A DNA stretch of 64,000 nt from Luteimonas panaciterrae (GTDB lineage Bacteria > Pseudomonadota > Gammaproteobacteria > Xanthomonadales > Xanthomonadaceae): the NCBI RefSeq assembly GCF_020511115.1, contig NZ_JAJAVH010000007.1:62001-126000 (forward strand), read 5' to 3'. Each line of letters opens with the position of its first letter. Position 1 is the first letter of the stretch. The notes beneath the pieces were generated by a model. The model was not told where the DNA came from. It was given only the letters and a program-made list of their open reading frames with translations, and did no database searches. The translations under genes and the position numbers were made by a program. This document shows positions 1 to 64,000 of this stretch, piece after piece.

Positions 1-92
1 TGCTGCATCGTCTCCCAGTCGGAGCGCGAGCCCATGACGAGGCCGACGAGCGGCGCGGCGGCGTTGAGGGCAGCAGTGGGCTGGTCCGGCAT
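1..92 (-). CDS. purE: PurE, N5-carboxyaminoimidazole ribonucleotide mutase (5' end only)
   Basis: Reading the minus strand from an ATG at 92-90 gives about 30 codons before the window edge. After a short N-terminal tail they read VGLVMGSRSDWETMQ, the phosphate-binding N-terminus typical of class I PurE, with the GSxSDW motif. The enzyme shifts the carboxylate of N5-CAIR to C4 in de novo purine synthesis and normally works with PurK. The start fits because the family has only a short extension before the first beta strand. The gene diverges from the Trm112-like gene, so the roughly 70 bp between them should hold both promoters. Only the 5' end is visible, so length and downstream neighbours are unknown. 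Confidence 0.85.
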   Translation of the reverse strand, partial: MPDQPTAALNAAAPLVGLVMGSRSDWETMQ

Positions 93-160
93 TGGTCGTC
101 CCCAGTCGCAAAGACGTATTCTACCGGCCCCACGATGTAGATGGCTGTATCAATACCCCC

Positions 161-430
161 ATGGATCGCAAACTGCTCGACATCCTCGTCTGCCCGGCCA
201 CCCGCCAGTCGCTGTCCCTGCTCGACAAGGCCGGCCTGGACGCGCTCAACCGCACGATCGACGGCGGCGGCATCAAGCGGGCCGACGACAGCCTGCAGTC
301 CGAAGCGCTGCGTGAAGCCCTGGTGACGCGCGATCGCAAGCTCGTCTACCGCATCGACGACGGCATTCCGGTGCTGCTGGCCGAAGAAGGCATCGCGACC
401 GCGCAGGTCTCCGACTTCCCGAAGGCATGA
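161..430 (+). CDS. Trm112-like small protein
   Basis: 89 aa beginning MDRKLLDILVCPATRQSL, the opening of the Trm112/YcaR family, and ending with a segment like RKLVYRIDDGIPVLL, the characteristic C-terminal strand. Family members are about 60 aa; the extra length is a central insert around residues 30-60, as seen in some xanthomonad homologues. Only one cysteine of the possible zinc-binding set is present, so zinc binding is doubtful. In bacteria the function is not well established; eukaryotic Trm112 is a methyltransferase partner. The ATG at 161 was preferred over an in-frame TTG at 92 because it gives the family N-terminus. nadC follows 10 bp downstream and is probably co-transcribed. Confidence 0.8.
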   Translation: MDRKLLDILVCPATRQSLSLLDKAGLDALNRTIDGGGIKRADDSLQSEALREALVTRDRKLVYRIDDGIPVLLAEEGIATAQVSDFPKA

Positions 431-440
431 CCCAGACGAC

Positions 441-1319
441 ATGACGGCCGACGACAACCGCTTCGCTCCGCCGCCGGCCGCGATCGTCGAGGCCGACGTC
501 GCCCGCGCGCTCGCCGAGGACCTAGGCACCGGCGACGTCACCGCCGCGCTGCTGCCCGATCACGACGACATCGCCTATCTGCTCTGCAAGGAGGACGCCG
601 TGGTCTGCGGGCGTCCCTGGTTCGACGCCTGTCACCATGCGCTCGACCCGCGGGTAAAGATCGACTGGCGCGTGGCCGAAGGCGACCGCGTCGCCAAGGG
701 CACCGTGCTGGCCACGCTCGCCGGACGCGCCCGCAGCCTGGTCAGCGCCGAACGCACGTCGCTGAATTTCATGCAGACGCTTAGTGGCGTCGCCACCGTC
801 ACCGCGGCGTATGTCGAAGCCGTGCGCGGCACGCGGGCGAAGATCCTCGACACGCGCAAGACGATTCCGGGCCTGCGCCTCGCAGAGAAATACGCGGTGC
901 GCGTGGGTGGCGGCAGCAACCATCGCATCGGCCTGTTCGATGCCGTGATGCTGAAGGAAAACCACATCCGCGCCGCCGGTTCGCTCACGGCCGCGATCGA
1001 CAAGGCGCGCGAAGCGCAACCGACACTGCCGCTGATCGTGGAAGTGGAAACGCTGGTGCAGCTGCGGGAAGCGCTGCAGGCCGGCTGCACCCGTATCCTG
1101 ATCGACGATTTCGATGCGGCCACGCGACGTGAGGCGGTGCGGATCGCGGCGGAAGCGCCTTTCAACGGTTCGATTCCGCTGGAAGTTTCCGGCGGTGTCG
1201 ACCTGACCAGCATTCGCCCGGTCGCCGAGGACGGTGTCGACTGCATTTCGATCGGTGCATTGACCAAGCACGTGCACGCGATCGATCTGTCGCTAAAACT
1301 CGGCCCTCCACCCGGCTGA
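441..1319 (+). CDS. nadC: Nicotinate-nucleotide pyrophosphorylase (carboxylating), NadC
   Basis: 292 aa, the usual length for NadC. It carries the QPRTase N-terminal domain (about residues 25-110) and the barrel domain with RKTIPGLRLAEKYAV and GGGSNHRIGL, which form the quinolinate and PRPP site, followed by ENHI and a late SGG(V/I) segment. It converts quinolinate plus PRPP to nicotinate mononucleotide, CO2 and pyrophosphate, the third step of de novo NAD synthesis, in the cytoplasm. Start is ATG at 441, 10 bp after the Trm112-like gene; the DUF3301 gene starts 10 bp after the stop, so the three form a compact operon. Confidence 0.96.
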   Translation: MTADDNRFAPPPAAIVEADVARALAEDLGTGDVTAALLPDHDDIAYLLCKEDAVVCGRPWFDACHHALDPRVKIDWRVAEGDRVAKGTVLATLAGRARSLVSAERTSLNFMQTLSGVATVTAAYVEAVRGTRAKILDTRKTIPGLRLAEKYAVRVGGGSNHRIGLFDAVMLKENHIRAAGSLTAAIDKAREAQPTLPLIVEVETLVQLREALQAGCTRILIDDFDAATRREAVRIAAEAPFNGSIPLEVSGGVDLTSIRPVAEDGVDCISIGALTKHVHAIDLSLKLGPPPG

Positions 1320-1329
1320 GCCTGCCGAC

Positions 1330-1656
1330 ATGCCTACCCTGGTCATCCTCATGATCGTCGGCGCCGCCGCATTCGCGTACTGGAACGCGGCGCGCGCGGC
1401 GACCGAACGCGCCATCGAAGTCGGCCGCAACGCCTGCCGCGCCACCGGCGTGCAGTTGCTCGACCAGACCGTGCACGCCAACGGCCTGCGCCTGCGTCGC
1501 AACGAGGATGGGCGGCTCGGTTTCGAGCGCAGCTTCCGCTTCGAATATTCGTACGACGGGCAGGACCGCCATGTCGGCCGCCTGATTCTGCGCGGCGACG
1601 AGCTGGTCTACTTCAGCGGGCCGACGCAGGCGGAGAACGTGATCAGTCTCAACTGA
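1330..1656 (+). CDS. DUF3301 family protein
   Basis: 108 aa with one N-terminal hydrophobic helix (about residues 3-18) and a soluble remainder including RRNEDGRLGFERSFRFEYS and a C-terminal LVYFSGPTQAENVISLN. This pattern matches the DUF3301 family of small proteobacterial membrane-anchored proteins. Function is unknown. The topology suggests an inner-membrane anchor with a small domain on one side. It follows nadC by 10 bp in the same direction and ends convergently with sspB about 55 bp away. Confidence 0.75.
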   Translation: MPTLVILMIVGAAAFAYWNAARAATERAIEVGRNACRATGVQLLDQTVHANGLRLRRNEDGRLGFERSFRFEYSYDGQDRHVGRLILRGDELVYFSGPTQAENVISLN

Positions 1657-1710
1657 TCCGGGCGGCGTAAATTCTCAGGCTTCACACGGAATCGAAGCCG
1701 AACAAACCGA

Positions 1711-2175
1711 TTACTTCACCACGCGCAAATGCCCGCCACGACGCGGCGGCGGCGTCTCGTCATCATCCGGCGGGCCGTCGGCGATGTCGCTTTCACTTTC
1801 GGAGATCGGCATTTCTTCATCGCCCTGCGCGTCGCCGTTGCCGGGAATGTCTTCCGGCAGCGCCATCCCCTGCCCCGTCTCGCGCGCGTAGATCGCCAGC
1901 ACGGCGGAAATCGGCACCGCCACCGGATGGCTGACACCGCCGAAACGCGCGGTGAAGCGAATGCTCTCGTTGTCCATCTCGAGCATGGCGACAGCGCGCT
2001 CGGCGATGTTGAGCACCACCTTGCCTTCCTTCACCGTGTGCGCGGGCACGCGCACGCCGGGCTGGGTGGCATCGACGAGGACGTGCGGCGTCATGCCGTT
2101 GTCGATGATCCATTCGTACAGCGCCCGCAGCAGGTACGGACGATGGCTGGTCATCACGAGGGGCGCATCGCTCAT
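1711..2175 (-). CDS. sspB: ClpXP protease specificity-enhancing factor SspB
   Basis: 154 aa. The N-terminal domain (about residues 1-110) contains PYLLRALYEWIIDNGMTPH and an AVPISAVLAIYARETGQG strand-helix typical of SspB, the adaptor that delivers ssrA-tagged peptides to ClpXP. The C-terminal 40 residues are acidic and disordered, ending GGHLRVVK, which matches the XB motif that docks on the ClpX N-domain. It lies directly downstream of sspA on the minus strand, the conserved pairing in gammaproteobacteria, although a 140-bp gap with a REP-like repeat separates them. Confidence 0.93.
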   Translation of the reverse strand: MSDAPLVMTSHRPYLLRALYEWIIDNGMTPHVLVDATQPGVRVPAHTVKEGKVVLNIAERAVAMLEMDNESIRFTARFGGVSHPVAVPISAVLAIYARETGQGMALPEDIPGNGDAQGDEEMPISESESDIADGPPDDDETPPPRRGGHLRVVK

Positions 2176-2315
2176 GGCGCCAGTGTAAAGCCGGGAGTCG
2201 GAAATGGGGAATCCGGGCGAGTCAAAAACAACGGTGAAACAGGATTCGATTCTTGCCGGAATGACGATTTTCCGGCGAATCTTCTCTCGGTTTTAACGAT
2301 TCCAGATTCCGGGCT
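2176..2315. repeat. sspA-sspB intergenic region with REP-like hairpin
   Basis: The 140 bp between sspA stop and sspB start contain an imperfect inverted repeat at 2248-2281: GATTC, two bases, GCCGG, a 12-base loop, CCGGC, GAATC. The loop half carries GGAATGACGA, which resembles the core of the repeat at 28378-28409. On the sspA transcript it could fold and act as a processing site or attenuator that lowers sspB expression. The label REP-like rests only on the shape and on the shared core of these two copies. Confidence 0.5.
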
Positions 2316-2954
2316 TCACGCCGGGATTTCGCGCAGGCTCTTTTCCTGCGGTGTGAGGCTGCGCACGAATCCGGGATTGCGGAAGATGCGGTTGCCGTAG
2401 TCCTCGATCGCCTTGCCGTCCTTCGGCAGCGGGATGTCGAGCGATTGCAGGCGCCAGATGATCGGCGCCATCGCGCAGTCGGCGAGGCTCATTTCCGGAT
2501 TGAGGAAGAACTTGCTGGCCTTGAACAACGGAACCGCCGCGGTGAGCAGTTCTTTCAAGCGCTTGCGGCCGGCTTCGGCCTGCTGCTTGTTGCCGAGTTG
2601 GATCGCCTGCACCTGCGGCACCCAGTCGTGCTCGATGCGCAGCATCGCCAGGCGCAGGCGCGCGCGGGAAAGCGGATCGACCGGCATCAGCGGCGGATGC
2701 GGATAACGCTCGTCGAGGTATTCGCTGACCACGCTGGCCGCGTACAGGACGAGGTCGCGCTCGACCAGGGTCGGCACCGAGTGATAGGGGTTGAGGTCGA
2801 TCAGATCCTCCGGCGGACTCTGCGGGTCCACCGCGATCAGATCGTAGGTGACGCCCTTCGCGGCCAGTACCAGCCGGGCCCGATGGCACAACACGTCGTC
2901 GACAGAGGAAAACAGGGTCAGGGCATTACGCATACGCGGACTCGTCGCCATCAT
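2316..2954 (-). CDS. sspA: Stringent starvation protein A (GST-fold)
   Basis: 212 aa, the same length as E. coli SspA. The N-terminal thioredoxin-like domain contains LTLFSSVDDVLCHRARLVLA and NPYHSVPTLVERDLVLY; the helical C-terminal GST domain follows the YLDERYPHPPLMPV linker, diagnostic for SspA. It associates with RNA polymerase during stress. A tandem ATG at 2954/2951 follows a GGAG ribosome site 7-10 bases upstream; an in-frame start at 3053 was rejected because it would add an arginine-rich tail with no family match. It precedes sspB and follows the petABC operon in the same direction. Confidence 0.93.
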   Translation of the reverse strand: MMATSPRMRNALTLFSSVDDVLCHRARLVLAAKGVTYDLIAVDPQSPPEDLIDLNPYHSVPTLVERDLVLYAASVVSEYLDERYPHPPLMPVDPLSRARLRLAMLRIEHDWVPQVQAIQLGNKQQAEAGRKRLKELLTAAVPLFKASKFFLNPEMSLADCAMAPIIWRLQSLDIPLPKDGKAIEDYGNRIFRNPGFVRSLTPQEKSLREIPA

Positions 2955-3155
2955 GGGCATTCTCCAACGGCCGGAATCCGCCAGCCGTACCAACGCCGCC
3001 TGCCCCTCGCAGACGGTCGCCACGGTTCCCCCGGTCTGCGGATCCTTCCGCAAGAGTCCGCGCGCCCCGCCGCGCCGACGACGCGGCCGCGATGCGCGAA
3101 CTTTCCAAGAAGCGCCGCGTGGGGCGGCATTCCATTCCTGGAAACGCCCTTCACC

Positions 3156-3911
3156 TCAGTGCACGTCTTTCCAGTATTCCTTCTTCAAGAGCCAGGCGAG
3201 GAACGTGAAGAACGCCAGGAACAGGATCACCCAGACGCCAAGGCTCTGGCGCTTGAGCGCGGCGGGCTCGCCGGCGTACTCGAGGAAAGTGGTGATGTCG
3301 CGAACGGTCTGGTTGAACTCGACTTCGTTCTGCGTGCCCGGCTGCGCCAGCTCCAGATGCTCGACCGGCGCATCGCCGGCCGCATCCTTCTTGCCGTAGA
3401 CCGGACGCTGCAGGCCCTGCATTTCCCACAGCGGGTTGGGCATCGACGCGTTCGGGAACACGGTGTTGTTCCAGCCGAGCGGGCGCGACGGGTCCTGATA
3501 GAACGACTTCAGATAGGTGTAGATCCAGTCGCTGCCGCGCACGCGCGAGATCACGCTCAGATCCGGCGGCATCTTGCCGAACCACTGCTTGGCATGATCC
3601 TCGGTCAACGACACCTGGATCTGCTCGCCGAACTTGGCGCCGGTGAAGTTGAGGTTGTTCATCACCTCGTCCTCGGTCAGACCGAGATCGGTGGCGATGC
3701 GCGAGTAGCGCAGATACTTCAGCGAATGGCAGCCGGAGCAGTAGTTCATGTACAGCTTGGCGCCGCGCTGCAGCGATGCGCGATCGCCGATGTCGGTACC
3801 CGACTGCAGCAGGCCGCCGCCTTCCGAAGCGAAGGCCCCGAAGGAGATCAGCAGGCCGGCGGTGACAGCGGCGAATTTCCGGGCGAGATTCCGCATAGCG
3901 TTCTTAGTCAT
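3156..3911 (-). CDS. petC: Ubiquinol-cytochrome c reductase, cytochrome c1 subunit
   Basis: 251 aa. An N-terminal signal segment (about residues 6-30) is followed by the CXXCH haem-binding motif in MNYCSGCHSLKYLRYSR, the PPDLS segment that leads to the methionine-ligand region, and a C-terminal membrane anchor (WVILFLAFFTFLAWLL). It passes electrons from the Rieske centre to soluble cytochrome c at the periplasmic face of complex III. The ATG overlaps the last codons of petB by 8 bp, which indicates translational coupling. Third gene of the petABC operon. Confidence 0.96.
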   Translation of the reverse strand: MTKNAMRNLARKFAAVTAGLLISFGAFASEGGGLLQSGTDIGDRASLQRGAKLYMNYCSGCHSLKYLRYSRIATDLGLTEDEVMNNLNFTGAKFGEQIQVSLTEDHAKQWFGKMPPDLSVISRVRGSDWIYTYLKSFYQDPSRPLGWNNTVFPNASMPNPLWEMQGLQRPVYGKKDAAGDAPVEHLELAQPGTQNEVEFNQTVRDITTFLEYAGEPAALKRQSLGVWVILFLAFFTFLAWLLKKEYWKDVH

Positions 3912-5175
3912 GCATCGTCACCCGTTCCGGCACCGGCTTGGTCTTGTCCGCCTTGGTCCACAGCGGCATCGTGATGAAGAAAACGAAGTACAGGAACGTG
4001 AGGACGCGACCGATGATGGTCTCGACCGGATCGGTACCGGGACCAGCGCCGATCTTGCCCAGCCACACGAACGACACGGCGAAGATACCGAGCATCAGCC
4101 AGGACAGCTTGCCGCGCGACTTGAACGACCTCACCGGGCTCTTGTCCAGCCACGGCACCAGGAACAGCACCGCGATCGCCGCGAACATCACCAGCACGCC
4201 CCAGAGCTTGATGGCGAAGAACGACGGCACCACGCGCAACATCGCGTAGTACGGGGTGAAGTACCACACCGGCTTGATGTGCTCCGGCGTCACCAGACGG
4301 TTGGCCTCGGTGAAGTTGTCGTGCTCGAGGAACCAGCCGCCGAAGGTCGGCGCGAAGAAGATGATGAAGGCGGCGATGACCAGGAAGAAGCCGACGCCGA
4401 AGGTGTCCTTCACCGTGTAGTACGGATGGAACGGGATACCGTCGGCCGGCGCGGTCTTCGACCAGCGGTTGCCCTTCGGGCCGTGCTTGATATCGACGCC
4501 TTCCGGATTGTTGGAACCGACCTCGTGCAGCGCGCCCAGGTGCAGCACCACCAGCAGCAGCAGCACCAGCGGCAGCGCGATCACGTGCAGGGCGAAGAAG
4601 CGGTTGAGAGTGGCGTCGGCGGGCAGGTAGTCGCCCATGATCCATTCGGTCAGGCCGTTGCCGATCACCGGGATCGCGCCGAACAGCGAGATGATCACCT
4701 TCGCGCCCCAGAACGACATCTGGCCCCACGGCAGCACGTAGCCCATGAAGGCTTCGGCCATCAGCACCAGATAGATCAGCATGCCGAGAATCCACACCAG
4801 CTCGCGCGGCTTCTGATAGCTGCCGTACATCAGCCCGCGGAACATGTGCAGGTAGACGACGATGAAGAACAGCGAGGCGCCGGTGGAGTGCATGTAGCGG
4901 ATCAGCCAGCCCCACTCCACGTCGCGCATGATGTACTCGACCGAGGAGAAGGCTTCCGCCGCGCTCGGTTTGAAGTGCATCGTCAGGAAGATGCCGGTGA
5001 CGATCTGGTTGACCAGCACCAGCAGGGCCAGCGAGCCCATGTAGTACCAGAAGTTGAAGTTCTTCGGCGCGTAGTACTCGCTCATGTGCTTGCGGTACAT
5101 CGGCATCAATGCCGGCGCGCGCGCATTCACCCAGTCGAACACGTTGTTGGCGGTACGGACGATCACGTTCGACAT
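3904..5175 (-). CDS. petB: Ubiquinol-cytochrome c reductase, cytochrome b subunit
   Basis: 423 aa. It has the cytochrome b transmembrane core with haem-ligand histidines in MHSTGASLFFIVVYLHMFR and in FFALHVIALPLVLLLLVVLH, the PEWY-type quinol-site loop in the variant PVWYFTPYYA, and an additional C-terminal helix pair. It forms the membrane core of complex III and holds the Qo and Qi sites. It starts 3 bp after petA ends and overlaps petC, so the three subunits are one tight operon. Confidence 0.97.
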   Translation of the reverse strand: MSNVIVRTANNVFDWVNARAPALMPMYRKHMSEYYAPKNFNFWYYMGSLALLVLVNQIVTGIFLTMHFKPSAAEAFSSVEYIMRDVEWGWLIRYMHSTGASLFFIVVYLHMFRGLMYGSYQKPRELVWILGMLIYLVLMAEAFMGYVLPWGQMSFWGAKVIISLFGAIPVIGNGLTEWIMGDYLPADATLNRFFALHVIALPLVLLLLVVLHLGALHEVGSNNPEGVDIKHGPKGNRWSKTAPADGIPFHPYYTVKDTFGVGFFLVIAAFIIFFAPTFGGWFLEHDNFTEANRLVTPEHIKPVWYFTPYYAMLRVVPSFFAIKLWGVLVMFAAIAVLFLVPWLDKSPVRSFKSRGKLSWLMLGIFAVSFVWLGKIGAGPGTDPVETIIGRVLTFLYFVFFITMPLWTKADKTKPVPERVTMHD

Positions 5176-5178
5176 GGC

Positions 5179-5823
5179 TTACGCGGCCCCCTTGCCGTTC
5201 GAGGGATCAACGCCGATGACGATGGTGTTGTCGTCCTGGTAGTGGTGCGGCGGCACCAGCAGGTTGATCGGCGCCGGCACGCCCGCGAACACGCGGCCGG
5301 CCATGTCGAAGCGCGATTTGTGGCAGGGGCAGAAGTAGCCGCCCTTCCATTCCGGATCGAAGGGTTCCGGCCGGATTTCGGCCTTCAGCTCCGGCGCGCA
5401 GCCCAGATGAGTACACAGGCCGACCAGGACCGAGATTTCCGGCTTGATCGAGCGCAGCTCCGGGTTCGCCTCGCGGACGTACTCGGGCTGCTGATCCGTG
5501 GTCGACTTGGGATCGGCCAGGCGCGGATCGAGCGTCGGCAGGATGTCGAGCACCTGCTTGGAGCGCTTCACGATCCAGATCGGCTGACCACGCCATTCAT
5601 CGACCAGACGCTGGCCCTCGGCCAGCGCGGTGATGTCCACGGTAACGGGCGCGCCGGCCAATTTGGCGCGTTCGCTCGGATTCCAGGACTTGATGAACGG
5701 GACTGCGACGAACCCTGCACCAACAGCGCCCACCACAGCGGTGGTCGCGGTCAGGAAGCGGCGGCGGCCGTGATCGACCGTCCCTCCACCTTCACCAGGG
5801 TCAAGAACTGCTTCATTGGCCAT
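5179..5823 (-). CDS. petA: Ubiquinol-cytochrome c reductase, Rieske iron-sulfur subunit
   Basis: 214 aa. The N-terminus carries a twin-arginine motif (GRRRFLTATTAVVGAVG) that also serves as the membrane anchor. The Rieske 2Fe-2S ligands are in CTHLGCAPE and CPCHKSRFD; the second motif has K where CPCHGS is usual, a common variant. First gene of the petABC operon. The promoter should lie in the 160 bp between its start and the small membrane protein gene. Confidence 0.96.
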   Translation of the reverse strand: MANEAVLDPGEGGGTVDHGRRRFLTATTAVVGAVGAGFVAVPFIKSWNPSERAKLAGAPVTVDITALAEGQRLVDEWRGQPIWIVKRSKQVLDILPTLDPRLADPKSTTDQQPEYVREANPELRSIKPEISVLVGLCTHLGCAPELKAEIRPEPFDPEWKGGYFCPCHKSRFDMAGRVFAGVPAPINLLVPPHHYQDDNTIVIGVDPSNGKGAA

Positions 5824-5983
5824 CCGGCACTCCGCAAAACGTTCGGTAGCTGATACTTACTGGCTGCCGCGAGCCGGTTCCGACTCCGGAACGGCCGCAA
5901 AAGACGACAAAGTGTAACGGAACGCTGAATCGGCCGACAATGCTTCGGACCTTCGCGCGGGAATTCCGGCGCATCGCGACGGG

Positions 5984-6175
5984 TCAATCGCCCCCGCCTC
6001 CACCGCCGTCGCCACCATCCGAGCCGCCATCGCCGCCGGAAAACTCGAGGCGGCTGCTGTCGAAGACCAGGACGACGCCCAGCAGCAGCAACACCGCGCC
6101 GATTTCCCACGACGCCTGCGAGAACAAATAAAAACCACCCGCCACCGCGGCGAATCCGATCAGACGCCTGATCAT
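5984..6175 (-). CDS. Small membrane protein with Gly/Asp-rich tail
   Basis: 63 aa: two hydrophobic segments (IGFAAVAGGFYLF and IGAVLLLLGVVLVF) followed by a 20-residue tail made almost entirely of Gly, Asp and Ser. It is not a family I can name. The start is an ATG at 6175, 18 bp after the stop of the lytic transglycosylase gene on the same strand, so it may be translated from the same message. The low-complexity tail ends exactly at the stop codon and could be a surface or interaction segment. Confidence 0.55.
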   Translation of the reverse strand: MIRRLIGFAAVAGGFYLFSQASWEIGAVLLLLGVVLVFDSSRLEFSGGDGGSDGGDGGGGGGD

Positions 6176-6193
6176 TCCCCTCGCCCCGGTCGA

Positions 6194-7162
6194 TTACTGT
6201 TTGGTCAAACCGCCCCGATAGCGCTGCGCGAGGATGGCGACGCGCTGCACGTAGCGCTGGGTTTCGCTGTACGGCGGCACGCCGCCATAGCGGTCGACCG
6301 CGCCCTCGCCGGCGTTGTAGCCGGCCGCGGCCAGGGTGAGATCGCCGTTGAAGCGCTTCAGCAGCCAGGCCAGGTACTGCACGCCGCCCTGGATGTTCTG
6401 CGCGACATCGAAGGCATTGGAGACGCCGAAACGCCGCGCCGTCGCCGGCATCAGCTGCATCAGCCCCTGCGCGCCCACGCGCGAGAGCGCGCTCGGGTTG
6501 AACGCCGATTCGGCATGAATGATCGCGCGCACGACCGCCTCCTCCACACCGTACTGGCGCGCCGCGGCGCTGATTTCGGCGGCATAGGCGGAGGTGTTCA
6601 GGCTCAGCGTATTGAAGTTCACGCCCGGATCGGGAGCGCAGGCGAAGCAGGTCTCGATGAACTTGTAGCGGATGGTCCGCATCGCGGTGGCGCCGGCGAG
6701 CCCCTTGGGCGGCTTGCTGACGTAATGGCGCACGCCATCCTTGATATAGGAGTAGAGCTGGCCCTGGACGACCCGGGTCTGCCCCCGCTTCTGCAACGGA
6801 AGCGGTGCGGGAAGCGGGGCCGCGGAAGCGGGCGGCGCCGGAGACGCGGTCGCGCCGCCGCCCATGAACGTGGCTGGCGGGTTGGCGTCCAGATTCGCGG
6901 GCGAGCCCGGCACAGCATTCGAGGCGATGACGGCCCCGGCCGCCGGCGCGGGTGTGGCGACGGGCTTGGGCTCGATCGAAGCCGTCTTCCGGCGCGGACT
7001 CGGCGCCGCCGACGCGATCGCCTTGCAGGTCGCCCCAGGCACGCGCTTGCTGCCGTAGGTGAGGCCGGCGGCGCTTTCGCAGCGGTAGATGGTTCCGGCG
7101 GCAAAGGCCGGCGCGGCCGCAAGCAGCCACAGAATCGCCGACAGTCCCAGAGCCCCCTTCAT
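6194..7162 (-). CDS. Lytic transglycosylase with N-terminal DUF4124-like domain
   Basis: 322 aa with an N-terminal signal peptide (to about residue 22). A DUF4124-like segment ([20 protein letters not shown]) comes next, then a long Ala/Pro linker (about residues 50-120), then a C-terminal SLT domain. The SLT domain has the catalytic glutamate E218 in [14 protein letters not shown], the [10 protein letters not shown] motif and [11 protein letters not shown]. It should cleave murein glycan strands to anhydro-muropeptides in the periplasm. The ATG at 7162 was chosen because longer in-frame starts would place coding sequence ahead of the signal peptide. Divergent from miaB. Confidence 0.9.
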
Positions 7163-7331
7163 CCGGCCGAGTGTCCCGTGTTCGCCGCTGGTTGCCAAGT
7201 CCTTGATTGGTGAATGGAGCAGGCGGTCGCGGCTCGGGCGCCCGCATGGGTTCAAACCGGCGTCCTCCATGGGGATAATGGCCGCCCACCAGCTATCCGG
7301 CCCGGAATCACCTCCGCGCCCCGGAACCGCC

Positions 7332-8720
7332 ATGACTGAAACCCTCCTTACGGGCGCCGAGCCCGTTTCCGCAGCCTCCCCCGTTCCCTCCAAGGGCAAG
7401 CTGTTCATCCAGACCCACGGCTGCCAGATGAACGAGTACGACTCGGCCAAGATGGCCGACGTCCTCGCCGCCAGCGACGGGCTCGAACTCACCGACAACG
7501 TCGAGGAAGCCGACGTCGTCCTCGTCAACACCTGCTCGATCCGCGAAAAGGCGCAGGAGAAGGTATTCAGCCAGCTCGGCCGCTGGAAGCGCCTGAAAGC
7601 CGACGGCAAGCCGGTGATCATCGGCGTCGGCGGCTGCGTCGCCTCGCAGGAGGGCGATGCCATCGTCAAGCGCGCGCCCTACGTCGACCTGGTGTTCGGC
7701 CCGCAAACCCTGCACCGCCTGCCGGAACTGATCCGCGCCCGCCGCGTTTCCGGCCGGCCGCAGGTGGACATCAGCTTCCCCGAGATCGAGAAGTTCGACC
7801 GCCTGCCCGAGCCGCGCGCCGAAGGCCCGAGCGCCTTCGTCTCGATCATGGAAGGCTGCAGCAAGTACTGCAGCTTCTGCGTGGTGCCCTACACGCGCGG
7901 CGAGGAAGTCAGCAGGCCGTTCGAGGACGTGCTGGTCGAAGTGGCGCAGCTCGCCGCGAAGGGCGTGCGCGAAGTGAATCTGCTCGGGCAGAACGTCAAC
8001 GCATACCGCGGCCCTTACGGTGAAGGCGAAGTGGCTGATCTCGGCCTGCTGATCCGCGCCATCGCCGAGATCGAAGGCATCGGCCGCATCCGCTTCACCA
8101 CCTCGCATCCGCTGGAATTCTCCGATTCGCTGATCGAGGCCTACCGCGACGTGCCGCAGCTGGCCAATTACCTGCACCTGCCCGTGCAGTCCGGCAGCGA
8201 CCGCATCCTCGCGGCGATGAAGCGCGGCTACACCGCGCTCGAATTCAAGCAGAAGCTCCGCAAGCTGCGCGCGGTGCGGCCGGACATCTCGATCTCCTCC
8301 GACTTCATCGTCGGTTTCCCCGGCGAGACCGAGGCCGATTTCGAGAAGACCATGAAACTGATCGAGGACGTCGGCTTCGACCAGTCCTTCTCCTTCATCT
8401 ACTCGCGTCGTCCCGGCACGCCCGCGGCCGATCTCGAGGACAACGTCTCCGATACCGAGAAGCACGCGCGCCTGTCGCGCCTGCAGGCACACATCAACGA
8501 CTATTCCGCCGGCATCTCGCGCACGATGGTCGGCAGCGTGCAATCGGTATTGGTGGAAGGCCCGTCGAAGAAGAATCCGAACGAACTCACCGGCAAGACC
8601 GAGAACATGCGCTCGGTGAATTTTCCCGCACCCGCGCGGCTGGTCGGTCAGTTCGTCGATGTGGTCATCACCGAGGCATTGACCAATTCGCTGCGTGGTC
8701 GCATCGCAACGATCGCATAA
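7332..8720 (+). CDS. miaB: tRNA-2-methylthio-N6-dimethylallyladenosine synthase MiaB
   Basis: 462 aa. The UPF0004 N-terminal domain has the cluster cysteines in [20 protein letters not shown] and GGCVASQEG. The radical-SAM domain has [15 protein letters not shown] (CxxxCxxC), and a C-terminal TRAM domain starts near residue 395. It installs the 2-methylthio group on i6A37 of tRNAs reading UNN codons. ATG 7332 gives the family N-terminus after a short variable leader; the reading frame stays open upstream but there it overlaps the divergent transglycosylase gene. Confidence 0.97.
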
Positions 8721-8939
8721 ACCGCTGCGACACGACCTAAGCCTCTACACATTCTTTCTCTTCACGGAGAAGAGCCCTTTAGTAAGGGGGCGCGGCGAAG
8801 CCGCAGGATTTGGAAGCAATGCGCTGGGGCCCAAAGCTTGCTTCCACCAACTTTGGGGTTTCATCTGGCGCCTCGCCAGATGAAACGCGCTGCGCTGCAG
8901 CGAGGCTTCATCGCGCATCTGCGCTATGGTTCCGCCCCG
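8721..8939. other. Folded intergenic region upstream of ECF sigma gene
   Basis: 219 bp without a supported gene. It holds five successive inverted repeats. They are CTCTTC/GAAGAG (8758-8774), CCCTT/AAGGG (8775-8788), GCGGC/GCCGC (8792-8804), GAAGCAA/TTGCTTC (8813-8844) and a perfect 13-bp stem with a 3-base loop at 8858-8886. An alternative pairing CCCAAAG (8830-8836) with CTTTGGG (8851-8857) competes with the fourth stem. None is followed by a T-run, so the block could be a terminator set for miaB, a structured leader for the sigma gene, or an intergenic repeat. Confidence 0.6.
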
Positions 8940-9488
8940 ATGGTGGCGAGCAAGACGCAAGCACGCGCGGAACCCGTCGCGCGATCCGAACGCGAGACCG
9001 TGCTGGTCAGACTTGATCAGCGCTACCGGCCCGCGTTGATGTCCTTCTTCCTGCGCCGCGTGCCGGACCCGAGCGAAGCCGAAGACCTCACCCAGGAAGT
9101 GTTCGCCAATCTCGCCGCTTCGCGCGAGGGCGCGACGATCGGCGTCGACGGCTACGTGTTCCAGACCGCGGCGAACCTGCTGCGCGATCGCCAACGTCGC
9201 GAGAAGGTGCGCTCGCTGCACCGCGCGCACCTGGCACTGGACGAAAGCGCGAATGTCGAGGCGCTGGAACCGCCGCGCGTCGTGGCCGGCCGTCAGGCGC
9301 TGGATGAAGTCGCCGAAGCACTGGACGAACTCCCGTCGAAGACACGGGCGATCTTCCTGCTGTTCCGGCTGGAACACATGAAACAGGCCGAGATCGCCCA
9401 GCTCTACGGCATCTCCGTCAGCGCGGTGCAGAAACACCTGCTGCGGGCGATGGCGCATCTGACCTCCCGACTGAGGGAGTACGTGTGA
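8940..9488 (+). CDS. ECF (FecI-type) RNA polymerase sigma factor
   Basis: 182 aa. Region 2 is visible in YRPALMSFFLRRVPDPSEAE plus DLTQEVFANL, and region 4 in LDELPSKTRAIFLLFRLE and the helix-turn-helix MKQAEIAQLYGISVSAVQKH. It should direct RNA polymerase to the promoter of the downstream receptor operon when released by the FecR-like protein. ATG 8940 gives a normal ECF N-terminus; in-frame starts at 8838 and 8880 would read through the strong hairpin at 8858-8886. The stop overlaps the GTG of the FecR gene by 4 bp. Confidence 0.9.
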   Translation: MVASKTQARAEPVARSERETVLVRLDQRYRPALMSFFLRRVPDPSEAEDLTQEVFANLAASREGATIGVDGYVFQTAANLLRDRQRREKVRSLHRAHLALDESANVEALEPPRVVAGRQALDEVAEALDELPSKTRAIFLLFRLEHMKQAEIAQLYGISVSAVQKHLLRAMAHLTSRLREYV

Positions 9489-10489
9489 AACGAACAGAAG
9501 GCCCATCCGATCGCGACAGTCTCGAGCGTGCCAGCGCCTGGTGCCTGCGCCTGGCCGAAGGCGAGTTGTCGGCAAACGAACAGGCCGATCTGCAAGCCTG
9601 GCTCGACGCCGATCCGCAGCATCACGATCTGCTGACTGCCGCGCAGCGCGCCTGGCGCATCACGGGCGAACAGCCAACGCATCCGCGGATGCAGGCATTG
9701 CGTCGCGCCGCCCTCGAGGACGCGCACGCCAGCCGCCGCGCGCGCCGCAGAACGGCCATGCTCGCCACGGCCGCCTGCTGCCTGCTCGCAGTTGGCCTCG
9801 TCTGGTGGTGGTGGATGCCGCGCGTCTACCAGACCGGCATCGGCGAGCGCACCAGCGTCACTCTCGCGGACGGATCGACCCTGCTGCTGGACGCGGCAAC
9901 GCGCGTGGAAGTGCGCATCCGCGCGCAGCGGCGGGACCTGCGGCTGGAATACGGCCGCGCGACATTCGCGGTCGCCAAGGATCCTTCACGCCCGTTCTCG
10001 GTCAGCGCCGGCGACAGCACGGTGATCGCGACCGGCACCCGCTTCAGCGTCGAACGGCTGCCGCGACAGCTGCGCGTGGTGCTGTACGAAGGCCGCGTCG
10101 AGGTGGCGGACAACGGCGTGGCCGCGAGCGGCATCGCCCACACGGATGCCAATCACAACCGCACGCTGACTCCCGGCCAGGAACTGATCGCCTCATCAGA
10201 CGCCACGCGTGACACACGCATCGCGCGCGTGGACACAGGCAACGCCCGCGCGTGGGAACGCGGGCTGCTGGTGTTCCGCGACGAATCGCTCGACCTCGCG
10301 GTGGCGCGCGTGAACCGCTATTCGCGGCAGACCCTGCGCATCGGCGACACGGCCGCATCACGCATCCGCATCAGCGGCGTCTTCAAGGCCGGTGATACGC
10401 CCGCCTTCGTCGCTGGCGTCACCTCGGCATTTCCCTTGCGGGCGAACCGCGGCGATGACGCGATCGTGCTCGAATCCCGCTCGCACTGA
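9485..10489 (+). CDS. FecR-family anti-sigma / sigma regulator
   Basis: 334 aa. The cytoplasmic N-terminal DUF4880-like anti-sigma segment (LERASAWCLRLAEGELSANE) is followed by one transmembrane helix (about residues 92-107, AMLATAACCLLAVGLVWWWW) and the periplasmic FecR domain. That domain has GERTSVTLADGSTLLLDAAT, the LEYGRATFAVAKD strand and a C-terminal secretin/STN-like segment. By analogy with FecR it carries the signal from a TonB receptor to the sigma factor. The GTG start overlaps the sigma-factor stop, so expression is coupled. Confidence 0.9.
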   Translation: MKRTEGPSDRDSLERASAWCLRLAEGELSANEQADLQAWLDADPQHHDLLTAAQRAWRITGEQPTHPRMQALRRAALEDAHASRRARRRTAMLATAACCLLAVGLVWWWWMPRVYQTGIGERTSVTLADGSTLLLDAATRVEVRIRAQRRDLRLEYGRATFAVAKDPSRPFSVSAGDSTVIATGTRFSVERLPRQLRVVLYEGRVEVADNGVAASGIAHTDANHNRTLTPGQELIASSDATRDTRIARVDTGNARAWERGLLVFRDESLDLAVARVNRYSRQTLRIGDTAASRIRISGVFKAGDTPAFVAGVTSAFPLRANRGDDAIVLESRSH

Positions 10490-10598
10490 GAACCCGGTCA
10501 AAATTGCCGTCAGCGCCAAGTGAGGGTTTTCCGCATTCATGCGTACTACCTCTATCGAAACCGTCGCGACACTTGCGGCGGACGGGAGGAGAAACCAC

Positions 10599-13448
10599 GT
10601 GGTCAAGACTTTTCAGTACCGGACATTTCCGTACCGCAACACCGCCCTCGCCTACGCTCTGGCGGCGATCCTGACCTCGGCGCCGACCGTGGCCGATGCG
10701 CAGACGGCCGACACGCAAACCGCGCAGGCCGGCAATGCGACCTTCGCGTTCGACATCCCCGCGCAGGAACTCGGCGCGGCGCTTCGTCAATTCGGCCAGA
10801 TCACCGGACAACAGCTCGTCTTCGACGAAGCCTTGGTAAGCGGCCGGCGCAACGCGGCGCTCAACGGCAGTTTCAACGCCGGGGAAGGCCTGCAACGGTT
10901 GCTCGCGGGGACCGGTCTGACGGTGCGGCCCGCCGGCAACGGCGTCGTCACGATCACCGATTCCAATTCAACGCGTCCCAATCCCGCGCAGTCCCAGCAG
11001 TTATCGACGGCCACGCCCGCGCAGGCGCCTCCGGGCGGACAGGAACCAAAATTGCTCGAGCGCGTCGTGGCCACCGGCACCACCGCGCGACATCGCACCG
11101 TGCTCGAATCCTCGTCCGCGATCACCGTCGCCGATCGTCAAGCGCTCGACCGCAAAGCGCCACGCAGCACGGCGCAGGCGCTGGAGCTGGTGCCCGGCAT
11201 CTTCGTGGAAGGCACCGGCGGCGAAATCTCGAACAACTTCTCCGTGCGCGGCATGCCCGGTGGCGGCCAACAATTCGTGCAGCTGTCCGAGGATGGCCTG
11301 CCAATCTTCTATACCGATGCGCTGTCGGACACCATCCTCAAGCAGGAACTCTTCATCGATCGCCTGGAAGCGGTGCGCGGCGGCACCTCTGGCATCCTCA
11401 CCGTCAACGGCGCGGGCGCCAACATCAACTTCATCACCCGCAAGCCCGGGCCGGAACCGGCTGGGTCGATCCGCGTGACCGGCTCCGACTTCGGCACCGC
11501 ACGCGTGGATTTGTGGCAAGGCGGTCCGATCAACGACGAATGGAGCTACAGCATCGGCGGCTTCTTCCGCCATTCCGACAGCATCCGCGACAACGGCTTC
11601 ACCGGCGATCACGGCGGCATCTTCCGCGCCACCATTGGCCGCATCTTCGATCGCGGTGAGTTCGGCTTCAATCTCAAGCTCGTCAACGACCACAACACCT
11701 TCCTGCTGCCGATTCCGCTGCAGGACCCACGCAATCCGCGCAGCGTTCCGGGCCTCGACGCCAACGACGGCACCATGATCAGTCGCGACAACATGATCAT
11801 GAACGTGCGCACATCACCCTATTCCGGCCGGCAACTGCAACGGCACGATCTGCGCGACGGTGTCGAAACGGTCGCCTTCGCGCCGGGCTACCACTTCGAA
11901 TACGACCTGACCGACACCCTTACCTTCCGCAGCAAAGGCCGCTACACCGACTTCAAGAACAACTTCAATTCGGTGTTCAGCAGCGACAACAACTCGCTGG
12001 TGCCGGCGACCTACCGGCTCGATCCGGCCAATTTCAGCGACGTCGCGCTGATGATGAATCGCTTCGGGCCACAGGGCGCGGTCAGCGCCGGATTGCGGCG
12101 CGTGTCCACCGGCGAAGTCATTTCCGGCGCCGACGCGCTCAATGCCCTCAATGGCAACGGCCTGGTGACCCACAGCATCACCGGCAACAACCGCAAGGAA
12201 GTGAAGGAGTTCGTCAACGACGCCAGCCTCACCTGGGAAACCGACCGCAATGCGTTCACCGTCGGCCTGCTCTATTTCCATACGCGCGCCAAGGATTCCA
12301 ACATTGGCGCGTCGAGCTTCGTCAGCGAGGTGAAAAATCATCCCGATCGGATGGACATCGTCGCGCTGGACGCCAACGGCAACGTGGTCGGCTCCCTGAC
12401 CGAGAACGGCCTGCTCAACTACAGCAACTGGGGCGACTCCAACACCCACTACACGGCCGACTCCTACTCGCTCTACCTCAACGACGAATTCCACGTCACC
12501 GACCGGTTGCGCATCGACGGCGGCGTTCGGGTGGAGAAATACGACATCACCTTCTACGAAGGCATCTCGACACCGATGATGCCGATCGACGGCGCATTCG
12601 ATGCCAGCGGCAATGACGTGGACAACATCATCGCCAACAACTATCTCGCGCAGTTCGGCGGTGGCGCCTTCACCGGTCAGTACAACCGCTACAACGCCGG
12701 CTTCACCGAGACCGCGGCGACCGTCGGCGGCACTTACCTCATCACCAACAACTTCTCCCTGTATGCACGCTACGCCCGCGGCTTCCAGGCCAACGGCCGC
12801 TTTGATCCGGTGAAAATCGACTTCGGCGAAATCGGCTTGCGCTTCCAGAACGATGTCGTGAGCGCGTCGCTGACTGGCTTTCGCACCACCTACAAGGATT
12901 TCCTGTTCTCGCGCCTGCCGCCCGGCGGATCGACCGAAGTGCGGTTCTATTCCGACATCGTCTCCACCGGCGTTGAATTCGACCTGCTGTGGAAGCCGGT
13001 CGACTGGTTTCAGTTGCAGGCCACCGGCGTGGCGCAGAAGTCCGAAGTGGAGATCACTAACGACCAGAACAGCGGCTTCGCCAGCGCGTTCGATGGTAAC
13101 AAGCCCGAACGCACGCCGCCGCTGAACGTCACGGTGACGCCGAGCTTCCTGTTTCCGAACGATCGCGGCGAGGTCTATGTGTCCTACCACTACCTCGACA
13201 AGATCTACTCGGACATCGCCAACACACTGGAACTGCCGAGTTACGGCGTGTGGAGCGCGGGCGTGATCTACAACCCGACCAAGCAGTGGCAGCTGCAGGC
13301 CAGCATCGACAACATCACCAACGAGATCGGCCTGACCGAGGGCAATCCGCGTTCTGGATTCTCGGAGAATCCGGCGGTCTCGGATTTCTTCTACGCACGT
13401 CCGATCGTGGGGCGCAACCTGGTGTTCAGCGTCACCTACAACTTCTGA
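10599..13448 (+). CDS. STN-domain TonB-dependent receptor
   Basis: 949 aa outer-membrane receptor. A signal peptide (to about residue 36) precedes an STN signalling domain (FAFDIPAQELGAALRQFGQI, about residues 50-105). After a Pro/Gln-rich linker come the plug (TARHRTVLESSSAITVADRQ onward) and the beta barrel, ending in the aromatic C-terminal strand VGRNLVFSVTYNF. The GTG at 10599 follows GGGAGGA at 7 bp; an ATG at 10539 in frame would add 20 residues before the basic signal-peptide start. The STN domain should contact the FecR-like protein and switch on the ECF sigma factor. The ligand cannot be read from sequence; the glycosidase-like partner suggests a sugar conjugate, while similar sets also serve iron chelates. 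Confidence 0.9.
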   Translation: MVKTFQYRTFPYRNTALAYALAAILTSAPTVADAQTADTQTAQAGNATFAFDIPAQELGAALRQFGQITGQQLVFDEALVSGRRNAALNGSFNAGEGLQRLLAGTGLTVRPAGNGVVTITDSNSTRPNPAQSQQLSTATPAQAPPGGQEPKLLERVVATGTTARHRTVLESSSAITVADRQALDRKAPRSTAQALELVPGIFVEGTGGEISNNFSVRGMPGGGQQFVQLSEDGLPIFYTDALSDTILKQELFIDRLEAVRGGTSGILTVNGAGANINFITRKPGPEPAGSIRVTGSDFGTARVDLWQGGPINDEWSYSIGGFFRHSDSIRDNGFTGDHGGIFRATIGRIFDRGEFGFNLKLVNDHNTFLLPIPLQDPRNPRSVPGLDANDGTMISRDNMIMNVRTSPYSGRQLQRHDLRDGVETVAFAPGYHFEYDLTDTLTFRSKGRYTDFKNNFNSVFSSDNNSLVPATYRLDPANFSDVALMMNRFGPQGAVSAGLRRVSTGEVISGADALNALNGNGLVTHSITGNNRKEVKEFVNDASLTWETDRNAFTVGLLYFHTRAKDSNIGASSFVSEVKNHPDRMDIVALDANGNVVGSLTENGLLNYSNWGDSNTHYTADSYSLYLNDEFHVTDRLRIDGGVRVEKYDITFYEGISTPMMPIDGAFDASGNDVDNIIANNYLAQFGGGAFTGQYNRYNAGFTETAATVGGTYLITNNFSLYARYARGFQANGRFDPVKIDFGEIGLRFQNDVVSASLTGFRTTYKDFLFSRLPPGGSTEVRFYSDIVSTGVEFDLLWKPVDWFQLQATGVAQKSEVEITNDQNSGFASAFDGNKPERTPPLNVTVTPSFLFPNDRGEVYVSYHYLDKIYSDIANTLELPSYGVWSAGVIYNPTKQWQLQASIDNITNEIGLTEGNPRSGFSENPAVSDFFYARPIVGRNLVFSVTYNF

Positions 13449-15550
13449 TGCGACGTATGAGCATGCGATATTCGATCATGGGCAGGCTGTTGGCCGTAGC
13501 CGTGTTTGCTTGCGTCTCCCTTGCCGCCAATTGCGCGCCATCACCCGCCGATGGCGCGGCACGCACGACAACGGATGAAACGCTGCGCTTCACCATTCGT
13601 GAAGGCGACATCCTCAATGCCTTCTACCGGCAAGGGCCGATCGCCGCGCATCTGCTTTTGAGTTCAGGACGGCAACCGCGCGCATTGGTGGCCTTCCCCG
13701 CCGGCAACAGCGGTGTCGGATTGTGGTTCGCCCCCACCTCGGCACCGGTCGAATGGCGTTTGCGCGGCGAGCCTCGCGGCATCACACGGCGCGATCCACA
13801 AGGCCGGATATTGCGCGGGATCGAGGCGGAAGTCGAAACCAACGCGTCACGGCTGGTACCACGGGAAGCGGTGCTGGGCAGCGTGCGCGTGCTGCGCGAC
13901 TACCAAGTCCTCGGCACGCGCCCGGACGCAGTCGCGACGAAGCCTCAGGTGAAATCACGCAGTCTGCGCTGGGCGCGGCCGCGGCTGGATGGCGCACCGG
14001 GCTATGCGCTTTCGGTCGAGGTGCTGGCTGGCGAGATCGCCCATGAGTCCGTCAAGCAGCAGAACAGTTCGATCGCGATCACGGCGCCACGCAATCGGCC
14101 ACTGCGGCTGCGAATCACCGCGCTCACCGGCGAAACACCGCTGACGCCACTGTCCTCGTCACAACTGCTGACGGAAGCGGCCGCGAACGACACCCGCAGC
14201 CGCGACGCGCTGACCTTCCTCAGCTACCAGGAAAAATTCCTCGCCGGCTCCTGGCGCTTCGACACCTACTTCGGCCGCGACACGCTGATGTCGATGCGCC
14301 TGCTTCTGCCCGCGCTTGCTCCCGAGGCCGCCGAAGCCGGTCTCGGTTCGGTGCTGGAACGCTTGAATGCCGACGGTGAAGTCGCGCACGAGGAGGACAT
14401 TGGCGAATTCGCCGTGCTGCGGCATCGTCAGGAAGGCGGCACCGGCGACGCGCCGGTCTACGACTACAACATGATCGATGATGATTTCATGCTCGCGCCG
14501 GTGGCGGCCTCGTACCTGCTCGATCACCCGCAAGGCCGCACCCGCGCGGTCGCTTTCCTGGCGCGCAAGACCGGCACCGGCGAGCATTTCGGCGACGCGC
14601 TGGCGCGCAATTTCGCCTGGGTGACGGCGGCGGCGGCGCCGTTCACGCGCGAACAGAAAGCAAACCACCTGATCGCATTGAAATCAGGAAAGAACACCGG
14701 CCAGTGGCGCGACAGCCAAGATGGCTTGGCCGGCGGCCGTTATCCCTACGACGTTAATGCGGTTCTCGTGCCAGCGGCGCTGTCGTCGATCGCGCGACTG
14801 CGCGCCGCCGGATTGCTGAAGCCCTACCTCATGCCGCAGCAGGACAACACACTCGCCAACGCCGATCAATCCGCGAGCGTCTGGCTGCGCGCCGCGCCGC
14901 CATTGTTCGTCTTCGAGATCAATGCCAAACGCGCGCGCAGCGCAGTCTCCGACTATGCCAAAGCCCAAGGCGTGGATCCGGCATCGGCACTCGCGTCATT
15001 GCCGAAGGGCGCACTGCAATTCAACGCAATCGCGATCGACGCCAAAGCACGTGCGATCCCGGTGCTGCATTCCGACGATGGCTTCGACCTGCTGTTCCTC
15101 GATCCTCCGGCACCGGCCCTGGAACGCTCCGTGCAGGCGCTGATGCGTCCGTTCCCTGCTGGCCTGATGACCGACATCGGTCTGCTGGTCGCGAATCCCG
15201 CCTATGCCGACGCGCACATCCAAAGCCTGCTCGGCCGCAACGCTTATCACGGCACGGTGGTCTGGGCCTGGCAGCAAGCGGTTCTGGCCGCGGGCCTCGA
15301 TCGGCAACTGCAGCGTAACGATCTGCCCGAAACGACACGCGCACGCCTCACCGACGCACGCACGCGACTGTGGTCGGCGATCGAGGCCGCGCACGATGTA
15401 CGCACTTCCGAACTGTGGTCGTGGTCCTATGCCGACGGCCGCTATCGTGTCGAGCCATTTGGCCAGCGCGGCGGCGATCAAGACGAATCCAACGCCGCGC
15501 AGTTGTGGAGCACGGTCTTCCTGGCCCTGAAACCGCCGGCACCGCGATAG
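13448..15550 (+). CDS. Exported six-hairpin-glycosidase-like protein
   Basis: 700 aa. An N-terminal signal peptide ends near residue 28 (LLAVAVFACVSLAANC); the cysteine there has Asn at -1, so it is a poor lipobox and export rather than lipidation is assumed. The region around residues 265-300 has SYQEKFLAGSWRFDTYFGRD, with the GRDT motif of glycogen-debranching and related (alpha/alpha)6 glycosidases. Repeated helical segments and a WAWQQAVLAAGLDRQL motif follow. The ATG overlaps the receptor stop by one base, so it is co-translated with it. It probably processes the ligand imported by the receptor; the exact substrate is unknown. Confidence 0.7.
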   Translation: MRRMSMRYSIMGRLLAVAVFACVSLAANCAPSPADGAARTTTDETLRFTIREGDILNAFYRQGPIAAHLLLSSGRQPRALVAFPAGNSGVGLWFAPTSAPVEWRLRGEPRGITRRDPQGRILRGIEAEVETNASRLVPREAVLGSVRVLRDYQVLGTRPDAVATKPQVKSRSLRWARPRLDGAPGYALSVEVLAGEIAHESVKQQNSSIAITAPRNRPLRLRITALTGETPLTPLSSSQLLTEAAANDTRSRDALTFLSYQEKFLAGSWRFDTYFGRDTLMSMRLLLPALAPEAAEAGLGSVLERLNADGEVAHEEDIGEFAVLRHRQEGGTGDAPVYDYNMIDDDFMLAPVAASYLLDHPQGRTRAVAFLARKTGTGEHFGDALARNFAWVTAAAAPFTREQKANHLIALKSGKNTGQWRDSQDGLAGGRYPYDVNAVLVPAALSSIARLRAAGLLKPYLMPQQDNTLANADQSASVWLRAAPPLFVFEINAKRARSAVSDYAKAQGVDPASALASLPKGALQFNAIAIDAKARAIPVLHSDDGFDLLFLDPPAPALERSVQALMRPFPAGLMTDIGLLVANPAYADAHIQSLLGRNAYHGTVVWAWQQAVLAAGLDRQLQRNDLPETTRARLTDARTRLWSAIEAAHDVRTSELWSWSYADGRYRVEPFGQRGGDQDESNAAQLWSTVFLALKPPAPR

Positions 15551-15654
15551 CGCCGGCCATTGATCGAAGCCGTTCGCATGAGCGGCTGATCACCAGGTCA
15601 GATCATCAGAATCAGGAGTAATGTAACTGTCCTCCGATACGATCTTTTGACGTC

Positions 15655-15885
15655 ATGCCGCAACCGCCACGCGCCTTCTCGCCGGTCCGCCGTTATGCGC
15701 TGGCCATCTGGTTCTGCGGCATCGCGGTGATCGGCGCGATGGAATTCCACCGCACGGCGTTCGCCGCGGGCCATTTCGCGCCAACCTTCATTGCCTGGCT
15801 ATGGCTGGCGGGCACGCTCGTGACCGCGGTGATCGGCATCCTCTTGGCGCTGCGTGAACGCCGGGCATCTCGATCGGATCGCTAA
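15655..15885 (+). CDS. Small two-helix membrane protein
   Basis: 76 aa with two predicted transmembrane helices (YALAIWFCGIAVIGAMEF and FIAWLWLAGTLVTAVIGILL) and a basic C-terminus. I do not recognise the family. The 3' end overlaps the convergent gene ending at 15882 by 4 bp. The 104 bp before it contain only a weak AGCCG/CGGCT inverted repeat and no clear promoter. Confidence 0.5.
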   Translation: MPQPPRAFSPVRRYALAIWFCGIAVIGAMEFHRTAFAAGHFAPTFIAWLWLAGTLVTAVIGILLALRERRASRSDR

Positions 15886-16655
15886 CGCGGCTCCCGCAAT
15901 CGCCAGAGAACACGTCGCCCCTCTTCCTCGAAGACCCACCAGCGACCGTCGGGAGAGATCGCGATAGGCGCCGACGGCAAACCGACGGCCGGCTTGCCTG
16001 AAACGATCACACGACGCGCCTCGATCTTCCACGGCAAGCCCGGCGGCAAGGCGCGCGTGGACAGCGTCGCATCGCCCTTGGAAGCGGCGACTTTCGTGTC
16101 GGTGAGCGGCTCGTAAATCTCGCGTTCGAGGCGACAATTCGCATTAAGCCGAACTCGATGGGTGACGGGTCCCACGCCATCCGAGTAGGTATCGGCGGCG
16201 GCGTCGATTCCAACATCGTCGACCGCGAGAAGACGATCCAGTTCCACCTCGCTGCTGCACGCGCGCGCGCCATCGCGCCAGCGCGAGGCATGACCGGCAA
16301 TCACCCACAAGTCGCCATTGACGGCGTAACCGAGATCGGACACCCAACCGCCCGCTGGATGCTCGCTCGGCGCATTGCCATCGAGATCGAGCACCTGGAA
16401 CTTCTCGCCATCGGCCCACACGAGTCGCGGATGCCGTGGATCGAACGCCACCGCGCCAGCGCCGAGCAAGGGCGTGCGATCGCGCAAGGCCACCTGGCCG
16501 TTTTCGCTCGGCAGTTCCACGGGCGGTGATGGCCAGGCCTTCGCGTTGGCAGAAGCAGGCGCATCGTTCGATCGCGCGGCATGCTCGGCACGACAGGCCG
16601 GTGCCAGCGCGACCAGCAGCGCCATGAACAAGGAAACAGATCGCGGCAAGGACAT
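15882..16655 (-). CDS. Exported hypothetical protein, possible lipoprotein
   Basis: 257 aa starting MSLPRSVSLFMALLVALAPAC, a signal peptide with a cysteine in a near-lipobox (ALAPAC). The mature part has repeated strand-like segments such as RLVWADGEKFQVLDLDGN and PIAISPDGRWWVFEEEGRRV, with the SPDGRWW motif typical of beta-propeller or Kelch-like blades. The length allows only a partial propeller. Function unknown. ATG 16655 was preferred because it starts the signal peptide. Not recognised as a named family. Confidence 0.6.
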   Translation of the reverse strand: MSLPRSVSLFMALLVALAPACRAEHAARSNDAPASANAKAWPSPPVELPSENGQVALRDRTPLLGAGAVAFDPRHPRLVWADGEKFQVLDLDGNAPSEHPAGGWVSDLGYAVNGDLWVIAGHASRWRDGARACSSEVELDRLLAVDDVGIDAAADTYSDGVGPVTHRVRLNANCRLEREIYEPLTDTKVAASKGDATLSTRALPPGLPWKIEARRVIVSGKPAVGLPSAPIAISPDGRWWVFEEEGRRVLWRLREPR

Positions 16656-16724
16656 CCCGGGCCTCGATGGTGACAGCAGCAAAGCCTGCGGGCTCAGATT
16701 ACTGCGATCACGCACGATTTGTGA

Positions 16725-17750
16725 TCATCGCTGCCCGATTCCCATGCGATCCCAGACGCCTTCCAGCCCGTCGCGATTATGGGTTCCGGCCATCCCACCT
16801 GCGTCGCCGGCACCGAAGCCTGGATGGTATTCGACGTGCGGCCGATCCGGACTGCGCCAGTTGCCGCCCCAGGTCAGGCCGTTGTCCGCTGCGATCTCGC
16901 CGTAGCGCGACCAGTTGTTGTTGGCCGCCCAGGCGTCCGCGCCCGGGCGATTGCCGAAGGAAAGGTCGACGGCGAGACCATAGTTGTGCCAGGACTGGCC
17001 GCCTCTTGCATTGGTCACGACATTGCCCGGCGCGGTCCGTCCCTGCGCGTACAGCTGATTCTGCTCGGCGAAGGTACGGAAGCCGGTATCCACGCGCAGG
17101 CTCATGCCTTCACGACGCGCCTGCTCGATCACATCCTTCACGCGATTGGTGAAATCCTGATTCAAGTTCGGATCGCCCAGGCGATTACGGGAATCCGCCG
17201 GGCGCAGATCGAGCACGGTCTGCATGTTTACGCCGAGCTGCTCCCGCAACTCCACGCGCGCATTGATGTCACCGTAGACGCTGCGTGTCTGCTCCTCGCC
17301 GTTGAACTGCACGGTGCCGTTGTTGCTGATCGTACCCACCACCTGACCATCGGCGTTGACGAGACTGCCCTGGTCGATGCTGTAGGTCTGTCCATCCATC
17401 GTCAGCGTGCCCGCATCCGGTGACATCAGCGAATGCGACGCGGCCAGATTGACGCCGAGATCCTGCGCGACGCGCCCCTCGACGTAAGCAGCAGTGGCGG
17501 CATTGGGCGCGGTCATGAAATCGTTGAGCGCCTGGACCTTCTGCTCCTCGGTCATGTTGTAGCAGCTGAGGTTTCCGGCCAGCCTGTCGAGCGCCTGCAC
17601 GGCTTGCGGATTGTTGGCCAGCTCGGAACGGATTTCCTGCTCGCGCGTCCTGGACGCCGAGGTCTGTTCCTGCGACAACGCATCGGACAATGACGATGAC
17701 GATTGCGCGGAAGATGAAGAATCAGAAGAGTTGGTGCCGTCGACAGCCAT
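16725..17750 (-). CDS. M15-family metallopeptidase (D-Ala-D-Ala / L-Ala-D-Glu type) with Ser-rich N-terminus
   Basis: 341 aa. The C-terminal third is a Peptidase_M15_4 domain. It has TGFRTFAEQNQLYAQGRT, the zinc site H255-x6-D262 in SWHNYGLAVDLSF, and the third ligand H305 in RPHVEYHPG. The middle has a beta-hairpin segment (GQTYSIDQGSLVNADGQVVG). The N-terminus is a low-complexity Ser/Asp stretch (residues 6-30) with no signal peptide. ATG 17750 follows GGGAGGA at 7 bp. It should cut peptidoglycan peptides, but without a signal it must leave by a holin, a dedicated secretion system or lysis. Confidence 0.8.
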   Translation of the reverse strand: MAVDGTNSSDSSSSAQSSSSLSDALSQEQTSASRTREQEIRSELANNPQAVQALDRLAGNLSCYNMTEEQKVQALNDFMTAPNAATAAYVEGRVAQDLGVNLAASHSLMSPDAGTLTMDGQTYSIDQGSLVNADGQVVGTISNNGTVQFNGEEQTRSVYGDINARVELREQLGVNMQTVLDLRPADSRNRLGDPNLNQDFTNRVKDVIEQARREGMSLRVDTGFRTFAEQNQLYAQGRTAPGNVVTNARGGQSWHNYGLAVDLSFGNRPGADAWAANNNWSRYGEIAADNGLTWGGNWRSPDRPHVEYHPGFGAGDAGGMAGTHNRDGLEGVWDRMGIGQR

Positions 17751-17864
17751 GTGCCCGTCCTCCCATCCGTAGTCAGGGTCGCGCGCCTCGCAATGCGGCA
17801 AGACGCGCAGCGAGACATCGTTGTATCGCATCGAATCGCACGCGCCACCTGGGGTAGACCCTAG

Positions 17865-17883
17865 CCGCCGATGTAATCGGCGG
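17865..17883 (-). terminator. Hairpin between DUF1501 gene and M15 peptidase
   Basis: Perfect 8-bp stem CCGCCGAT / ATCGGCGG with a 3-base loop, located 65 bp downstream of the DUF1501 stop on the minus strand. No T-run follows on the minus strand; a T6 run lies about 13 bases beyond it on the plus strand. It probably ends the DUF1800-DUF1501 message or marks a processing site. Confidence 0.45.
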
Positions 17884-17947
17884 TGTAACGCCTCATTTTT
17901 TGAACGTCATCGCAGGGCTTCACATTCGAAAAGCGATCGCGTGCACG

Positions 17948-19342
17948 CTACGCCATGAATCCCAGATTGCGGCTGGCGAAATTGCCGAGATTCGGGAAGA
18001 TCAGACCGAGATCGGTATCGGCCACGCCGAACCAGCGCGCCAGCGTCGCGGCGTACTGATCGACCGATGTCGTCGGAATGATTTGTCCCCAGCCCGCATC
18101 GTCGGGACCATCGTTCTGCAACACCGGCATCGTTCCGTAGAAGCGCCCGCCGCGCACCGCGCCGCCGACCACAAAATGATGGCCGCCCCAACCGTGGTCG
18201 GAACCATCGCCGTTCGATGAAAGCGTCCGTCCGAAATCGGAAGCCGTGAACGTGGTGACACTGTTGGCGACGCCGAGCTCGACCGTCGCGGCATGGAACG
18301 CGGTGAGCGCCTGCGCCATCTGCGCCAGCAGAATTGGCTGCTCGCTGAGCAGACGATCGTGATGATCGAAACCGCCGATCGAGACGAAGTAGATCTGGCG
18401 CTTCAGTCCCAGCGTGGCGCGCACCTTGATCAGGCGCGCCACCATCTTCAGCTGCCAGGCCAGATCGTTGTCCGGGAAGATAGTCGTCAGCGGCGTGGAA
18501 GCATCCAGCGCGGTTCCGACGGCATCCGCGTTCTCGCGCGCACGGCGGAACGAAGCCGCATAGCTGCGCCCGAAGGCATGCGTCTGCACTTCCGGTGCCA
18601 TCATTCCCAGGAAGGCGCGGCGGCTGTCGCTGTCCCATTCGAAACGGCTGAAGTAACGCGGCCCGTCGTTGCCGATCACATACGGATTGCTGTTGGCGGC
18701 ACGCTGCAGCACGCTGCCGGAGTTGAGGGCGATATTCATCGGAATGAAGGCGCCCGGATTGGCATCCTGCAGCAGATCGGCGATGCGCCCGCCCCAGCCG
18801 AGATTTCGGCCGTCGTCGGTACGCGAGATCTGCCAATAGGCCTGCTGGTTGTTGTGCGAGAACAACTGCGGCGGCAGCTGCGCGGAGCTATTGCGGTATT
18901 CGGTCTTGGTGACTGGCCGGATCAACGTGCCGACATTGCCGAGGATCGCCGCCTTGCCGTTGCTGAACAGTCCCTGCAAGCCGGCGACGCCGACCGTGTC
19001 GCCATCGCTGGTCGACTTCTGCAATCCGTAGCTCGCGCCATCGGAGGCGCCGCCACCGGCCTGCGGCGTCAACGACAGCAGATCACCTTTCGCCACGGCG
19101 AGCGTGGCGCGCGCCGCCGCGTATTGCGCGTAGTGCGCGTCGTCGCGTGGGATCACCATGTTCAGGGCATCGTTGCCGCCGAACATGAAGACGCACACCA
19201 GCGCCTTGTAGTCGTCGAACGCCGTCGGCCCGTAGGCGCGCGTGGCCGCTTCGACCAAGCGCAGATTGCCCAGCGCCGAATACAGCCCGGCACCGCCAAG
19301 GCCGGCACAGATCGCGTTGCGCAGGAAATCCCTTCGATTCAT
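17948..19342 (-). CDS. DUF1501 family Tat-exported protein
   Basis: 464 aa with an N-terminal twin-arginine signal (MNRRDFLRNAICAGLGG). The body shows family features: FMFGGNDALNMVIP near residue 55, FVSIGGFDHHDRLLSEQPIL, TFTASDFGRTLSSNGDGSDH, and a GWGGHHFVVGG segment. The arrangement of Asp/His residues recalls the alkaline-phosphatase/sulfatase superfamily to which DUF1501 has been linked. Substrate unknown. It lies 28 bp downstream of the DUF1800 gene; the two families occur together in many genomes, which implies a joint role. Confidence 0.9.
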   Translation of the reverse strand: MNRRDFLRNAICAGLGGAGLYSALGNLRLVEAATRAYGPTAFDDYKALVCVFMFGGNDALNMVIPRDDAHYAQYAAARATLAVAKGDLLSLTPQAGGGASDGASYGLQKSTSDGDTVGVAGLQGLFSNGKAAILGNVGTLIRPVTKTEYRNSSAQLPPQLFSHNNQQAYWQISRTDDGRNLGWGGRIADLLQDANPGAFIPMNIALNSGSVLQRAANSNPYVIGNDGPRYFSRFEWDSDSRRAFLGMMAPEVQTHAFGRSYAASFRRARENADAVGTALDASTPLTTIFPDNDLAWQLKMVARLIKVRATLGLKRQIYFVSIGGFDHHDRLLSEQPILLAQMAQALTAFHAATVELGVANSVTTFTASDFGRTLSSNGDGSDHGWGGHHFVVGGAVRGGRFYGTMPVLQNDGPDDAGWGQIIPTTSVDQYAATLARWFGVADTDLGLIFPNLGNFASRNLGFMA

Positions 19343-19370
19343 CGCTGCGTTCTCCTGTGGTTGTCCGCGC

Positions 19371-21215
19371 TCATTTCTGCACCACGTATTCGGGCGAATT
19401 GACGATCAGGTACAGCGCTTCCTGCACCCGCGTGCGCCGCTCCTCGGCGGTGCCCGCCGGCATGCCGTTTAAGCGTTCGAGCAGAAGCTGGCGCATGGTC
19501 GAGGACATCTGCCCCGACAGGAACAACACGTTGTAGCGATCGAGCAGCGCGCCGGGATTGGCCGCGAGCGGCGTGTCGCGATTGAGGTCGATGGCGTACT
19601 CGTTCGGCCCGACATCGGGATTTCCGACGTAGACGTCGTAGATCTTGCCGCCGAAATAGCTCTCCGTGCTCGGCATCATGTAGTCGGTCGCCAGCTGCAG
19701 TTCCGGTGCGGCCAGGCCGAGCTGGGTCAACTCGCCCGTCGGCCGGTATTCCGGACTGAAGAAGTTGAACACCGATGGCGCGTACTGCGGCGACTGGCCG
19801 AGATTCATCTCCAGCGTCCAGAACTCGTCCAGATGCCCGGACTGCGAGTGCGCGTTGAGCGCGCGCCACAGATGCGTCAACCGCAGCAACGGCTCGCGCA
19901 CCTTGCCGAAATGTGGCGGCTGCGATGCCAGAACACGCGCTTCGGCGTCGTACAGGATCGCCTTGATCACCGCCTTCATGTCGCCGCGCACACCTGAGCC
20001 GTTGTTGTTGAATACCGCCGCGACACGCGACACATAGCCCGGACTCGGGTTGCTGGTGACCAGCCGCTGGATCAGCTGCTTGCCGATGAACGGCCCAACA
20101 TTGGGATGATTGAAGATGTTGTCGAGCGCGGCTTTCAGATCGCTCTGCGCGGTGCCGCCACCGGCCAGGACGCCGTTCGGCAGTGCCACACCCGGATACA
20201 CCAGCAGCTGCTTGCTCTGTGCCGAGGCGTGATACGCCGCCTGGCTTTCCATCCGCGTCACCCAGGCGGGATCGGCGGAATCGTAGATGTAGCAATCGGT
20301 GAAATACCCCATCGCCTCGCAGCCATGGAACGTCCAGCCGGTGAAAACGTGGGCGAAGCCCTTGACCGTGTTCTGGTTGTAGGTCGGGATCGGATTGCCG
20401 GCGCTGTCGCGCTTGAGCGTGCCGTCAGAATTCAGTTGCACCAGACCGACGCTGAAAAGCTGCATCACCTCCCGCGCGTAATTTTCGTCAGGGCGAATGT
20501 TGCGCGTCTCGTCCGGCTTTTGATTGCCGAGCATCGACAGGAAGATGCCCATCACCGGATGCAGGGTGACGTCCTCCAGCAACGTGCGGAAGTTTCCGAA
20601 GGCATCGCGTGCCAGCGTGTCGTAGTAGTGCGTCATGCCGTGCGGCGCATTGCCGAGCTCGTCCGAAGCGGCATCGGACACGACGAAGATCTCGCTCAGC
20701 GCGAAGGCCACGCGCTGACGCAGCTGGTCCTTGTGCACGAACGATGCGTCGAACGGGTCCTGCCCGCCGATCGCGTTCATGAACCACGCATCCACGCGCC
20801 AGTCGCGCTGCGTATCCGGGCCGGCTTCCTTCAGAAATTTCAGCTGCGAGGACACCGGCTGCGCGATCTGATCATCGATCCAGGCCGCGTAACCCATCTG
20901 ACGCACGCGAGCCATCTCCTCCAGCGTCGGGCCGAAGGTCGCCTGCGTGAGGAAACGCGCCGCGTCGGCGTCGGTGAGCGCCTTGCGAACCGGCGGCGTC
21001 GGCCCCGAGACCGGCGGAATCCTGATCGCACCCCCGGACACGATCGGCACGGGCGCCGCGATCGGCAACGCCCGCCGCCTGGTGTCCTCGCGCACCGTCA
21101 CCGCCACCACCACGAGCAGGAGCACGCTCGGCCACCACGCACTCGACCACCATGCACCCGGCCGCCACGCGCTCTGCCACCAGGACAGACGCGTCCACCA
21201 GTCCCAAACTCTCAT
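19371..21215 (-). CDS. DUF1800 family protein
   Basis: 614 aa. The N-terminal Trp-rich leader (about residues 1-40) ends in a hydrophobic segment (SVLLLVVVAVTV) that anchors or exports the protein. The DUF1800 body has DAARFLTQATFGPTLEEMAR, RQRVAFALSEIFVVSD, ENYAREVMQLFSVGLVQLN and GKQLIQRLVTSNPSP. ATG 21215 lies 9 bp after GGGGAG; a GTG 6 bp upstream is too close to that site. Function is unknown. It is the upstream partner of the DUF1501 gene, and the pair probably acts outside the cytoplasmic membrane. Confidence 0.88.
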   Translation of the reverse strand: MRVWDWWTRLSWWQSAWRPGAWWSSAWWPSVLLLVVVAVTVREDTRRRALPIAAPVPIVSGGAIRIPPVSGPTPPVRKALTDADAARFLTQATFGPTLEEMARVRQMGYAAWIDDQIAQPVSSQLKFLKEAGPDTQRDWRVDAWFMNAIGGQDPFDASFVHKDQLRQRVAFALSEIFVVSDAASDELGNAPHGMTHYYDTLARDAFGNFRTLLEDVTLHPVMGIFLSMLGNQKPDETRNIRPDENYAREVMQLFSVGLVQLNSDGTLKRDSAGNPIPTYNQNTVKGFAHVFTGWTFHGCEAMGYFTDCYIYDSADPAWVTRMESQAAYHASAQSKQLLVYPGVALPNGVLAGGGTAQSDLKAALDNIFNHPNVGPFIGKQLIQRLVTSNPSPGYVSRVAAVFNNNGSGVRGDMKAVIKAILYDAEARVLASQPPHFGKVREPLLRLTHLWRALNAHSQSGHLDEFWTLEMNLGQSPQYAPSVFNFFSPEYRPTGELTQLGLAAPELQLATDYMMPSTESYFGGKIYDVYVGNPDVGPNEYAIDLNRDTPLAANPGALLDRYNVLFLSGQMSSTMRQLLLERLNGMPAGTAEERRTRVQEALYLIVNSPEYVVQK

Positions 21216-21320
21216 CGCCACGCTCTCCCCTGGGCGTCGGCGTGCAATCTAGCGTTCGGACGAAACCTTGAACGTGATTCTCGACACAGCTTGTACGGGC
21301 GTCCAGTGCGTGCCCAGCAT

Positions 21321-22454
21321 TTAGTCGAGGCGCTTGCGGAAGCGCAGGATCGCCAGCGTCATCATCACCGTGGTGAAGGCGAGCAACGCGAGCACGTCCG
21401 GCCAGAGTTCGAACAGGTTGGCGCCGCGCAGCATGATGCCGCGAATCAGGCGCAGGAAATGCGTCAGCGGCAGCACCTCCGCCAGCCATTGCACCACGCG
21501 CGGCATGCCGGCGAACGGGAACATGAAACCCGAGAGCAGGATCGACGGCAGGAAGACGAAGAACGTCATCTGCATCGCCTGGAACTGCGATTGCGCGCGC
21601 GTGCTGATCAGCAATCCCATCGTGAGGTTGGCTAGGATCAGCAGCACCGCGGCCAGATAGACGTCGAAAATGCTGCCTCGGATCGGCACATCGAACAGCC
21701 ACATGCCGAGCAGGAGCACCACGCTGGTCTGCACCAGCCCGATCACCGCATACGGCAGTACCTTGCCGATCATCAGCTCCGAACGGCTGACGGGCGTGGC
21801 GATCAGCAGCTCCATGTTGCCCCGCTCGCGCTCGCGCACGATCGCGACGCCGGTGAACAGCACCATCGTCATGGTCAGGATCACGCCGATCAGGCCGGGT
21901 ACGATGTTGATCGCGGAACGCCGCTCCGGGTTGTAGAAGCTCACCACGCTGATCTGCCCGCCACCCGACAGGCCGCTGCCGGCTTGCGCGGCGCCGACGC
22001 GCGGTGAAATCAGGTTGGTTGTCGGCGTGCCATCGAGCGGCGTCTGCGCCAACTGGATCGCGGCACTCTGCACCACCGTGTCGCTGCCATCGACCAGCAC
22101 CTGCACCGCCTCGCGACCGTCGTAGCGGCGGCGCTCGAAATCCGGCGGGATCACGATACCGACACTGATCTCGCCGCGGCGCAGATGCTCCATCAATTCC
22201 TGCGGCGCGGTGGTGCTGATCTCGGGCGCGATCACGCCCGTCGCCACCATATCCATCACCAGCGCGCGCGATGCCGCGGTATTGGCCTGGTCGGCGACAC
22301 CCGCCGATAGCCCGCGCAGATTGAGATTGATGGCATAGCCGAACAGCACCAGCTGCATCACCGGAATGCCGATGATCATCGTTAGCGTGATGCGATCGCG
22401 CCGCATCTGCCGCACTTCCTTCAGCATGATCGCGAAAAGCCGGCGTAGTCTCAT
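21321..22454 (-). CDS. ABC-2 type transporter permease
   Basis: 377 aa of YbhR/YhhJ-like architecture. A first transmembrane helix (residues 15-40, ITLTMIIGIPVMQLVLFGYA) precedes a large periplasmic loop (about residues 40-175). Five C-terminal helices follow, including the GVAIVRERERGNMELLIATPVSRSE cytoplasmic loop characteristic of ABC-2 exporters. It pairs with the ATPase encoded just upstream, with a 4-bp overlap (22451-22454), and the lipoprotein adaptor before that. Likely role: export of a drug-like or lipophilic compound. Confidence 0.9.
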   Translation of the reverse strand: MRLRRLFAIMLKEVRQMRRDRITLTMIIGIPVMQLVLFGYAINLNLRGLSAGVADQANTAASRALVMDMVATGVIAPEISTTAPQELMEHLRRGEISVGIVIPPDFERRRYDGREAVQVLVDGSDTVVQSAAIQLAQTPLDGTPTTNLISPRVGAAQAGSGLSGGGQISVVSFYNPERRSAINIVPGLIGVILTMTMVLFTGVAIVRERERGNMELLIATPVSRSELMIGKVLPYAVIGLVQTSVVLLLGMWLFDVPIRGSIFDVYLAAVLLILANLTMGLLISTRAQSQFQAMQMTFFVFLPSILLSGFMFPFAGMPRVVQWLAEVLPLTHFLRLIRGIMLRGANLFELWPDVLALLAFTTVMMTLAILRFRKRLD

Positions 22455-23404
22455 GCGTGCGTCTCCGGCCGCGTGTCCTCGCCCCTACCACGGGTGGCGG
22501 AGACGAACACATCCTCGAGATTCGGTTCGGCGGTTTCCACATCCGCTTGCAGGCTTGCCGCCGACAATACTTCGCGCAATCGACCGACGGCATCGCCGTC
22601 GCGCTCGGACAACACGCGCAGACTGTTGCCGATCTGCGCCACGCTCAGCACGCCCGGTACGTCGATCAAGGCCTGCTGCGCGGTGCGCGGCTGCGCCGCA
22701 TGCACCACCGCCGTGCGACCTGCCAGCGCACGCGTCAGTTCGATCGGCGTGCCGTCGGCGACCAGCACGCCACGATCGAGGATGGCCAATCGGTGGCAAC
22801 GCTCGGCCTCGTCCATATAGTGCGTGGACACGAGGATGGTGGTACCGCCATCGGCGAGATCGAAGAGCTTCTCCCAGAAATCGCGGCGCGATTCCGGATC
22901 AACCGCGCTGGTCGGTTCGTCGAGGAACAGCAGCTCCGGCTGATGGATCACCGCGCCGGCAAGCGCGAGACGCTGCTTCTGTCCGCCGCTCATCGTTCCA
23001 GCTAGCTGCTTCTGGCGATCGGCGAAGTGGTACTGCTCGACCAGCTGATCGATGCGCCGTGCCGTCTCGGCCTTCGGCACCTCCTGCACGGCGGCGAGGA
23101 ATTCCAGGTTCTCGCGCACGCTCAGGTCCTCGAACAATGAGAACTTCTGGGTCATGTAGCCGATCCGGCGACGCAACTCCTCAGCCTGCTCCGGAATCTT
23201 CAGGCCGAGCACCTCGATCTCGCCATCGGTCGGCGTGAGCAGTCCGCACAGCATGCGAATGGTGGTCGACTTGCCGGAACCGTTCGGGCCGAGGAAGCCA
23301 TAGACATGCGCCTTGGGCACGGTGAGATCGACGTGGTCGACGGCGACGAGCTCGCCGAAGCGCTTGGTCAACCCGCGAGCACGGATAGCGACGTCGGCAG
23401 CCAT
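22451..23404 (-). CDS. ABC transporter ATP-binding protein
   Basis: 317 aa. Walker A is GPNGSGKST, the signature motif is MSGGQKQRLALAGA, Walker B is LLFLDEPTSAVDP, and the switch His follows in VSTHYMDEAERCHRL. The C-terminal 90 residues are the extension usual in DrrA/YbhF-type exporter ATPases. It energises the permease whose start codon it overlaps. YbhF of E. coli has two such domains fused; here there is one, and a single permease follows. Confidence 0.93.
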   Translation of the reverse strand: MAADVAIRARGLTKRFGELVAVDHVDLTVPKAHVYGFLGPNGSGKSTTIRMLCGLLTPTDGEIEVLGLKIPEQAEELRRRIGYMTQKFSLFEDLSVRENLEFLAAVQEVPKAETARRIDQLVEQYHFADRQKQLAGTMSGGQKQRLALAGAVIHQPELLFLDEPTSAVDPESRRDFWEKLFDLADGGTTILVSTHYMDEAERCHRLAILDRGVLVADGTPIELTRALAGRTAVVHAAQPRTAQQALIDVPGVLSVAQIGNSLRVLSERDGDAVGRLREVLSAASLQADVETAEPNLEDVFVSATRGRGEDTRPETHA

Positions 23405-23423
23405 TACGCAACCTCGATCCCGA

Positions 23424-24413
23424 TCACTTGCCGCCGCCAGGCACGAATTCGACCCGCACCGGCAATCCGGCAGGCAACTCTCCCGCCCCTTTGTCCAGCT
23501 GGATCTCGGTCAGCCAACTCAAACGCGTCGCATCCTTTCCGGACAACGCGTAGTAAGGCGTGAAACTCGGATCACTCCGAATCATCCGAACCCGCCCGTT
23601 CAGCGCCCCATCGCGCCCGTCGACGAATACCTGCACGGCCTGCCCCACGCGCACATTCGCGCGAATCGGCTCCGGCACGTACACGCGCGCATACGGCACC
23701 GACCCCACCAGCATCACCACCAGCGGCGCTCCGACCGGCGCCTGATCGCCAAGCTTGTAGGGAATCGTATCGATGCGCCCATCGCGCGGTGCGACGAGGT
23801 CGAGCTTGCCCAGCGTCACCGATTGCGCCTTCGCCTGTGCTTCCGCCGCGGCGAGCGCGGACTCGCCCTGCGCGATCTGCTCGCTGCGCGTGCCACGCTC
23901 GAGTTCCAGCAACGCTTCCTGCGCGGCGCGTACCTGCGCCTGCGTGTTGCCCGCGTTCGCGCGCGCGCGATCGACGTCCGATGCCGCCACCAATCGTTGC
24001 CGCCCCAGCGGCAACAAGCGTTCGTAGTACGCCTGCGCATCGCGCGCCTGCGCTTGCACGGCCGCCAGGTTGGCGCGCGCCTGCGCGATGTCCTCGCTGC
24101 GTGGACCGGCCTTCAGTTCGCCCAGCCGCTCGCGCGCTTCGCGCGCCTGCGCTTGCGCGGCCGCGAGCTGCGACTGCGTGAGCGCCAGTTCCAGTTGCAT
24201 CAGCGGCTGTCCCGCGGTCACGCGCTGGCCTTCGCGCACGTCGATGCGGGCAATGCGCTCGGAGGCGGGTGCCGGCAGGGTGACGCGATCGTATTCGAGC
24301 GTTCCCAAGGCATGCGGAGTTTCGCCGGTGCAGGCGGCAAGCGACAACACCAGGGCGGCCGCGACACCAGCGCGACGCATCGGGGAAATCCGGTCTGTCG
24401 TGGCGAGCATCAT
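23424..24413 (-). CDS. HlyD-type membrane-fusion lipoprotein of ABC exporter
   Basis: 329 aa. An N-terminal signal ends in a good lipobox (LVLSLAAC), so the protein should be a lipoprotein. A biotinyl-lipoyl hairpin (about residues 40-70, ERIARIDVREGQRVTAGQPL) leads into a long Ala/Gln/Arg-rich coiled coil (about 75-190), then the second lipoyl half (VAPRDGRIDTIPYKLGD) and a beta-barrel domain. It resembles YbhG. The start codon overlaps the stop of the TetR gene (ATGA), so regulator and exporter are translated together. It would link the inner-membrane pump to an outer-membrane channel encoded elsewhere. Confidence 0.9.
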   Translation of the reverse strand: MMLATTDRISPMRRAGVAAALVLSLAACTGETPHALGTLEYDRVTLPAPASERIARIDVREGQRVTAGQPLMQLELALTQSQLAAAQAQAREARERLGELKAGPRSEDIAQARANLAAVQAQARDAQAYYERLLPLGRQRLVAASDVDRARANAGNTQAQVRAAQEALLELERGTRSEQIAQGESALAAAEAQAKAQSVTLGKLDLVAPRDGRIDTIPYKLGDQAPVGAPLVVMLVGSVPYARVYVPEPIRANVRVGQAVQVFVDGRDGALNGRVRMIRSDPSFTPYYALSGKDATRLSWLTEIQLDKGAGELPAGLPVRVEFVPGGGK

Positions 24414-25120
24414 GATTTCAGCTCCAGTCCGCGATCGAGCAATGCGATCGCATGGGTTCGAACATCGTCCAGGTCGAGATCGTCGGCATCGAACAGGCGG
24501 CGCCAGATCGGCGCACCCGCGACCGGGAACAGGGTCAGCCCGACCAGCGAGGTCATCAGCAGGCGCGGATCGAGATCGGGATTGAGCTCGCCGCGCGACT
24601 GTGCATCCGCGAAGCGCTTGGCGATCAGACGCGCCACGCCCGGCGCCGCGTGCTTGATCAGCAGATCGCGCAGCGCTCCGCCCTCGCTCAACACTTCCCG
24701 CACCCATAGTTGCGGCCACCACGGGTTCTGCTTCATCACTTCGGTGACGCTGCAGACGAAGCCGGCAACGGTCGCGGCGATGTCGTCACCGGCAGCCTGG
24801 ACGCGCGCGCGCACCGACTGCAACGCAGGCAACATCCGCTCCGCGACCAGGGCCTCCACCAGCATCGCCTTGTCGCCAAAGTAGTAATGCAGCAGCGCCG
24901 GCGTGACCTTGGCTTCGGTGGCGATGTCCCGCAGCGAGGTCGCCGCGATGCCGCGGCGGACGAAGCAGGCCAGGGCCGCGTCGAACAGATGGTCCCGCGA
25001 AACGGGCGCCGCGCCTTTCGGGCGTCCGGGTGCGCGCTTCTTGGCGACTGGGGCGGGTTTCCCGCCCCCCGGCGGTGAAGCAGCGGCGCGTTTGCGCATC
25101 GGGGGCTGGCGAGCACTCAT
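24410..25120 (-). CDS. TetR/AcrR-family regulator of the ABC exporter (CecR-like)
   Basis: 236 aa. A basic, Pro/Ala-rich N-terminal tail of about 40 residues precedes the helix-turn-helix (TSLRDIATEAKVTPALLHYY followed by FGDKAML), then an all-helical ligand domain. The gene order regulator-MFP-ATPase-permease is that of E. coli ybiH(cecR)-ybhGFSR, so it is probably an autorepressor of the exporter operon released by the exported compound. An AT-rich palindrome lies 8 bp upstream of its ATG. Alternative in-frame starts within the tail cannot be excluded. Confidence 0.88.
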   Translation of the reverse strand: MSARQPPMRKRAAASPPGGGKPAPVAKKRAPGRPKGAAPVSRDHLFDAALACFVRRGIAATSLRDIATEAKVTPALLHYYFGDKAMLVEALVAERMLPALQSVRARVQAAGDDIAATVAGFVCSVTEVMKQNPWWPQLWVREVLSEGGALRDLLIKHAAPGVARLIAKRFADAQSRGELNPDLDPRLLMTSLVGLTLFPVAGAPIWRRLFDADDLDLDDVRTHAIALLDRGLELKS

Positions 25121-25128
25121 GGCTAATA

Positions 25129-25150
25129 TTTAATTCAATAGTTAATTAAA
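25129..25150. promoter_or_regulatory. AT-rich inverted repeat, candidate TetR operator
   Basis: TTTAATT, 8 bases, AATTAAA, beginning 8 bp upstream of the regulator ATG. It is almost free of G and C in a region above 60% GC. Size and symmetry fit a TetR-dimer operator, and its position would block transcription of the whole exporter operon. Confidence 0.65.
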
Positions 25151-25375
25151 ATACAAGCCCCGCTTTTCCTGCCCGCCTGGCCCTGCTTCAGGCTCGTGCT
25201 GCCCCACCTCAGATCAGCGGCCTTGCCCGACCCCACGACCGGTACCACGCCTGGCTATTGATGCGCCCATTCACGCCAAAAATCCCGAATCCGCGCCCCA
25301 AACCCGCCCGCACCGCCTCCCTCGCGGCCCCTCGGGGGGCGCCACGATCTCTCGCAACCCCTTCACTTTCCCGGT

Positions 25376-25387
25376 GTTATCGATAAC
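25376..25387. promoter_or_regulatory. Palindrome GTTATCGATAAC, candidate LacI-type operator
   Basis: Perfect 12-bp palindrome with a central CG, flanked by T on the left (TGTTATCGATAACG). It lies about 106 bp upstream of the DUF4185 gene. The form matches LacI/GalR-family operators, which are palindromes centred on CG. No LacI gene is in the window, so the regulator would be encoded elsewhere. Confidence 0.45.
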
Positions 25388-25492
25388 GGAACGCCCGCCA
25401 CAGGGCCGACAGCGTGCATCGCCATGTCGATCGCGCGGGCATCCAGTGCTGCAGCAGGACATCCCGATCCCATCTCTTCGAGGAGCGTGCTC

Positions 25493-26656
25493 ATGACGTC
25501 GAACCAGAACCGATCTCCAGCCCTGATCCTGCCGCCCGAGCGCGAACTGATCGATCCCTCGCGCCGCTCCTTCCTGGGCTCCACCCTCGCGGCGGGCACG
25601 GTCGGCGCGCTGGCGGGAGGATGGTCGCCAGCGAGTTCGGCCGCGCAGGCGAGCACGCGCATCGTCGCCAAGCTGACCGGCCCGAACTCCTGGAACGACA
25701 AGTGGGCGCTGGTCGGCACCGACCTCGGCGTGATGTGGGACGACATGCGCGGCAACGTGCTGTTCGCCTTCGGCGACACCGCCAACACCATCAATCCGAA
25801 TGGCGGGCCGGGCAATTTCCAGGCGAAGAACGCGCTGGTGCGCAGCCGCGCCACGTTCGAGGACATGCGCAACGGCATCATCTTCGATTCCGGCGTGCGC
25901 GATCAGTGGGGCAACGTGCGCACCATCTTCGAACCGCAGTATCCGCAGTGGTCATGCATTCCCACGTCCGGCTTCGCCGCGGGCTTCGGTTCGACCTCGC
26001 GCCAGATCATGAGCTACATGCAGGTCTACGACTGGAACGACGACGGCCGCTGGAGCTGGAAGACCGATCACAGCGGCCTGGCCTGGTCCGACGACGACGG
26101 CGAGCACTGGTTGTGGATGGAAGGCGCGTCCTGGGCCAACAATCCCGATCGCGCCGATGTGTTCCAAGTGATGGCGCTGGCGCCGGACGACGACGGCTGG
26201 GTTTACCTGGGCGGCACCCAGAACGGCCGCCGCAACGACGGCCTGCACATGGCGCGCGTGCGCATCGATCGCATGCACGATCGCACCCAGTACGAATATT
26301 GGGACGGGCGCGAGTATCGCGTCGGCGCGCCGGCGGTCTCGATCGTGCCCGGGCCGGTGGGCGAACCGAACCTGCACAAGTTCGGCGCGCTGTGGCTGCT
26401 CACCTATATCAACGTGTTCGCCAACTTCTTCACGGGCGCGATCCAGTTGCGTACCGCGACGCGTCCCGAGGGCCCCTGGTCGGCGCCGCTCAACCTCATC
26501 GGGCCGGCGCAGCTGCCCGGAATGTATGGCGGCTTCATGCACCCCTGGAGCCGCGGCAACACGCTCTACACCACGGTGTCGCAGTGGAATCCGTACTGCG
26601 TCTATTTGTGCGAGCACATCCTGCCGTTCAACATGAACACCGGGCCGGGGCTCTGA
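25493..26656 (+). CDS. DUF4185 family Tat-exported protein
   Basis: 387 aa with a Tat signal (DPSRRSFLGSTLAAGTVGALAG) about 25-45 residues in, which is a rather long n-region. The body shows sialidase-like or five-bladed-propeller repeats, such as DKWALVGTDLGVMWDDMRGN plus VLFAFGDT, HSGLAWSDDDGEHWLWMEG and GPWSAPLNL. The DUF4185 family is thought to be glycoside-hydrolase-like on the basis of its fold and of residues such as these Asp boxes (SDDDGEHW). ATG 25493 was chosen because GAGGAG sits 7 bp upstream. A LacI-type palindrome upstream supports a link to carbohydrate. Confidence 0.8.
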   Translation: MTSNQNRSPALILPPERELIDPSRRSFLGSTLAAGTVGALAGGWSPASSAAQASTRIVAKLTGPNSWNDKWALVGTDLGVMWDDMRGNVLFAFGDTANTINPNGGPGNFQAKNALVRSRATFEDMRNGIIFDSGVRDQWGNVRTIFEPQYPQWSCIPTSGFAAGFGSTSRQIMSYMQVYDWNDDGRWSWKTDHSGLAWSDDDGEHWLWMEGASWANNPDRADVFQVMALAPDDDGWVYLGGTQNGRRNDGLHMARVRIDRMHDRTQYEYWDGREYRVGAPAVSIVPGPVGEPNLHKFGALWLLTYINVFANFFTGAIQLRTATRPEGPWSAPLNLIGPAQLPGMYGGFMHPWSRGNTLYTTVSQWNPYCVYLCEHILPFNMNTGPGL

Positions 26657-26776
26657 GCACGTCGCGACCGCGATAGCCAAGGCCAGTTGGAGCGGACGCG
26701 CCGGTCCGGCCGGCCAAGCGTCGTCTCGCCCCGCCAGGAAACAATTCTCGCGCCGGCGTGAGAGGGCGTAGTCTTG

Positions 26777-27805
26777 ATGTCCCCTCAGGCACGCCCCACA
26801 TCCCTGTCGATGAGTACTCCGCATCAACGCGACTTCACCCTCGATCCCGCCGACAACGAACGCCTGGCCAACCTCGCCGGCCCGTTCGATGGACATCTGC
26901 GCCAGATCGAACTGCGGCTGGGCGTGGAGATTGCCAACCGCGGCAATATCTTCCGCGTGACCGGCGCCGATGCCGACGCCGTCGAGCGCGCCGAGAAACT
27001 GCTGCGCACGCTGTACGCCGAAGCCAGCGAGGAAGTCTTCGATGGCCAGAGCATCAACCTCCGCCTCAACGCGGCCGGCGCCGACAAGATCGACGGCACG
27101 GACGCGGGCTACGCACCGCAGGAGGTCGCGATCCGGGTCAAGCGCGGCACGATTCGCGGACGCGGCCCCAACCAGCAGAAATACCTGCACGCCATCGCCA
27201 CCCACGACATCAACTTCGGCGTCGGCCCGGCCGGCACCGGCAAGACCTTCCTCGCCGTCGCCAGCGCGGTCGAAGCACTGAACGAATCGCGCGTGCAGCG
27301 CCTGATCCTCGTGCGCCCCGCCGTGGAAGCCGGCGAGAAGCTGGGCTTCCTGCCCGGCGATCTGTCGCAGAAGGTCGATCCCTACCTGCGCCCGCTCTAC
27401 GACGCCCTCTACGAAATGATGGGCGTGGAAAAAGTGCTGAAGTTGCTGGAAAAATCGGTGATCGAGATCGCGCCGCTGGCCTATATGCGCGGCCGCACGC
27501 TCAACGATGCCTACGTGATCCTCGATGAGGCGCAGAACACCACCATCGAACAGATGAAGATGTTCCTGACGCGCCTGGGTTTCGGCAGCACCGCCGTGGT
27601 GACCGGCGATCTCACCCAAATTGATTTGCCCAAGCACGTGAAATCAGGGCTGCGCGATGCCGTCGACGTCCTGCGCAACGTCGATGGCGTGAGCTTCACC
27701 TTCTTCGAGGCGCGCGACGTGGTGCGACACCCGCTGGTGGCGCGCATCGTCGATGCCTACGACCGGCGCGACACCAGCGATGCCGAGACCGGGCCGTCGG
27801 CGTAA
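26777..27805 (+). CDS. ybeZ: PhoH-family ATPase (YbeZ)
   Basis: 342 aa. An N-terminal KH-like segment (GHLRQIELRLGVEIANRGN, about residues 30-80) precedes the P-loop ATPase domain with Walker A GPAGTGKTFLA and Walker B AYVILDEAQNTT. It partners YbeY in 16S rRNA maturation and quality control. The next gene, ybeY, starts 45 bp downstream. ATG 26777 follows a GAGAGGG-like site; ATG 26810 is a possible alternative with no ribosome site. Confidence 0.93.
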   Translation: MSPQARPTSLSMSTPHQRDFTLDPADNERLANLAGPFDGHLRQIELRLGVEIANRGNIFRVTGADADAVERAEKLLRTLYAEASEEVFDGQSINLRLNAAGADKIDGTDAGYAPQEVAIRVKRGTIRGRGPNQQKYLHAIATHDINFGVGPAGTGKTFLAVASAVEALNESRVQRLILVRPAVEAGEKLGFLPGDLSQKVDPYLRPLYDALYEMMGVEKVLKLLEKSVIEIAPLAYMRGRTLNDAYVILDEAQNTTIEQMKMFLTRLGFGSTAVVTGDLTQIDLPKHVKSGLRDAVDVLRNVDGVSFTFFEARDVVRHPLVARIVDAYDRRDTSDAETGPSA

Positions 27806-27850
27806 ACTCGTCATCATGCTTTCCGATACCAGACACCAGTCTTTCTCGGT

Positions 27851-28321
27851 ATGACCAAAGGCCCGATCCGCCTTGATGTCTCAGTCGGCTACGCGCTGCC
27901 CCGCGCTGGACTGCCCGCGGCCGTGAGTTTCCGCCGCTGGGTCGCGGCGGCACTGGCCGGACGCATCCGCGAAGCCGATCTGGCGATCCGCCTGGTCGAC
28001 GCCAAGGAGGGCCGCGCGCTCAACCGCCACTATCGCGGCAAGGATTACGCCACCAACGTGCTGAGCTTCCCGGCGGAGTTGCCGGAAGGCGTCAAACTTC
28101 CCCTGCTCGGTGACCTGGTCCTGTGCGCGCCCGTGGTCGCCCGCGAGGCGCGCGAGCAGAAGAAGACGCTGGCCGCGCATTACGCCCATCTCACCGTGCA
28201 CGGCACGCTGCATCTGCTCGGCTGGAATCATGAGGATTCCCGCGAGGCGGAATGCATGGAGGCGCTGGAACGCGAAATCCTGGCGTCGCTCGGGATCGCG
28301 GATCCCTATCTGCTGTCTTGA
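27851..28321 (+). CDS. ybeY: Endoribonuclease YbeY, rRNA maturation
   Basis: 156 aa. The zinc-binding signature is in [15 protein letters not shown] (H-x3-H-x5-H), and the N-terminal strand reads [20 protein letters not shown] with the [13 protein letters not shown] motif. It takes part in 16S rRNA 3'-end maturation and 70S quality control. It follows phoH as in most gammaproteobacteria, but corC does not follow directly because an antisense gene is inserted. Confidence 0.96.
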
Positions 28322-28341
28322 CCGGCGTCAGGCCCCTCGGC

Positions 28342-28409
28342 GATTCCGATCGATCGGAATCACCCTTTCCGCTATTTCTCGTCATTCCCGCCTTAGCGGG
28401 AATGACGAG
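28342..28409. repeat. Tandem palindromes after ybeY (REP-like)
   Basis: Two strong inverted repeats stand together between the convergent ends of ybeY and the exported unknown. The first is a perfect 20-bp palindrome at 28342-28361. The second has 14-bp arms at 28378-28391 and 28396-28409 (core GTCATTCCCGC) with a 4-base loop CTTA. The second has the usual look of an intergenic REP sequence and could also terminate transcription from both sides. Confidence 0.65.
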
Positions 28410-28427
28410 CGCGTGAACCAAAACTTT

Positions 28428-28931
28428 CTAGAGGCAGTCGATCAACCCGTCATAGATGGATTGATCCGATCCGGGAAGGGTTGCGTAGAGCGGTCGGCTA
28501 CCCTGCAGCGCAGCCAGGAAGGACTCGATCGTGGTCCCCGGCGCCAATGGCGTCTTGCATCGCCAGAACGCCTGACGCACCGAAATCTTGCCGGTAGCCG
28601 GATCGATTTCCTCGATGCTGCCGGCGAACACCCAGACGCACATGCCGATGCGGCCGCTGGCTTCGTCTACCGAACAGGTGTATCTCAGCGATTGGATGTT
28701 GCTGTAATCGCCTTCGCAGAAGGTGTCGCCACAGATGTCGTCGAAATTGCGGCGAAGACCATGCTGAATGTCGAACCAGGCTTCGTATTCGGCATCGGTA
28801 TCCAAATAGGAAATCGCCTCGACATAGTTCGCGCCCGGTTCGCTTTGCGCATGCGCAGGCAGGCTCATGCTCACGACGGCAAGCACCGCGGAGACGGCCA
28901 GGGAGTACAGAAATCTGAAACGTGGATGCAT
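28428..28931 (-). CDS. Exported cysteine-containing hypothetical protein
   Basis: 167 aa with a clear signal peptide (SLAVSAVLAVVSMSLPAHA, cleaved near residue 28). The mature part has six cysteines (ICG, FCE, TCS, MCV, RCK, DCL), an even number that suggests three disulfides in the periplasm or outside. I do not recognise a family. ATG 28931 follows GAGAGGA at 5 bp. It is antisense to, and splits, the conserved ybeZ-ybeY-corC order, and REP-like palindromes lie at its 3' end, so it may be a lineage-specific insertion. Confidence 0.65.
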   Translation of the reverse strand: MHPRFRFLYSLAVSAVLAVVSMSLPAHAQSEPGANYVEAISYLDTDAEYEAWFDIQHGLRRNFDDICGDTFCEGDYSNIQSLRYTCSVDEASGRIGMCVWVFAGSIEEIDPATGKISVRQAFWRCKTPLAPGTTIESFLAALQGSRPLYATLPGSDQSIYDGLIDCL

Positions 28932-29200
28932 CGGAATCCTCTCGATCATGTCAGTAGTGTTCGCGTCCGCCATTCCTCGGCGGGCACGAGCAGAGTGCCG
29001 GGACGCACGAACGGCCGGTATCGCGAATCCGAGCACTGGCGCATCGGGGTGCCGGGCATCGCGCGGTCGGCTTTTCCTGACAGCGGCGCAAATCAATCAC
29101 TTACGAAACAGATTCCGCATATCACAGCATTTCTCAACGTGTGGCCTATGGTTCGCCGGCAGCCTGCTAAACTGGGGACAAGGCCCATCTGGGCACTGAT
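28932..29200. other. Intergenic region between exported unknown and corC
   Basis: 269 bp between divergent genes. It must contain the corC promoter now that corC is cut off from ybeY. I see no convincing -35/-10 pair and no open frame worth calling. Confidence 0.4.
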
Positions 29201-30094
29201 ATGACCGCAATGTCTGAGGACGACAGTAGTAAGCCCTCCCCCGAGGTTCCGGAAAAACGGGACGCTCCCGAAAAAAGACGCTCCTGGCTGGACCGGATCG
29301 GTTCCATGCTCTCGGGCGAACCTTCCTCCCGTGAAGATCTGGTCGAGTTGCTGCGCGACGTGCAGGCCGACGGTCTGATCGAGGCCGACACGCTGCGCAT
29401 GATGGAAGGCGCGCTCAACGTGTCCGACCTCTCCGTCGGCGACGTGATGGTGCCGCGCGCGCAGATGGTGGCATTGCCGGCGGACGGTAAGTTCCTCGAT
29501 CTGATGAAGCAGGTGGTCGAATCCGGGCACTCGCGCTTTCCGGTGCACGGCGAGGACAAGGACGAGATCCTCGGCATCCTGCTCGCCAAGGACCTGCTGC
29601 GCGGTGTGGTGGCCGACAACGGCCCCGGCACGATTCGCGAACTGCTGCGACCCGCGGTGCTGATCCCGGAAAGCAAACGCCTGGACGTGCTGCTGCGCGA
29701 GTTCCGCCAGTCGCGCAACCACATGGCGATCGTGATCGACGAATACGGCGGCGTCGCCGGATTACTGACGATCGAGGACGTGCTGGAGCAGATCGTCGGC
29801 GAGATCGACGACGAGCACGACGACGCCGAGGACCCGAACGCCCTGATCGCGGCCCAGGCCGACGGCCAGTACGTGGTGAACGCGCTCACGCCGATCGCCG
29901 ACTTCAACGAGCGCTTCGGCGCCGATTTCGACGACGACGAGTACGACACCATCGGCGGCCTGGTCACCGCCGCCATCGGCCACCTGCCGGAAGCCGGCGA
30001 GGAACTGACGCTGGGCCGTTTCGGTTTCCGCGTCGCCCGCGCCGATGCGCGCCGCCTGCATGCCTTGCATGTCAGCGTCCTGAGCGACAATTGA
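29201..30094 (+). CDS. corC: CorC/YbeX-type CBS-pair protein
   Basis: 297 aa, lacking the N-terminal membrane domain of longer CorB/HlyC proteins, as in YbeX. A basic, charged N-terminus (about residues 1-50) precedes the CBS pair (about 75-195, with VGDVMVPRAQMVALPADGK and RFPVHGEDKDEILGILLAKD). The CorC_HlyC transporter-associated domain with DEYDTIGGLV follows at the C-terminus. It is associated with Mg/Co homeostasis and ribosome physiology. ATG 29210 is a possible alternative start. Confidence 0.93.
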   Translation: MTAMSEDDSSKPSPEVPEKRDAPEKRRSWLDRIGSMLSGEPSSREDLVELLRDVQADGLIEADTLRMMEGALNVSDLSVGDVMVPRAQMVALPADGKFLDLMKQVVESGHSRFPVHGEDKDEILGILLAKDLLRGVVADNGPGTIRELLRPAVLIPESKRLDVLLREFRQSRNHMAIVIDEYGGVAGLLTIEDVLEQIVGEIDDEHDDAEDPNALIAAQADGQYVVNALTPIADFNERFGADFDDDEYDTIGGLVTAAIGHLPEAGEELTLGRFGFRVARADARRLHALHVSVLSDN

Positions 30095-30161
30095 TGCTCC
30101 GCTTTCCTTCTCCCCTCGGGAGAAGGGAAAACAATTTATTTCCCTCTCTCGCCTCTTCCCT

Positions 30162-31319
30162 ATGCGCCCAATCCTGGCCCTGCTCTTTCTGTGCCTGTTG
30201 CTCCCCGCGGCCGCATCGGCCGCGCCGCGCATCGGCGTGATGACGATGGAGCCCGGCACCATCTTCTTCGAGCGCTTCGGCCATGACGCTCTCGTCGTCG
30301 ACGATCCCGCGCGCGGCGAAACCATCTCGTACAACTACGGCTTCTTCGATCCCGGCGAACCCGGTTTCGTCGGACGCTTCGTCCGCGGCGTGATGATGTA
30401 TCAACTGGTGGCGCTGCCGCTGGCGCAGGATCTGCAGTACTACGATGAAACCGGTCGCGGCGTGTCGATCCAATGGCTGAACCTCAGCGACGCCGAAGCC
30501 AAGCAGCTCTCCGCCGCGCTGGCCGTGAACGCCAGGCCCGAGAACGCGCGCTACCGCTACGACTACTTCACCGACAACTGCTCCACGCGCGTGCGCGATG
30601 CCGTCGACAAGGTGCTGGGCGGCGCGCTGAAGCGGCAGATCGAAGGACGCTCGCACGGCAATACCTATCGCGGCGAATCGGTGCGGCTGGCCTCGCCCGC
30701 CTGGTGGATGTGGCTCGGCTTCGACATCGGCCTCGGTCCCGCGGCCGACCGGCCGCTGTCGGTGTGGGAGGAGTCGTTCGTGCCGATGCGCCTGGCCGAT
30801 GCCCTGCGCGAGGTGAACGGCAGCGACGGCAAGCCGTTGGTGCGCTCCGAACAACGTCTGCTGCCACATCGCATCGCACCTGAGCCGGCGGAATTCCGCT
30901 TGGCCTGGTGGCCCTGGCTGCTGTGCGGGTTGCTGATCGCCGCCGTCGCGGTGTGGGCCGCCAGGCGTCGTCCACGCACGGTCGCGGCCGTGGCGCTGCC
31001 GTTCTGGGCCCTGTGCACGATCCTCGGTGTGCTGATGGGCTTCATCTGGCTGTTCACCGCGCACCGTTTTGGTTGGAGCAACCACAATCTGCTGCTGTTC
31101 AATCCGTTGTGCCTGTTGCTGCTGCCCGGCGGCTGGCGCATCACGCGCGGGCGCGAGGCCGGGCCCTGGTTTGGCCGTTGGCTCACGGCGATCGTGGTCT
31201 GCGCCGTCCTGGCGCTGTTCCTGCTCTGGCTGCCGGTCGAACCGCAGCGCAATGCGCACTGGCTCGCGCTGTTGTTGCCGGTCCACTACGGTCTGTTCCT
31301 CTCATTGCGTCGCCGCTGA
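30162..31319 (+). CDS. DUF4105 membrane protein, Lnb-like (candidate lipoprotein N-acyltransferase)
   Basis: 385 aa. A signal or anchor helix (residues 3-20) is followed by a periplasmic DUF4105 domain. Its conserved His is H41 (FFERFGHDALVV) and its conserved Cys is C140 (YDYFTDNCSTRVRD), a Cys-His pair like that of NlpC/P60-type thiol enzymes. From residue 245 on there are five hydrophobic helices. DUF4105 forms the N-terminal domain of Lnb, the Bacteroides lipoprotein N-acyltransferase. This gene stands 68 bp after corC, the position occupied by lnt in E. coli (ybeZ-ybeY-ybeX-lnt). The family assignment is firm; the enzymatic role here is inference from family and position. Confidence 0.8.
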   Translation: MRPILALLFLCLLLPAAASAAPRIGVMTMEPGTIFFERFGHDALVVDDPARGETISYNYGFFDPGEPGFVGRFVRGVMMYQLVALPLAQDLQYYDETGRGVSIQWLNLSDAEAKQLSAALAVNARPENARYRYDYFTDNCSTRVRDAVDKVLGGALKRQIEGRSHGNTYRGESVRLASPAWWMWLGFDIGLGPAADRPLSVWEESFVPMRLADALREVNGSDGKPLVRSEQRLLPHRIAPEPAEFRLAWWPWLLCGLLIAAVAVWAARRRPRTVAAVALPFWALCTILGVLMGFIWLFTAHRFGWSNHNLLLFNPLCLLLLPGGWRITRGREAGPWFGRWLTAIVVCAVLALFLLWLPVEPQRNAHWLALLLPVHYGLFLSLRRR

Positions 31320-31355
31320 CTTGCGGACAAGCGCCACGCGGCGCACGATTTAGCG

Positions 31356-32375
31356 ATGAACGACGCCGTACAAGCCCCTGTCACGCCCGCTCCCGCAAGG
31401 CCCACATGCGTGGTGAACTGCTCGCTTTACAACAAGCAGGGCAAGCTGCGCGATATCTCCCTCGACGAAATCAGCGATGTGCTCAAGGTCGACGACGACA
31501 GCTTCCTCTGGGTCGGCCTGTACGAGCCCGAGGACGAGGTGCTGGAGAAGCTGCAGGAAGAATTCTGCCTGCACGATCTCGCCATCGAGGATGCGCAGAA
31601 AGCGCATCAGCGTCCGAAGATCGAGGCCTATGGCGATTCGTTGTTCATCGCGGTCAACACCGCACAGGTGATCGACGAGCGCATCCGCTACGGCGAAACC
31701 CATGCGTTCCTCGGCCCGCGCTACCTGGTGACGGTACGCCACGGCGCCTCGCTGTCGTACTCGCCCGCGCGCGCGCGCCTGGAGCGCGAGCCGGAATTCC
31801 TGGAGATGGGCCCGTCATACGCGCTGTACGCGGTGCTGGATGCCATCGTCGACAACTACCTGCCCATCGTCGACGAATTCAAGGACACGCTGGTCACGCT
31901 GGAGCAGGACGTCTTCACCGAAACCTTCCGCCGCGGCATCCTCAAGCGCCTGTACGATCTGAAGCGCGAACTCACCTACATGCGCGTGGCGGTGACGCCG
32001 CTGCAGGACGTGCTGTCGCAGCTGGTGCGCACCACCAGCCCGCTGGTACCCGACGAAGTGCATCTGTATTTCCGCGACGTGCTCGATCATTCCGTGCGCA
32101 TCAACGAAACCATCGATGCCTTGCGCGACATGCTGGGCACGGCGCTCGGCGTGAACCAGGCGCTGGTGACGCTGGCACAGGGCGAGGTGGTCAAGCGCCT
32201 GGCCGGCTGGGCGGCCCTGCTCGCGGCGCCGACCCTGGTCGCCAGCTGGTACGGCATGAACTTCAAGCACATGCCGGAACTGGACGGGCCCTACAGCTAC
32301 TACATCCTGATCGGTGGGCTGGCAGTGGCCTGTTTCGGGCTCTATCGCTATCTGAAGAAGATCAAGTGGCTTTGA
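31356..32375 (+). CDS. corA: CorA-family magnesium/cobalt transporter
   Basis: 339 aa. A large cytoplasmic domain (about residues 1-275) precedes two C-terminal helices, with the selectivity-filter motif YGMNFKHMPE at the end of the first helix and the basic end KKIKWL after the second. ATG 31356 is 37 bp after the DUF4105 gene, which may place it in the same transcript. Proximity to corC concentrates divalent-cation functions here. Confidence 0.94.
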   Translation: MNDAVQAPVTPAPARPTCVVNCSLYNKQGKLRDISLDEISDVLKVDDDSFLWVGLYEPEDEVLEKLQEEFCLHDLAIEDAQKAHQRPKIEAYGDSLFIAVNTAQVIDERIRYGETHAFLGPRYLVTVRHGASLSYSPARARLEREPEFLEMGPSYALYAVLDAIVDNYLPIVDEFKDTLVTLEQDVFTETFRRGILKRLYDLKRELTYMRVAVTPLQDVLSQLVRTTSPLVPDEVHLYFRDVLDHSVRINETIDALRDMLGTALGVNQALVTLAQGEVVKRLAGWAALLAAPTLVASWYGMNFKHMPELDGPYSYYILIGGLAVACFGLYRYLKKIKWL

Positions 32376-32427
32376 AATCGTACCGGCACGCTCTCCCCTC
32401 TTCTTCTTGTCGACTGCAATCGCTCTT

Positions 32428-33291
32428 TCATTTTTCCTGACTCGTCGACCCCGCTAGAAAACCATCGATCGTCGCGATTTCGATGCGCTGCCCCTGATAG
32501 TCGGTAGCGATACTCTCGAAGAAGTCGCCGAGCGCTTCGTACAAGCGCGCGGTGGCCGGACTATCGCTCGCGAAAGCAGCAATCTCGCGCATTTCGGCTA
32601 CCCAGCGATATGCCTTGGGATACATGTCCGGAAGCGTCGTCGTTAGCCGCTCAAGCAGCTGGGGCTGGCTGGCCTGCAATTCTTCACGAAGAGCAACGGT
32701 CGCACCGGCACGACCGGCCGCCAGCACCATGGCGGCGGCGATTCCGGTCAACCCCTTGTTGATGCCGGCATAAGACATCTTGAGCGCGGACGCGGCGCCA
32801 ACAGGCCCTTCGATGATCCGCGCATTCAATCCAAACTCGGCGAGACCGCCAAGCTCCCGCGCCGGCTCGCCGGAAAAATAGAAGGTCGGGCCGACCGCAT
32901 CGGGCACGGGTGGAAAGCCGATGATGGCGGCGTCCGCGAAGCGCGCACCGCTCGCGGTCACGATGTCGCCAACACGCTGGACCGTTCGAACATCGATGGC
33001 ATTGCAATCGACGAAGATAGGCCGATGGACATTGCTTCGGAGAAAGGGAGCAAGCTCCACGGCAAGAACGACTGCCTGAGCCGGCGGAACGATCGACAGG
33101 ATCACGTCGGCTTCGGCGATACGTTGCATCTCGACGCCAATCATGCCGGCTGCTTCGGCTCGGCTTCGCGTGCCAGCACTGCGCCCCTCAAGCACCGTGA
33201 TCACGCGGACACCGTGATCGGTCAACCGACGTGCCACGGCACTTCCCATGGCGCCCGGCGCGATGATGGCGATCTCCCGAAACATGAACAT
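32428..33291 (-). CDS. NAD(P)-dependent oxidoreductase, 6PGDH-like with DUF1932 domain
   Basis: 287 aa. The N-terminal Rossmann domain starts IAIIAPGAMGSAVARRL; the C-terminal helical domain of the DUF1932 type begins near residue 190, with the catalytic-lysine region ALKMSYAGINKG. Relatives reduce or oxidise 3-hydroxy-acid or 2-hydroxy-3-oxo acid intermediates. Last gene of the minus-strand catabolic island, 7 bp after the dehydratase-like gene. Substrate not determinable from sequence. Confidence 0.82.
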   Translation of the reverse strand: MFMFREIAIIAPGAMGSAVARRLTDHGVRVITVLEGRSAGTRSRAEAAGMIGVEMQRIAEADVILSIVPPAQAVVLAVELAPFLRSNVHRPIFVDCNAIDVRTVQRVGDIVTASGARFADAAIIGFPPVPDAVGPTFYFSGEPARELGGLAEFGLNARIIEGPVGAASALKMSYAGINKGLTGIAAAMVLAAGRAGATVALREELQASQPQLLERLTTTLPDMYPKAYRWVAEMREIAAFASDSPATARLYEALGDFFESIATDYQGQRIEIATIDGFLAGSTSQEK

Positions 33292-33298
33292 TCTCCTT

Positions 33299-34459
33299 TT
33301 ATCGAATCAGATCTGACATCACGGCATAGAGCGCCGGCTGCGCCTCGAAGCCGATGCCCGGCAAGGCGGGAAGTGTCGCTCGACCGTCCGCGATCCGGAC
33401 CTCATGACTGAACCCGCTAAAGACACCGAACTGTTCCAAATAAGCCTCCACACCACCGAGACCCAGGCCAGCCACGGCATGCAATGACATCAGGTTACCG
33501 CCATGCGGGTAGATCGAGGCATGTGGCACGCCATGCGTCTGGGCGGTTGAAAGAATATCGAGAAGACCTGTAATGCCGTAAGCAAGTGGCGGGTCTGGCT
33601 GCAACACGATATTGCTTCCCAATCGGGCATAACGCAGGAAGTTGTCGAACTCGCGTGCGCCGAAGAGGTTTTCACCGCCTGCGATCCCGACACCCGTCTC
33701 GCCGACGGCATGGTAGCCATCGTAGTCGAGCGGATCGCACGGCTCCTCGAGCCACCAGAGCCCGTAAGGTTTCACGTCCTTGGCGAAGGCGACGCCAGCC
33801 TGCGCATCGAAGGCACAGCTCAGATCGAGAGCCAATCTTCCGCCTGATGGCAGCAGGTCGAGAGCTGCTTCGATGCGTTTTCGATCGAGGTCCAGCGAAA
33901 CACCGCCCGCCTTGATCTTCGCGTCCCGATAGCCTGCATCGACCCAGCGGGAGACTTCGTCGCGCAACGTAGCGACCGGATCTTCAGCGCCATAGAAGCC
34001 GCCCCCGACATACACGGGGACAGTTGTGGCACTACGGCCCGTTCCAAACCGATCCGAGAGCACTTGATAAAGCGGACAACACTCGATCTTGGCGACGATA
34101 TCCCACAATGCGCAATCGAGTGTCCCCAGCGCCATTGAACGTTCGGCATGCCCACCGGCCTTTTCGCGCGCGAGCAGCGACGCCAGGATGCGTGGCGGGT
34201 CCAGGTTGGTTCCCTCGTCATCGAGGAAGCTTTCGGGTTCAGTCGCCAGCAACCGTGGAATGAAGCGCTCCCGAAGCGGCCCACCGCAAGCGTAGCGCCC
34301 ATAGGAATTGAAGGCGTAGCCGACGACTGGGCGCCCTTCCTGAATCACGTCCGTGACTACGGCCACGATGGTCGCGGTCATTTCGCTCAAGTCCACGCGA
34401 GCGTTCCGGATTTTGCTTTCAACCTTGATCGTTCGCTCGATGACGCGCGTGATCCGCAT
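33299..34459 (-). CDS. Enolase-superfamily (mandelate racemase group) dehydratase, D-tartrate-dehydratase-like
   Basis: 386 aa. The N-terminal capping domain carries RNARVDLSEMTATIVAVVTD and YAFNSYGRYACGG; the barrel carries the KxK pair K181/K183, metal ligands D212, E238 and E263, and the base H319 in PHGGNLMSL. These positions and the flanking text follow closely the tartrate dehydratase TarD of Bradyrhizobium as I remember it, including the GGHAERSMALGTLDCALWD stretch. It would remove water from a dihydroxy- or sugar-acid to give a 2-oxo acid. ATG 34459 follows AGGA at 6 bp. D-tartrate is the first guess; related acids are equally possible. Confidence 0.75.
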   Translation of the reverse strand: MRITRVIERTIKVESKIRNARVDLSEMTATIVAVVTDVIQEGRPVVGYAFNSYGRYACGGPLRERFIPRLLATEPESFLDDEGTNLDPPRILASLLAREKAGGHAERSMALGTLDCALWDIVAKIECCPLYQVLSDRFGTGRSATTVPVYVGGGFYGAEDPVATLRDEVSRWVDAGYRDAKIKAGGVSLDLDRKRIEAALDLLPSGGRLALDLSCAFDAQAGVAFAKDVKPYGLWWLEEPCDPLDYDGYHAVGETGVGIAGGENLFGAREFDNFLRYARLGSNIVLQPDPPLAYGITGLLDILSTAQTHGVPHASIYPHGGNLMSLHAVAGLGLGGVEAYLEQFGVFSGFSHEVRIADGRATLPALPGIGFEAQPALYAVMSDLIR

Positions 34460-34490
34460 GGGAGTTCCTTTGATTTCTGGATGATGGCCG

Positions 34491-35867
34491 TCAGGCCCGG
34501 CCGTATCGGACGGAAACGTCATCGGTCTCGGGTAACCCGGATCGACGCGAGTCGTCGAAGGCCTTGTCTCTGATCTCGACGGAAGTACCGCCATTCGCGC
34601 GACCGGCGAAAATGGCAATCAACGCCGACAGCAGGGACCAACCGGCGAGGACATAAAGGCCAGACTCGAAACTGCCGGTCTGAGACTTGATCCATCCAAC
34701 GCAGAATGGCCCCATGTAACCACCAAGCTGGGCTGTCGCATTGATGAAAGCAAAAGCCACGGCCGCCTCGCGACCGCTCAGAAAAGATGAGGGAATCGCC
34801 CAGAAGACGGCGCGGATTCCGAACAAGCCAATCATCGCCACACTCATGGCGGCAAGCGCCCACCAGCTCCCAACGATGAACCCAGCGGCAAACAGGCCGA
34901 CCGCTCCCAAGGCACAAGCAGTGACGGCATGCCATCGCCGCTCATTCATGCGATCAGACGACCAGCCCCACAGAATCAGGCCAAATACACCCACGATGGA
35001 TGGGATTGCATAGAGAGTCCCCAGCATCATCTGGGAGACATGCAATCCCTCGATGATCTGTGGCAGGAAGAACACGACGCCATAGTTGGCGGTGACGGTG
35101 CTGAACCAAAGAAGGGCGAGCGCCAGAACCCGGCGATCGAGGCAGGCCGCTATCCAGTGACGTTGGGGTTGTGACCCGCCATCACGCGCCTCTGCAGCGA
35201 GAGACGTCTGCAGCCAAATTTTCTCACTTTCCGCCAGCCAAGCCGCGTCGGCCGGCCGGTCTGGCATGGATCTCAAGATCACCAGCGCCAATGCAATCGG
35301 CGGGATTGCTTCGATGAGAAAGATCCACTGCCAACCGTGGAGCCCGAAAACACCATCCAGGCTCAGAATTGCGCTTGAGGCGATGCCTCCCACCGCGTTG
35401 GCGACCGGCTGAGCGAAGTAAAGCGCCGCGAACACTCGCGCACGGTAACGCGAAGGGAACCAGTAAGTGAAATAGAGCACGAGGCCCGGCAGCAACCCCG
35501 CTTCTGCGACACCGAGCATGAAACGCGCCGCATAGAAGCTGGCGGGCCCGTTAACGAAGGCGGTCAACCCGGAGACGACGGCCCAGGTCAACATGATGCG
35601 GCCGATCCAGATTCTGGCGCCCGTGCGCACCATGATCAGGTTGCTGGGAATTTCAAAGAGAAGGTAGCCGATGAAGAAAATCCCGGCCCCGATTCCGTAG
35701 ACATACGCCGAGAAACCTAGATCCCGGTTCATGGTGATGGCGGCAATGGAAATGTTCGTACGATCCACATAGGCCAGAAAAAAACTCAGCATTGCGATCG
35801 GCAACAAGCGAACCGCGATCTTTCGAATGACCGCACGCTCCAACGCATCCATTGACGCTTCGGACAT
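34491..35867 (-). CDS. MFS transporter, ACS (anion:cation symporter) family
   Basis: 458 aa with 12 hydrophobic segments. After the N-terminal ALERAVIRKIAVRLLPIAML is the FLAYVDRTNISIA motif typical of ACS-family carriers of organic acids (tartrate, glucarate, phthalate). ATG 35867 follows GGAG at 7 bp. It lies between the RraA-like and tartrate-dehydratase-like genes, so it should import the substrate of this island. Local GC falls to about 50% in parts (for example near 35700), below that of the flanking core genes. Confidence 0.88.
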   Translation of the reverse strand: MSEASMDALERAVIRKIAVRLLPIAMLSFFLAYVDRTNISIAAITMNRDLGFSAYVYGIGAGIFFIGYLLFEIPSNLIMVRTGARIWIGRIMLTWAVVSGLTAFVNGPASFYAARFMLGVAEAGLLPGLVLYFTYWFPSRYRARVFAALYFAQPVANAVGGIASSAILSLDGVFGLHGWQWIFLIEAIPPIALALVILRSMPDRPADAAWLAESEKIWLQTSLAAEARDGGSQPQRHWIAACLDRRVLALALLWFSTVTANYGVVFFLPQIIEGLHVSQMMLGTLYAIPSIVGVFGLILWGWSSDRMNERRWHAVTACALGAVGLFAAGFIVGSWWALAAMSVAMIGLFGIRAVFWAIPSSFLSGREAAVAFAFINATAQLGGYMGPFCVGWIKSQTGSFESGLYVLAGWSLLSALIAIFAGRANGGTSVEIRDKAFDDSRRSGLPETDDVSVRYGRA

Positions 35868-35894
35868 CACGTTTCTCCACATTGCTTCTGATCC

Positions 35895-35930
35895 GCCAGG
35901 CTCTTTTCTCTATTCGTTCTCATGCCTGGC
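35895..35930 (-). terminator. Inverted repeat between RraA-like and MFS genes
   Basis: GCCAGGC (35895-35901) and GCCTGGC (35924-35930) form a 7-bp stem with a 22-base pyrimidine-rich loop in the 83-bp gap between two minus-strand genes. Possible attenuator or processing site inside the operon; weak as a terminator. Confidence 0.3.
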
Positions 35931-35950
35931 TCGTCTGACGGTGACTCGCC

Positions 35951-36676
35951 CTACTCGTGTGCGGGCGGACGCGTGGCTTCGTATCTGGCCTTGGTCTCGA
36001 CATTCATGGGATAAAGACCTGGCAGCGGCACGCCCCGATCAACTTCCTGCATGATCCACGCCTCCATGCGCTCCTGCTCGGGGGCGAGTTCGACGACATC
36101 CGCGATCAATGCGCTCGGAATCACCACGGCGCCATCGTCATCCGCGACGATGAGATCATCCGGGAAGACCGCGACACCGCCACAGCCGATTGGTCTTTGC
36201 CAGTCCACGAAGGTAAGGCCGGCCACCGAGGGCGGCGCGGCCGCGCCGCGGCACCAAATGGGTAAGCCGGTCGCGAGGACACCCGCCACATCCCGCACCA
36301 CACCGTCGGCGATCAATGCAGCGACGCCGCGCTTGCGCATGCGGGCGCACAGGATGTCGCCGAAAATTCCGGCATCCGACACACCCATCGCATCGACAAC
36401 GGCGATGCATCCTTCCGGCATCTCCTCGATCGCGGCGCGAGTCGATGTTGGCGACGACCAGGATTCCGGCGTCGCCAAATCCTCTCGGGCAGGCACGAAA
36501 CGCAGAGTGAAGGCACGGCCAACAAGGCGTGCTTGACCGGAACGTATCGGGCGCGCTTGCCGCATCCAGACGTTGCGCAATCCTTTCTTGAGCAGGATCG
36601 TCGTGATCGTCGAGGTGGAAACCGAGCGGAGAATATCCGCCGCCCGTTCAAAGTTCGCTGGAATGGTCTGTTCCAT
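35951..36676 (-). CDS. RraA-like protein (HMG/CHA aldolase family)
   Basis: 241 aa. It shows the RraA fold features: IRSGQARLVGRAFTLRFVPA, GCIAVVDAMGVSDAGIFGDI, the RMRKRGVAALIADGVVRDVAG stretch that binds metal and substrate in the aldolases, and VAVFPDDLIVADDDGAVVIP. Class II aldolases of this family cleave 4-hydroxy-4-methyl-2-oxoglutarate or decarboxylate oxaloacetate. In this operon it most likely acts on the 2-oxo acid formed by the dehydratase. Confidence 0.82.
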   Translation of the reverse strand: MEQTIPANFERAADILRSVSTSTITTILLKKGLRNVWMRQARPIRSGQARLVGRAFTLRFVPAREDLATPESWSSPTSTRAAIEEMPEGCIAVVDAMGVSDAGIFGDILCARMRKRGVAALIADGVVRDVAGVLATGLPIWCRGAAAPPSVAGLTFVDWQRPIGCGGVAVFPDDLIVADDDGAVVIPSALIADVVELAPEQERMEAWIMQEVDRGVPLPGLYPMNVETKARYEATRPPAHE

Positions 36677-36703
36677 GAGAGGCCTCGCGATACCCTTCTG
36701 TTG

Positions 36704-37489
36704 TCAGATGCTGGGGATGAGCCCGCCATCCACGCGCACGAGCGAACCTGTCATGTACGAGGCCGGGGCGCTTGCAAGGAAGGCGACCACATCCGCGTAT
36801 TCCTCGGGCGTGCCGTAGCGGCCCGCCGGGATCGATGTGACGCTTTCAGCGGTGACGTTCTCGATGCTTTTCTTCTGTCGTCCCGCTTTTTGCTGATCCA
36901 GGAAGCGGGTGCGATCGGTGGCGATACGCCCGGGAAGGACGACATTCACCGTGACACCGTCCGCCGCGACCTCCCGCGCCAAGGTCTTCGACCATCCCAG
37001 CAGGGAAAGGCGCAATGCATTGGAGATCGCGAGGTTCTCGATCGGCGTGACGACGCCTGAAGATGCCGACGTGATCACCCGTCCCCAGCGGCGTTCCCGC
37101 ATTCCGGGCAGCACGTGGTCGGTGACGGCGATGATGGACATGACCATCGATTGGAACGACCTCTGCCAGAGGGCTGGATCCTGGCCCGCTGCCGGCGTCG
37201 GCGGCGGACCGCCCGTGTTGTTGACGAGAATGTCCACGGGACCGAGCGCAGAAGCGATCTGCTCGATCTTCGCCGTGATCAGGTCAAGGTTCGAAATATC
37301 CCAGCCGAGCGCTAGCGCCCGTCCACCGGCGGCTTCGATCTTGGCTTGCACGCCTGCCGCCGCGGCCAAGTCGAGATCGGCCAGGGCCACGACGGCACCT
37401 TCACGTGCCAACGTTCGCGCGATCGCGCTCCCTAAACCGCCGCCCGCTCCCAAAACCAATGCGGTCTTACCGTTCAGCCCCAGCTCCAT
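36704..37489 (-). CDS. SDR-family oxidoreductase with altered catalytic motif
   Basis: 261 aa. The Rossmann motif is [15 protein letters not shown], with VNNTGGPPP where NNAG is usual and [11 protein letters not shown] providing the catalytic Ser region. The expected YxxxK is replaced by an SNALR-type segment ([20 protein letters not shown]), so Tyr and Lys are both missing. This pattern occurs in a divergent FabG-like subgroup. First gene of the catabolic island, divergent from the LysR gene. Function uncertain; it may be a reductase with a modified mechanism. Confidence 0.8.
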
Positions 37490-37591
37490 GATCTGCTCTG
37501 TTCGCGTATCTGTGTTGTTCCAAACGATACGCTGGGGTGTGAAGCGGAAGAATGTATTCTGCGCTGTATCAAACCGTAATTTTTTTGGGTT
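37490..37591. promoter_or_regulatory. Divergent promoter region of the catabolic island with LysR-type inverted repeat
   Basis: 102 bp between the SDR and LysR genes. It contains the interrupted inverted repeat GCGTATC (37504-37510), 15 bases, GATACGC (37526-37532), the right size and place for a LysR-type regulator that controls both directions. An AT-rich stretch with seven consecutive T bases lies just before the LysR ATG at 37592. Confidence 0.6.
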
Positions 37592-38440
37592 ATGGATACT
37601 CGCCTTCTCGACAGTCTCGTCGCCGTGATCGAAAAGGGGTCGCTGACAGAAGCGGCCCAACATCTGAATCTCACCCCGACGGCCATCGCTCAGCGCATTC
37701 AGGCGTTGGAAAAAGATATCGGAGCGCGATTGATCCAGCGTGCCGGACGAACGGTGCGTCCCACGCCCGCGGGCTCCGAACTCGCGGAACGATCGCGTGT
37801 CATCTTGCAAGACATCCGTGCGCTTCGATCCATCGTGACCGAAGGCGTCCCGGTGGGAGAACTGCGGCTCGGCGCCATCGCCACGGCGATGACCGGTCTT
37901 CTGCCGGCGCTGCTCACACGTTGTAACGCCGAGTTTCCGGGAATCGACGTCCACGTGACGCCGGGCACTTCTCGTGATCTGTATCCCCGCGTGCTCGAAG
38001 GCGACCTCGACGCGGCCTTCATCGTGCAGCCGGACTTCGCCCTGCCGAAGTCATGCGCCTGGCGCACGCTGCGCGTGGAGCCGATGATCGTGATCGCGCC
38101 AGCCACCGCGCCTCAGGACGAACCGCACCATCTTTTGAGCACGCAGCCCTTCATCCGATACGACCGATCGAACTGGGGCGGGCGCCTCGCCGATATCTAT
38201 CTGCGCCGCGCAGGCATCCAGCCTCGGGAACGGTTCGAACTCGACTCTCTCGATGCCATCGCCGTGATGGTGGACCAGGGGTTGGGCGTGTCACTGGTGC
38301 CGGACTGGGCGCCGCCATGGCCCACGGGACTTTCTCTTCGCAAACACGAACTTCCCGACACGGATCTTCGTAGAAGTCTCGGCGTGGTCTGGCTCCGCAC
38401 ATCACCTCGATCACGTCATGTCGCTGCATTTCTCGGCTGA
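37592..38440 (+). CDS. LysR-family transcriptional regulator
   Basis: 282 aa. The winged helix-turn-helix is residues 1-60 ([20 protein letters not shown] and [20 protein letters not shown]). The periplasmic-binding-like effector domain starts near residue 85 ([20 protein letters not shown]). It is transcribed away from the island and most likely activates it when the organic acid is present. No obvious defects. Confidence 0.92.
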
Positions 38441-38558
38441 GCCCGCTGACGCCCAGAGCCTGCGACCAAAGTCGTAGGCCCGAAATCCCCCTCATTGCGG
38501 CATTGCGCATTGACCTTGGCCCGTCCCCGCGCGACCCTGCGCCATCGCTCGGAGAACA
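38441..38558. other. Intergenic spacer before nested repeat
   Basis: 118 bp after the LysR stop. It contains a segment at about 38530-38552 that resembles 38713-38735 inside the adjacent nested repeat (both end ATCGCTCGG). No gene or clear promoter is visible. Confidence 0.4.
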
Positions 38559-38823
38559 GGGCCTATCGTCAGGTATGGAAGGGGTCGCGTTGCTTCTCAA
38601 AGGCCGTCAGGTGGTGTCGCGCGGCGCGGCGCCTTGCTACCTGCAAGGTCAAGCCGTGCGGCGCCGCACGGCGGCCTTTGAGAAGCAACCCGAAAGGCCG
38701 GGTCTGCGGACGCGCGATGCCGCGTCATCGCTCGGTCGTGGATCGACATCCACTCCTTCGCTCTTCCTTGCCTCGCACGTCCGCAGACCCGGCGCGACCC
38801 CTTCCATACCTGACGATAGGCCC
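38559..38823. repeat. 265-bp nested inverted-repeat element upstream of cstA
   Basis: Outer arms are 31 bp and perfectly complementary (38559-38589 with 38793-38823). Inside them stand two further hairpins. The left one has perfect 18-bp arms (38589-38606 with 38672-38689) and encloses an 18-bp palindrome at 38654-38671. The right one has perfect 16-bp arms (38697-38712 with 38778-38793). The whole would fold as a long stem with two side arms. The right outer arm stops 5 bp before the cstA ATG and includes the only ribosome-site-like GATAGG. It is either a mobile or intergenic repeat family or a regulatory RNA structure. Confidence 0.85.
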
Positions 38824-38828
38824 TACCA

Positions 38829-40901
38829 ATGAAGAACGGTTTCGGCAAGCTGACGTGGGCGGCGCTCGCCATCATCGGCGCCTTCTGTCTCGGCACGATC
38901 GCGCTGCGTCGCGGCGAACAGATCAACGCCTTGTGGATCGTGGTCGCGGCGATTTCGCTGTACCTGATCGCCTACCGCTACTACGCGCTGTTCATCGCCA
39001 ACAAGGTGTTGCAGCTCGATCCCACGCGCTCGACGCCAGCCGTGCTCAACAACGACGGCCTCGACTACGTACCGACCAACAAGCACGTTCTGTTCGGTCA
39101 CCACTTCGCCGCGATCGCCGGTGCGGGCCCGCTGGTCGGCCCGGTGCTGGCGGCGCAGATGGGCTACCTGCCCGGCCTGCTCTGGTTGATCGTCGGCGTG
39201 GTGTTCGCCGGCGCCGTGCAGGACTTCGTCGTGCTGGTGCTATCTTCGCGCCGCAACGGCCGTTCGCTGGGCGATCTGGTACGCGAGGAGATGGGCCAGA
39301 TTCCAGGCACCATCGCCCTGTTCGGCGCCTTCCTGATCATGATCATCATCCTCGCCGTACTGGCGATGGTGGTGGTGAAGGCGCTGGCGGTGAGCCCGTG
39401 GGGCATGTTCACCGTGGTGGCAACGATGCCGATCGCCATCCTGATGGGCGTGTACATGCGCTACATCCGTCCCGGCAAGATCGGCGAGATTTCGATCGTC
39501 GGCGTGGCCCTGCTGCTGTTCTCGATCTGGCTGGGCGGCAAGGTCGCCGCCGATCCGGTCTGGGGACCGGCTTTCACCTTCAGCGCCACGCAGATCACCT
39601 GGATCCTGATCGGCTACGGCTTCGTCGCCTCGGTGTTGCCGGTGTGGCTGCTGCTGGCGCCGCGCGACTATCTCTCCACCTTCCTCAAGATCGGCACGAT
39701 CATCGCGCTGGCGATCGGCATCTTCGTCGTGATGCCCGACCTGAAGATGCCTTCGCTGACGCAGTTCACCAACGGTGACGGCCCGGTGTGGAAAGGCGGC
39801 ATCTTCCCGTTCCTGTTCATCACCATTGCCTGCGGCGCGGTTTCCGGTTTCCACGCGCTGATTTCTTCCGGCACCACGCCGAAACTGTTGGCGAGTGAAG
39901 GCCATGCGCGCTACATCGGCTACGGCGGCATGCTGATGGAATCGTTCGTGGCGGTGATGGCGCTGGTGGCGGCATCGATCATCGAACCGGGCGTGTACTT
40001 CGCCATGAACAGCCCGCCGGCCGTGGTCGGTACCGACGTGCAGGCCGTCGCGGCCACCGTGTCGCAATGGGGTTTCACCATCACGCCCGACCAGCTGGAA
40101 GCCACGGCACGCGAGATCGGTGAGACCACCGTGCTCGCCCGCGCCGGTGGCGCGCCGACGCTGGCCGTCGGCATCGCGCAAATCCTGCACAGCGTGCTGC
40201 CCGGCGAAGGCATGATGGCGTTCTGGTACCACTTCGCGATCCTGTTCGAAGCATTGTTCATCCTCACCGCGGTGGACGCCGGCACGCGCGCCGGCCGCTT
40301 CATGCTGCAGGACCTGCTCGGCAACTTCATTCCGCCGCTGCGCCGCACCGAATCGTGGACCGCCAATCTCATCGCCACCGCGGGCTGCGTGGCGTTGTGG
40401 GGCTATCTGCTCTATCAGGGCGTGGTCGATCCGTTCGGCGGCATCCAGACGTTGTGGCCGCTGTTCGGCATCTCCAACCAGATGCTGGCGGGCATCGCGT
40501 TGATGCTCGGCACCGTGGCGCTGTTCAAGATGAAGCGCGACCGCTACGCCTGGGTGTGCGCGGTGCCCGCGGCATGGCTGGTGATCTGCACGAGCACCGC
40601 CGGGTTGATCAAGATCTTCGACAGCAATCCCGCGCAGGGCTTCCTGGCGCAGGCCGGCAAGTTCCAGAAGGCGATCGCCAGCGGCGAGATCGCCGCGCCC
40701 GCGAAGTCGGTGGAACAGATGCATCAGGTGGTCACGAACGCCTACGTCAACACCGGGCTGACCGCGCTGTTCCTGTTCGTGGTGTTCAGCGTGCTGATCT
40801 ATTCGGTGCTGAGCATCGTCAAGGCACGTCGCAATCCACAGCGCACTGACAAGGAAACGGCATACGTCGAACTCGATCCGCGGCAACTGGCGAACTTGTG
40901 A
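38829..40901 (+). CDS. cstA: CstA-type carbon starvation protein / pyruvate transporter
   Basis: 690 aa, the normal length, with about 16-18 hydrophobic segments. Landmarks are [50 protein letters not shown] and a [20 protein letters not shown] helix. CstA/BtsT proteins import pyruvate or peptides when carbon is scarce. The YbdD partner follows with a one-base overlap. No good ribosome site stands outside the repeat element that ends 5 bp upstream, so translation could depend on whether that structure is folded. Confidence 0.95.
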
Positions 40902-41125
40902 TGGGCACTGCACTCGTCACGCTCGACCACTACCAGGCGCACAAACGCGTCTGGCGACGACTGGTGCAGACCGCGCGACTGTGCTGCGGCGTGCCGGACT
41001 ACGACAACTATGTCCGGCACATGCTGGAGAAGCATCCTGATCGCGAGGTGATGGATTACCCCACTTTCTTCCGCGAGCGGCAGGAAGCGCGGTATGGCGG
41101 CGGAAAAGGCTTTCGCTGCTGCTAG
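40901..41125 (+). CDS. ybdD: YbdD/YjiX family small protein
   Basis: 74 aa, typical length. It contains [20 protein letters not shown] and the terminal tract [17 protein letters not shown], both diagnostic for the family that accompanies CstA and is needed with it for transport. The ATG overlaps the cstA stop (TGATG), so the two are translationally coupled. Confidence 0.93.
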
Positions 41126-41131
41126 TTTCGT

Positions 41132-41153
41132 GGAGCGGGACACATCCCGCTCC
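41132..41153. terminator. Hairpin after cstA-ybdD
   Basis: Perfect 9-bp stem GGAGCGGGA / TCCCGCTCC with a 4-base loop, 7 bp after the ybdD stop, with complementary flanks (TTTC / GAAA). No T-run. It probably terminates the cstA operon and perhaps also the convergent DUF819 gene that ends about 100 bp further on. Confidence 0.6.
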
Positions 41154-41254
41154 GTGAAATGATTCGCGCATCACGGGCGCTCAACGCTTCCTGATCACGC
41201 ACTCTTCCGACGGATGGCAGACCATGCCCCGAGAACCGTCGCCGCGCGGCAGGC

Positions 41255-42508
41255 CTATCCGGCGCCTGCCATGGCGCGCAAAGTGATCCCTACGATATAG
41301 GCCAGCACCGTCCCGGTCGCATAACCCAATGCACCGAGCAAGGCGCCTACCGGCGCGAGCGAGGGATGAAACACCGACGCCACCACCGGCGCCGAGGCTG
41401 GTCCGCCAATATTGCTTTGCGAACCGAGCGCGAAATAGAAGAACGGCACGCGCAGCAGTCGGCCGACCAGATACAGCAGCGCGATATGCACCAGGATCCA
41501 GATCAGGCCCAGCGCGAACAACCAGGGCTTGTCGGCCAGCGCCCGGATGTCCATCTGCATGCCGATGCAGGCGATCAGGAAATACAGGAACAGCGTGCCG
41601 ATCTTGGACGCACCGGCGCCGTCGAATTCGCGCAAGCGGGTGAAACTCAGACCCAGGCCGATGAACGTGGACAGCACCACGACCCACACGAAGGGTTCGT
41701 GCAAGCTCACCGTTTTCGCCCACGATACGTTGGCCAGGAACCAGCCGGCGATGGGCGTGGCGATCGCGTGCGAGAGCCCGACCGCACCCAACGCGATGCC
41801 GACGATGATCATCAGGTCCGACAGGCTGGCGATGCGCTGGTGCTGCTTCTGATAGCTGATCAAGCGCTGCTTCAGATCCTCGATCGCGCGCGTATCCGCG
41901 CCGCTGCGCGCATCGATCGCCTGCGCGCGGTTAGCAAGGAAGATCAACACCGTCATCCACACATAACCGACGCCGACGTCGATCACCACGAACTGGCCGA
42001 ACGTGGTTTCGTCGACGTTGAACACTTCCTTCATCGCGACCATATTGGCGCCGCCGCCGATCCAGCTACCCGCCAGCGCCGCCATGCCACCCCACGTATC
42101 ACCGGCCACGGTGTCCGGATGCACCAGGCCCATGATCCAGAATGCGGCGAAGGCGCCCAGCATCACGCTGATCGATGCCGTCGCGTACATGACCAGTAGT
42201 TTCGGGCCAAGCCGGAGCACGCCCTTCAGGTCGATGGTCAGCGTCAACAGCACCAATGCCGCGGGCAGCAGCACGCGACTGGCGACCGGGTTGTAGAGCT
42301 TGCTGGCATTGCCATCGATCAAGCCGACGCTGTTGTAGATGCCCGGAATGAAGTAGCACAGCAGCAAGGCCGGCACGTAGGTGTAGAAGCGCCTCCAGAA
42401 GCCCGATTCACGCGATTCGGTCCAGAACACCAGTCCCAGCGTTCCGGCGATCAGGCCGAGCACGACGATGTCGTTGGTGATCAGGGCAGTGCCGGCGGGT
42501 TCGCTCAT
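41255..42508 (-). CDS. DUF819 family membrane protein
   Basis: 417 aa with about 11-12 hydrophobic segments. Family landmarks include MAALAGSWIGGGANMVAMKE and GSQSNIGGPASAPVVASVFH, in the two inverted halves. A charged cytoplasmic loop (about residues 195-225, GADTRAIEDLKQRLISYQKQ) separates the halves. The family is predicted to transport but no substrate is established. It follows the S9 peptidase gene on the same strand, with a perfect hairpin between them. Confidence 0.85.
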   Translation of the reverse strand: MSEPAGTALITNDIVVLGLIAGTLGLVFWTESRESGFWRRFYTYVPALLLCYFIPGIYNSVGLIDGNASKLYNPVASRVLLPAALVLLTLTIDLKGVLRLGPKLLVMYATASISVMLGAFAAFWIMGLVHPDTVAGDTWGGMAALAGSWIGGGANMVAMKEVFNVDETTFGQFVVIDVGVGYVWMTVLIFLANRAQAIDARSGADTRAIEDLKQRLISYQKQHQRIASLSDLMIIVGIALGAVGLSHAIATPIAGWFLANVSWAKTVSLHEPFVWVVVLSTFIGLGLSFTRLREFDGAGASKIGTLFLYFLIACIGMQMDIRALADKPWLFALGLIWILVHIALLYLVGRLLRVPFFYFALGSQSNIGGPASAPVVASVFHPSLAPVGALLGALGYATGTVLAYIVGITLRAMAGAG

Positions 42509-42583
42509 CGTTCTCCCAAAACGGTTTCGGACGCGACTCGGGGTTCTGGCCGAAGGCCGTTACCGATGGACCCGCGCCTCATT

Positions 42584-42610
42584 GCCGGGTAGCGATTGTC
42601 GCTACCCGGC
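42584..42610 (-). terminator. Hairpin after S9 peptidase gene
   Basis: Perfect 12-bp stem GCCGGGTAGCGA / TCGCTACCCGGC with a 3-base loop, 6 bp downstream of the peptidase stop. No T-run. Likely transcription end or RNA-stability element of the peptidase message. Confidence 0.6.
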
Positions 42611-42616
42611 CACGGG

Positions 42617-44713
42617 TCACTGGCCGATGTGCTGCTTCAACCAAGCATTGACCGTGTCGTGCCAGAGAATGCTGTTCTGCGACTTCAACACCCAATGGTT
42701 CTCGTCGGGGAAGTACAGGAACTTAGACTCGATGCCCTTGCGCTGCAGCGCCGTGAACGCGCCGATGCCCTGCTCCACCGGAATGCGGAAGTCTTGCTGG
42801 CCGTGGATGACCAGCATCGGCACGCGCCAATCCTTGACGTGGTTGACCGGATTGAACTTCTCGTAAGCCTCGGACTTGTCGTATGGCGTGCCGCCCTGCT
42901 CCCACTCGGTGAACCACAATTCCTCGGTGGAATAGCCCATCATGCGTTGATCGAACACGCCGTCATGGTTGACCAGGCACTTCCACGGTGAGTTCCCGCT
43001 CTTATCGAACCAGTTGCCGGCGATCCAGTTGACCATGAAACCGCCGTAGCTGGCGCCGAGCGCGCAAGCCTTGTCACCGTCGAGGAAATCGTATTTTTCC
43101 TGCGCGGCCTTCCAACCTTTCTGCAGATCTTCCAGCGGGCGATCGCCCCAGTGTTCGCTGATTGCGTCGGTGAATTTCTGTCCGTAGCCGGTCGAACCGT
43201 GGAAGTCGATCATCACCACGGCATAGCCTTGTCCGGCATACGTCTGCGGATTCCAGCGATAGCTCCAGCCGTTGCCGAAGCTACCCTGCGGACCGCCGTG
43301 GATCAGGAACGCCACCGGATACTTCTTGCCGGCGGTGTAGTTCCAGGGCTTCACGACATAGCCATAGACGGTGTCACCGTCCCAGCCCTTGAAGTTGAAC
43401 TGTTCGAAGTCGCCGAAGCGAACGTCCGGAAGCTGCTCCGCGGCGCTGGGAGTGATCTCGCGCATGGCGTTATCACTCCCATCCTCGAGTCCCACCGCAA
43501 CAAGAATCCGATTGCCGCTCTTCAACGAATTATTGGCGACGGCGAGCGTCTTGCCGGCGATCACAAATTCGGCGACCGACTCACCACCCACCATCTGCGA
43601 AACACTGCCATCCTCTATCGTGACTTCGAACAGCGGGTGATTCCCCAGTTCCTGCGCGGTGGTGTAAATCTCCTTGCCGTCCTCAGACAAGGTGATGCCG
43701 TCGGCGGAGCGATCCCACTCCGGCGCGATCTCGCGCGTGGTGCCGCTGGCCAGATCCATCGCCATCAATGCGAAGCGATCGGCCTCGAAGCCGGGACGCT
43801 TCATGGCGCGGTAATACAGCGTCTTGCCATCGGCGGAGAATGCCGGGCCGGTGTCCCAGGCGGGGTTGGACGCGGTGAGGTTCTTCGCCGTGCCGGTGCC
43901 GTCCGCGCTCACCAGATACAGATCGAAATTGGTCGACCACGGCTCGGTGCGATCGGCCTTGCGCGCGCTCAGCACCAGCGACTTGCCGTCCGGCGCCCAG
44001 GCATATTCGCTGCTGTCGCCGAACGGCTTCGACGGAACGTCGCCGGAGACGTCGGCGCCGGTCAGTGTCGCGACCGCGGCGGCCTTGGCCTTCGCGCCCG
44101 GAAGCGCGGCGACGAAGACGCGGTTGAGACGGCCGTCGTTCCAGGCATCCCAGTGACGGATGAACATGCGGTCGAAGATCTTGCCGCTGGCCTTTGCTTT
44201 TTCGGCGGCGTCAGCTTTGTCCTTCGTGCACTTGAAGTCGGCCTTGCAGTCAGCGAACGCACCGGCGCTGAAGGCCACGCGCGTGCCATCCGGCGACAGC
44301 TTGTAGCTCTCGACGTCGGCGGCGAAAGAAGTGAGCTGACGCGGCGTTCCGCCCGCGACCGGAATTGCATACAGCTGCGAGGAACCCGACTTCGCGCTCA
44401 GGAAGTACACGGTGGCGCCATCCGGCGAGAACGACGGCGAATTGACGTTCCAGCCTTCCGGTGTCAGCCGCTTCGGCGGCGCCGCGTCGCGCGCGAACAA
44501 GTCTTCGATCCACAGCGACGTCGAGCGTTTTGCGAGCGCCTCGTCGATGACTGCCTTGGCGAACACCAACTTGCGTCCATCCGGCGACAGCGTCGGCGAG
44601 GAATAGCGATCGAGCTTGACCAGATCGCGTACTTCGAAGCCGCGTTCGGCGAACGCCGAGACGGGCAATGCGAGCAGAAGCGCGGCGGACAGGACGGCGT
44701 GTTGAAGCTTCAT
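42617..44713 (-). CDS. Exported S9-family peptidase (acylaminoacyl/dipeptidyl-peptidase type)
   Basis: 698 aa. A signal peptide (MKLQHAVLSAALLLALPVSA) precedes a beta-propeller with repeated SPDG motifs (YSSPTLSPDGRKLVFAK, SPSFSPDGATVYF). The alpha/beta-hydrolase domain has the catalytic triad S555 (GASYGGFM), D641 (HGQQDF) and H673 (DENHW). It should release small peptides from oligopeptides in the periplasm. ATG 44713 follows AAGGA at 5 bp. It lies downstream of an OPT oligopeptide transporter on the same strand. Confidence 0.92.
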   Translation of the reverse strand: MKLQHAVLSAALLLALPVSAFAERGFEVRDLVKLDRYSSPTLSPDGRKLVFAKAVIDEALAKRSTSLWIEDLFARDAAPPKRLTPEGWNVNSPSFSPDGATVYFLSAKSGSSQLYAIPVAGGTPRQLTSFAADVESYKLSPDGTRVAFSAGAFADCKADFKCTKDKADAAEKAKASGKIFDRMFIRHWDAWNDGRLNRVFVAALPGAKAKAAAVATLTGADVSGDVPSKPFGDSSEYAWAPDGKSLVLSARKADRTEPWSTNFDLYLVSADGTGTAKNLTASNPAWDTGPAFSADGKTLYYRAMKRPGFEADRFALMAMDLASGTTREIAPEWDRSADGITLSEDGKEIYTTAQELGNHPLFEVTIEDGSVSQMVGGESVAEFVIAGKTLAVANNSLKSGNRILVAVGLEDGSDNAMREITPSAAEQLPDVRFGDFEQFNFKGWDGDTVYGYVVKPWNYTAGKKYPVAFLIHGGPQGSFGNGWSYRWNPQTYAGQGYAVVMIDFHGSTGYGQKFTDAISEHWGDRPLEDLQKGWKAAQEKYDFLDGDKACALGASYGGFMVNWIAGNWFDKSGNSPWKCLVNHDGVFDQRMMGYSTEELWFTEWEQGGTPYDKSEAYEKFNPVNHVKDWRVPMLVIHGQQDFRIPVEQGIGAFTALQRKGIESKFLYFPDENHWVLKSQNSILWHDTVNAWLKQHIGQ

Positions 44714-44739
44714 GGAAATCCTTAATCGGAAAGTCGATC

Positions 44740-44771
44740 GCCATCGCGCCACTGGATCGCGGCGCGATGGC
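44740..44771 (-). terminator. Hairpin between OPT transporter and S9 peptidase genes
   Basis: Perfect 11-bp stem GCCATCGCGCC / GGCGCGATGGC with a 10-base loop, 12 bp after the OPT stop. On the minus strand it is followed by a short T-run (GATCGACTTT). Probable terminator or attenuator between the two genes. Confidence 0.55.
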
Positions 44772-44783
44772 ACTTCAGGAGCA

Positions 44784-46754
44784 TCACATCGGACCGGGTT
44801 CGGCGTCGCCCAAGGCAAGCTTTGACTTGGTACCAGTGCGATAGATCAGCCAGCCAATATAAGCAAGCACAGCCAAGCCTAGGAATTGACTGCCTATCTC
44901 GCTCAATCTGAATTTTTCTGGCAAGTTCAGAATGGTCCCATTTTCGTAGTACCAGATGGGCACAGCGATCACGATACCCATCAAGGCTTCGCCTGTAATT
45001 AGGCCTGCAGAGAACAAAGTACCCGGACGATGCAAACGATCTCGCGCTTCTTCGTCACTCCCCTTCAAGCCACGACGACGTTCAACAAAATAAGATAGAA
45101 GGCCGCCCAGAAAGATCGGCACCATCAGCTCGAGCGGTAGATAGATGCCAATAGCAGCCGCGAGCACTGGCACGCGGAAACTCGAACCGCGCTTCTTCAG
45201 CACCTCATCGAGCGTGATGACAAGTGCGCCGATCACAGCGCCAGCGATGATCATGTCCCAAGGCAGTTCGCCGCCAAACATGCCCTTGGCGACTGATGCC
45301 ATTAGCGTTGCCTGCGGTGCATTAAGCGACTGCGGATGCTCCGGCGTGGCGGGTCCGATTCCATAAGCATGCGCAAGCAAGTTCAACACAGGAGCCATGA
45401 TCAACGCGCAGGAAAAAGAACCGATACCAAGCATTAGCTGCTGTTTCCATGGCGTGGCACCGACCAGATAGCCGGCCTTGAGATCCTGCAAATTGTCACC
45501 GCCCACCGCCGCTGCGCAGCACACCACAGCGCCGATCATGATTGCCGCCACCGCGCCAATCTTCGAATCGCTGCCCAGCAGCAGCATCAAGACGACTGAA
45601 GCGAACAGGATCGTGGCAATAGTGATACCGGATACTGGGTTGTTCGACGAACCTACCAAGCCGGCGAGATAGGCCGACACCGAGACGAACAGGAACCCCG
45701 CGACGATCATGATCAATGTCATCGGCACGCTAACTGTCCAGTCATGCACGATCAACTGGTACAACACCAGCAGAGGCAGCACAAACAGCACCAGCGCAAC
45801 CAGCATCCACTTCATCGGCAAATCGCGTTCGGTTTCGGCGACAGCCTCACCAGAACCCTTGCGTGCCGCTGCGATGCCGCTTTTGATGCCCGACAACAAT
45901 GATTTGCGTAGGGAAAACAGCGTCCAGATACCCCCGATCAGCATGGCGCCAACGCCGAGGTAGCGCACACGTTCGCCACGGATGAGACTTGCCGCTTCCG
46001 TCGCGCTCTTGCCGACCAGTTCGGCAGCGAACGTTGGATCGATATGCTGTGCGAAGGCGTGATAGAACGGAATCGCGATGTTGTACGACAGCACGCTGCC
46101 GGACAGCACGACGATGCCGATGTTGAGACCGACGATGTAGCCCACGCCGAGCAGCGCAGGCGACAGACCGGTGCCCATGTAGCCGAGATACTTGCCGAAG
46201 AAGCCGGCGCCGGCCGCGTTGTCCGGGATCATGCGCAGACCGCTTTCGGCCATCAGCTTGACCACCGCGCCGATGGTCGCGGAAATACCGAGGATCTTCA
46301 GGCCCGGGCCGGGATTCTCGCCGGCCTTGAGCACTTCCGCCGCCGCCTTGCCTTCGGGGAACGGCAGCGGTTCCTCGACGATCATCGAGCGACGCAGCGG
46401 CACCGAGAACAGCACGCCGAGCAGGCCACCGAGGCCGGCGATCGCCAGCACCCACGAATAACGGAAGTCCTGCCAGTAGCCGAGGATGATCAAGGCCGGG
46501 ATTGTGAAGATCACGCCCGCCGCGATCGACGAACCCGCCGAGGCGCCGGTCTGCACGATGTTGTTCTCGAGGATCGTGCCGCCGCCGAGCAGGCGCAGCA
46601 CGCCCATCGAGACGACCGCCGCGGGGATCGCGGTGGCGATGGTCAGGCCGGCGAACAAGCCCAGGTAGGCGTTGGCCGCGGAGAGGATCACCGCCAGCAC
46701 CATCGCCAGCAGTACGGCCCGGAAGGTCAATTGCGGTGGCGCCGGCTTGTTCAT
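44784..46754 (-). CDS. OPT-family oligopeptide transporter
   Basis: 656 aa with about 15 hydrophobic segments. The start reads AANAYLGLFAGLTIATAIPA and NNIVQTGASAGSSIAAGVIF, the OPT/YSL family signature. It likely imports oligopeptides or metal-peptide complexes. Base composition changes inside the gene. The N-terminal part (about 45950-46754) is near 65-70% GC like its neighbours, whereas the C-terminal part (about 44820-45850) falls to roughly 45-55%. The frame is intact, so the shift looks like recombination with a diverged copy. Confidence 0.9.
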   Translation of the reverse strand: MNKPAPPQLTFRAVLLAMVLAVILSAANAYLGLFAGLTIATAIPAAVVSMGVLRLLGGGTILENNIVQTGASAGSSIAAGVIFTIPALIILGYWQDFRYSWVLAIAGLGGLLGVLFSVPLRRSMIVEEPLPFPEGKAAAEVLKAGENPGPGLKILGISATIGAVVKLMAESGLRMIPDNAAGAGFFGKYLGYMGTGLSPALLGVGYIVGLNIGIVVLSGSVLSYNIAIPFYHAFAQHIDPTFAAELVGKSATEAASLIRGERVRYLGVGAMLIGGIWTLFSLRKSLLSGIKSGIAAARKGSGEAVAETERDLPMKWMLVALVLFVLPLLVLYQLIVHDWTVSVPMTLIMIVAGFLFVSVSAYLAGLVGSSNNPVSGITIATILFASVVLMLLLGSDSKIGAVAAIMIGAVVCCAAAVGGDNLQDLKAGYLVGATPWKQQLMLGIGSFSCALIMAPVLNLLAHAYGIGPATPEHPQSLNAPQATLMASVAKGMFGGELPWDMIIAGAVIGALVITLDEVLKKRGSSFRVPVLAAAIGIYLPLELMVPIFLGGLLSYFVERRRGLKGSDEEARDRLHRPGTLFSAGLITGEALMGIVIAVPIWYYENGTILNLPEKFRLSEIGSQFLGLAVLAYIGWLIYRTGTKSKLALGDAEPGPM

Positions 46755-46898
46755 TTTCTAGCCTCAGAACCAAATTAGCCCGCCAAGCTAATCGCTGGGG
46801 CCAGGCAAGTCCAGTGCAATAGGCTCGAAAAGGTATGGAGAAATGCCATGTCGGCACGGCCAGAAGCCGGCTCGCCGGGGCTCGTCCCGCTCCTTTCC

Positions 46899-46904
46899 TA
46901 TAAT
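46899..46904 (+). promoter_or_regulatory. TATAAT -10 element ahead of POT gene
   Basis: A perfect TATAAT sits 26 bp before the GTG start, unusual in this GC-rich region. No good -35 is seen at the expected distance, so an activator may be needed. Confidence 0.4.
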
Positions 46905-46929
46905 CGCGCGTTTCCGCCTGGAGCCGCGT

Positions 46930-48666
46930 GTGTCCGCCACCCTCGCCAGCGACCCCGCGCGCCCGAACACCCGCAAGGATTTTCTCGGGCATCCCAAAGG
47001 CGTCTACGTCTGCTTCTTCACCGAAATGTGGGAGCGCTTCTCGTTCTATGGAATGAAGGCGCTGCTGCTGTTGTATCTGCTCAAGCATCACGGCTTCGGC
47101 GACGACGCCGGGTACGACCTGATCGGCGCCTATGGCGGCCTGGTCTACGCGGTGCCGGTGATCGGCGGCATGATCGCCGACCGCTGGCTCGGCATGCGCA
47201 AGTCGGTCGTACTGGGCGGCGTGTTGCTCTGCCTGGGCCATCTCGGCATGGCCGTGGAAGGCGAGCAGGCGCGGATGATCAACGGCGTGATGGTGCGTGA
47301 TGAAACCGCGCTGCAGGTGTTCTATCTGTCGCTGGCGTTGATCGTGATGGGCGTGGGCTTCCTCAAGCCCAACATCTCCACCATCGTCGGCAAGCTGTAC
47401 GCGGAAGACGATCCGCGTCGCGATTCCGGCTTCACTGTGTTCTATGCGGGCATCAATATCGGCGGCCTGTTCGCCGGCCTGGTGTGCGCATTCCTCGGCG
47501 AAACCTACGGCTGGAAATACGGCTTCGGCGCGGCCGGAGTCGGCATGGTGGCGGGACTCGCCATGTTCCTGTGGGGACAGCGCTATCTGCACGGACATGC
47601 CGAGCCGCCCGATCCGGCCAAGTTGCGCGACAGCGTCGGCGGGTTGCGTCGTGAATTCTGGATCTATCTCGGCACGTTCGCCGGCGTGGCGCTGATCTGG
47701 CAATTGATCCAGCGCAATTGGACCGTGCAGGGCGCGATGCATCTGGTCGCGCTGGCCTTCGGCCTGTGGTTCGTGTGGTTCCTGATCCGCCACTGCAGCA
47801 AGGTAGAACGCCAGCAGATGATCGCACTGCTGGTGATGATTCTCGCGGTGCTCGTGTTCTTCACCCTCTACGAGCAAAGTTACGGCTCCTGGGTGACTTT
47901 CACCGATCGCCTGATGACCAAGGACATGTTTCCCTCCCTGGTCAGCGACGCCAGCGGCACCCTGCCCTGGTCGTTGTTCGTGATGGCCGCCAGTCCGATC
48001 CTCATGGTGATCGCGCTGCGCGCGAGCGATCGCGGCGATCGCACGCGCGCGCTCGCGATGGTCTGGCTGCTGGTGATCGGCATGGCCGTGGCCTGTTTCC
48101 GCGACGTCGTGCTGGTGCCACAGACCGCAGGCTCCCTCACCTTCCTCGGTTCGTTCTTCATCGTGCTGCTGTCGCCGCTGTTCGCCTGGCTGTGGCCGTG
48201 GCTGGAGCGCCGGGGGCGCAATCCGAGCAAGCCATTCAAGAGCGGCATCGGGCTGCTGTTCGCCGGACTGTCGTTCCTGCCATTGCTGTTCGCTGCGCAG
48301 ACCGCTGGTACTGGTGTTCCCGCCAGCGTGTGGTGGCTGGTGCTGGCCTATCTGCTGCTGGAGATCGGCGAGATGTGCCTGTCGCCGATCGGATTGTCGG
48401 CGGTCACCCAGTTGTCGGTCGCGCGCGTGGTTGGCCTGATGATGGGCGGCTTCTGGCTGGCGACCGCGTATTCGGAACTGCTGGCCGCGCAGTTCGGGAA
48501 GCTGGCGTCGATCGAAGTGCCGGAAGGCACGACGATGAACATCGCCGAGGCCGCGTCGAAGTACGCGCACCTGTTCTCGCTGATGCTGTGGATCGGCTTG
48601 GGTTGCGCCGTCGTCGCCTTCACCATCGCGCCGCTGCTGCGGCGGATGATGCATGGCGTGAAATGA
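46930..48666 (+). CDS. POT/PTR2-family proton-coupled peptide transporter
   Basis: 578 aa with about 14 hydrophobic segments. The ExxERFxxYG motif is visible in FTEMWERFSFYGMKALLLLY, and FLKPNISTIVGKLY is the second family signature. It imports di- and tripeptides with protons. A GTG start at 46930 with GGAG 6 bp before it gives the usual short N-terminus; the in-frame ATG at 46843 lies upstream of the TATAAT and is unlikely. Divergent from the OPT gene and convergent with the next S9 peptidase. Confidence 0.93.
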   Translation: MSATLASDPARPNTRKDFLGHPKGVYVCFFTEMWERFSFYGMKALLLLYLLKHHGFGDDAGYDLIGAYGGLVYAVPVIGGMIADRWLGMRKSVVLGGVLLCLGHLGMAVEGEQARMINGVMVRDETALQVFYLSLALIVMGVGFLKPNISTIVGKLYAEDDPRRDSGFTVFYAGINIGGLFAGLVCAFLGETYGWKYGFGAAGVGMVAGLAMFLWGQRYLHGHAEPPDPAKLRDSVGGLRREFWIYLGTFAGVALIWQLIQRNWTVQGAMHLVALAFGLWFVWFLIRHCSKVERQQMIALLVMILAVLVFFTLYEQSYGSWVTFTDRLMTKDMFPSLVSDASGTLPWSLFVMAASPILMVIALRASDRGDRTRALAMVWLLVIGMAVACFRDVVLVPQTAGSLTFLGSFFIVLLSPLFAWLWPWLERRGRNPSKPFKSGIGLLFAGLSFLPLLFAAQTAGTGVPASVWWLVLAYLLLEIGEMCLSPIGLSAVTQLSVARVVGLMMGGFWLATAYSELLAAQFGKLASIEVPEGTTMNIAEAASKYAHLFSLMLWIGLGCAVVAFTIAPLLRRMMHGVK

Positions 48667-48667
48667 A

Positions 48668-48690
48668 GCGGGCCGGAGATTCCGGCCCGC
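48668..48690. terminator. Bidirectional hairpin between POT and S9 genes
   Basis: Perfect 10-bp stem GCGGGCCGGA / TCCGGCCCGC with a 3-base loop between convergent stops at 48666 and 48701. Suited to end transcription from both sides; no long T-run. Confidence 0.65.
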
Positions 48691-48700
48691 CTGGATTCGC

Positions 48701-50707
48701 TTATTTCGATTTCACTGGAGCCGGAGCCGCGGTCGCGCCTCCGATGTTGCGGCTGAGGAAGGCCAGGAGCTTGGTGTAGAACTCCGCCTGATGTTCCGGC
48801 CTGTAGAAGCCGTGACCCTCGGTCGGGTAATACAGAGTCTCGACCGGCACGTTGGCGGCGCGCAGCGCCTTCTCCATCTTCTTGCTGTGCGCGATCGGCG
48901 CGATCTCGTCCTCACCACCGGCAGCCAGGAATACCGGCACCTTGATCTTGTCCGCCAACCGGTTTGGAGAAGTAGTGGCGAGCTTGTTCTCGTCGTCGCC
49001 CATCCAATCCGCCGACCAGTTGCCGAAGCGCTTGCTCTCTCCTCGCATCTCCTTGCTCAGATCCGGCAGATCGTAGACGCCGACATATCCCACCGCGCAC
49101 TTGTACAGGCTGGGCTCCTTCACCGCGCCCATCAGTGAGGCATAGGCGCCGTAGCTTCCGCCGTAGATGCAGATCCGGTTCGCATTGGCGATGCCTTCCT
49201 GTATCGCCCATTTGGTCGCGTCCGTGACGTCATCCTGCATCCTCCCGCCCCACTCGCGCGCACCGGCCAGATGGAAGGCGCGGCCGCGGCCGCCAGAGCC
49301 GCGGAAATTGATCTGCAGCACCGCGTACCCAGCGCCAGCGAGTGTCTGAGCATCAACGTCATAGCCCCAACTGTCATAGATACCGAAAGGACCGCCATGC
49401 GGCACCACGACCATCGGCAGGTTACGCGCTTCGACGCCGACAGGAACCGTGAGGTAGCCCTTCAGAGCCAGACCGTCGCGCGCCTGCACGGTGATCGGAC
49501 GGCGCTCGCCGCGCTGCTTGGGATCGATCCAGGGCCGCGTGCTGAGCAGGAACGCGGCCGTCTTGGTCTGCGTATCGAAAATGTAGAACTCGTCAGACTG
49601 CCGGTCACTGCTCACCTGCACCAACGCGAGCTTGCCGTCGGCGGTATAGGAAGTGACGAACGGCGCCTGGTCGGCAAACGCTGCCTCAAGCGACCGGTAC
49701 AAGCGAGCTTCTGGCGAGGCCTTGTCGAAGAATGCCGTGTGCGGCTTCCCTACGTAATAGCGGACCCCTACCGGAATCAAGGTGCCCTGGCGATAAATGA
49801 TGGCGCCGGGATTGGCATCCTCATCCTGCAACACATCCTTGCGCGTCTTCGACTCCATATCCATGGCCACGATCTTGTCCGGCCCCTTCGCTTGCTGGAC
49901 CCGGATATAGGCGGTCTTGTTGTCCTCGGCGAAGCCAATCGGATATTCGGCGTGGTCGCTGGCGTTCTCATCGTTGATGATTTCCCAGTCGGCGTCAGGC
50001 CCGGATCGGTGATACAGTTTGTTGGCATTGTTGACGTCGACACCGTAGACGAAGCGGATTTTTCCGGTGTTGTCGGTCACGAAATCCGCATTGCGGATGG
50101 GGGCTCGCGCAATCTGCCTGCGCTTGCCATTGCGCACATCCATGATTTCGGCGCGTGAGACCGGATCGTTGCCGAACGTGCTGACCGAGATCACCACGTT
50201 GTTCTCGTCATCCGGAAGGCTGTCGATCAGAAAGGCGGCGACGGTCTCGTTCTTCTTGGTGACGATATTGGAGCCGGTAGTCATCACGTCAACGCTCTGC
50301 CCCACCAGGATTTCCGCGTTCGTACCGTCAGCATCGACGCCATAGAGATCGCCCGTCAGCATGGGATTGTCCAAGGCGCCGAATTTCCTCGATGTGCTAA
50401 TCAACACGCGCTTCGGATTGACCCACCAGAAATCGGCCACATGGGTGTTCTTGCCGATGCTGAATCCACCCGTGACCTTGTTGTCGGCCCGACGCAGGAT
50501 GACCAACCCCGTCCTGTCCTCGAAGGGAATGGTCGCGGCGTAGTACTCGCCGGTCGGCGAGATCTTGATGTCTTCGAATTCGGCCTTCTTGATGTAAGGC
50601 GTGATGTCGAATTGCGTGGCCGGTTTGTCCTGTGCCGTCGCCGATACCGCAAACGTCAACGCCAGCGGCAGGAATGCGGCCGACGCCGCCTTGAGTACTC
50701 GCTTCAT
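48701..50707 (-). CDS. Exported S9-family peptidase (paralogue 2)
   Basis: 668 aa. A signal peptide (ASAAFLPLALTFAVSATA) precedes a propeller-like N-terminal half and a C-terminal hydrolase domain. The triad is S518 (GGSYGAYAS), D600 (GGEDEIAP) and H632 (EGHGFYRPEH). ATG 50707 follows GAGGGG. It shows clear similarity in layout to the next gene upstream (50829-52844), so the two are probably a tandem duplication. Confidence 0.9.
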   Translation of the reverse strand: MKRVLKAASAAFLPLALTFAVSATAQDKPATQFDITPYIKKAEFEDIKISPTGEYYAATIPFEDRTGLVILRRADNKVTGGFSIGKNTHVADFWWVNPKRVLISTSRKFGALDNPMLTGDLYGVDADGTNAEILVGQSVDVMTTGSNIVTKKNETVAAFLIDSLPDDENNVVISVSTFGNDPVSRAEIMDVRNGKRRQIARAPIRNADFVTDNTGKIRFVYGVDVNNANKLYHRSGPDADWEIINDENASDHAEYPIGFAEDNKTAYIRVQQAKGPDKIVAMDMESKTRKDVLQDEDANPGAIIYRQGTLIPVGVRYYVGKPHTAFFDKASPEARLYRSLEAAFADQAPFVTSYTADGKLALVQVSSDRQSDEFYIFDTQTKTAAFLLSTRPWIDPKQRGERRPITVQARDGLALKGYLTVPVGVEARNLPMVVVPHGGPFGIYDSWGYDVDAQTLAGAGYAVLQINFRGSGGRGRAFHLAGAREWGGRMQDDVTDATKWAIQEGIANANRICIYGGSYGAYASLMGAVKEPSLYKCAVGYVGVYDLPDLSKEMRGESKRFGNWSADWMGDDENKLATTSPNRLADKIKVPVFLAAGGEDEIAPIAHSKKMEKALRAANVPVETLYYPTEGHGFYRPEHQAEFYTKLLAFLSRNIGGATAAPAPVKSK

Positions 50708-50788
50708 GATGCCCCTCTGATCTGCCTTGCCTGCTTGCCGACGATTGCATGCGTCGACCCGCAGCGAACTTTCATCCCCACCGACAAT

Positions 50789-50815
50789 CCGGCCGTTGCG
50801 ATCCGCAACGGCCGG
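50789..50815 (-). terminator. Hairpin between tandem S9 genes
   Basis: Perfect 12-bp stem CCGGCCGTTGCG / CGCAACGGCCGG with a 3-base loop, 13 bp after the stop of the upstream S9 gene on the minus strand. Likely separates the two messages. Confidence 0.6.
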
Positions 50816-50828
50816 TGCCGGCACTACT

Positions 50829-52844
50829 TCACTTCTTCGTTGTTTCCGATGCCGAAGCCGTCGCCGCGCCACCGCCGATGTGCTTGTCGAAGAACGCCAG
50901 CATCTTCGTATACAAGTTGAGATTGTTCTCTTCCTTGTAGAAGCCGTGCATCTCACCAGACTGGATGATCATCCCCTCCGGCGGATTCCCTGCGGCCGTC
51001 AATGCCTTGTTCATCGCCTCGGTGTGCTCCGGCGGACAGCGCGGATCGCGCGCACCGGCGGCCAGATAGACGGGCAGCTTGATCTTGTCGACGTAGTTGA
51101 TCGGCGACATCGCATCCTGCTCCGCGCGCGTCTTGCCGAAGGCGCGCAGCAGATAGCGGCGGCCGTCCTCGCGTTCGCTGGTGTCGCTCTTCTCCATCTG
51201 GATCTGCGCGTCGTACAGGCCGACGTAGCCGAACGCGCACTTGAACAACCCAGGATCGCGAGCCGGCGCCATCAGCGACGCATAACCACCGAAGCTGCCG
51301 CCGTAGATGCAGATGCGGTTCTTGTCCGCATATCCCTGCTGCACGGCCCAATTGGTGGCATCGATGACGTCGTTCATGATGCCCTGCGCCCACTGGCCGT
51401 AAGCCTTGTCCTGGAAGCCTTTTCCGAAGCCGCCAGAGCCACGGTAATTCACTTGCAGCACGAGGTAGCCGCGGCTGGCCAGCAGCTGCGTCTCCCAGTT
51501 GAAGCGCCAATCATCGCGCGGCCCCATCGGACCGCCGTGCGGATTGACGATCATCGGCAGGTTCTTGCCGTTCGATCCGTTGGGAATCGTCAGGTAGCCA
51601 TAGACCTTGAGCCCGTCACGCGTGGTGAGCGCGAAGGATTTCACGCTCGCCATCTTCTTCGGATCGAGCCACTTGCGGCCCTGCAGCAGGAAGCGCGCCT
51701 TGCCGGTGTCGCGATCGTACAGATACAGCTCGCCGGGATTGCTGTCGCTGTAAACGGACACGACGATCTTCTTGCCGTCCGTGGTCGCGCTGGAGAAATC
51801 CACGAACTGACCGGGAAACGCCTCGGCCAGCGATCCGTAAATCTCGGCATCCGGATGCTTCTCGTCGACCATGGTGACGCGCGGCGCACCAGCCTCGGTG
51901 ACCACCGCCAGGATCGTGCCGCCGTCGGATGCTTCGATATATCCGGCCGGATCGGAAACGGGGTCCTGGAACAAGCTGCGGAACTCGCCGCTGGTCTTGT
52001 CGATGGTGCCGAACGCCTCCGGCTTGTTGCCGTCGCTCTGGGTCGCGTAGATCGTGCCGTCCGGCGACGCGCTCACCACCGAGAGCATCTTGCCCGAGGA
52101 CTTGGAGCTGTTAAGCAGCTTCCACTTGCCGCTCTCCTCGCGCACGTACAGCTCGTTCTGCGAGTCGTAGTCGCCCTCCTCGTTCTCGCTGTCGTGGCAG
52201 ATCGCATAGCGCGGCGCCTTGGCGGCATCGAGCACGATCTCGCAATTCCCGCGCGGCGCGCGCGTCAGCGACTTGCGGCGACCACTGATCGTATCCAACA
52301 GCACGATCTCGGTTCCGATGTCTTCGGACGAGCGCGGATAGTTCACGCTCATCACGACGTTGGTGTCGTCGTCCCTGAGAGTGTCCAGCAAGGCGAAGCT
52401 TTCGCTGCCGGTCTGCTTGCCGCGCTGCGTCACATCGCGTGTTCCGTAGAACACGAGTGGGCGTGGCTGCGAGCCATCGGCATTCACGCCATACCATTCG
52501 CCGGTACCGAACGGCCTCGCGAAACGCCCGACCTTGCGCACGGAATTGAACAGCAGCCGCTCGGGGCTCACCCAATAGAACTGTCCGACGCTCTTGTCGT
52601 CGGGCAACTGATTGAGTTTGACCAGGCTCAGGTCCTTGGTCCGCATCACCGCGAGGACGTCCTGTTCGCCCTTGTCGACGGTCATGGCCAGGTATTCGCC
52701 GGTCGGCGAAATCTTGACCGCGCTGTAGGTTGGATGCTTGACGAAGTCGCTGATCGGAATCTGATCAGCGGCCAGCGCCGAGATGGATGGCGCAGTGGCG
52801 GCAACGGCAACGAGCGCCGCGAACGCGGTGACACGTGATTTCAC
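50829..52844 (-). CDS. Exported S9-family peptidase (paralogue 3)
   Basis: 671 aa with a signal peptide (MKSRVTAFAALVAVAATAPS). After a propeller region (AVKISPTGEYLAMTVDKGEQ), the hydrolase domain carries S517 (GGSFGGYAS), D600 (AGARDPRC) and H633 (GEMHGFYKEE). The start is GTG at 52844 with AGGGGGAATTC just before it; no ATG fits better. It ends with a low-complexity Ala/Ser/Thr/Lys tail like that of its neighbour. A role in breakdown of exogenous peptides is likely. Confidence 0.9.
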   Translation of the reverse strand: MKSRVTAFAALVAVAATAPSISALAADQIPISDFVKHPTYSAVKISPTGEYLAMTVDKGEQDVLAVMRTKDLSLVKLNQLPDDKSVGQFYWVSPERLLFNSVRKVGRFARPFGTGEWYGVNADGSQPRPLVFYGTRDVTQRGKQTGSESFALLDTLRDDDTNVVMSVNYPRSSEDIGTEIVLLDTISGRRKSLTRAPRGNCEIVLDAAKAPRYAICHDSENEEGDYDSQNELYVREESGKWKLLNSSKSSGKMLSVVSASPDGTIYATQSDGNKPEAFGTIDKTSGEFRSLFQDPVSDPAGYIEASDGGTILAVVTEAGAPRVTMVDEKHPDAEIYGSLAEAFPGQFVDFSSATTDGKKIVVSVYSDSNPGELYLYDRDTGKARFLLQGRKWLDPKKMASVKSFALTTRDGLKVYGYLTIPNGSNGKNLPMIVNPHGGPMGPRDDWRFNWETQLLASRGYLVLQVNYRGSGGFGKGFQDKAYGQWAQGIMNDVIDATNWAVQQGYADKNRICIYGGSFGGYASLMAPARDPGLFKCAFGYVGLYDAQIQMEKSDTSEREDGRRYLLRAFGKTRAEQDAMSPINYVDKIKLPVYLAAGARDPRCPPEHTEAMNKALTAAGNPPEGMIIQSGEMHGFYKEENNLNLYTKMLAFFDKHIGGGAATASASETTKK

Positions 52845-52897
52845 GAATTCCCCCTAGACACGTCCTTGACCTATCGGTCGGTCGGGGGATTCTAATG

Positions 52898-53797
52898 TCA
52901 GCCCGGGGCGAGGTCATCCAGGACGCGGGCCAGGTCCTGCTGCCAGAGCGGCAATTGCAGGGACAAACCGGCTTCGAGGTTCGTGCAATCCAGCCTCGAA
53001 TAGGCCGGGCGCCGCGCGGGCGTGGGGTATTCGGCGGTGGTGATCGGCCTGACGGCCGGCGGCGCCTTGCCGAGCAGCCCCTTGGCCGCGGCCTGAGCGA
53101 CGATCGCCTCGGCGAAGCCATGCCACGTCGTTTCCCCGGCCGCGGTCAGGTGGTGCACGCCGCGGAAGGACGGCTGTGCCACGGCACGCGCGGTGACGTC
53201 GGCGATCAAAGCGGCGGAAGTCGGCGTGCCGACCTGGTCGGCGACGACACGCAGTTCGTCGCGTTCCTTCGCCAGGCGCAGCATGGTCAGCAGGAAATTC
53301 TTGCCGTGGGCGGCATACACCCAGGCCGTGCGCAGGATCAGATGACGGGCGCCGCTGCCCTGAATGGCTTGTTCGCCCGCCAGCTTGCTGGCGCCGTAGA
53401 CACCGAGCGGCGCGGTCGGGGCGTCTTCGCGGTAAGGACGGGTCGCGGTGCCGTCGAACACGTAGTCGGTCGAGTAATGCACCAGCGGGACGTCGCGCTT
53501 GGCGCAAGCGTCGGCGATCACGCGCGGCGCCTCGGCATTCGCGCGGAATGCCGCCTCCTGGTCCTGCTCGGCACGATCTACCGCCGTGTAGGCAGCGGCG
53601 TTCACGATGAGATCGGGCGCGATGCGGTCGATCAACGCGGCCAGGCTCGCCGGCTGATCGAAATCGGCCGTCTCGCAAGGCACGCTACCCGGCAATTCAC
53701 CGCCACGCGTGGCGGGCACGACTTCACCGAGCGACGCGAGACTGCGCCGCAACTCGGTCCCGACCTGTCCGTTGGCACCGAACAGCAGGATCTTCAA
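52898..53797 (-). CDS. rfbD: dTDP-4-dehydrorhamnose reductase
   Basis: 299 aa. The nucleotide-binding start is [19 protein letters not shown], and the SDR YxxxK is in YGASKLAGEQAI; VNAAAYTAVDRAEQD is a family signature. It completes dTDP-L-rhamnose synthesis with NADPH. The start is TTG at 53797, with GAAGGG 6 bp upstream, and it overlaps the rfbC stop (TTGA). Last gene of the rfbBACD operon. Rhamnose would go to LPS O-antigen or exopolysaccharide. Confidence 0.95.
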   Translation of the reverse strand: MKILLFGANGQVGTELRRSLASLGEVVPATRGGELPGSVPCETADFDQPASLAALIDRIAPDLIVNAAAYTAVDRAEQDQEAAFRANAEAPRVIADACAKRDVPLVHYSTDYVFDGTATRPYREDAPTAPLGVYGASKLAGEQAIQGSGARHLILRTAWVYAAHGKNFLLTMLRLAKERDELRVVADQVGTPTSAALIADVTARAVAQPSFRGVHHLTAAGETTWHGFAEAIVAQAAAKGLLGKAPPAVRPITTAEYPTPARRPAYSRLDCTNLEAGLSLQLPLWQQDLARVLDDLAPG

Positions 53798-54366
53798 GAC
53801 GCACCCTTCGCTGGTACGTAAACCGGCAGACGCGCTTCGGGCACGTCCACGAGCAACGGCGCGCGCGTGTCCTTCTCCGACAGCAGCGGCTCGGCCACCG
53901 GCCAGTCGATCGCCAGTTGCGCATCGTTCCAGCGCACGCCGGCGTCGGCGTCGCGGTCGTAGGTCTCGGTGCAGAGATAGGTGAACGTGGCGTACTCGCT
54001 CAGCACGGCGAATCCATGTGCGAAGCCTTCGGGAATCCAGAAGTGGCGGCGGTTCTCGCCGCTCAGCACCACCGCCGTCCACTTGCCGAAGGTCGGCGAG
54101 CCGCGGCGGATGTCGACGGCAACGTCCCAGACCTCGCCTTCCAGCACCGACACATACTTCCCCTGCGGCTTCGGCCACTGGTAATGCAGACCGCGCAGCA
54201 CGCCGCGTGCCGAACGCGAGACGTTGCCTTGCACGAAGCTCGGCGTCAGTCCATGCGCGGCAAGCTTGTCGCGATTGAACGATTCGAAGAAATAGCCGCG
54301 GTCGTCGCCGAACACTTGCGGCTCGAGCACCACGCAGCCCGGCAGATCGGTTTCGATGACTTTCAT
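53794..54366 (-). CDS. rfbC: dTDP-4-dehydrorhamnose 3,5-epimerase
   Basis: 190 aa cupin. The catalytic His is in [11 protein letters not shown], and [12 protein letters not shown] and [14 protein letters not shown] are family landmarks. It epimerises carbons 3 and 5 of dTDP-4-keto-6-deoxyglucose. Start and stop overlap rfbA and rfbD by 4 bp each, giving a coupled operon. Confidence 0.96.
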
Positions 54367-55250
54367 GGCACGTGCCCGCGTTCGGCCAGGCTCAGCAGAT
54401 ACTGGCCGTAGCCGTTCTTGGCAAGAGCGTTACCCAGCACCTCGAGCTGCGCGTTGTCGATCCAGCCGTTGTTCCAGGCGATCTCTTCCGGACAGCACAC
54501 GCGCAATCCCTGCCGTGCCTCGATGGTTTCGATGTAGTTGGATGCTTCCAGCAGCGACTGATGCGTGCCGGTATCCAGCCAGGCGTAGCCGCGGCCGAGC
54601 TGTTCCAGATGCAGGGCATTCTCGTCGAGATAGCAGCGGTTGAGATCGGTGATCTCCAGTTCGCCGCGTGTGGACGGCTTCAAGCCCGCCGCGAAATCGC
54701 TGGCGCGTCCGTCGTAGAAATACAGGCCAGTGACCGCATAGTTCGAGCGCGGCTTCGCCGGCTTCTCTTCCAGACCGACGACCTTGCCGGCGTGATCGAA
54801 TTCGGCGACACCGTAGCGCTCCGGATCCTTGACCCAATAGCCGAACACCGTCGCGCCGTGATCGCGCGCGTCCGCGCGCTTGAGCAGCGCGCTCAGGCCC
54901 GGGCCATGGAAGATGTTGTCGCCAAGCACGAGACAGCTCGGTTTGCCGTCGACGAATTCCCGGCCGATCAGATACGCCTGGGCGAGCCCGTCCGGGCTCG
55001 GCTGCACCGCGTACTCGATGCGCATGCCCCAACGCGATCCGTCTCCGAGCAGGCTCTGGAACAACTGCTGCTCGTGCGGCGTGTTGATGATCAGGACTTC
55101 GCGAATCCCCGCCAGCATCAGCACGCTGAGCGGGTAGTAGATCATCGGCTTGTCGTAAACCGGCAGCAGCTGCTTGCTGATCGACTGGGTGATCGGATAC
55201 AGCCGGGTGCCGGAACCACCCGCCAGAATGATGCCTTTGCGTTCAGTCAT
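54363..55250 (-). CDS. rfbA: Glucose-1-phosphate thymidylyltransferase
   Basis: 295 aa. The nucleotidyltransferase signature is [20 protein letters not shown], with [14 protein letters not shown] and [13 protein letters not shown] following. It makes dTDP-glucose from dTTP and glucose-1-phosphate. A 106-bp gap with two small hairpins separates it from rfbB; it overlaps rfbC. Confidence 0.97.
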
Positions 55251-55267
55251 AGATTGCCTTTAGGGAA

Positions 55268-55339
55268 GTCCGCGCGAAGCGGACAGGCTCTTGCGAAGGA
55301 CCAGGTTTTTGGAAAGCCCGCACTTTGAATGCGCGGGCT
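55268..55339 (-). promoter_or_regulatory. Two hairpins between rfbB and rfbA
   Basis: The first hairpin in the transcript has 7-bp arms AGCCCGC / GCGGGCT (55315-55321, 55333-55339). The second has 6-bp arms GTCCGC / GCGGAC (55268-55273, 55279-55284). On the minus strand both follow a similar CTTCG(T/C)AAGAGCC sequence, so they look like a small repeated unit. Possibly modulates read-through into rfbA. Confidence 0.4.
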
Positions 55340-55356
55340 CTTACGAAGAACTTGTC

Positions 55357-56412
55357 TTACGCCGCGTTGCCGATGCGCTCGAGACGGTAACTGCCATCGA
55401 GCACACGCCGCACCCACGCTTGATTGGTGAGATACCAGTCGACCGTGTCGGCGATCCCCTGCTCGAAAGTATGCGCCGGTGACCAGCCAAGTTCGCTCTT
55501 CAGCTTGGAGGCGTCGATCGCGTAACGCCGATCGTGGCCTGGGCGATCCTTGACATAGGTGATCTGCGAGTTGCGCGGCTTGCCGTCCTCGCGCGGACGG
55601 CGCGTGTCGAGCAGCGCGCAGATCGCGTTCACCACTTCGATGTTCTGGCGTTCGGCGTCGCCGCCGACGTTGTAGGTCTCGCCGACGCGGCCGCGTTCGA
55701 GCACGGCGCGGATCGCCGAGCAGTGATCGCCAACGTACAGCCAGTCGCGCACGTTCTTGCCATCACCGTAGATCGGCAGCGGCTCGCCCGCGATCGCCTT
55801 GGCGATGATCAGCGGAATGAGTTTTTCCGGGAACTGGTACGGACCATAATTGTTCGAGCAATTGGTGGTCAGCGTCGGCAGCCCATAGGTGTGGTGGAAG
55901 GCGCGGACCAGATGGTCGGAAGCCGCCTTCGATGCCGAGTACGGCGAGTTCGGCGCGTAGGCCGTCTGTTCGGTGAACTTGCCGTCCTCGCCGAGCGAGC
56001 CGTACACCTCGTCCGTGGACACGTGCAGGAACCGGAATGCCGAGGCCGCATCACCCTGCAGCGACTTCCAGTAGTCGCGCGAGGCTTCCAGCAGGGCCAG
56101 CGTGCCGACGACATTGGTCTGGATGAAGGCGCCGGGGCCGTCGATCGAACGATCGACGTGGCTTTCGGCGGCGAAATTGATCACCGCGTCCGGACGGCGC
56201 TCGGCCAGCAGCTGGGACACCAGGGCGCGATCGCCGATGTCGCCTTGAACAAAGGTATAGCCCGGACGCCCCTCGATCGATGCGAGGGTGTCGCGATTGC
56301 CGGCATAAGTGAGGGCGTCGAGGTTGATGATCTCGATCCCTTTCGCAACCGCTTCCAGAACGAAGTTACCGCCGATGAATCCGGCTCCGCCGGTGACCAG
56401 CCAGGTTGGCAT
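55357..56412 (-). CDS. rfbB: dTDP-glucose 4,6-dehydratase
   Basis: 351 aa. The Rossmann motif is LVTGGAGFIGGNFVLEAVAK, with HVSTDEVYGSLG and YSASKAASDHLVRAFHHTYG as catalytic regions. It makes dTDP-4-keto-6-deoxyglucose. First gene of the operon, in rmlBACD order as in Xanthomonas. AGGAG lies 9 bp before the ATG. Confidence 0.97.
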   Translation of the reverse strand: MPTWLVTGGAGFIGGNFVLEAVAKGIEIINLDALTYAGNRDTLASIEGRPGYTFVQGDIGDRALVSQLLAERRPDAVINFAAESHVDRSIDGPGAFIQTNVVGTLALLEASRDYWKSLQGDAASAFRFLHVSTDEVYGSLGEDGKFTEQTAYAPNSPYSASKAASDHLVRAFHHTYGLPTLTTNCSNNYGPYQFPEKLIPLIIAKAIAGEPLPIYGDGKNVRDWLYVGDHCSAIRAVLERGRVGETYNVGGDAERQNIEVVNAICALLDTRRPREDGKPRNSQITYVKDRPGHDRRYAIDASKLKSELGWSPAHTFEQGIADTVDWYLTNQAWVRRVLDGSYRLERIGNAA

Positions 56413-56986
56413 GCAGGGGGACTCCTACGAAGTAACGCGAACCCGGCCACGTGGCCGGAAACAAGAATCCTGAACGAAATCAGGGCAAGGCCGCATTGTA
56501 CATGGCGTGATATGCAGCACCGGTGCAGAGCCGACACGCCATCACGGTTGTTTCGGAAATCGTTTCCAAGTTGATGAAGGCACGTCTCGGCACGCAGGCG
56601 TGGCTCGAACACATACGGATTTCGTCCCGTCCGACGTCATACCCAATGTATGGGGAATGCAGGTCTGCATGCCGTGATGCCGGCCATCACGATCGATCGA
56701 GCATGGGGGTTTCGATGGAATTCAAATCGTGGTGCGCACGAGTTCTCCGGCTGCTTGAACTCTGGAACCGGTTTCACCGTCGCCGCCATTCGGACCCCGC
56801 GCCTGATGCAAGCACGTTCGCCGAATTTGACAGTCGACATAGCTTATTTTGTCGACCGCTAGACAAAATTTAGTCGCTTGTCAAGTAGTCGGTTGGCGCG
56901 CATGATGCTCGGTATTCCCCCGATCGCGCCAGCGATATCAGCCCTGTTCCGGCTGGAGTCCGGACACCCAAGAAGCAAGGTTTCGG
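56413..56986. other. Intergenic region between rfbB and TetR genes
   Basis: 574 bp between divergent genes. A perfect 16-bp palindrome CCGGCCACGTGGCCGG lies at 56443-56458, in the rfbB leader, and a GTGATG/CATCAC hairpin at 56674-56690. A TTGACA hexamer (56827-56832) and a TetR-type inverted repeat (56846-56869) lie at the right end, which is locally AT-rich. Short open frames are present but have no signal, ribosome site or family match, so I call no gene. Confidence 0.6.
56846..56869. promoter_or_regulatory. Candidate TetR operator with -35-like TTGACA upstream
   Basis: ATTTTGTC, 8 bases, GACAAAAT, a perfect 24-bp interrupted palindrome, beginning 14 bp after a consensus TTGACA at 56827-56832. 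A repressor bound here would cover the -10 region. It lies 118 bp before the ATG of the TetR gene, so autoregulation is likely. Confidence 0.6.
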
Positions 56987-57631
56987 ATGACGCAGCCAGC
57001 AGTAGTGATCGACAACCCGATGCAAACCAACAGAGGCGTGAGACAACCGCCCGCGGACAAATTCCACGCACGGCGCGCCGAATTGGCGGAAGCAGCGTTG
57101 GAAACCCTCGGCGAACTCGGCTACGCGCGTACCAGTCTGCGTGAGATCGCACAAAAATCGGAATTCACGCACGGCGTTCTTCACTATTACTTCACGGACA
57201 AGCTGGATCTGATCACCTGCAGCATTCGCCACTACAAGGCGAAATGCGTCACCCGCTACGATGCGGTGATCGCTTCGGCGCAGACGCGTGAAGAATTGCA
57301 GGAAGGATTCATCGACAGGCTCTCGGAGACGATCCGCGAAGAGCCGCGCATGCATTGCCTGTGGTACGACCTGCGCTCGCAGGCGCTGTTCGAAGACGGA
57401 TTCCGTGGCGATGTCGCGGAGATCGACCACAAGCTCGAGGACATGGTCTGGCGCATCATGAGCCGATACGCCGAACTCGGCGGCCGCGAACTCATGATTT
57501 CGTCGAGCGCGCTCTACGCGTTGTTCGATGGGCTCTTCCAGCAATATCTGCTGCGGCACGTGTCGAACGATCCCGATGCGGTGCCCGAGCTGCTGCAGGA
57601 AGTCCGGCGCTTGATGCCGATGGTCGGCTGA
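56987..57631 (+). CDS. TetR-family regulator (BetI-like)
   Basis: 214 aa. The helix-turn-helix is TSLREIAQKSEFTHGVLHYY followed by FTDKLDL. The C-terminal domain is helical, with QALFEDGFRGDVAEIDHKLE. The start at 56987 has AAGG 6 bp upstream. It probably represses itself and the downstream MFS gene through the palindrome at 56846. Ligand unknown. Confidence 0.88.
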   Translation: MTQPAVVIDNPMQTNRGVRQPPADKFHARRAELAEAALETLGELGYARTSLREIAQKSEFTHGVLHYYFTDKLDLITCSIRHYKAKCVTRYDAVIASAQTREELQEGFIDRLSETIREEPRMHCLWYDLRSQALFEDGFRGDVAEIDHKLEDMVWRIMSRYAELGGRELMISSSALYALFDGLFQQYLLRHVSNDPDAVPELLQEVRRLMPMVG

Positions 57632-57823
57632 CCGGGAAGACATCTCCCCTCCCGGCAACCACCACGGGCACGGATATCGCCTGTCTGGGGGCGACGCCCC
57701 GCTTCGGCAACACGATCTCACGGTGGCATCGTTCGAACGGGAATACACCATCCCGTCCTCACGGCATCGCCTTGACGCGCGGCCCGCGTACATTGCGCGT
57801 GTCCATTCGCCGCCGTTGCTTCC
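57632..57823. other. Spacer between TetR and MFS genes with two hairpins
   Basis: 192 bp. A CCGGGA / TCCCGG stem (57632-57655) directly after the TetR stop and a GGGGC / GCCCC stem (57688-57700) may terminate the regulator message. A start for the MFS gene could be near 57770, where TTGACG occurs, but no matching -10 is seen. Confidence 0.4.
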
Positions 57824-59161
57824 ATGAAACCGAATCCACCGGTGCCGGGCACCACGCCCATCGATATCGCCGCGCTCATCGACAACAGCAAGATCGGCGC
57901 GTTCCAGATCGGTTTGTTCGCGCTGTGCGGCTTGTGCCTGATCATCGACGGATTCGACGTGCAGGCGATGGGCTATGCCGCGCCGGCGATCCTCCAGGAC
58001 TGGAAGATCGACAAGGCCAGCCTCGGCCCGGTCTTCGGCGCAGGGCTGTTCGGCATGCTGATCGGCTCATTGGTGTTCAGCCCCGTCGCCGATCGGATCG
58101 GGCGTCGCCCCGTGCTGATCGGAGCCACGGTGTTCTTCGGTGTGTGCATGCTCGCCACGGCGCACGTCGGAACGATCGACGGCCTGCTGGCACTGCGCTT
58201 CATCACGGGCATCGGGCTCGGCTGCATCATGCCCAACGCCATGGCGCTGGCGGGGGAGTTCAGCCCGTCGCGAAACAAGGCTTCGACGATGATGATCGTC
58301 TCCTGCGGATTCACGCTGGGCGCGATCGTAGGCGGGCTCGTGTCGGCGATGCTGATTCCGACATTCGGATGGCGCGCGGTGTTCCACGCGGGCGGCATCG
58401 CGCCGCTGGTCATCGCGGCCTTCATGATTTTCTATCTGCCCGAATCCTTGCAGTTCCTGGCGCTGCGCGGCGGGCGCGAGGAACGCATCACCGCGAGCCT
58501 GAAGCGCATCGTTCCTGATCTTCGGTTCGACGGCGATGTTCGATACGCGATGCACGAACAGGTTTCCAAGGGAATCCCGATCGCGCACCTGTTCCAGGAC
58601 GGCCGCGCGATCGGGACGCTGCTGCTGTGGGCGATCAACTTCATGAACCTGATCAACCTGTATTTCCTTTCGAACTGGCTGCCGACATTGATCAACGATG
58701 CCGGACACGCGACCACCTATGCGGTGCTCGCGGGAACCACGCTGCAGGTAGGCGGCGCGATCGGCACGCTGGCGCTCGGCTGGATCATTGATCGCAAGGG
58801 TTTCGTCCCGGTACTGGTGGTCTCGTTCCTGCTGGCGACGTTCGCGATCGCGGCGATCGGACAGCTCGCCGCAACATTGATCCCGGTATTCGTCGTGATC
58901 TTCATCGCCGGCTTCTGCATCGTCGGCGGACAACCCGCGGTCAACGCGCTGGCAGCGAGCTACTACCCGACCTCGTTGCGTTCCACGGGCATCGGCTGGA
59001 GCCTTGGCGTCGGCCGCGTCGGCTCGATCATCGGCCCCGTGCTCGGCGGCGCGCTGATCGGCATGCACTGGTCTTCCGCCTCGCTGTTTCTCGCTGCCGC
59101 GGTACCCGCCGCGATCTCCGCCTTGCTCATGCTGGGCATGCGCTCGGCAACGGCGCGGTGA
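57824..59161 (+). CDS. MFS transporter, AAHS (aromatic acid:H+ symporter) type
   Basis: 445 aa with 12 hydrophobic segments. The N-terminal motif LCLIIDGFDVQAMGYAAPAI, with the DGFD pattern, and the loop DRIGRRPVLIGATVFFGVCM are characteristic of AAHS transporters such as BenK and PcaK. It should import a hydroxylated aromatic acid, but no matching catabolic genes lie in the window. The upstream TetR gene is the likely regulator. Confidence 0.88.
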   Translation: MKPNPPVPGTTPIDIAALIDNSKIGAFQIGLFALCGLCLIIDGFDVQAMGYAAPAILQDWKIDKASLGPVFGAGLFGMLIGSLVFSPVADRIGRRPVLIGATVFFGVCMLATAHVGTIDGLLALRFITGIGLGCIMPNAMALAGEFSPSRNKASTMMIVSCGFTLGAIVGGLVSAMLIPTFGWRAVFHAGGIAPLVIAAFMIFYLPESLQFLALRGGREERITASLKRIVPDLRFDGDVRYAMHEQVSKGIPIAHLFQDGRAIGTLLLWAINFMNLINLYFLSNWLPTLINDAGHATTYAVLAGTTLQVGGAIGTLALGWIIDRKGFVPVLVVSFLLATFAIAAIGQLAATLIPVFVVIFIAGFCIVGGQPAVNALAASYYPTSLRSTGIGWSLGVGRVGSIIGPVLGGALIGMHWSSASLFLAAAVPAAISALLMLGMRSATAR

Positions 59162-59191
59162 GGCGGCCTTCGGTGTCGATTCGGCGTCGGA

Positions 59192-60457
59192 TCAATGCGC
59201 GGGCGAACGTCGCGCCGCAATCGCAAGCACGCACATGACCAGGCCCAGGCCCGCCGCCGCCCAGAACGGCAGAACCGGCCACCAGTCGAACAAGGCGCCT
59301 GCCAGCGCCGTCGCGATCGAAAATCCTACCGTGTGCGCCACCGACAGCGCGCCGGCCACACGCGATTGCCCCGCTTTCCCTGCCGACAACGAAGCCAGTG
59401 CCGTGTAGGTCGGCACGAGCAAGGCACTGGCGATGCCAAGTGCAGCGAATCCAAGCCAGATGCCGCTCATGTTCGATGCCGATGCGAACGAGATGCCGGA
59501 AAGCGCCAGAACACCGGCGCCGATCCACAACATGCCACGTCCAGGACGACAACGCGGCACGATCCACAACTGCAGCACGATCACGATCGCCGCCGTCGCG
59601 GTGAGCATCCAACCCACCGACGCGGATGCCGCTGTCGACGACAAGCCGAAATGCACGCCGAGCCACGGCCCCACCGCGTACTGGATCTGTCCGAGCGCGG
59701 CCTGCATCGCGAAGGCCAATGACAGCCACAGCCCGATCGAACGCCAGGGGACTTTCGCCTTCGCGATCGCTGCAGCATGCGTCTTCGTGGTTCTGGCCAA
59801 CGGCAATGCAAGCAATGCGGGACATGCCGCCAGACTCAACAACCACAACGGTCCGTCCTGGCTAAGCCAGAGACTGGCGGCCGCCAGCGCAGGCCCGAGC
59901 AATCGCCCTAACGTGAGCCCGGCCGACAATCGCGACAGCACACCTAGACGCTGCCCAGGCGTGGAAAGATCGGCAAGCCAGGCCTGACAGGTCGGCACCA
60001 GCCCAGACACCGTCAGCCCATACAGCACGCGCCCGGCCAGCAGCATCGCGTCGTGCCCTGCCCAATGCGGTCCACGACCGAGCTGCCATAGCAGCAATGC
60101 ATGACTGAGCGCGAATCCGAGCAGGCCCACGATCACCATCGCGCGCCGCCCGATGCGATCGGAGCATCGACTCCATGCTGGCGCACCGATCAGGAACAAC
60201 GCCGATCCGATCGCGAATGCGGTGGCAACACGCGCCGGCGACAAGCCGGTGCGTTCGAGCAGCACGGGCACGAACGTCAACAGCGTCGTCTGCCCCAAGC
60301 CCATCACCAGCACCGACGCGGCGAGCACGATCACCGTGCGTCGATCGACGCTCTCGTACTGATGCTGATCGCGTGCGGATGCCGCCTGCGGCGCGATGGA
60401 CGCATCGGTAATCGTGATTTCCGCTGCGTCCGTTCGACTCGCGTCGCGCACTTTCAC
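59192..60457 (-). CDS. MFS transporter, probable siderophore exporter
   Basis: 421 aa with 12 hydrophobic segments and a polar N-terminal tail of about 40 residues. GLGQTTLLTFVPVLLERTGL and RCSDRIGRRAMVIVGLLGFA are MFS signatures. It diverges from the NIS siderophore synthetase genes across a Fur box and has a good promoter overlapping that box. MFS pumps next to IucA/IucC genes usually export the finished siderophore. No other function is suggested by the sequence. Confidence 0.8.
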   Translation of the reverse strand: MKVRDASRTDAAEITITDASIAPQAASARDQHQYESVDRRTVIVLAASVLVMGLGQTTLLTFVPVLLERTGLSPARVATAFAIGSALFLIGAPAWSRCSDRIGRRAMVIVGLLGFALSHALLLWQLGRGPHWAGHDAMLLAGRVLYGLTVSGLVPTCQAWLADLSTPGQRLGVLSRLSAGLTLGRLLGPALAAASLWLSQDGPLWLLSLAACPALLALPLARTTKTHAAAIAKAKVPWRSIGLWLSLAFAMQAALGQIQYAVGPWLGVHFGLSSTAASASVGWMLTATAAIVIVLQLWIVPRCRPGRGMLWIGAGVLALSGISFASASNMSGIWLGFAALGIASALLVPTYTALASLSAGKAGQSRVAGALSVAHTVGFSIATALAGALFDWWPVLPFWAAAGLGLVMCVLAIAARRSPAH

Positions 60458-60488
60458 CTGCCGTATACAAAGCTTTCTGACATCCGAA

Positions 60489-60517
60489 ATTTTAAGCGAA
60501 AGTCTTTATTTTGCAAA
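60489..60517 (-). promoter_or_regulatory. Promoter of siderophore exporter gene
   Basis: On the minus strand, TTTGCA (60512-60517) and TAAAAT (60489-60494) are separated by exactly 17 bp, about 30 bp before the ATG at 60457. The -35 hexamer overlaps the Fur box, so Fur would block it. Confidence 0.65.
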
Positions 60518-60531
60518 CGAGAATCGTTATC
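60513..60531. promoter_or_regulatory. Fur box between divergent siderophore genes
   Basis: GCAAACGAGAATCGTTATC matches the 19-bp Fur consensus at 14 positions. It sits between the divergent MFS exporter and IucA/IucC genes, in a locally AT-rich stretch, so iron-bound Fur should repress both. Confidence 0.75.
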
Positions 60532-60631
60532 TTTTGACGCCTTTCCGGGACAACTGTCCCTACTCCAAGCACGCTCCCCCGACGTGGACACTCTCTCGAT
60601 ACGCCGCGAATTCGCTTCGCTCAGCGCTTTC

Positions 60632-62374
60632 ATGAATTCGATTTGCCGCGAATGGCCGGCCGCCACTTGGCTCGCGCGCGACGAACATGCCCTGGCACAG
60701 CCTGACGGTGCATTGCGCCTGCCGCTCACCCGCCCTGCCGGTGCGTTGCTGATACCTGTCGTGCATCGTTCGCCGGCGGGACGTCACCGTTTCGCCGGTT
60801 CGATCCATCTCGTGCTCGCGAATGGCGCGGAGAGTGAAATCGATTTCGCGCAAGCCGTCGCTTTCCTCGCCGCTGAGCCTTCGCTCGCGCCCGGTGCCAG
60901 CGATCGCACGCGACGCTTGTTCCTGCGTCGCGTGCTCGACAGCGCGGCGAACGTACTCGATGCGGAGTCCGAGCGTTCCGACGAGCTGTCGAAACTGGCC
61001 TGGCCGGAAGCGGACTATCTCGCCGCCGAGCAGGGACTGGTCTACGGCCATGCAGTGCATCCCACGCCGAAGAGCCGCGACGAATTCACACGCGAGGATC
61101 TCGCCCGCTACAGCCCTGAATTCGGCGGCCGCACGCCACTGAGCTGGTTCGCTCTGCGCGAGAAAGCCTTGTGGCGCACCGATGTCGGCGCTGGACATGC
61201 CGCTGGTTCGGCCTTGGATCAACTCTCCGCGTTGATCGAAGCCGATCCGGCACTTGTGGCGATGGCGGCGAAATATCCGCGCGCCGAAGGCTGGCAGTTG
61301 CTGCCAGTGCATCCGTGGCAGGCGCGCCTGCTGCGCCAGAGCGCGGCTTACCTGCACTGGCGCGAACGCGATTGCCTCGTGGATCTCGGCGAAGCCGGCG
61401 CCGACTGGTTCCCGACCTCCTCGCTGCGCACCCTGTACGCGCCACAGGCATCGGTGATGCTGAAATTCTCGCTGTCCGTGCGGCTCACCAATTCCAAACG
61501 CGTGCTGCAGCCGGGCGAAGTCGCGCGCGGCCGATTAATCCACGGCGCGTTCGCCAGCCACATGGGACAGGCCTTGCGTGAGGAATGCCCGACGATCGGC
61601 ATCCTCCACGAGACCGCCGCGCTCGCGCTCGCCGCGCCGGATGGAAGCCCACTGTCCGAAAGCTTCGTGATCTTCCGCGACAATCCGTTCCGCACCGGCG
61701 CCACCGCTTACACGATGGCGACGTTCTGCCAGGACGGCGTCGCTGGCCTGCCCTCGATGGCCGCGCGTCTGGTCCAGCGACTCGCCAGTGATGCCGGCCG
61801 CTCCGTGCCCGAACTCGCATCGGAATGGTTCGAACGTTTCCTCGATGTCGCGCTGAAGCCGTTCCTGATCGCGCAAGCCGACTACGGCTTCCTGTTCAGC
61901 GCGCATGCGCAGAACACCGTGCTCGAACTCGAAGCGGGTTGGCCGACGCGGATGTGGTTCCGTGACTGTCAGGGCACTACTTTCCACGCCGACACCATCG
62001 CTGCGTTGACCACGGAGGTTCCCGGCATCGAAGCGGCAAGCGAATTGAGCTTCGACGAAGCCGCCACCAACCGCTTGTTCGGCTATTACCTGATCGTCAA
62101 CAACGTGCTCAATCTGGTGTCCACGCTCGCCGCCGACGGCGTCACGACCGAAGCGGCACTGCTCTCGCGCATGCGCGAGTTCCTGCGCACGTTACGCGCG
62201 CGACGCTCCTTCAAATATCCCCATTTCATCGATTACCTGCTGACCTCCCCCGAGCTGATGAGCAAAGGCAATTTCATGATCTGTTTCGCCGACTTGAACG
62301 AAACCACGCAGCCGGAGGGATCGTTCCGTTCCTACGTGCCCTTGCCCAACCCGCTCGCGGAGGCACAGGCATGA
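60632..62374 (+). CDS. IucA/IucC-family NIS siderophore synthetase (first)
   Basis: 580 aa. NIS-synthetase motifs are all present: GHAVHPTPKSRDEF, LLPVHPWQ, FPTSSLRTLY, KFSLSVRLTNSKRVL and FSAHAQNTVLELE. It should join citrate (or a citryl intermediate) to an amine or hydroxamate with ATP. ATG 60632 gives a length close to that of IucA and RhbC; a GTG at 60584 would add 16 residues. Neither has a clear ribosome site. The stop overlaps the next ATG (ATGA). Confidence 0.9.
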   Translation: MNSICREWPAATWLARDEHALAQPDGALRLPLTRPAGALLIPVVHRSPAGRHRFAGSIHLVLANGAESEIDFAQAVAFLAAEPSLAPGASDRTRRLFLRRVLDSAANVLDAESERSDELSKLAWPEADYLAAEQGLVYGHAVHPTPKSRDEFTREDLARYSPEFGGRTPLSWFALREKALWRTDVGAGHAAGSALDQLSALIEADPALVAMAAKYPRAEGWQLLPVHPWQARLLRQSAAYLHWRERDCLVDLGEAGADWFPTSSLRTLYAPQASVMLKFSLSVRLTNSKRVLQPGEVARGRLIHGAFASHMGQALREECPTIGILHETAALALAAPDGSPLSESFVIFRDNPFRTGATAYTMATFCQDGVAGLPSMAARLVQRLASDAGRSVPELASEWFERFLDVALKPFLIAQADYGFLFSAHAQNTVLELEAGWPTRMWFRDCQGTTFHADTIAALTTEVPGIEAASELSFDEAATNRLFGYYLIVNNVLNLVSTLAADGVTTEAALLSRMREFLRTLRARRSFKYPHFIDYLLTSPELMSKGNFMICFADLNETTQPEGSFRSYVPLPNPLAEAQA

Positions 62375-63399
62375 GCCACTATCGTCTGCCGCTTGGCGAT
62401 GGCCGCGTCGCCCATGCCACGCGTAGTGGCGCAGGCTATGCCCTGATCGTCGGGGGCAAGCCGCAGGCGTTGCTGACGACGGTGGCATCGGATTCACAAC
62501 AGGTCACCTTGCGCGGTCCTGTACCCGGTGCCGATGCACTCGCCCTGATTCCTGTCCTCGCCGAACTGTTCTGCCGGCAGCCGGAGCTGCGAACGGTGGC
62601 ATTGGAACTCGACTGCGACCACACCTATGCCGCGGCTGCCACCCGCGCGGGCGTGGTCACCCAAGCGAGCGCAATCGACTCCCGCTGGCACCTGCAGGTC
62701 GAACGCGGAAGCTTCTGGCAACACCCCGCGCTGTGGCTCACCGCTCCAAATTCCGCCGGCATGGCGCTGCGCTACACGATGACCGGCGAGAAACGTCATC
62801 CGCTGCGTGCGCCGCAGGCACGCGGCACGGTCTATCGCCGTTATCTTCCGGAGCTGGACATGACGTTGAGCTTCCGCGTCGCCGATCTCAAGCGCGATCT
62901 GGACACGTTCCATGCCTGGATGAATCAGGATCGCGTGCATCGCTTCTGGGAACTGGCGGGCGATCGCGAATCGCATGCACGTTATCTGCAAGGCCAACTC
63001 GATGATCCCAAGGGACTGCCGCTGATCGCGGAATTCGACGACGAGCCCTTCGCCTATCTGGAAACCTACTGGGCCAAGGAAGACCGGCTCGCGCCGTTCT
63101 ACGACGTACATGACTTCGATCGCGGCTGTCACGTCCTGGTCGGCAACAGCCGCCATCGCGGCCCCGCCAAGGTCACCGCGTGGATGCGGGCGATGTGTCA
63201 TTACCTCTTCCTCGACGATCCGCGCACGCAGCGCATCGTCGGCGAACCGCGCGTGGACAACGCGCGCTTCATCGACTATCTGCAGGCGCAGGGTTTCGCC
63301 AAGCTCAAGGAATTTAACTTCCCGCACAAGCGCGCGGCGATGGTGGTATTGGAGCGCGAGGCGTTCTTCGACCAGTACGGCCCCTGGGGTGAGGCATGA
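62371..63399 (+). CDS. GNAT acyltransferase of siderophore cluster (IucB/RhbD-like)
   Basis: 342 aa. The C-terminal half is an acetyltransferase domain starting near residue 160 (MTLSFRVADLKRDLDTFHAW), with MNQDRVHRFWELAGDR and the acyl-CoA region RHRGPAKVTAWMRAM. The N-terminal 150 residues form an additional domain as in IucB/RhbD. It acylates N-hydroxylated diamines to make the hydroxamate groups. Overlaps both neighbours by 4 bp, so the three genes form a coupled operon. Confidence 0.88.
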   Translation: MSHYRLPLGDGRVAHATRSGAGYALIVGGKPQALLTTVASDSQQVTLRGPVPGADALALIPVLAELFCRQPELRTVALELDCDHTYAAAATRAGVVTQASAIDSRWHLQVERGSFWQHPALWLTAPNSAGMALRYTMTGEKRHPLRAPQARGTVYRRYLPELDMTLSFRVADLKRDLDTFHAWMNQDRVHRFWELAGDRESHARYLQGQLDDPKGLPLIAEFDDEPFAYLETYWAKEDRLAPFYDVHDFDRGCHVLVGNSRHRGPAKVTAWMRAMCHYLFLDDPRTQRIVGEPRVDNARFIDYLQAQGFAKLKEFNFPHKRAAMVVLEREAFFDQYGPWGEA

Positions 63400-64000
63400 A
63401 CGCCGTCGCGCGCCTCGAACAGCTTGACGTCGGGCAGGACACCATCGAACAAGGCTTCACGGCACTGCATTCACCGGCCCTGTGGCGTCGCGCCAACGTG
63501 CGCATGATCGAAAAGGCACTGTCGGAACTGAGTTTCGAAGGCGTGATCGTGCCGCAGGTGGAGACGACGGACGGCGGCACCCAGGTGTTCACGCTGTCGT
63601 TGGATGGCGGTGGCTTCCGCTGGCACGGCCGGGTGAATCGTTGGCAGCAGCCGATCATCCTGCCGGGCAGCGTGGTCGATCTGTCCAGTGGAGAACAGGC
63701 CGCAGATGCCACGGCCGTGCTCGCCGCGGTACTGGCGCCGTTGAAACTCCCTGCGATCACGCTCGCCAACTATCTGCGCGAAACCCTCAACACGCTCGCC
63801 GCCGACACGCAAATGCTGGCTTCGCGCGAAGGCCTGCGTGCCATCGATTGGCTGGCATTGCCAGGCGATCGCCTGCAAAGCCTGCTCGATGGTCATCCCA
63901 AGGCGATTCCGTCCAAAGGCCGCATCGGCTGGGGCGTCGAGGACAACCTGCGCTACGGCCCCGAACGCGCACCGGCGTTCCAATTGCAATGGCTGGCCGT
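63396..64000 (+). CDS. IucA/IucC-family NIS siderophore synthetase (second, 5' part)
   Basis: 201 codons to the window edge. The start reads ALWRRANVRMIEKALSELSF, followed by a beta-rich segment (TQVFTLSLDGGGFRWHGRVN) and helix-rich LANYLRETLNTLAADTQ; the HP motif appears as DGHPKAIPSKGRIGWG. This layout fits an IucC/RhbF-type enzyme that adds the second arm to the citrate core. The ATG overlaps the GNAT stop. A diamine N-monooxygenase gene is expected in or near this operon but is not in the window. Confidence 0.88.
   Translation, partial: MNAVARLEQLDVGQDTIEQGFTALHSPALWRRANVRMIEKALSELSFEGVIVPQVETTDGGTQVFTLSLDGGGFRWHGRVNRWQQPIILPGSVVDLSSGEQAADATAVLAAVLAPLKLPAITLANYLRETLNTLAADTQMLASREGLRAIDWLALPGDRLQSLLDGHPKAIPSKGRIGWGVEDNLRYGPERAPAFQLQWLA

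What the first reader, a model, noticed from the sequence alone, without database searches (positions are those of the whole stretch)
38559..38823. 265-bp three-armed inverted-repeat element touching the cstA start
Perfect 31-bp outer arms enclose two hairpins with perfect 18- and 16-bp arms, plus an 18-bp palindrome. The two inner hairpins share their end bases with the outer arms, so the element folds as a compact three-way junction. The right arm contains the only ribosome-site-like sequence for cstA. It could be a new intergenic repeat or MITE, or an RNA switch that hides the ribosome site of a pyruvate/peptide transporter.
Basis: seen in the sequence. Interest (0 to 1): 0.7.

Follow-up and report, generated by a model that had tools for sequence, protein, structure and literature searches.

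The report
Jumping DNA element encoding folded RNA
The 265-base palindromic stretch in front of a bacterial transporter gene looks like one copy of a family of small jumping DNA elements, found in many related bacteria, whose folded shape has been kept by matching mutations even though its sequence has changed.

Summary
In detail: 38559-38823 is an element with long outer arms and two hairpins, folding far better than shuffles (z about -18). It is not a cstA switch. It is one copy of a dispersed family with terminal inverted repeats (a MITE family). A pattern for its inner loop matches 45 of 299 genomes of the order, up to 51 times in one. Copies ending in GG have TA duplicated on both sides (40 of 68); copies ending in GA have TNA duplicated (60 of 173). 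An IS5-family insertion sequence in one copy-rich genome has nearly the same ends. The closest relative lacks the element at cstA; here it cut the ribosome site off from the start codon. The surprising part: the stems covary strongly (79 of 100 pairs with two-sided changes; 96.4% of cells paired, slid controls 34-41%), wobble pairs favour one strand, and copies lie in sense with co-directional neighbours 87:39. So the fold seems selected, as RNA or single-stranded DNA. Against selection within host mRNA: stem quality does not depend on host transcription direction. Function unproven.

The parts
38559..38823 (+). The mobile element (265 bp, GG-ended full-length copy)
38559..38589 (+). P1 left arm; its first bases (GGGCCT...) are the terminal inverted repeat
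38793..38823 (+). P1 right arm with the other terminal inverted repeat
38824..38825 (.). TA, right copy of the target dinucleotide; the left side (38557-38558) now reads CA, so the duplication is not intact here
   Evidence: TA is the rule for GG-ended copies
38589..38689 (+). P2 hairpin: variable covarying lower stem (P2a) and conserved upper part (P2b) with standing U.G pairs in the family
38697..38793 (+). P3 hairpin
38725..38770 (+). Conserved 46-nt top of P3, used as the family search pattern
38738..38753 (+). Inner hairpin GTGGAT-CGAC-ATCCAC at the tip of P3, covarying in the family
38550..38554 (+). CGGAG, likely original ribosome site of cstA, cut off from the ATG by the insertion
38829..40901 (+). 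cstA (carbon starvation protein CstA), the gene downstream of the insertion

Best explanation
The 265 bp are one copy of a family of non-autonomous transposable elements (MITEs) of the order that holds Luteimonas, Lysobacter, Dyella and Rhodanobacter. Shown: it is dispersed, bounded by terminal inverted repeats, missing at this place in relatives, and many copies are flanked by duplicated TA (GG-ended) or TNA (GA-ended). Suggested by shared ends and target sites: GA-ended copies are moved in trans by IS5-family transposases. Inferred: GG-ended copies are moved by a related, TA-duplicating IS that I did not find. Shown: the interior folds into a multi-arm junction whose stems are kept by compensatory changes while their sequence drifts, wobble pairs are better tolerated on the + strand, copies lie preferentially in sense with co-directional neighbouring genes, and a stop codon often touches the end of the element. 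Inferred: what selection sees is the single + strand, most likely RNA, and the fold helps the element to be tolerated at gene ends and inside operons. At cstA the insertion falls between ribosome site and start codon and probably changes cstA expression as a side effect.
For: Copies: own genome, 13 of 61 relatives, 45 of 299 genomes of the order with 0 for the control pattern. Duplications: 60 TNA among 62 identical 3-bp flanks in 173 GA-ended places; 40 of 68 GG-ended places with TA on both sides and none with a 3-bp duplication. Empty site upstream of cstA in the closest relative and absence in 22 of 22 other printed loci. Recent burst: 11 near-identical copies in G067, all with TA on both sides. 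IS5-family IS with ends GAGCCTGTTCAAAGTCTC between TNA triplets in G241; copies there differ from it by one base in 18 at best, copies elsewhere match all 18. Covariation: 79 of 100 pairs with two-sided change, 0 of 500 shuffles, slid controls 45-51. Double Watson-Crick changes between closest copies rise 4, 61, 119 over 19, 19 and 16 independent pairs. Strand: P2a 55 G.U to 16 A.C changes, P2b 235 to 12 cells. Orientation 87 to 39, p 2.3e-5; stop codon touching the element in 79 of 178 genes pointing at it.
Against: No RNA-seq or experiment. Wobble ratio and mismatch load do not differ between copies in sense (144:64 in 65 copies) and antisense (62:29 in 33 copies) to both neighbours, which speaks against selection in the host transcript after insertion. 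P1 wobbles are nearly even (49:37), and in the P3 set A.C cells exceed G.U (46 to 22). The helper IS of the TA type was not found; the own genome gave no hit to PF13340, PF01609 or PF13359. The left duplication of the window copy is not intact (CA against TA).
Confidence: 0.75

Rival explanations
1. Ordinary MITE without RNA function: arms stay complementary through DNA-level events at palindromes (template switching, intrastrand correction), and the fold is a by-product.
For: P1 wobbles are nearly even, 49 G.U to 37 A.C. Stem quality does not depend on host transcription direction. Known bacterial MITE transcripts fold into long stem-loops anyway (PMC2229807, part 1 of 3 read).
Against: P2a changes are 55 G.U to 16 A.C and P2b keeps U.G pairs; a correction process should remove them. 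Orientation bias 87:39. Mismatches are inherited within the G067 burst, so arms are not rebuilt at each jump.
Confidence: 0.3
2. Host-used intergenic element: like REP or ERIC sequences it stabilises upstream mRNA or dampens downstream genes, and copies are kept for that.
For: Stop codons touch the element in 79 of 178 cases; sense bias; the same junction holds a copy in several species.
Against: Patchy presence: 12 of 37 genomes of the genus. The stop-codon position is also what a TNA or TA target would give. No difference between sense and antisense copies in stem quality.
Confidence: 0.25
3. The + strand works as single-stranded DNA, in transposition or replication, instead of RNA.
For: Strand preference of wobbles is the same whatever the host transcription direction.
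Against: Ends, duplications and partner are those of a DDE-type IS, which is not known to need single-stranded substrate (recalled). Orientation with respect to genes is not random.
Confidence: 0.1
4. A cstA-specific leader switch that hides the ribosome site.
For: It lies in the cstA leader and ends 5 nt before the ATG.
Against: Absent from 22 of 22 other printed cstA loci; the family lies beside many unrelated genes; no Rfam match near a gathering score in 10 loci.
Confidence: 0.03

Closest known systems
ERIC/IRU, YPAL and Correia/NEMIS elements
   Same: Small non-coding repeats between genes, with TIRs or palindromic ends, target duplication (TA termini in several) and transcripts that fold into long stem-loops (PMC2229807, part 1 of 3 read).
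   Different: Those are about 100-200 bp (same source); here 265 bp, with two end types and two duplication lengths on one core, and covarying stems. I did not compare their sequences directly.
IS5 family, IS1031-like and IS427-like subgroups
   Same: Terminal repeats GAGCCTG/GAACCTG and TNA duplication shared with an IS5-family IS; the subgroup duplications TNA and TA are recalled.
   Different: The element codes for no transposase; the interior is unrelated to the IS as far as seen; no TA-type IS was found.
BOX and RUP elements of Streptococcus pneumoniae
   Same: Interspersed, transcribed, folded small repeats; RUP is proposed to be moved by an IS630-type transposase (PMC2229807 part 1; PMC3049150 listing and start of abstract only).
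   Different: Other hosts, other ends, other transposase family.
REP / BIME palindromes
   Same: Dispersed palindromes between genes (PMC3733652, listing and start of abstract only).
   Different: REPs are 20-40 bp there; here 265 bp with terminal repeats and target duplication.

Membership tests
MITE (non-autonomous IS derivative) | Short, no transposase gene, many dispersed copies | tested here: met
   265 bp; 248 distinct places collected; no protein family searched inside, but the stems vary too much for a conserved frame
MITE (non-autonomous IS derivative) | Terminal inverted repeats | tested here: met
   28 of 323 motif hits had no arms by my rule
MITE (non-autonomous IS derivative) | Target-site duplication | tested here: met
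   TNA in 60 of 173 GA-ended and TA in 40 of 68 GG-ended places; decayed in the window copy
MITE (non-autonomous IS derivative) | Same ends as an autonomous IS in the same genome | tested here: met
   GA type only: G241 and G035. For the GG/TA type no IS was found
MITE (non-autonomous IS derivative) | Actual transposition in trans | not testable with these tools
   Only indirect: near-identical burst in G067 and the empty site
IS5 family (partner IS) | IS5-family DDE transposase | tested here: met
   ORF B of L221 passes the NCBIfam IS5 cut-off (139.2 against 110 bits); ORF A hits the same model under its cut-off and DUF4096 over it
Known structured RNA family (Rfam) | Match over gathering score | tested here: not met
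   10 loci scanned; two hits far under threshold
cstA riboswitch or leader switch | Conserved upstream of cstA in relatives | tested here: not met
   Absent in 22 of 22 other printed loci
ERIC, YPAL, NEMIS, BOX, RUP | Sequence relation to those families | not tested
   Only described in papers seen in part; sequences were not compared

The most novel reading that the evidence does not exclude
A mobile structured-RNA class: a selfish folded domain (P2 and P3) that rides on the ends of two kinds of IS5-family transposons and is selected on one strand because its fold softens its own insertions, closing itself off in the mRNA so that stop codon, ribosome site and start codon on both sides still work together. 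A DNA transposon would then reduce damage to its host by RNA shape instead of by splicing.
Probability: 0.25. Interest if true: 0.85.

Novelty: new variant of a known kind. Interest (0 to 1): 0.62.

Why it matters
Bacterial MITEs are usually seen as decaying leftovers of insertion sequences. Here a MITE core has been kept in shape by compensatory mutation across at least seven genera, with one strand favoured and a sense orientation bias. That makes the question whether the folding of a bacterial MITE transcript matters to the element or to its host directly testable. It also adds a repeat family to genomes of Luteimonas, Dyella, Rhodanobacter and relatives, where it interrupts gene junctions and leaders.

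Tried and rejected
cstA switch: rejected by the empty sites.

Stems rebuilt from one arm at every transposition: rejected, since the consensus of 11 near-identical G067 copies holds mismatches in P1, P2b and P3 that the copies share.

Looping-out that keeps ribosome site and start codon together: fits the window copy and some others by eye, but ribosome-site-like sequence left of the element is not enriched in copies close to a start codon (13 of 52 at 0-12 nt against 14 of 64 at 61-200 nt, made with a weak gene rule). It is kept only in the novel case.

Selection within the host mRNA: predicted a difference between sense and antisense copies; none was found (two searches asked the same with weak gene callers and also saw no clear difference).

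Gene-strand calling: my first callers used G+C by codon position or ORF length in ways that can tie or nearly tie between strands. Searches exposed it: one search gave 88:24, the same score without the two added element bases gave 62:43 (p 0.078), and longest-ORF calling leaned the other way, 46:67 (p 0.059); strict variants called few copies (19:12, 5:3, 8:3, 2:1). I replaced them by a codon log-odds caller trained on 255 ORFs from these loci and the window, consistent with its mirror image in 190 of 190 copies. Only its figures are used for orientation, stop codons and the final context test; margins 5, 15 and 40 give 92:40, 87:39 and 79:31. It left 33 of 223 copies uncalled at the main setting, the window copy among them; 25 further copies had flanks too short. 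One search was a failed control for the stop-codon position and is not used, so that count has no separate control beyond the spread of distances (51 genes at 1-50 nt, 39 at more than 50 nt, 9 open).

TA-type autonomous IS: TIR pattern and PF13359 search in G067 gave none. Plasmid and phage collections: no match. Viral contigs: 0 exact pattern matches.

Paper searches that listed no description of this family: (open-licence PMC library only). Seen: listings and starts of abstracts, part 1 of 3 of PMC2229807 and four passages of PMC10969869.

Rows dropped: places seen twice because named records and G handles overlap (293 to 248); copies with N; 28 of 323 motif hits without arms; copies outside the full-length range in the alignments. 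A1 holds 55 of the 98 diverse copies picked from 151 full-length ones. still held some duplicates; one search repeats them without and is the one cited.

Full report
What is there. The window lies on G000:C77.

It is a family. BLAST against the own genome gives, besides the element and its own arms, nine other places; two of them at contig ends (L006, L007) look like halves of one copy. Of 61 relatives, own genome included, 13 have matches, 12 of them in the genus (37 genomes). A pattern for the top of P3, with up to 3 mismatches, is found in 45 of 299 genomes of the order, in 15 of 85 genera, up to 51 times in one genome, and the backward control pattern in none. Named records are Luteimonas, Lysobacter, Pseudoxanthomonas, one Xanthomonas, Dyella, Rhodanobacter and Fulvimonas, plus MAGs and unnamed relatives. 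BLAST against plasmid and phage collections and the exact pattern in viral contigs gave nothing.

Ends and target. Of 248 distinct places, 213 copies are longer than 215 bp and 29 shorter than 200 bp. Six short ones that I looked at folded (L008, L009, L013, L044, L065, L117) have P1 and P3 and no P2; L273 keeps a P2 stub. GA-ended copies have identical 3-bp flanks in 62 of 173 places, 60 of them TNA (TAA 16, TGA 21, TCA 14, TTA 9). GG-ended copies have TA on both sides in 40 of 68 places and never an identical 3-bp flank. TNA and TA are the duplications that I recall for the IS1031 and IS427 subgroups of the IS5 family. It is a nested double structure: the inner pair of ends lies between TAA and TTA, the outer pair between TGA and TGA. 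Copies in that genome differ from these ends by one base in 18 at best; copies in Dyella tabacisoli (L152), Rhodanobacter sp. C06 (L178) and G165 (L065) match all 18. In G035 the IS at L228 and the copies share GAACCTGTTCACGATC, one copy 17 bases. Movement of GA-ended copies in trans by IS5-family enzymes is the natural reading. For the TA type no helper was found, and the own genome gave no hit to PF13340, PF01609 or PF13359.

The cstA copy. In the closest relative (L191, 91% identical over the start of cstA) the sequence before and including the ATG is CTCGGAGGGCTGGCTATG. In the window it is CTCGGAGAAC, element, TACCAATG: 18 nt in both if the element is taken out. None of 22 other printed loci has the element there. 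It ends 5 nt before the ATG and separates it from CGGAG. By eye, TTGACC (38510-38515 in the window) is present upstream of cstA in 20 of the 22 relatives and GACCAAAGTC (38464-38473) unchanged in 13, so the cstA promoter is probably upstream of the element and the element is probably transcribed with cstA (inference).

The fold. On 55 full-length copies (alignment A1), a 100-pair structure (the RNAalifold pairs plus four pairs that I added in the P3 loop) has 96.4% of 5490 cells paired, 79 pairs with changes on both sides and a covariation score of 0.579. None of 500 shuffles reached this; slid partners gave 34-41% paired, 45-51 pairs and 0.071-0.100. The structure comes from this alignment, which favours it over the slid ones. 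Many stem positions show all four Watson-Crick pairs. Between closest independent pairs of copies (19, 19 and 16 pairs at under 5, 5-10 and 10-16% divergence), single changes dominate at first and double Watson-Crick changes rise from 4 to 61 to 119. In P1 some of these could be exchanges of whole ends instead of compensation; P2a alone has 0, 13 and 33. Arms are not re-copied at each jump: 11 near-identical G067 copies share inherited mismatches.

Which strand. P2b has standing U.G pairs (235 G.U against 12 A.C cells; that structure was predicted on the + strand). P2a changes are 55 G.U against 16 A.C (p 4e-6), P1 49 to 37, P1, P2a and P3 stem together 119 to 63. In the P3 set it is the other way, 22 G.U to 46 A.C; the two outer hand-added pairs hold 30 unpaired cells. 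By RNA energy the + strand is the better one in 91 of 111 copies. So the single + strand, RNA or DNA, seems to matter for P2, while P1 behaves more like plain DNA ends.

Where it sits. With a codon-usage strand caller that is mirror-consistent in 190 of 190 copies, one vote per site cluster gives 87 copies in sense with both neighbours, 39 antisense to both, 30 divergent and 21 convergent; 87 against 39 has p 2.3e-5. My earlier callers were faulty and are set aside (see Tried and rejected). Of 178 genes that point at an element, 79 have a stop codon touching or overlapping its end, which a TNA or TA target would favour. Equivalent junctions in different species can hold copies with quite different stems (L064/L142, L085/L182) or what looks like one copy drifting (L062/L158/L173).

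Result against the host-mRNA reading. If stems were selected in the host transcript after insertion, sense and antisense copies should differ. They do not: G.U to A.C is 144:64 in 65 sense copies and 62:29 in 33 antisense copies, with 1.69 and 1.58 other mismatches per copy. Either the stems were selected earlier in the mobile lineage, or the relevant strand is not the host mRNA. The orientation bias then needs its own explanation.

Verdict. A MITE family that I did not find described, ordinary in its mode of movement and unusual in how well its folded core is kept. Nine paper searches of the open-licence library found no description; subscription papers and repeat databases were not searched.

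Noticed in passing
38528-38552 and 38711-38735: 25-nt direct repeat (84%) between the cstA leader just left of the element and a part of P3. The leader copy is also in the element-free relative L191, so it is older than the insertion; chance or not is open.
   Followed up: partly
38464-38473 and 38510-38515: GACCAAAGTC and TTGACC upstream of cstA are conserved in many Luteimonas relatives (13 and 20 of 22 by eye): likely operator and -35 box of cstA.
   Followed up: no
38730-38761 (tip region of P3): In the family this internal loop has covarying pairs around a constant UC/UC mismatch: looks like a defined binding motif.
   Followed up: partly
L062, L158, L173: Copies at the same gene junction in three Rhodanobacter-type genomes; the neighbouring proteins look like ParA and ParB by eye (no family search).
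   Followed up: no
L064/L142 and L085/L182: Equivalent junctions in two species hold copies with largely different P2 stems, as if a copy had been replaced or the site hit twice.
   Followed up: no
L221:1365-2597: The IS5-family IS of G241 is a nested partial duplication with an extra 70 nt on the left and 317 nt on the right between two sets of ends.
   Followed up: partly
L288:538-679: G067 holds a 142-bp element with the same ends as its 265-bp copies; its interior was not examined.
   Followed up: no
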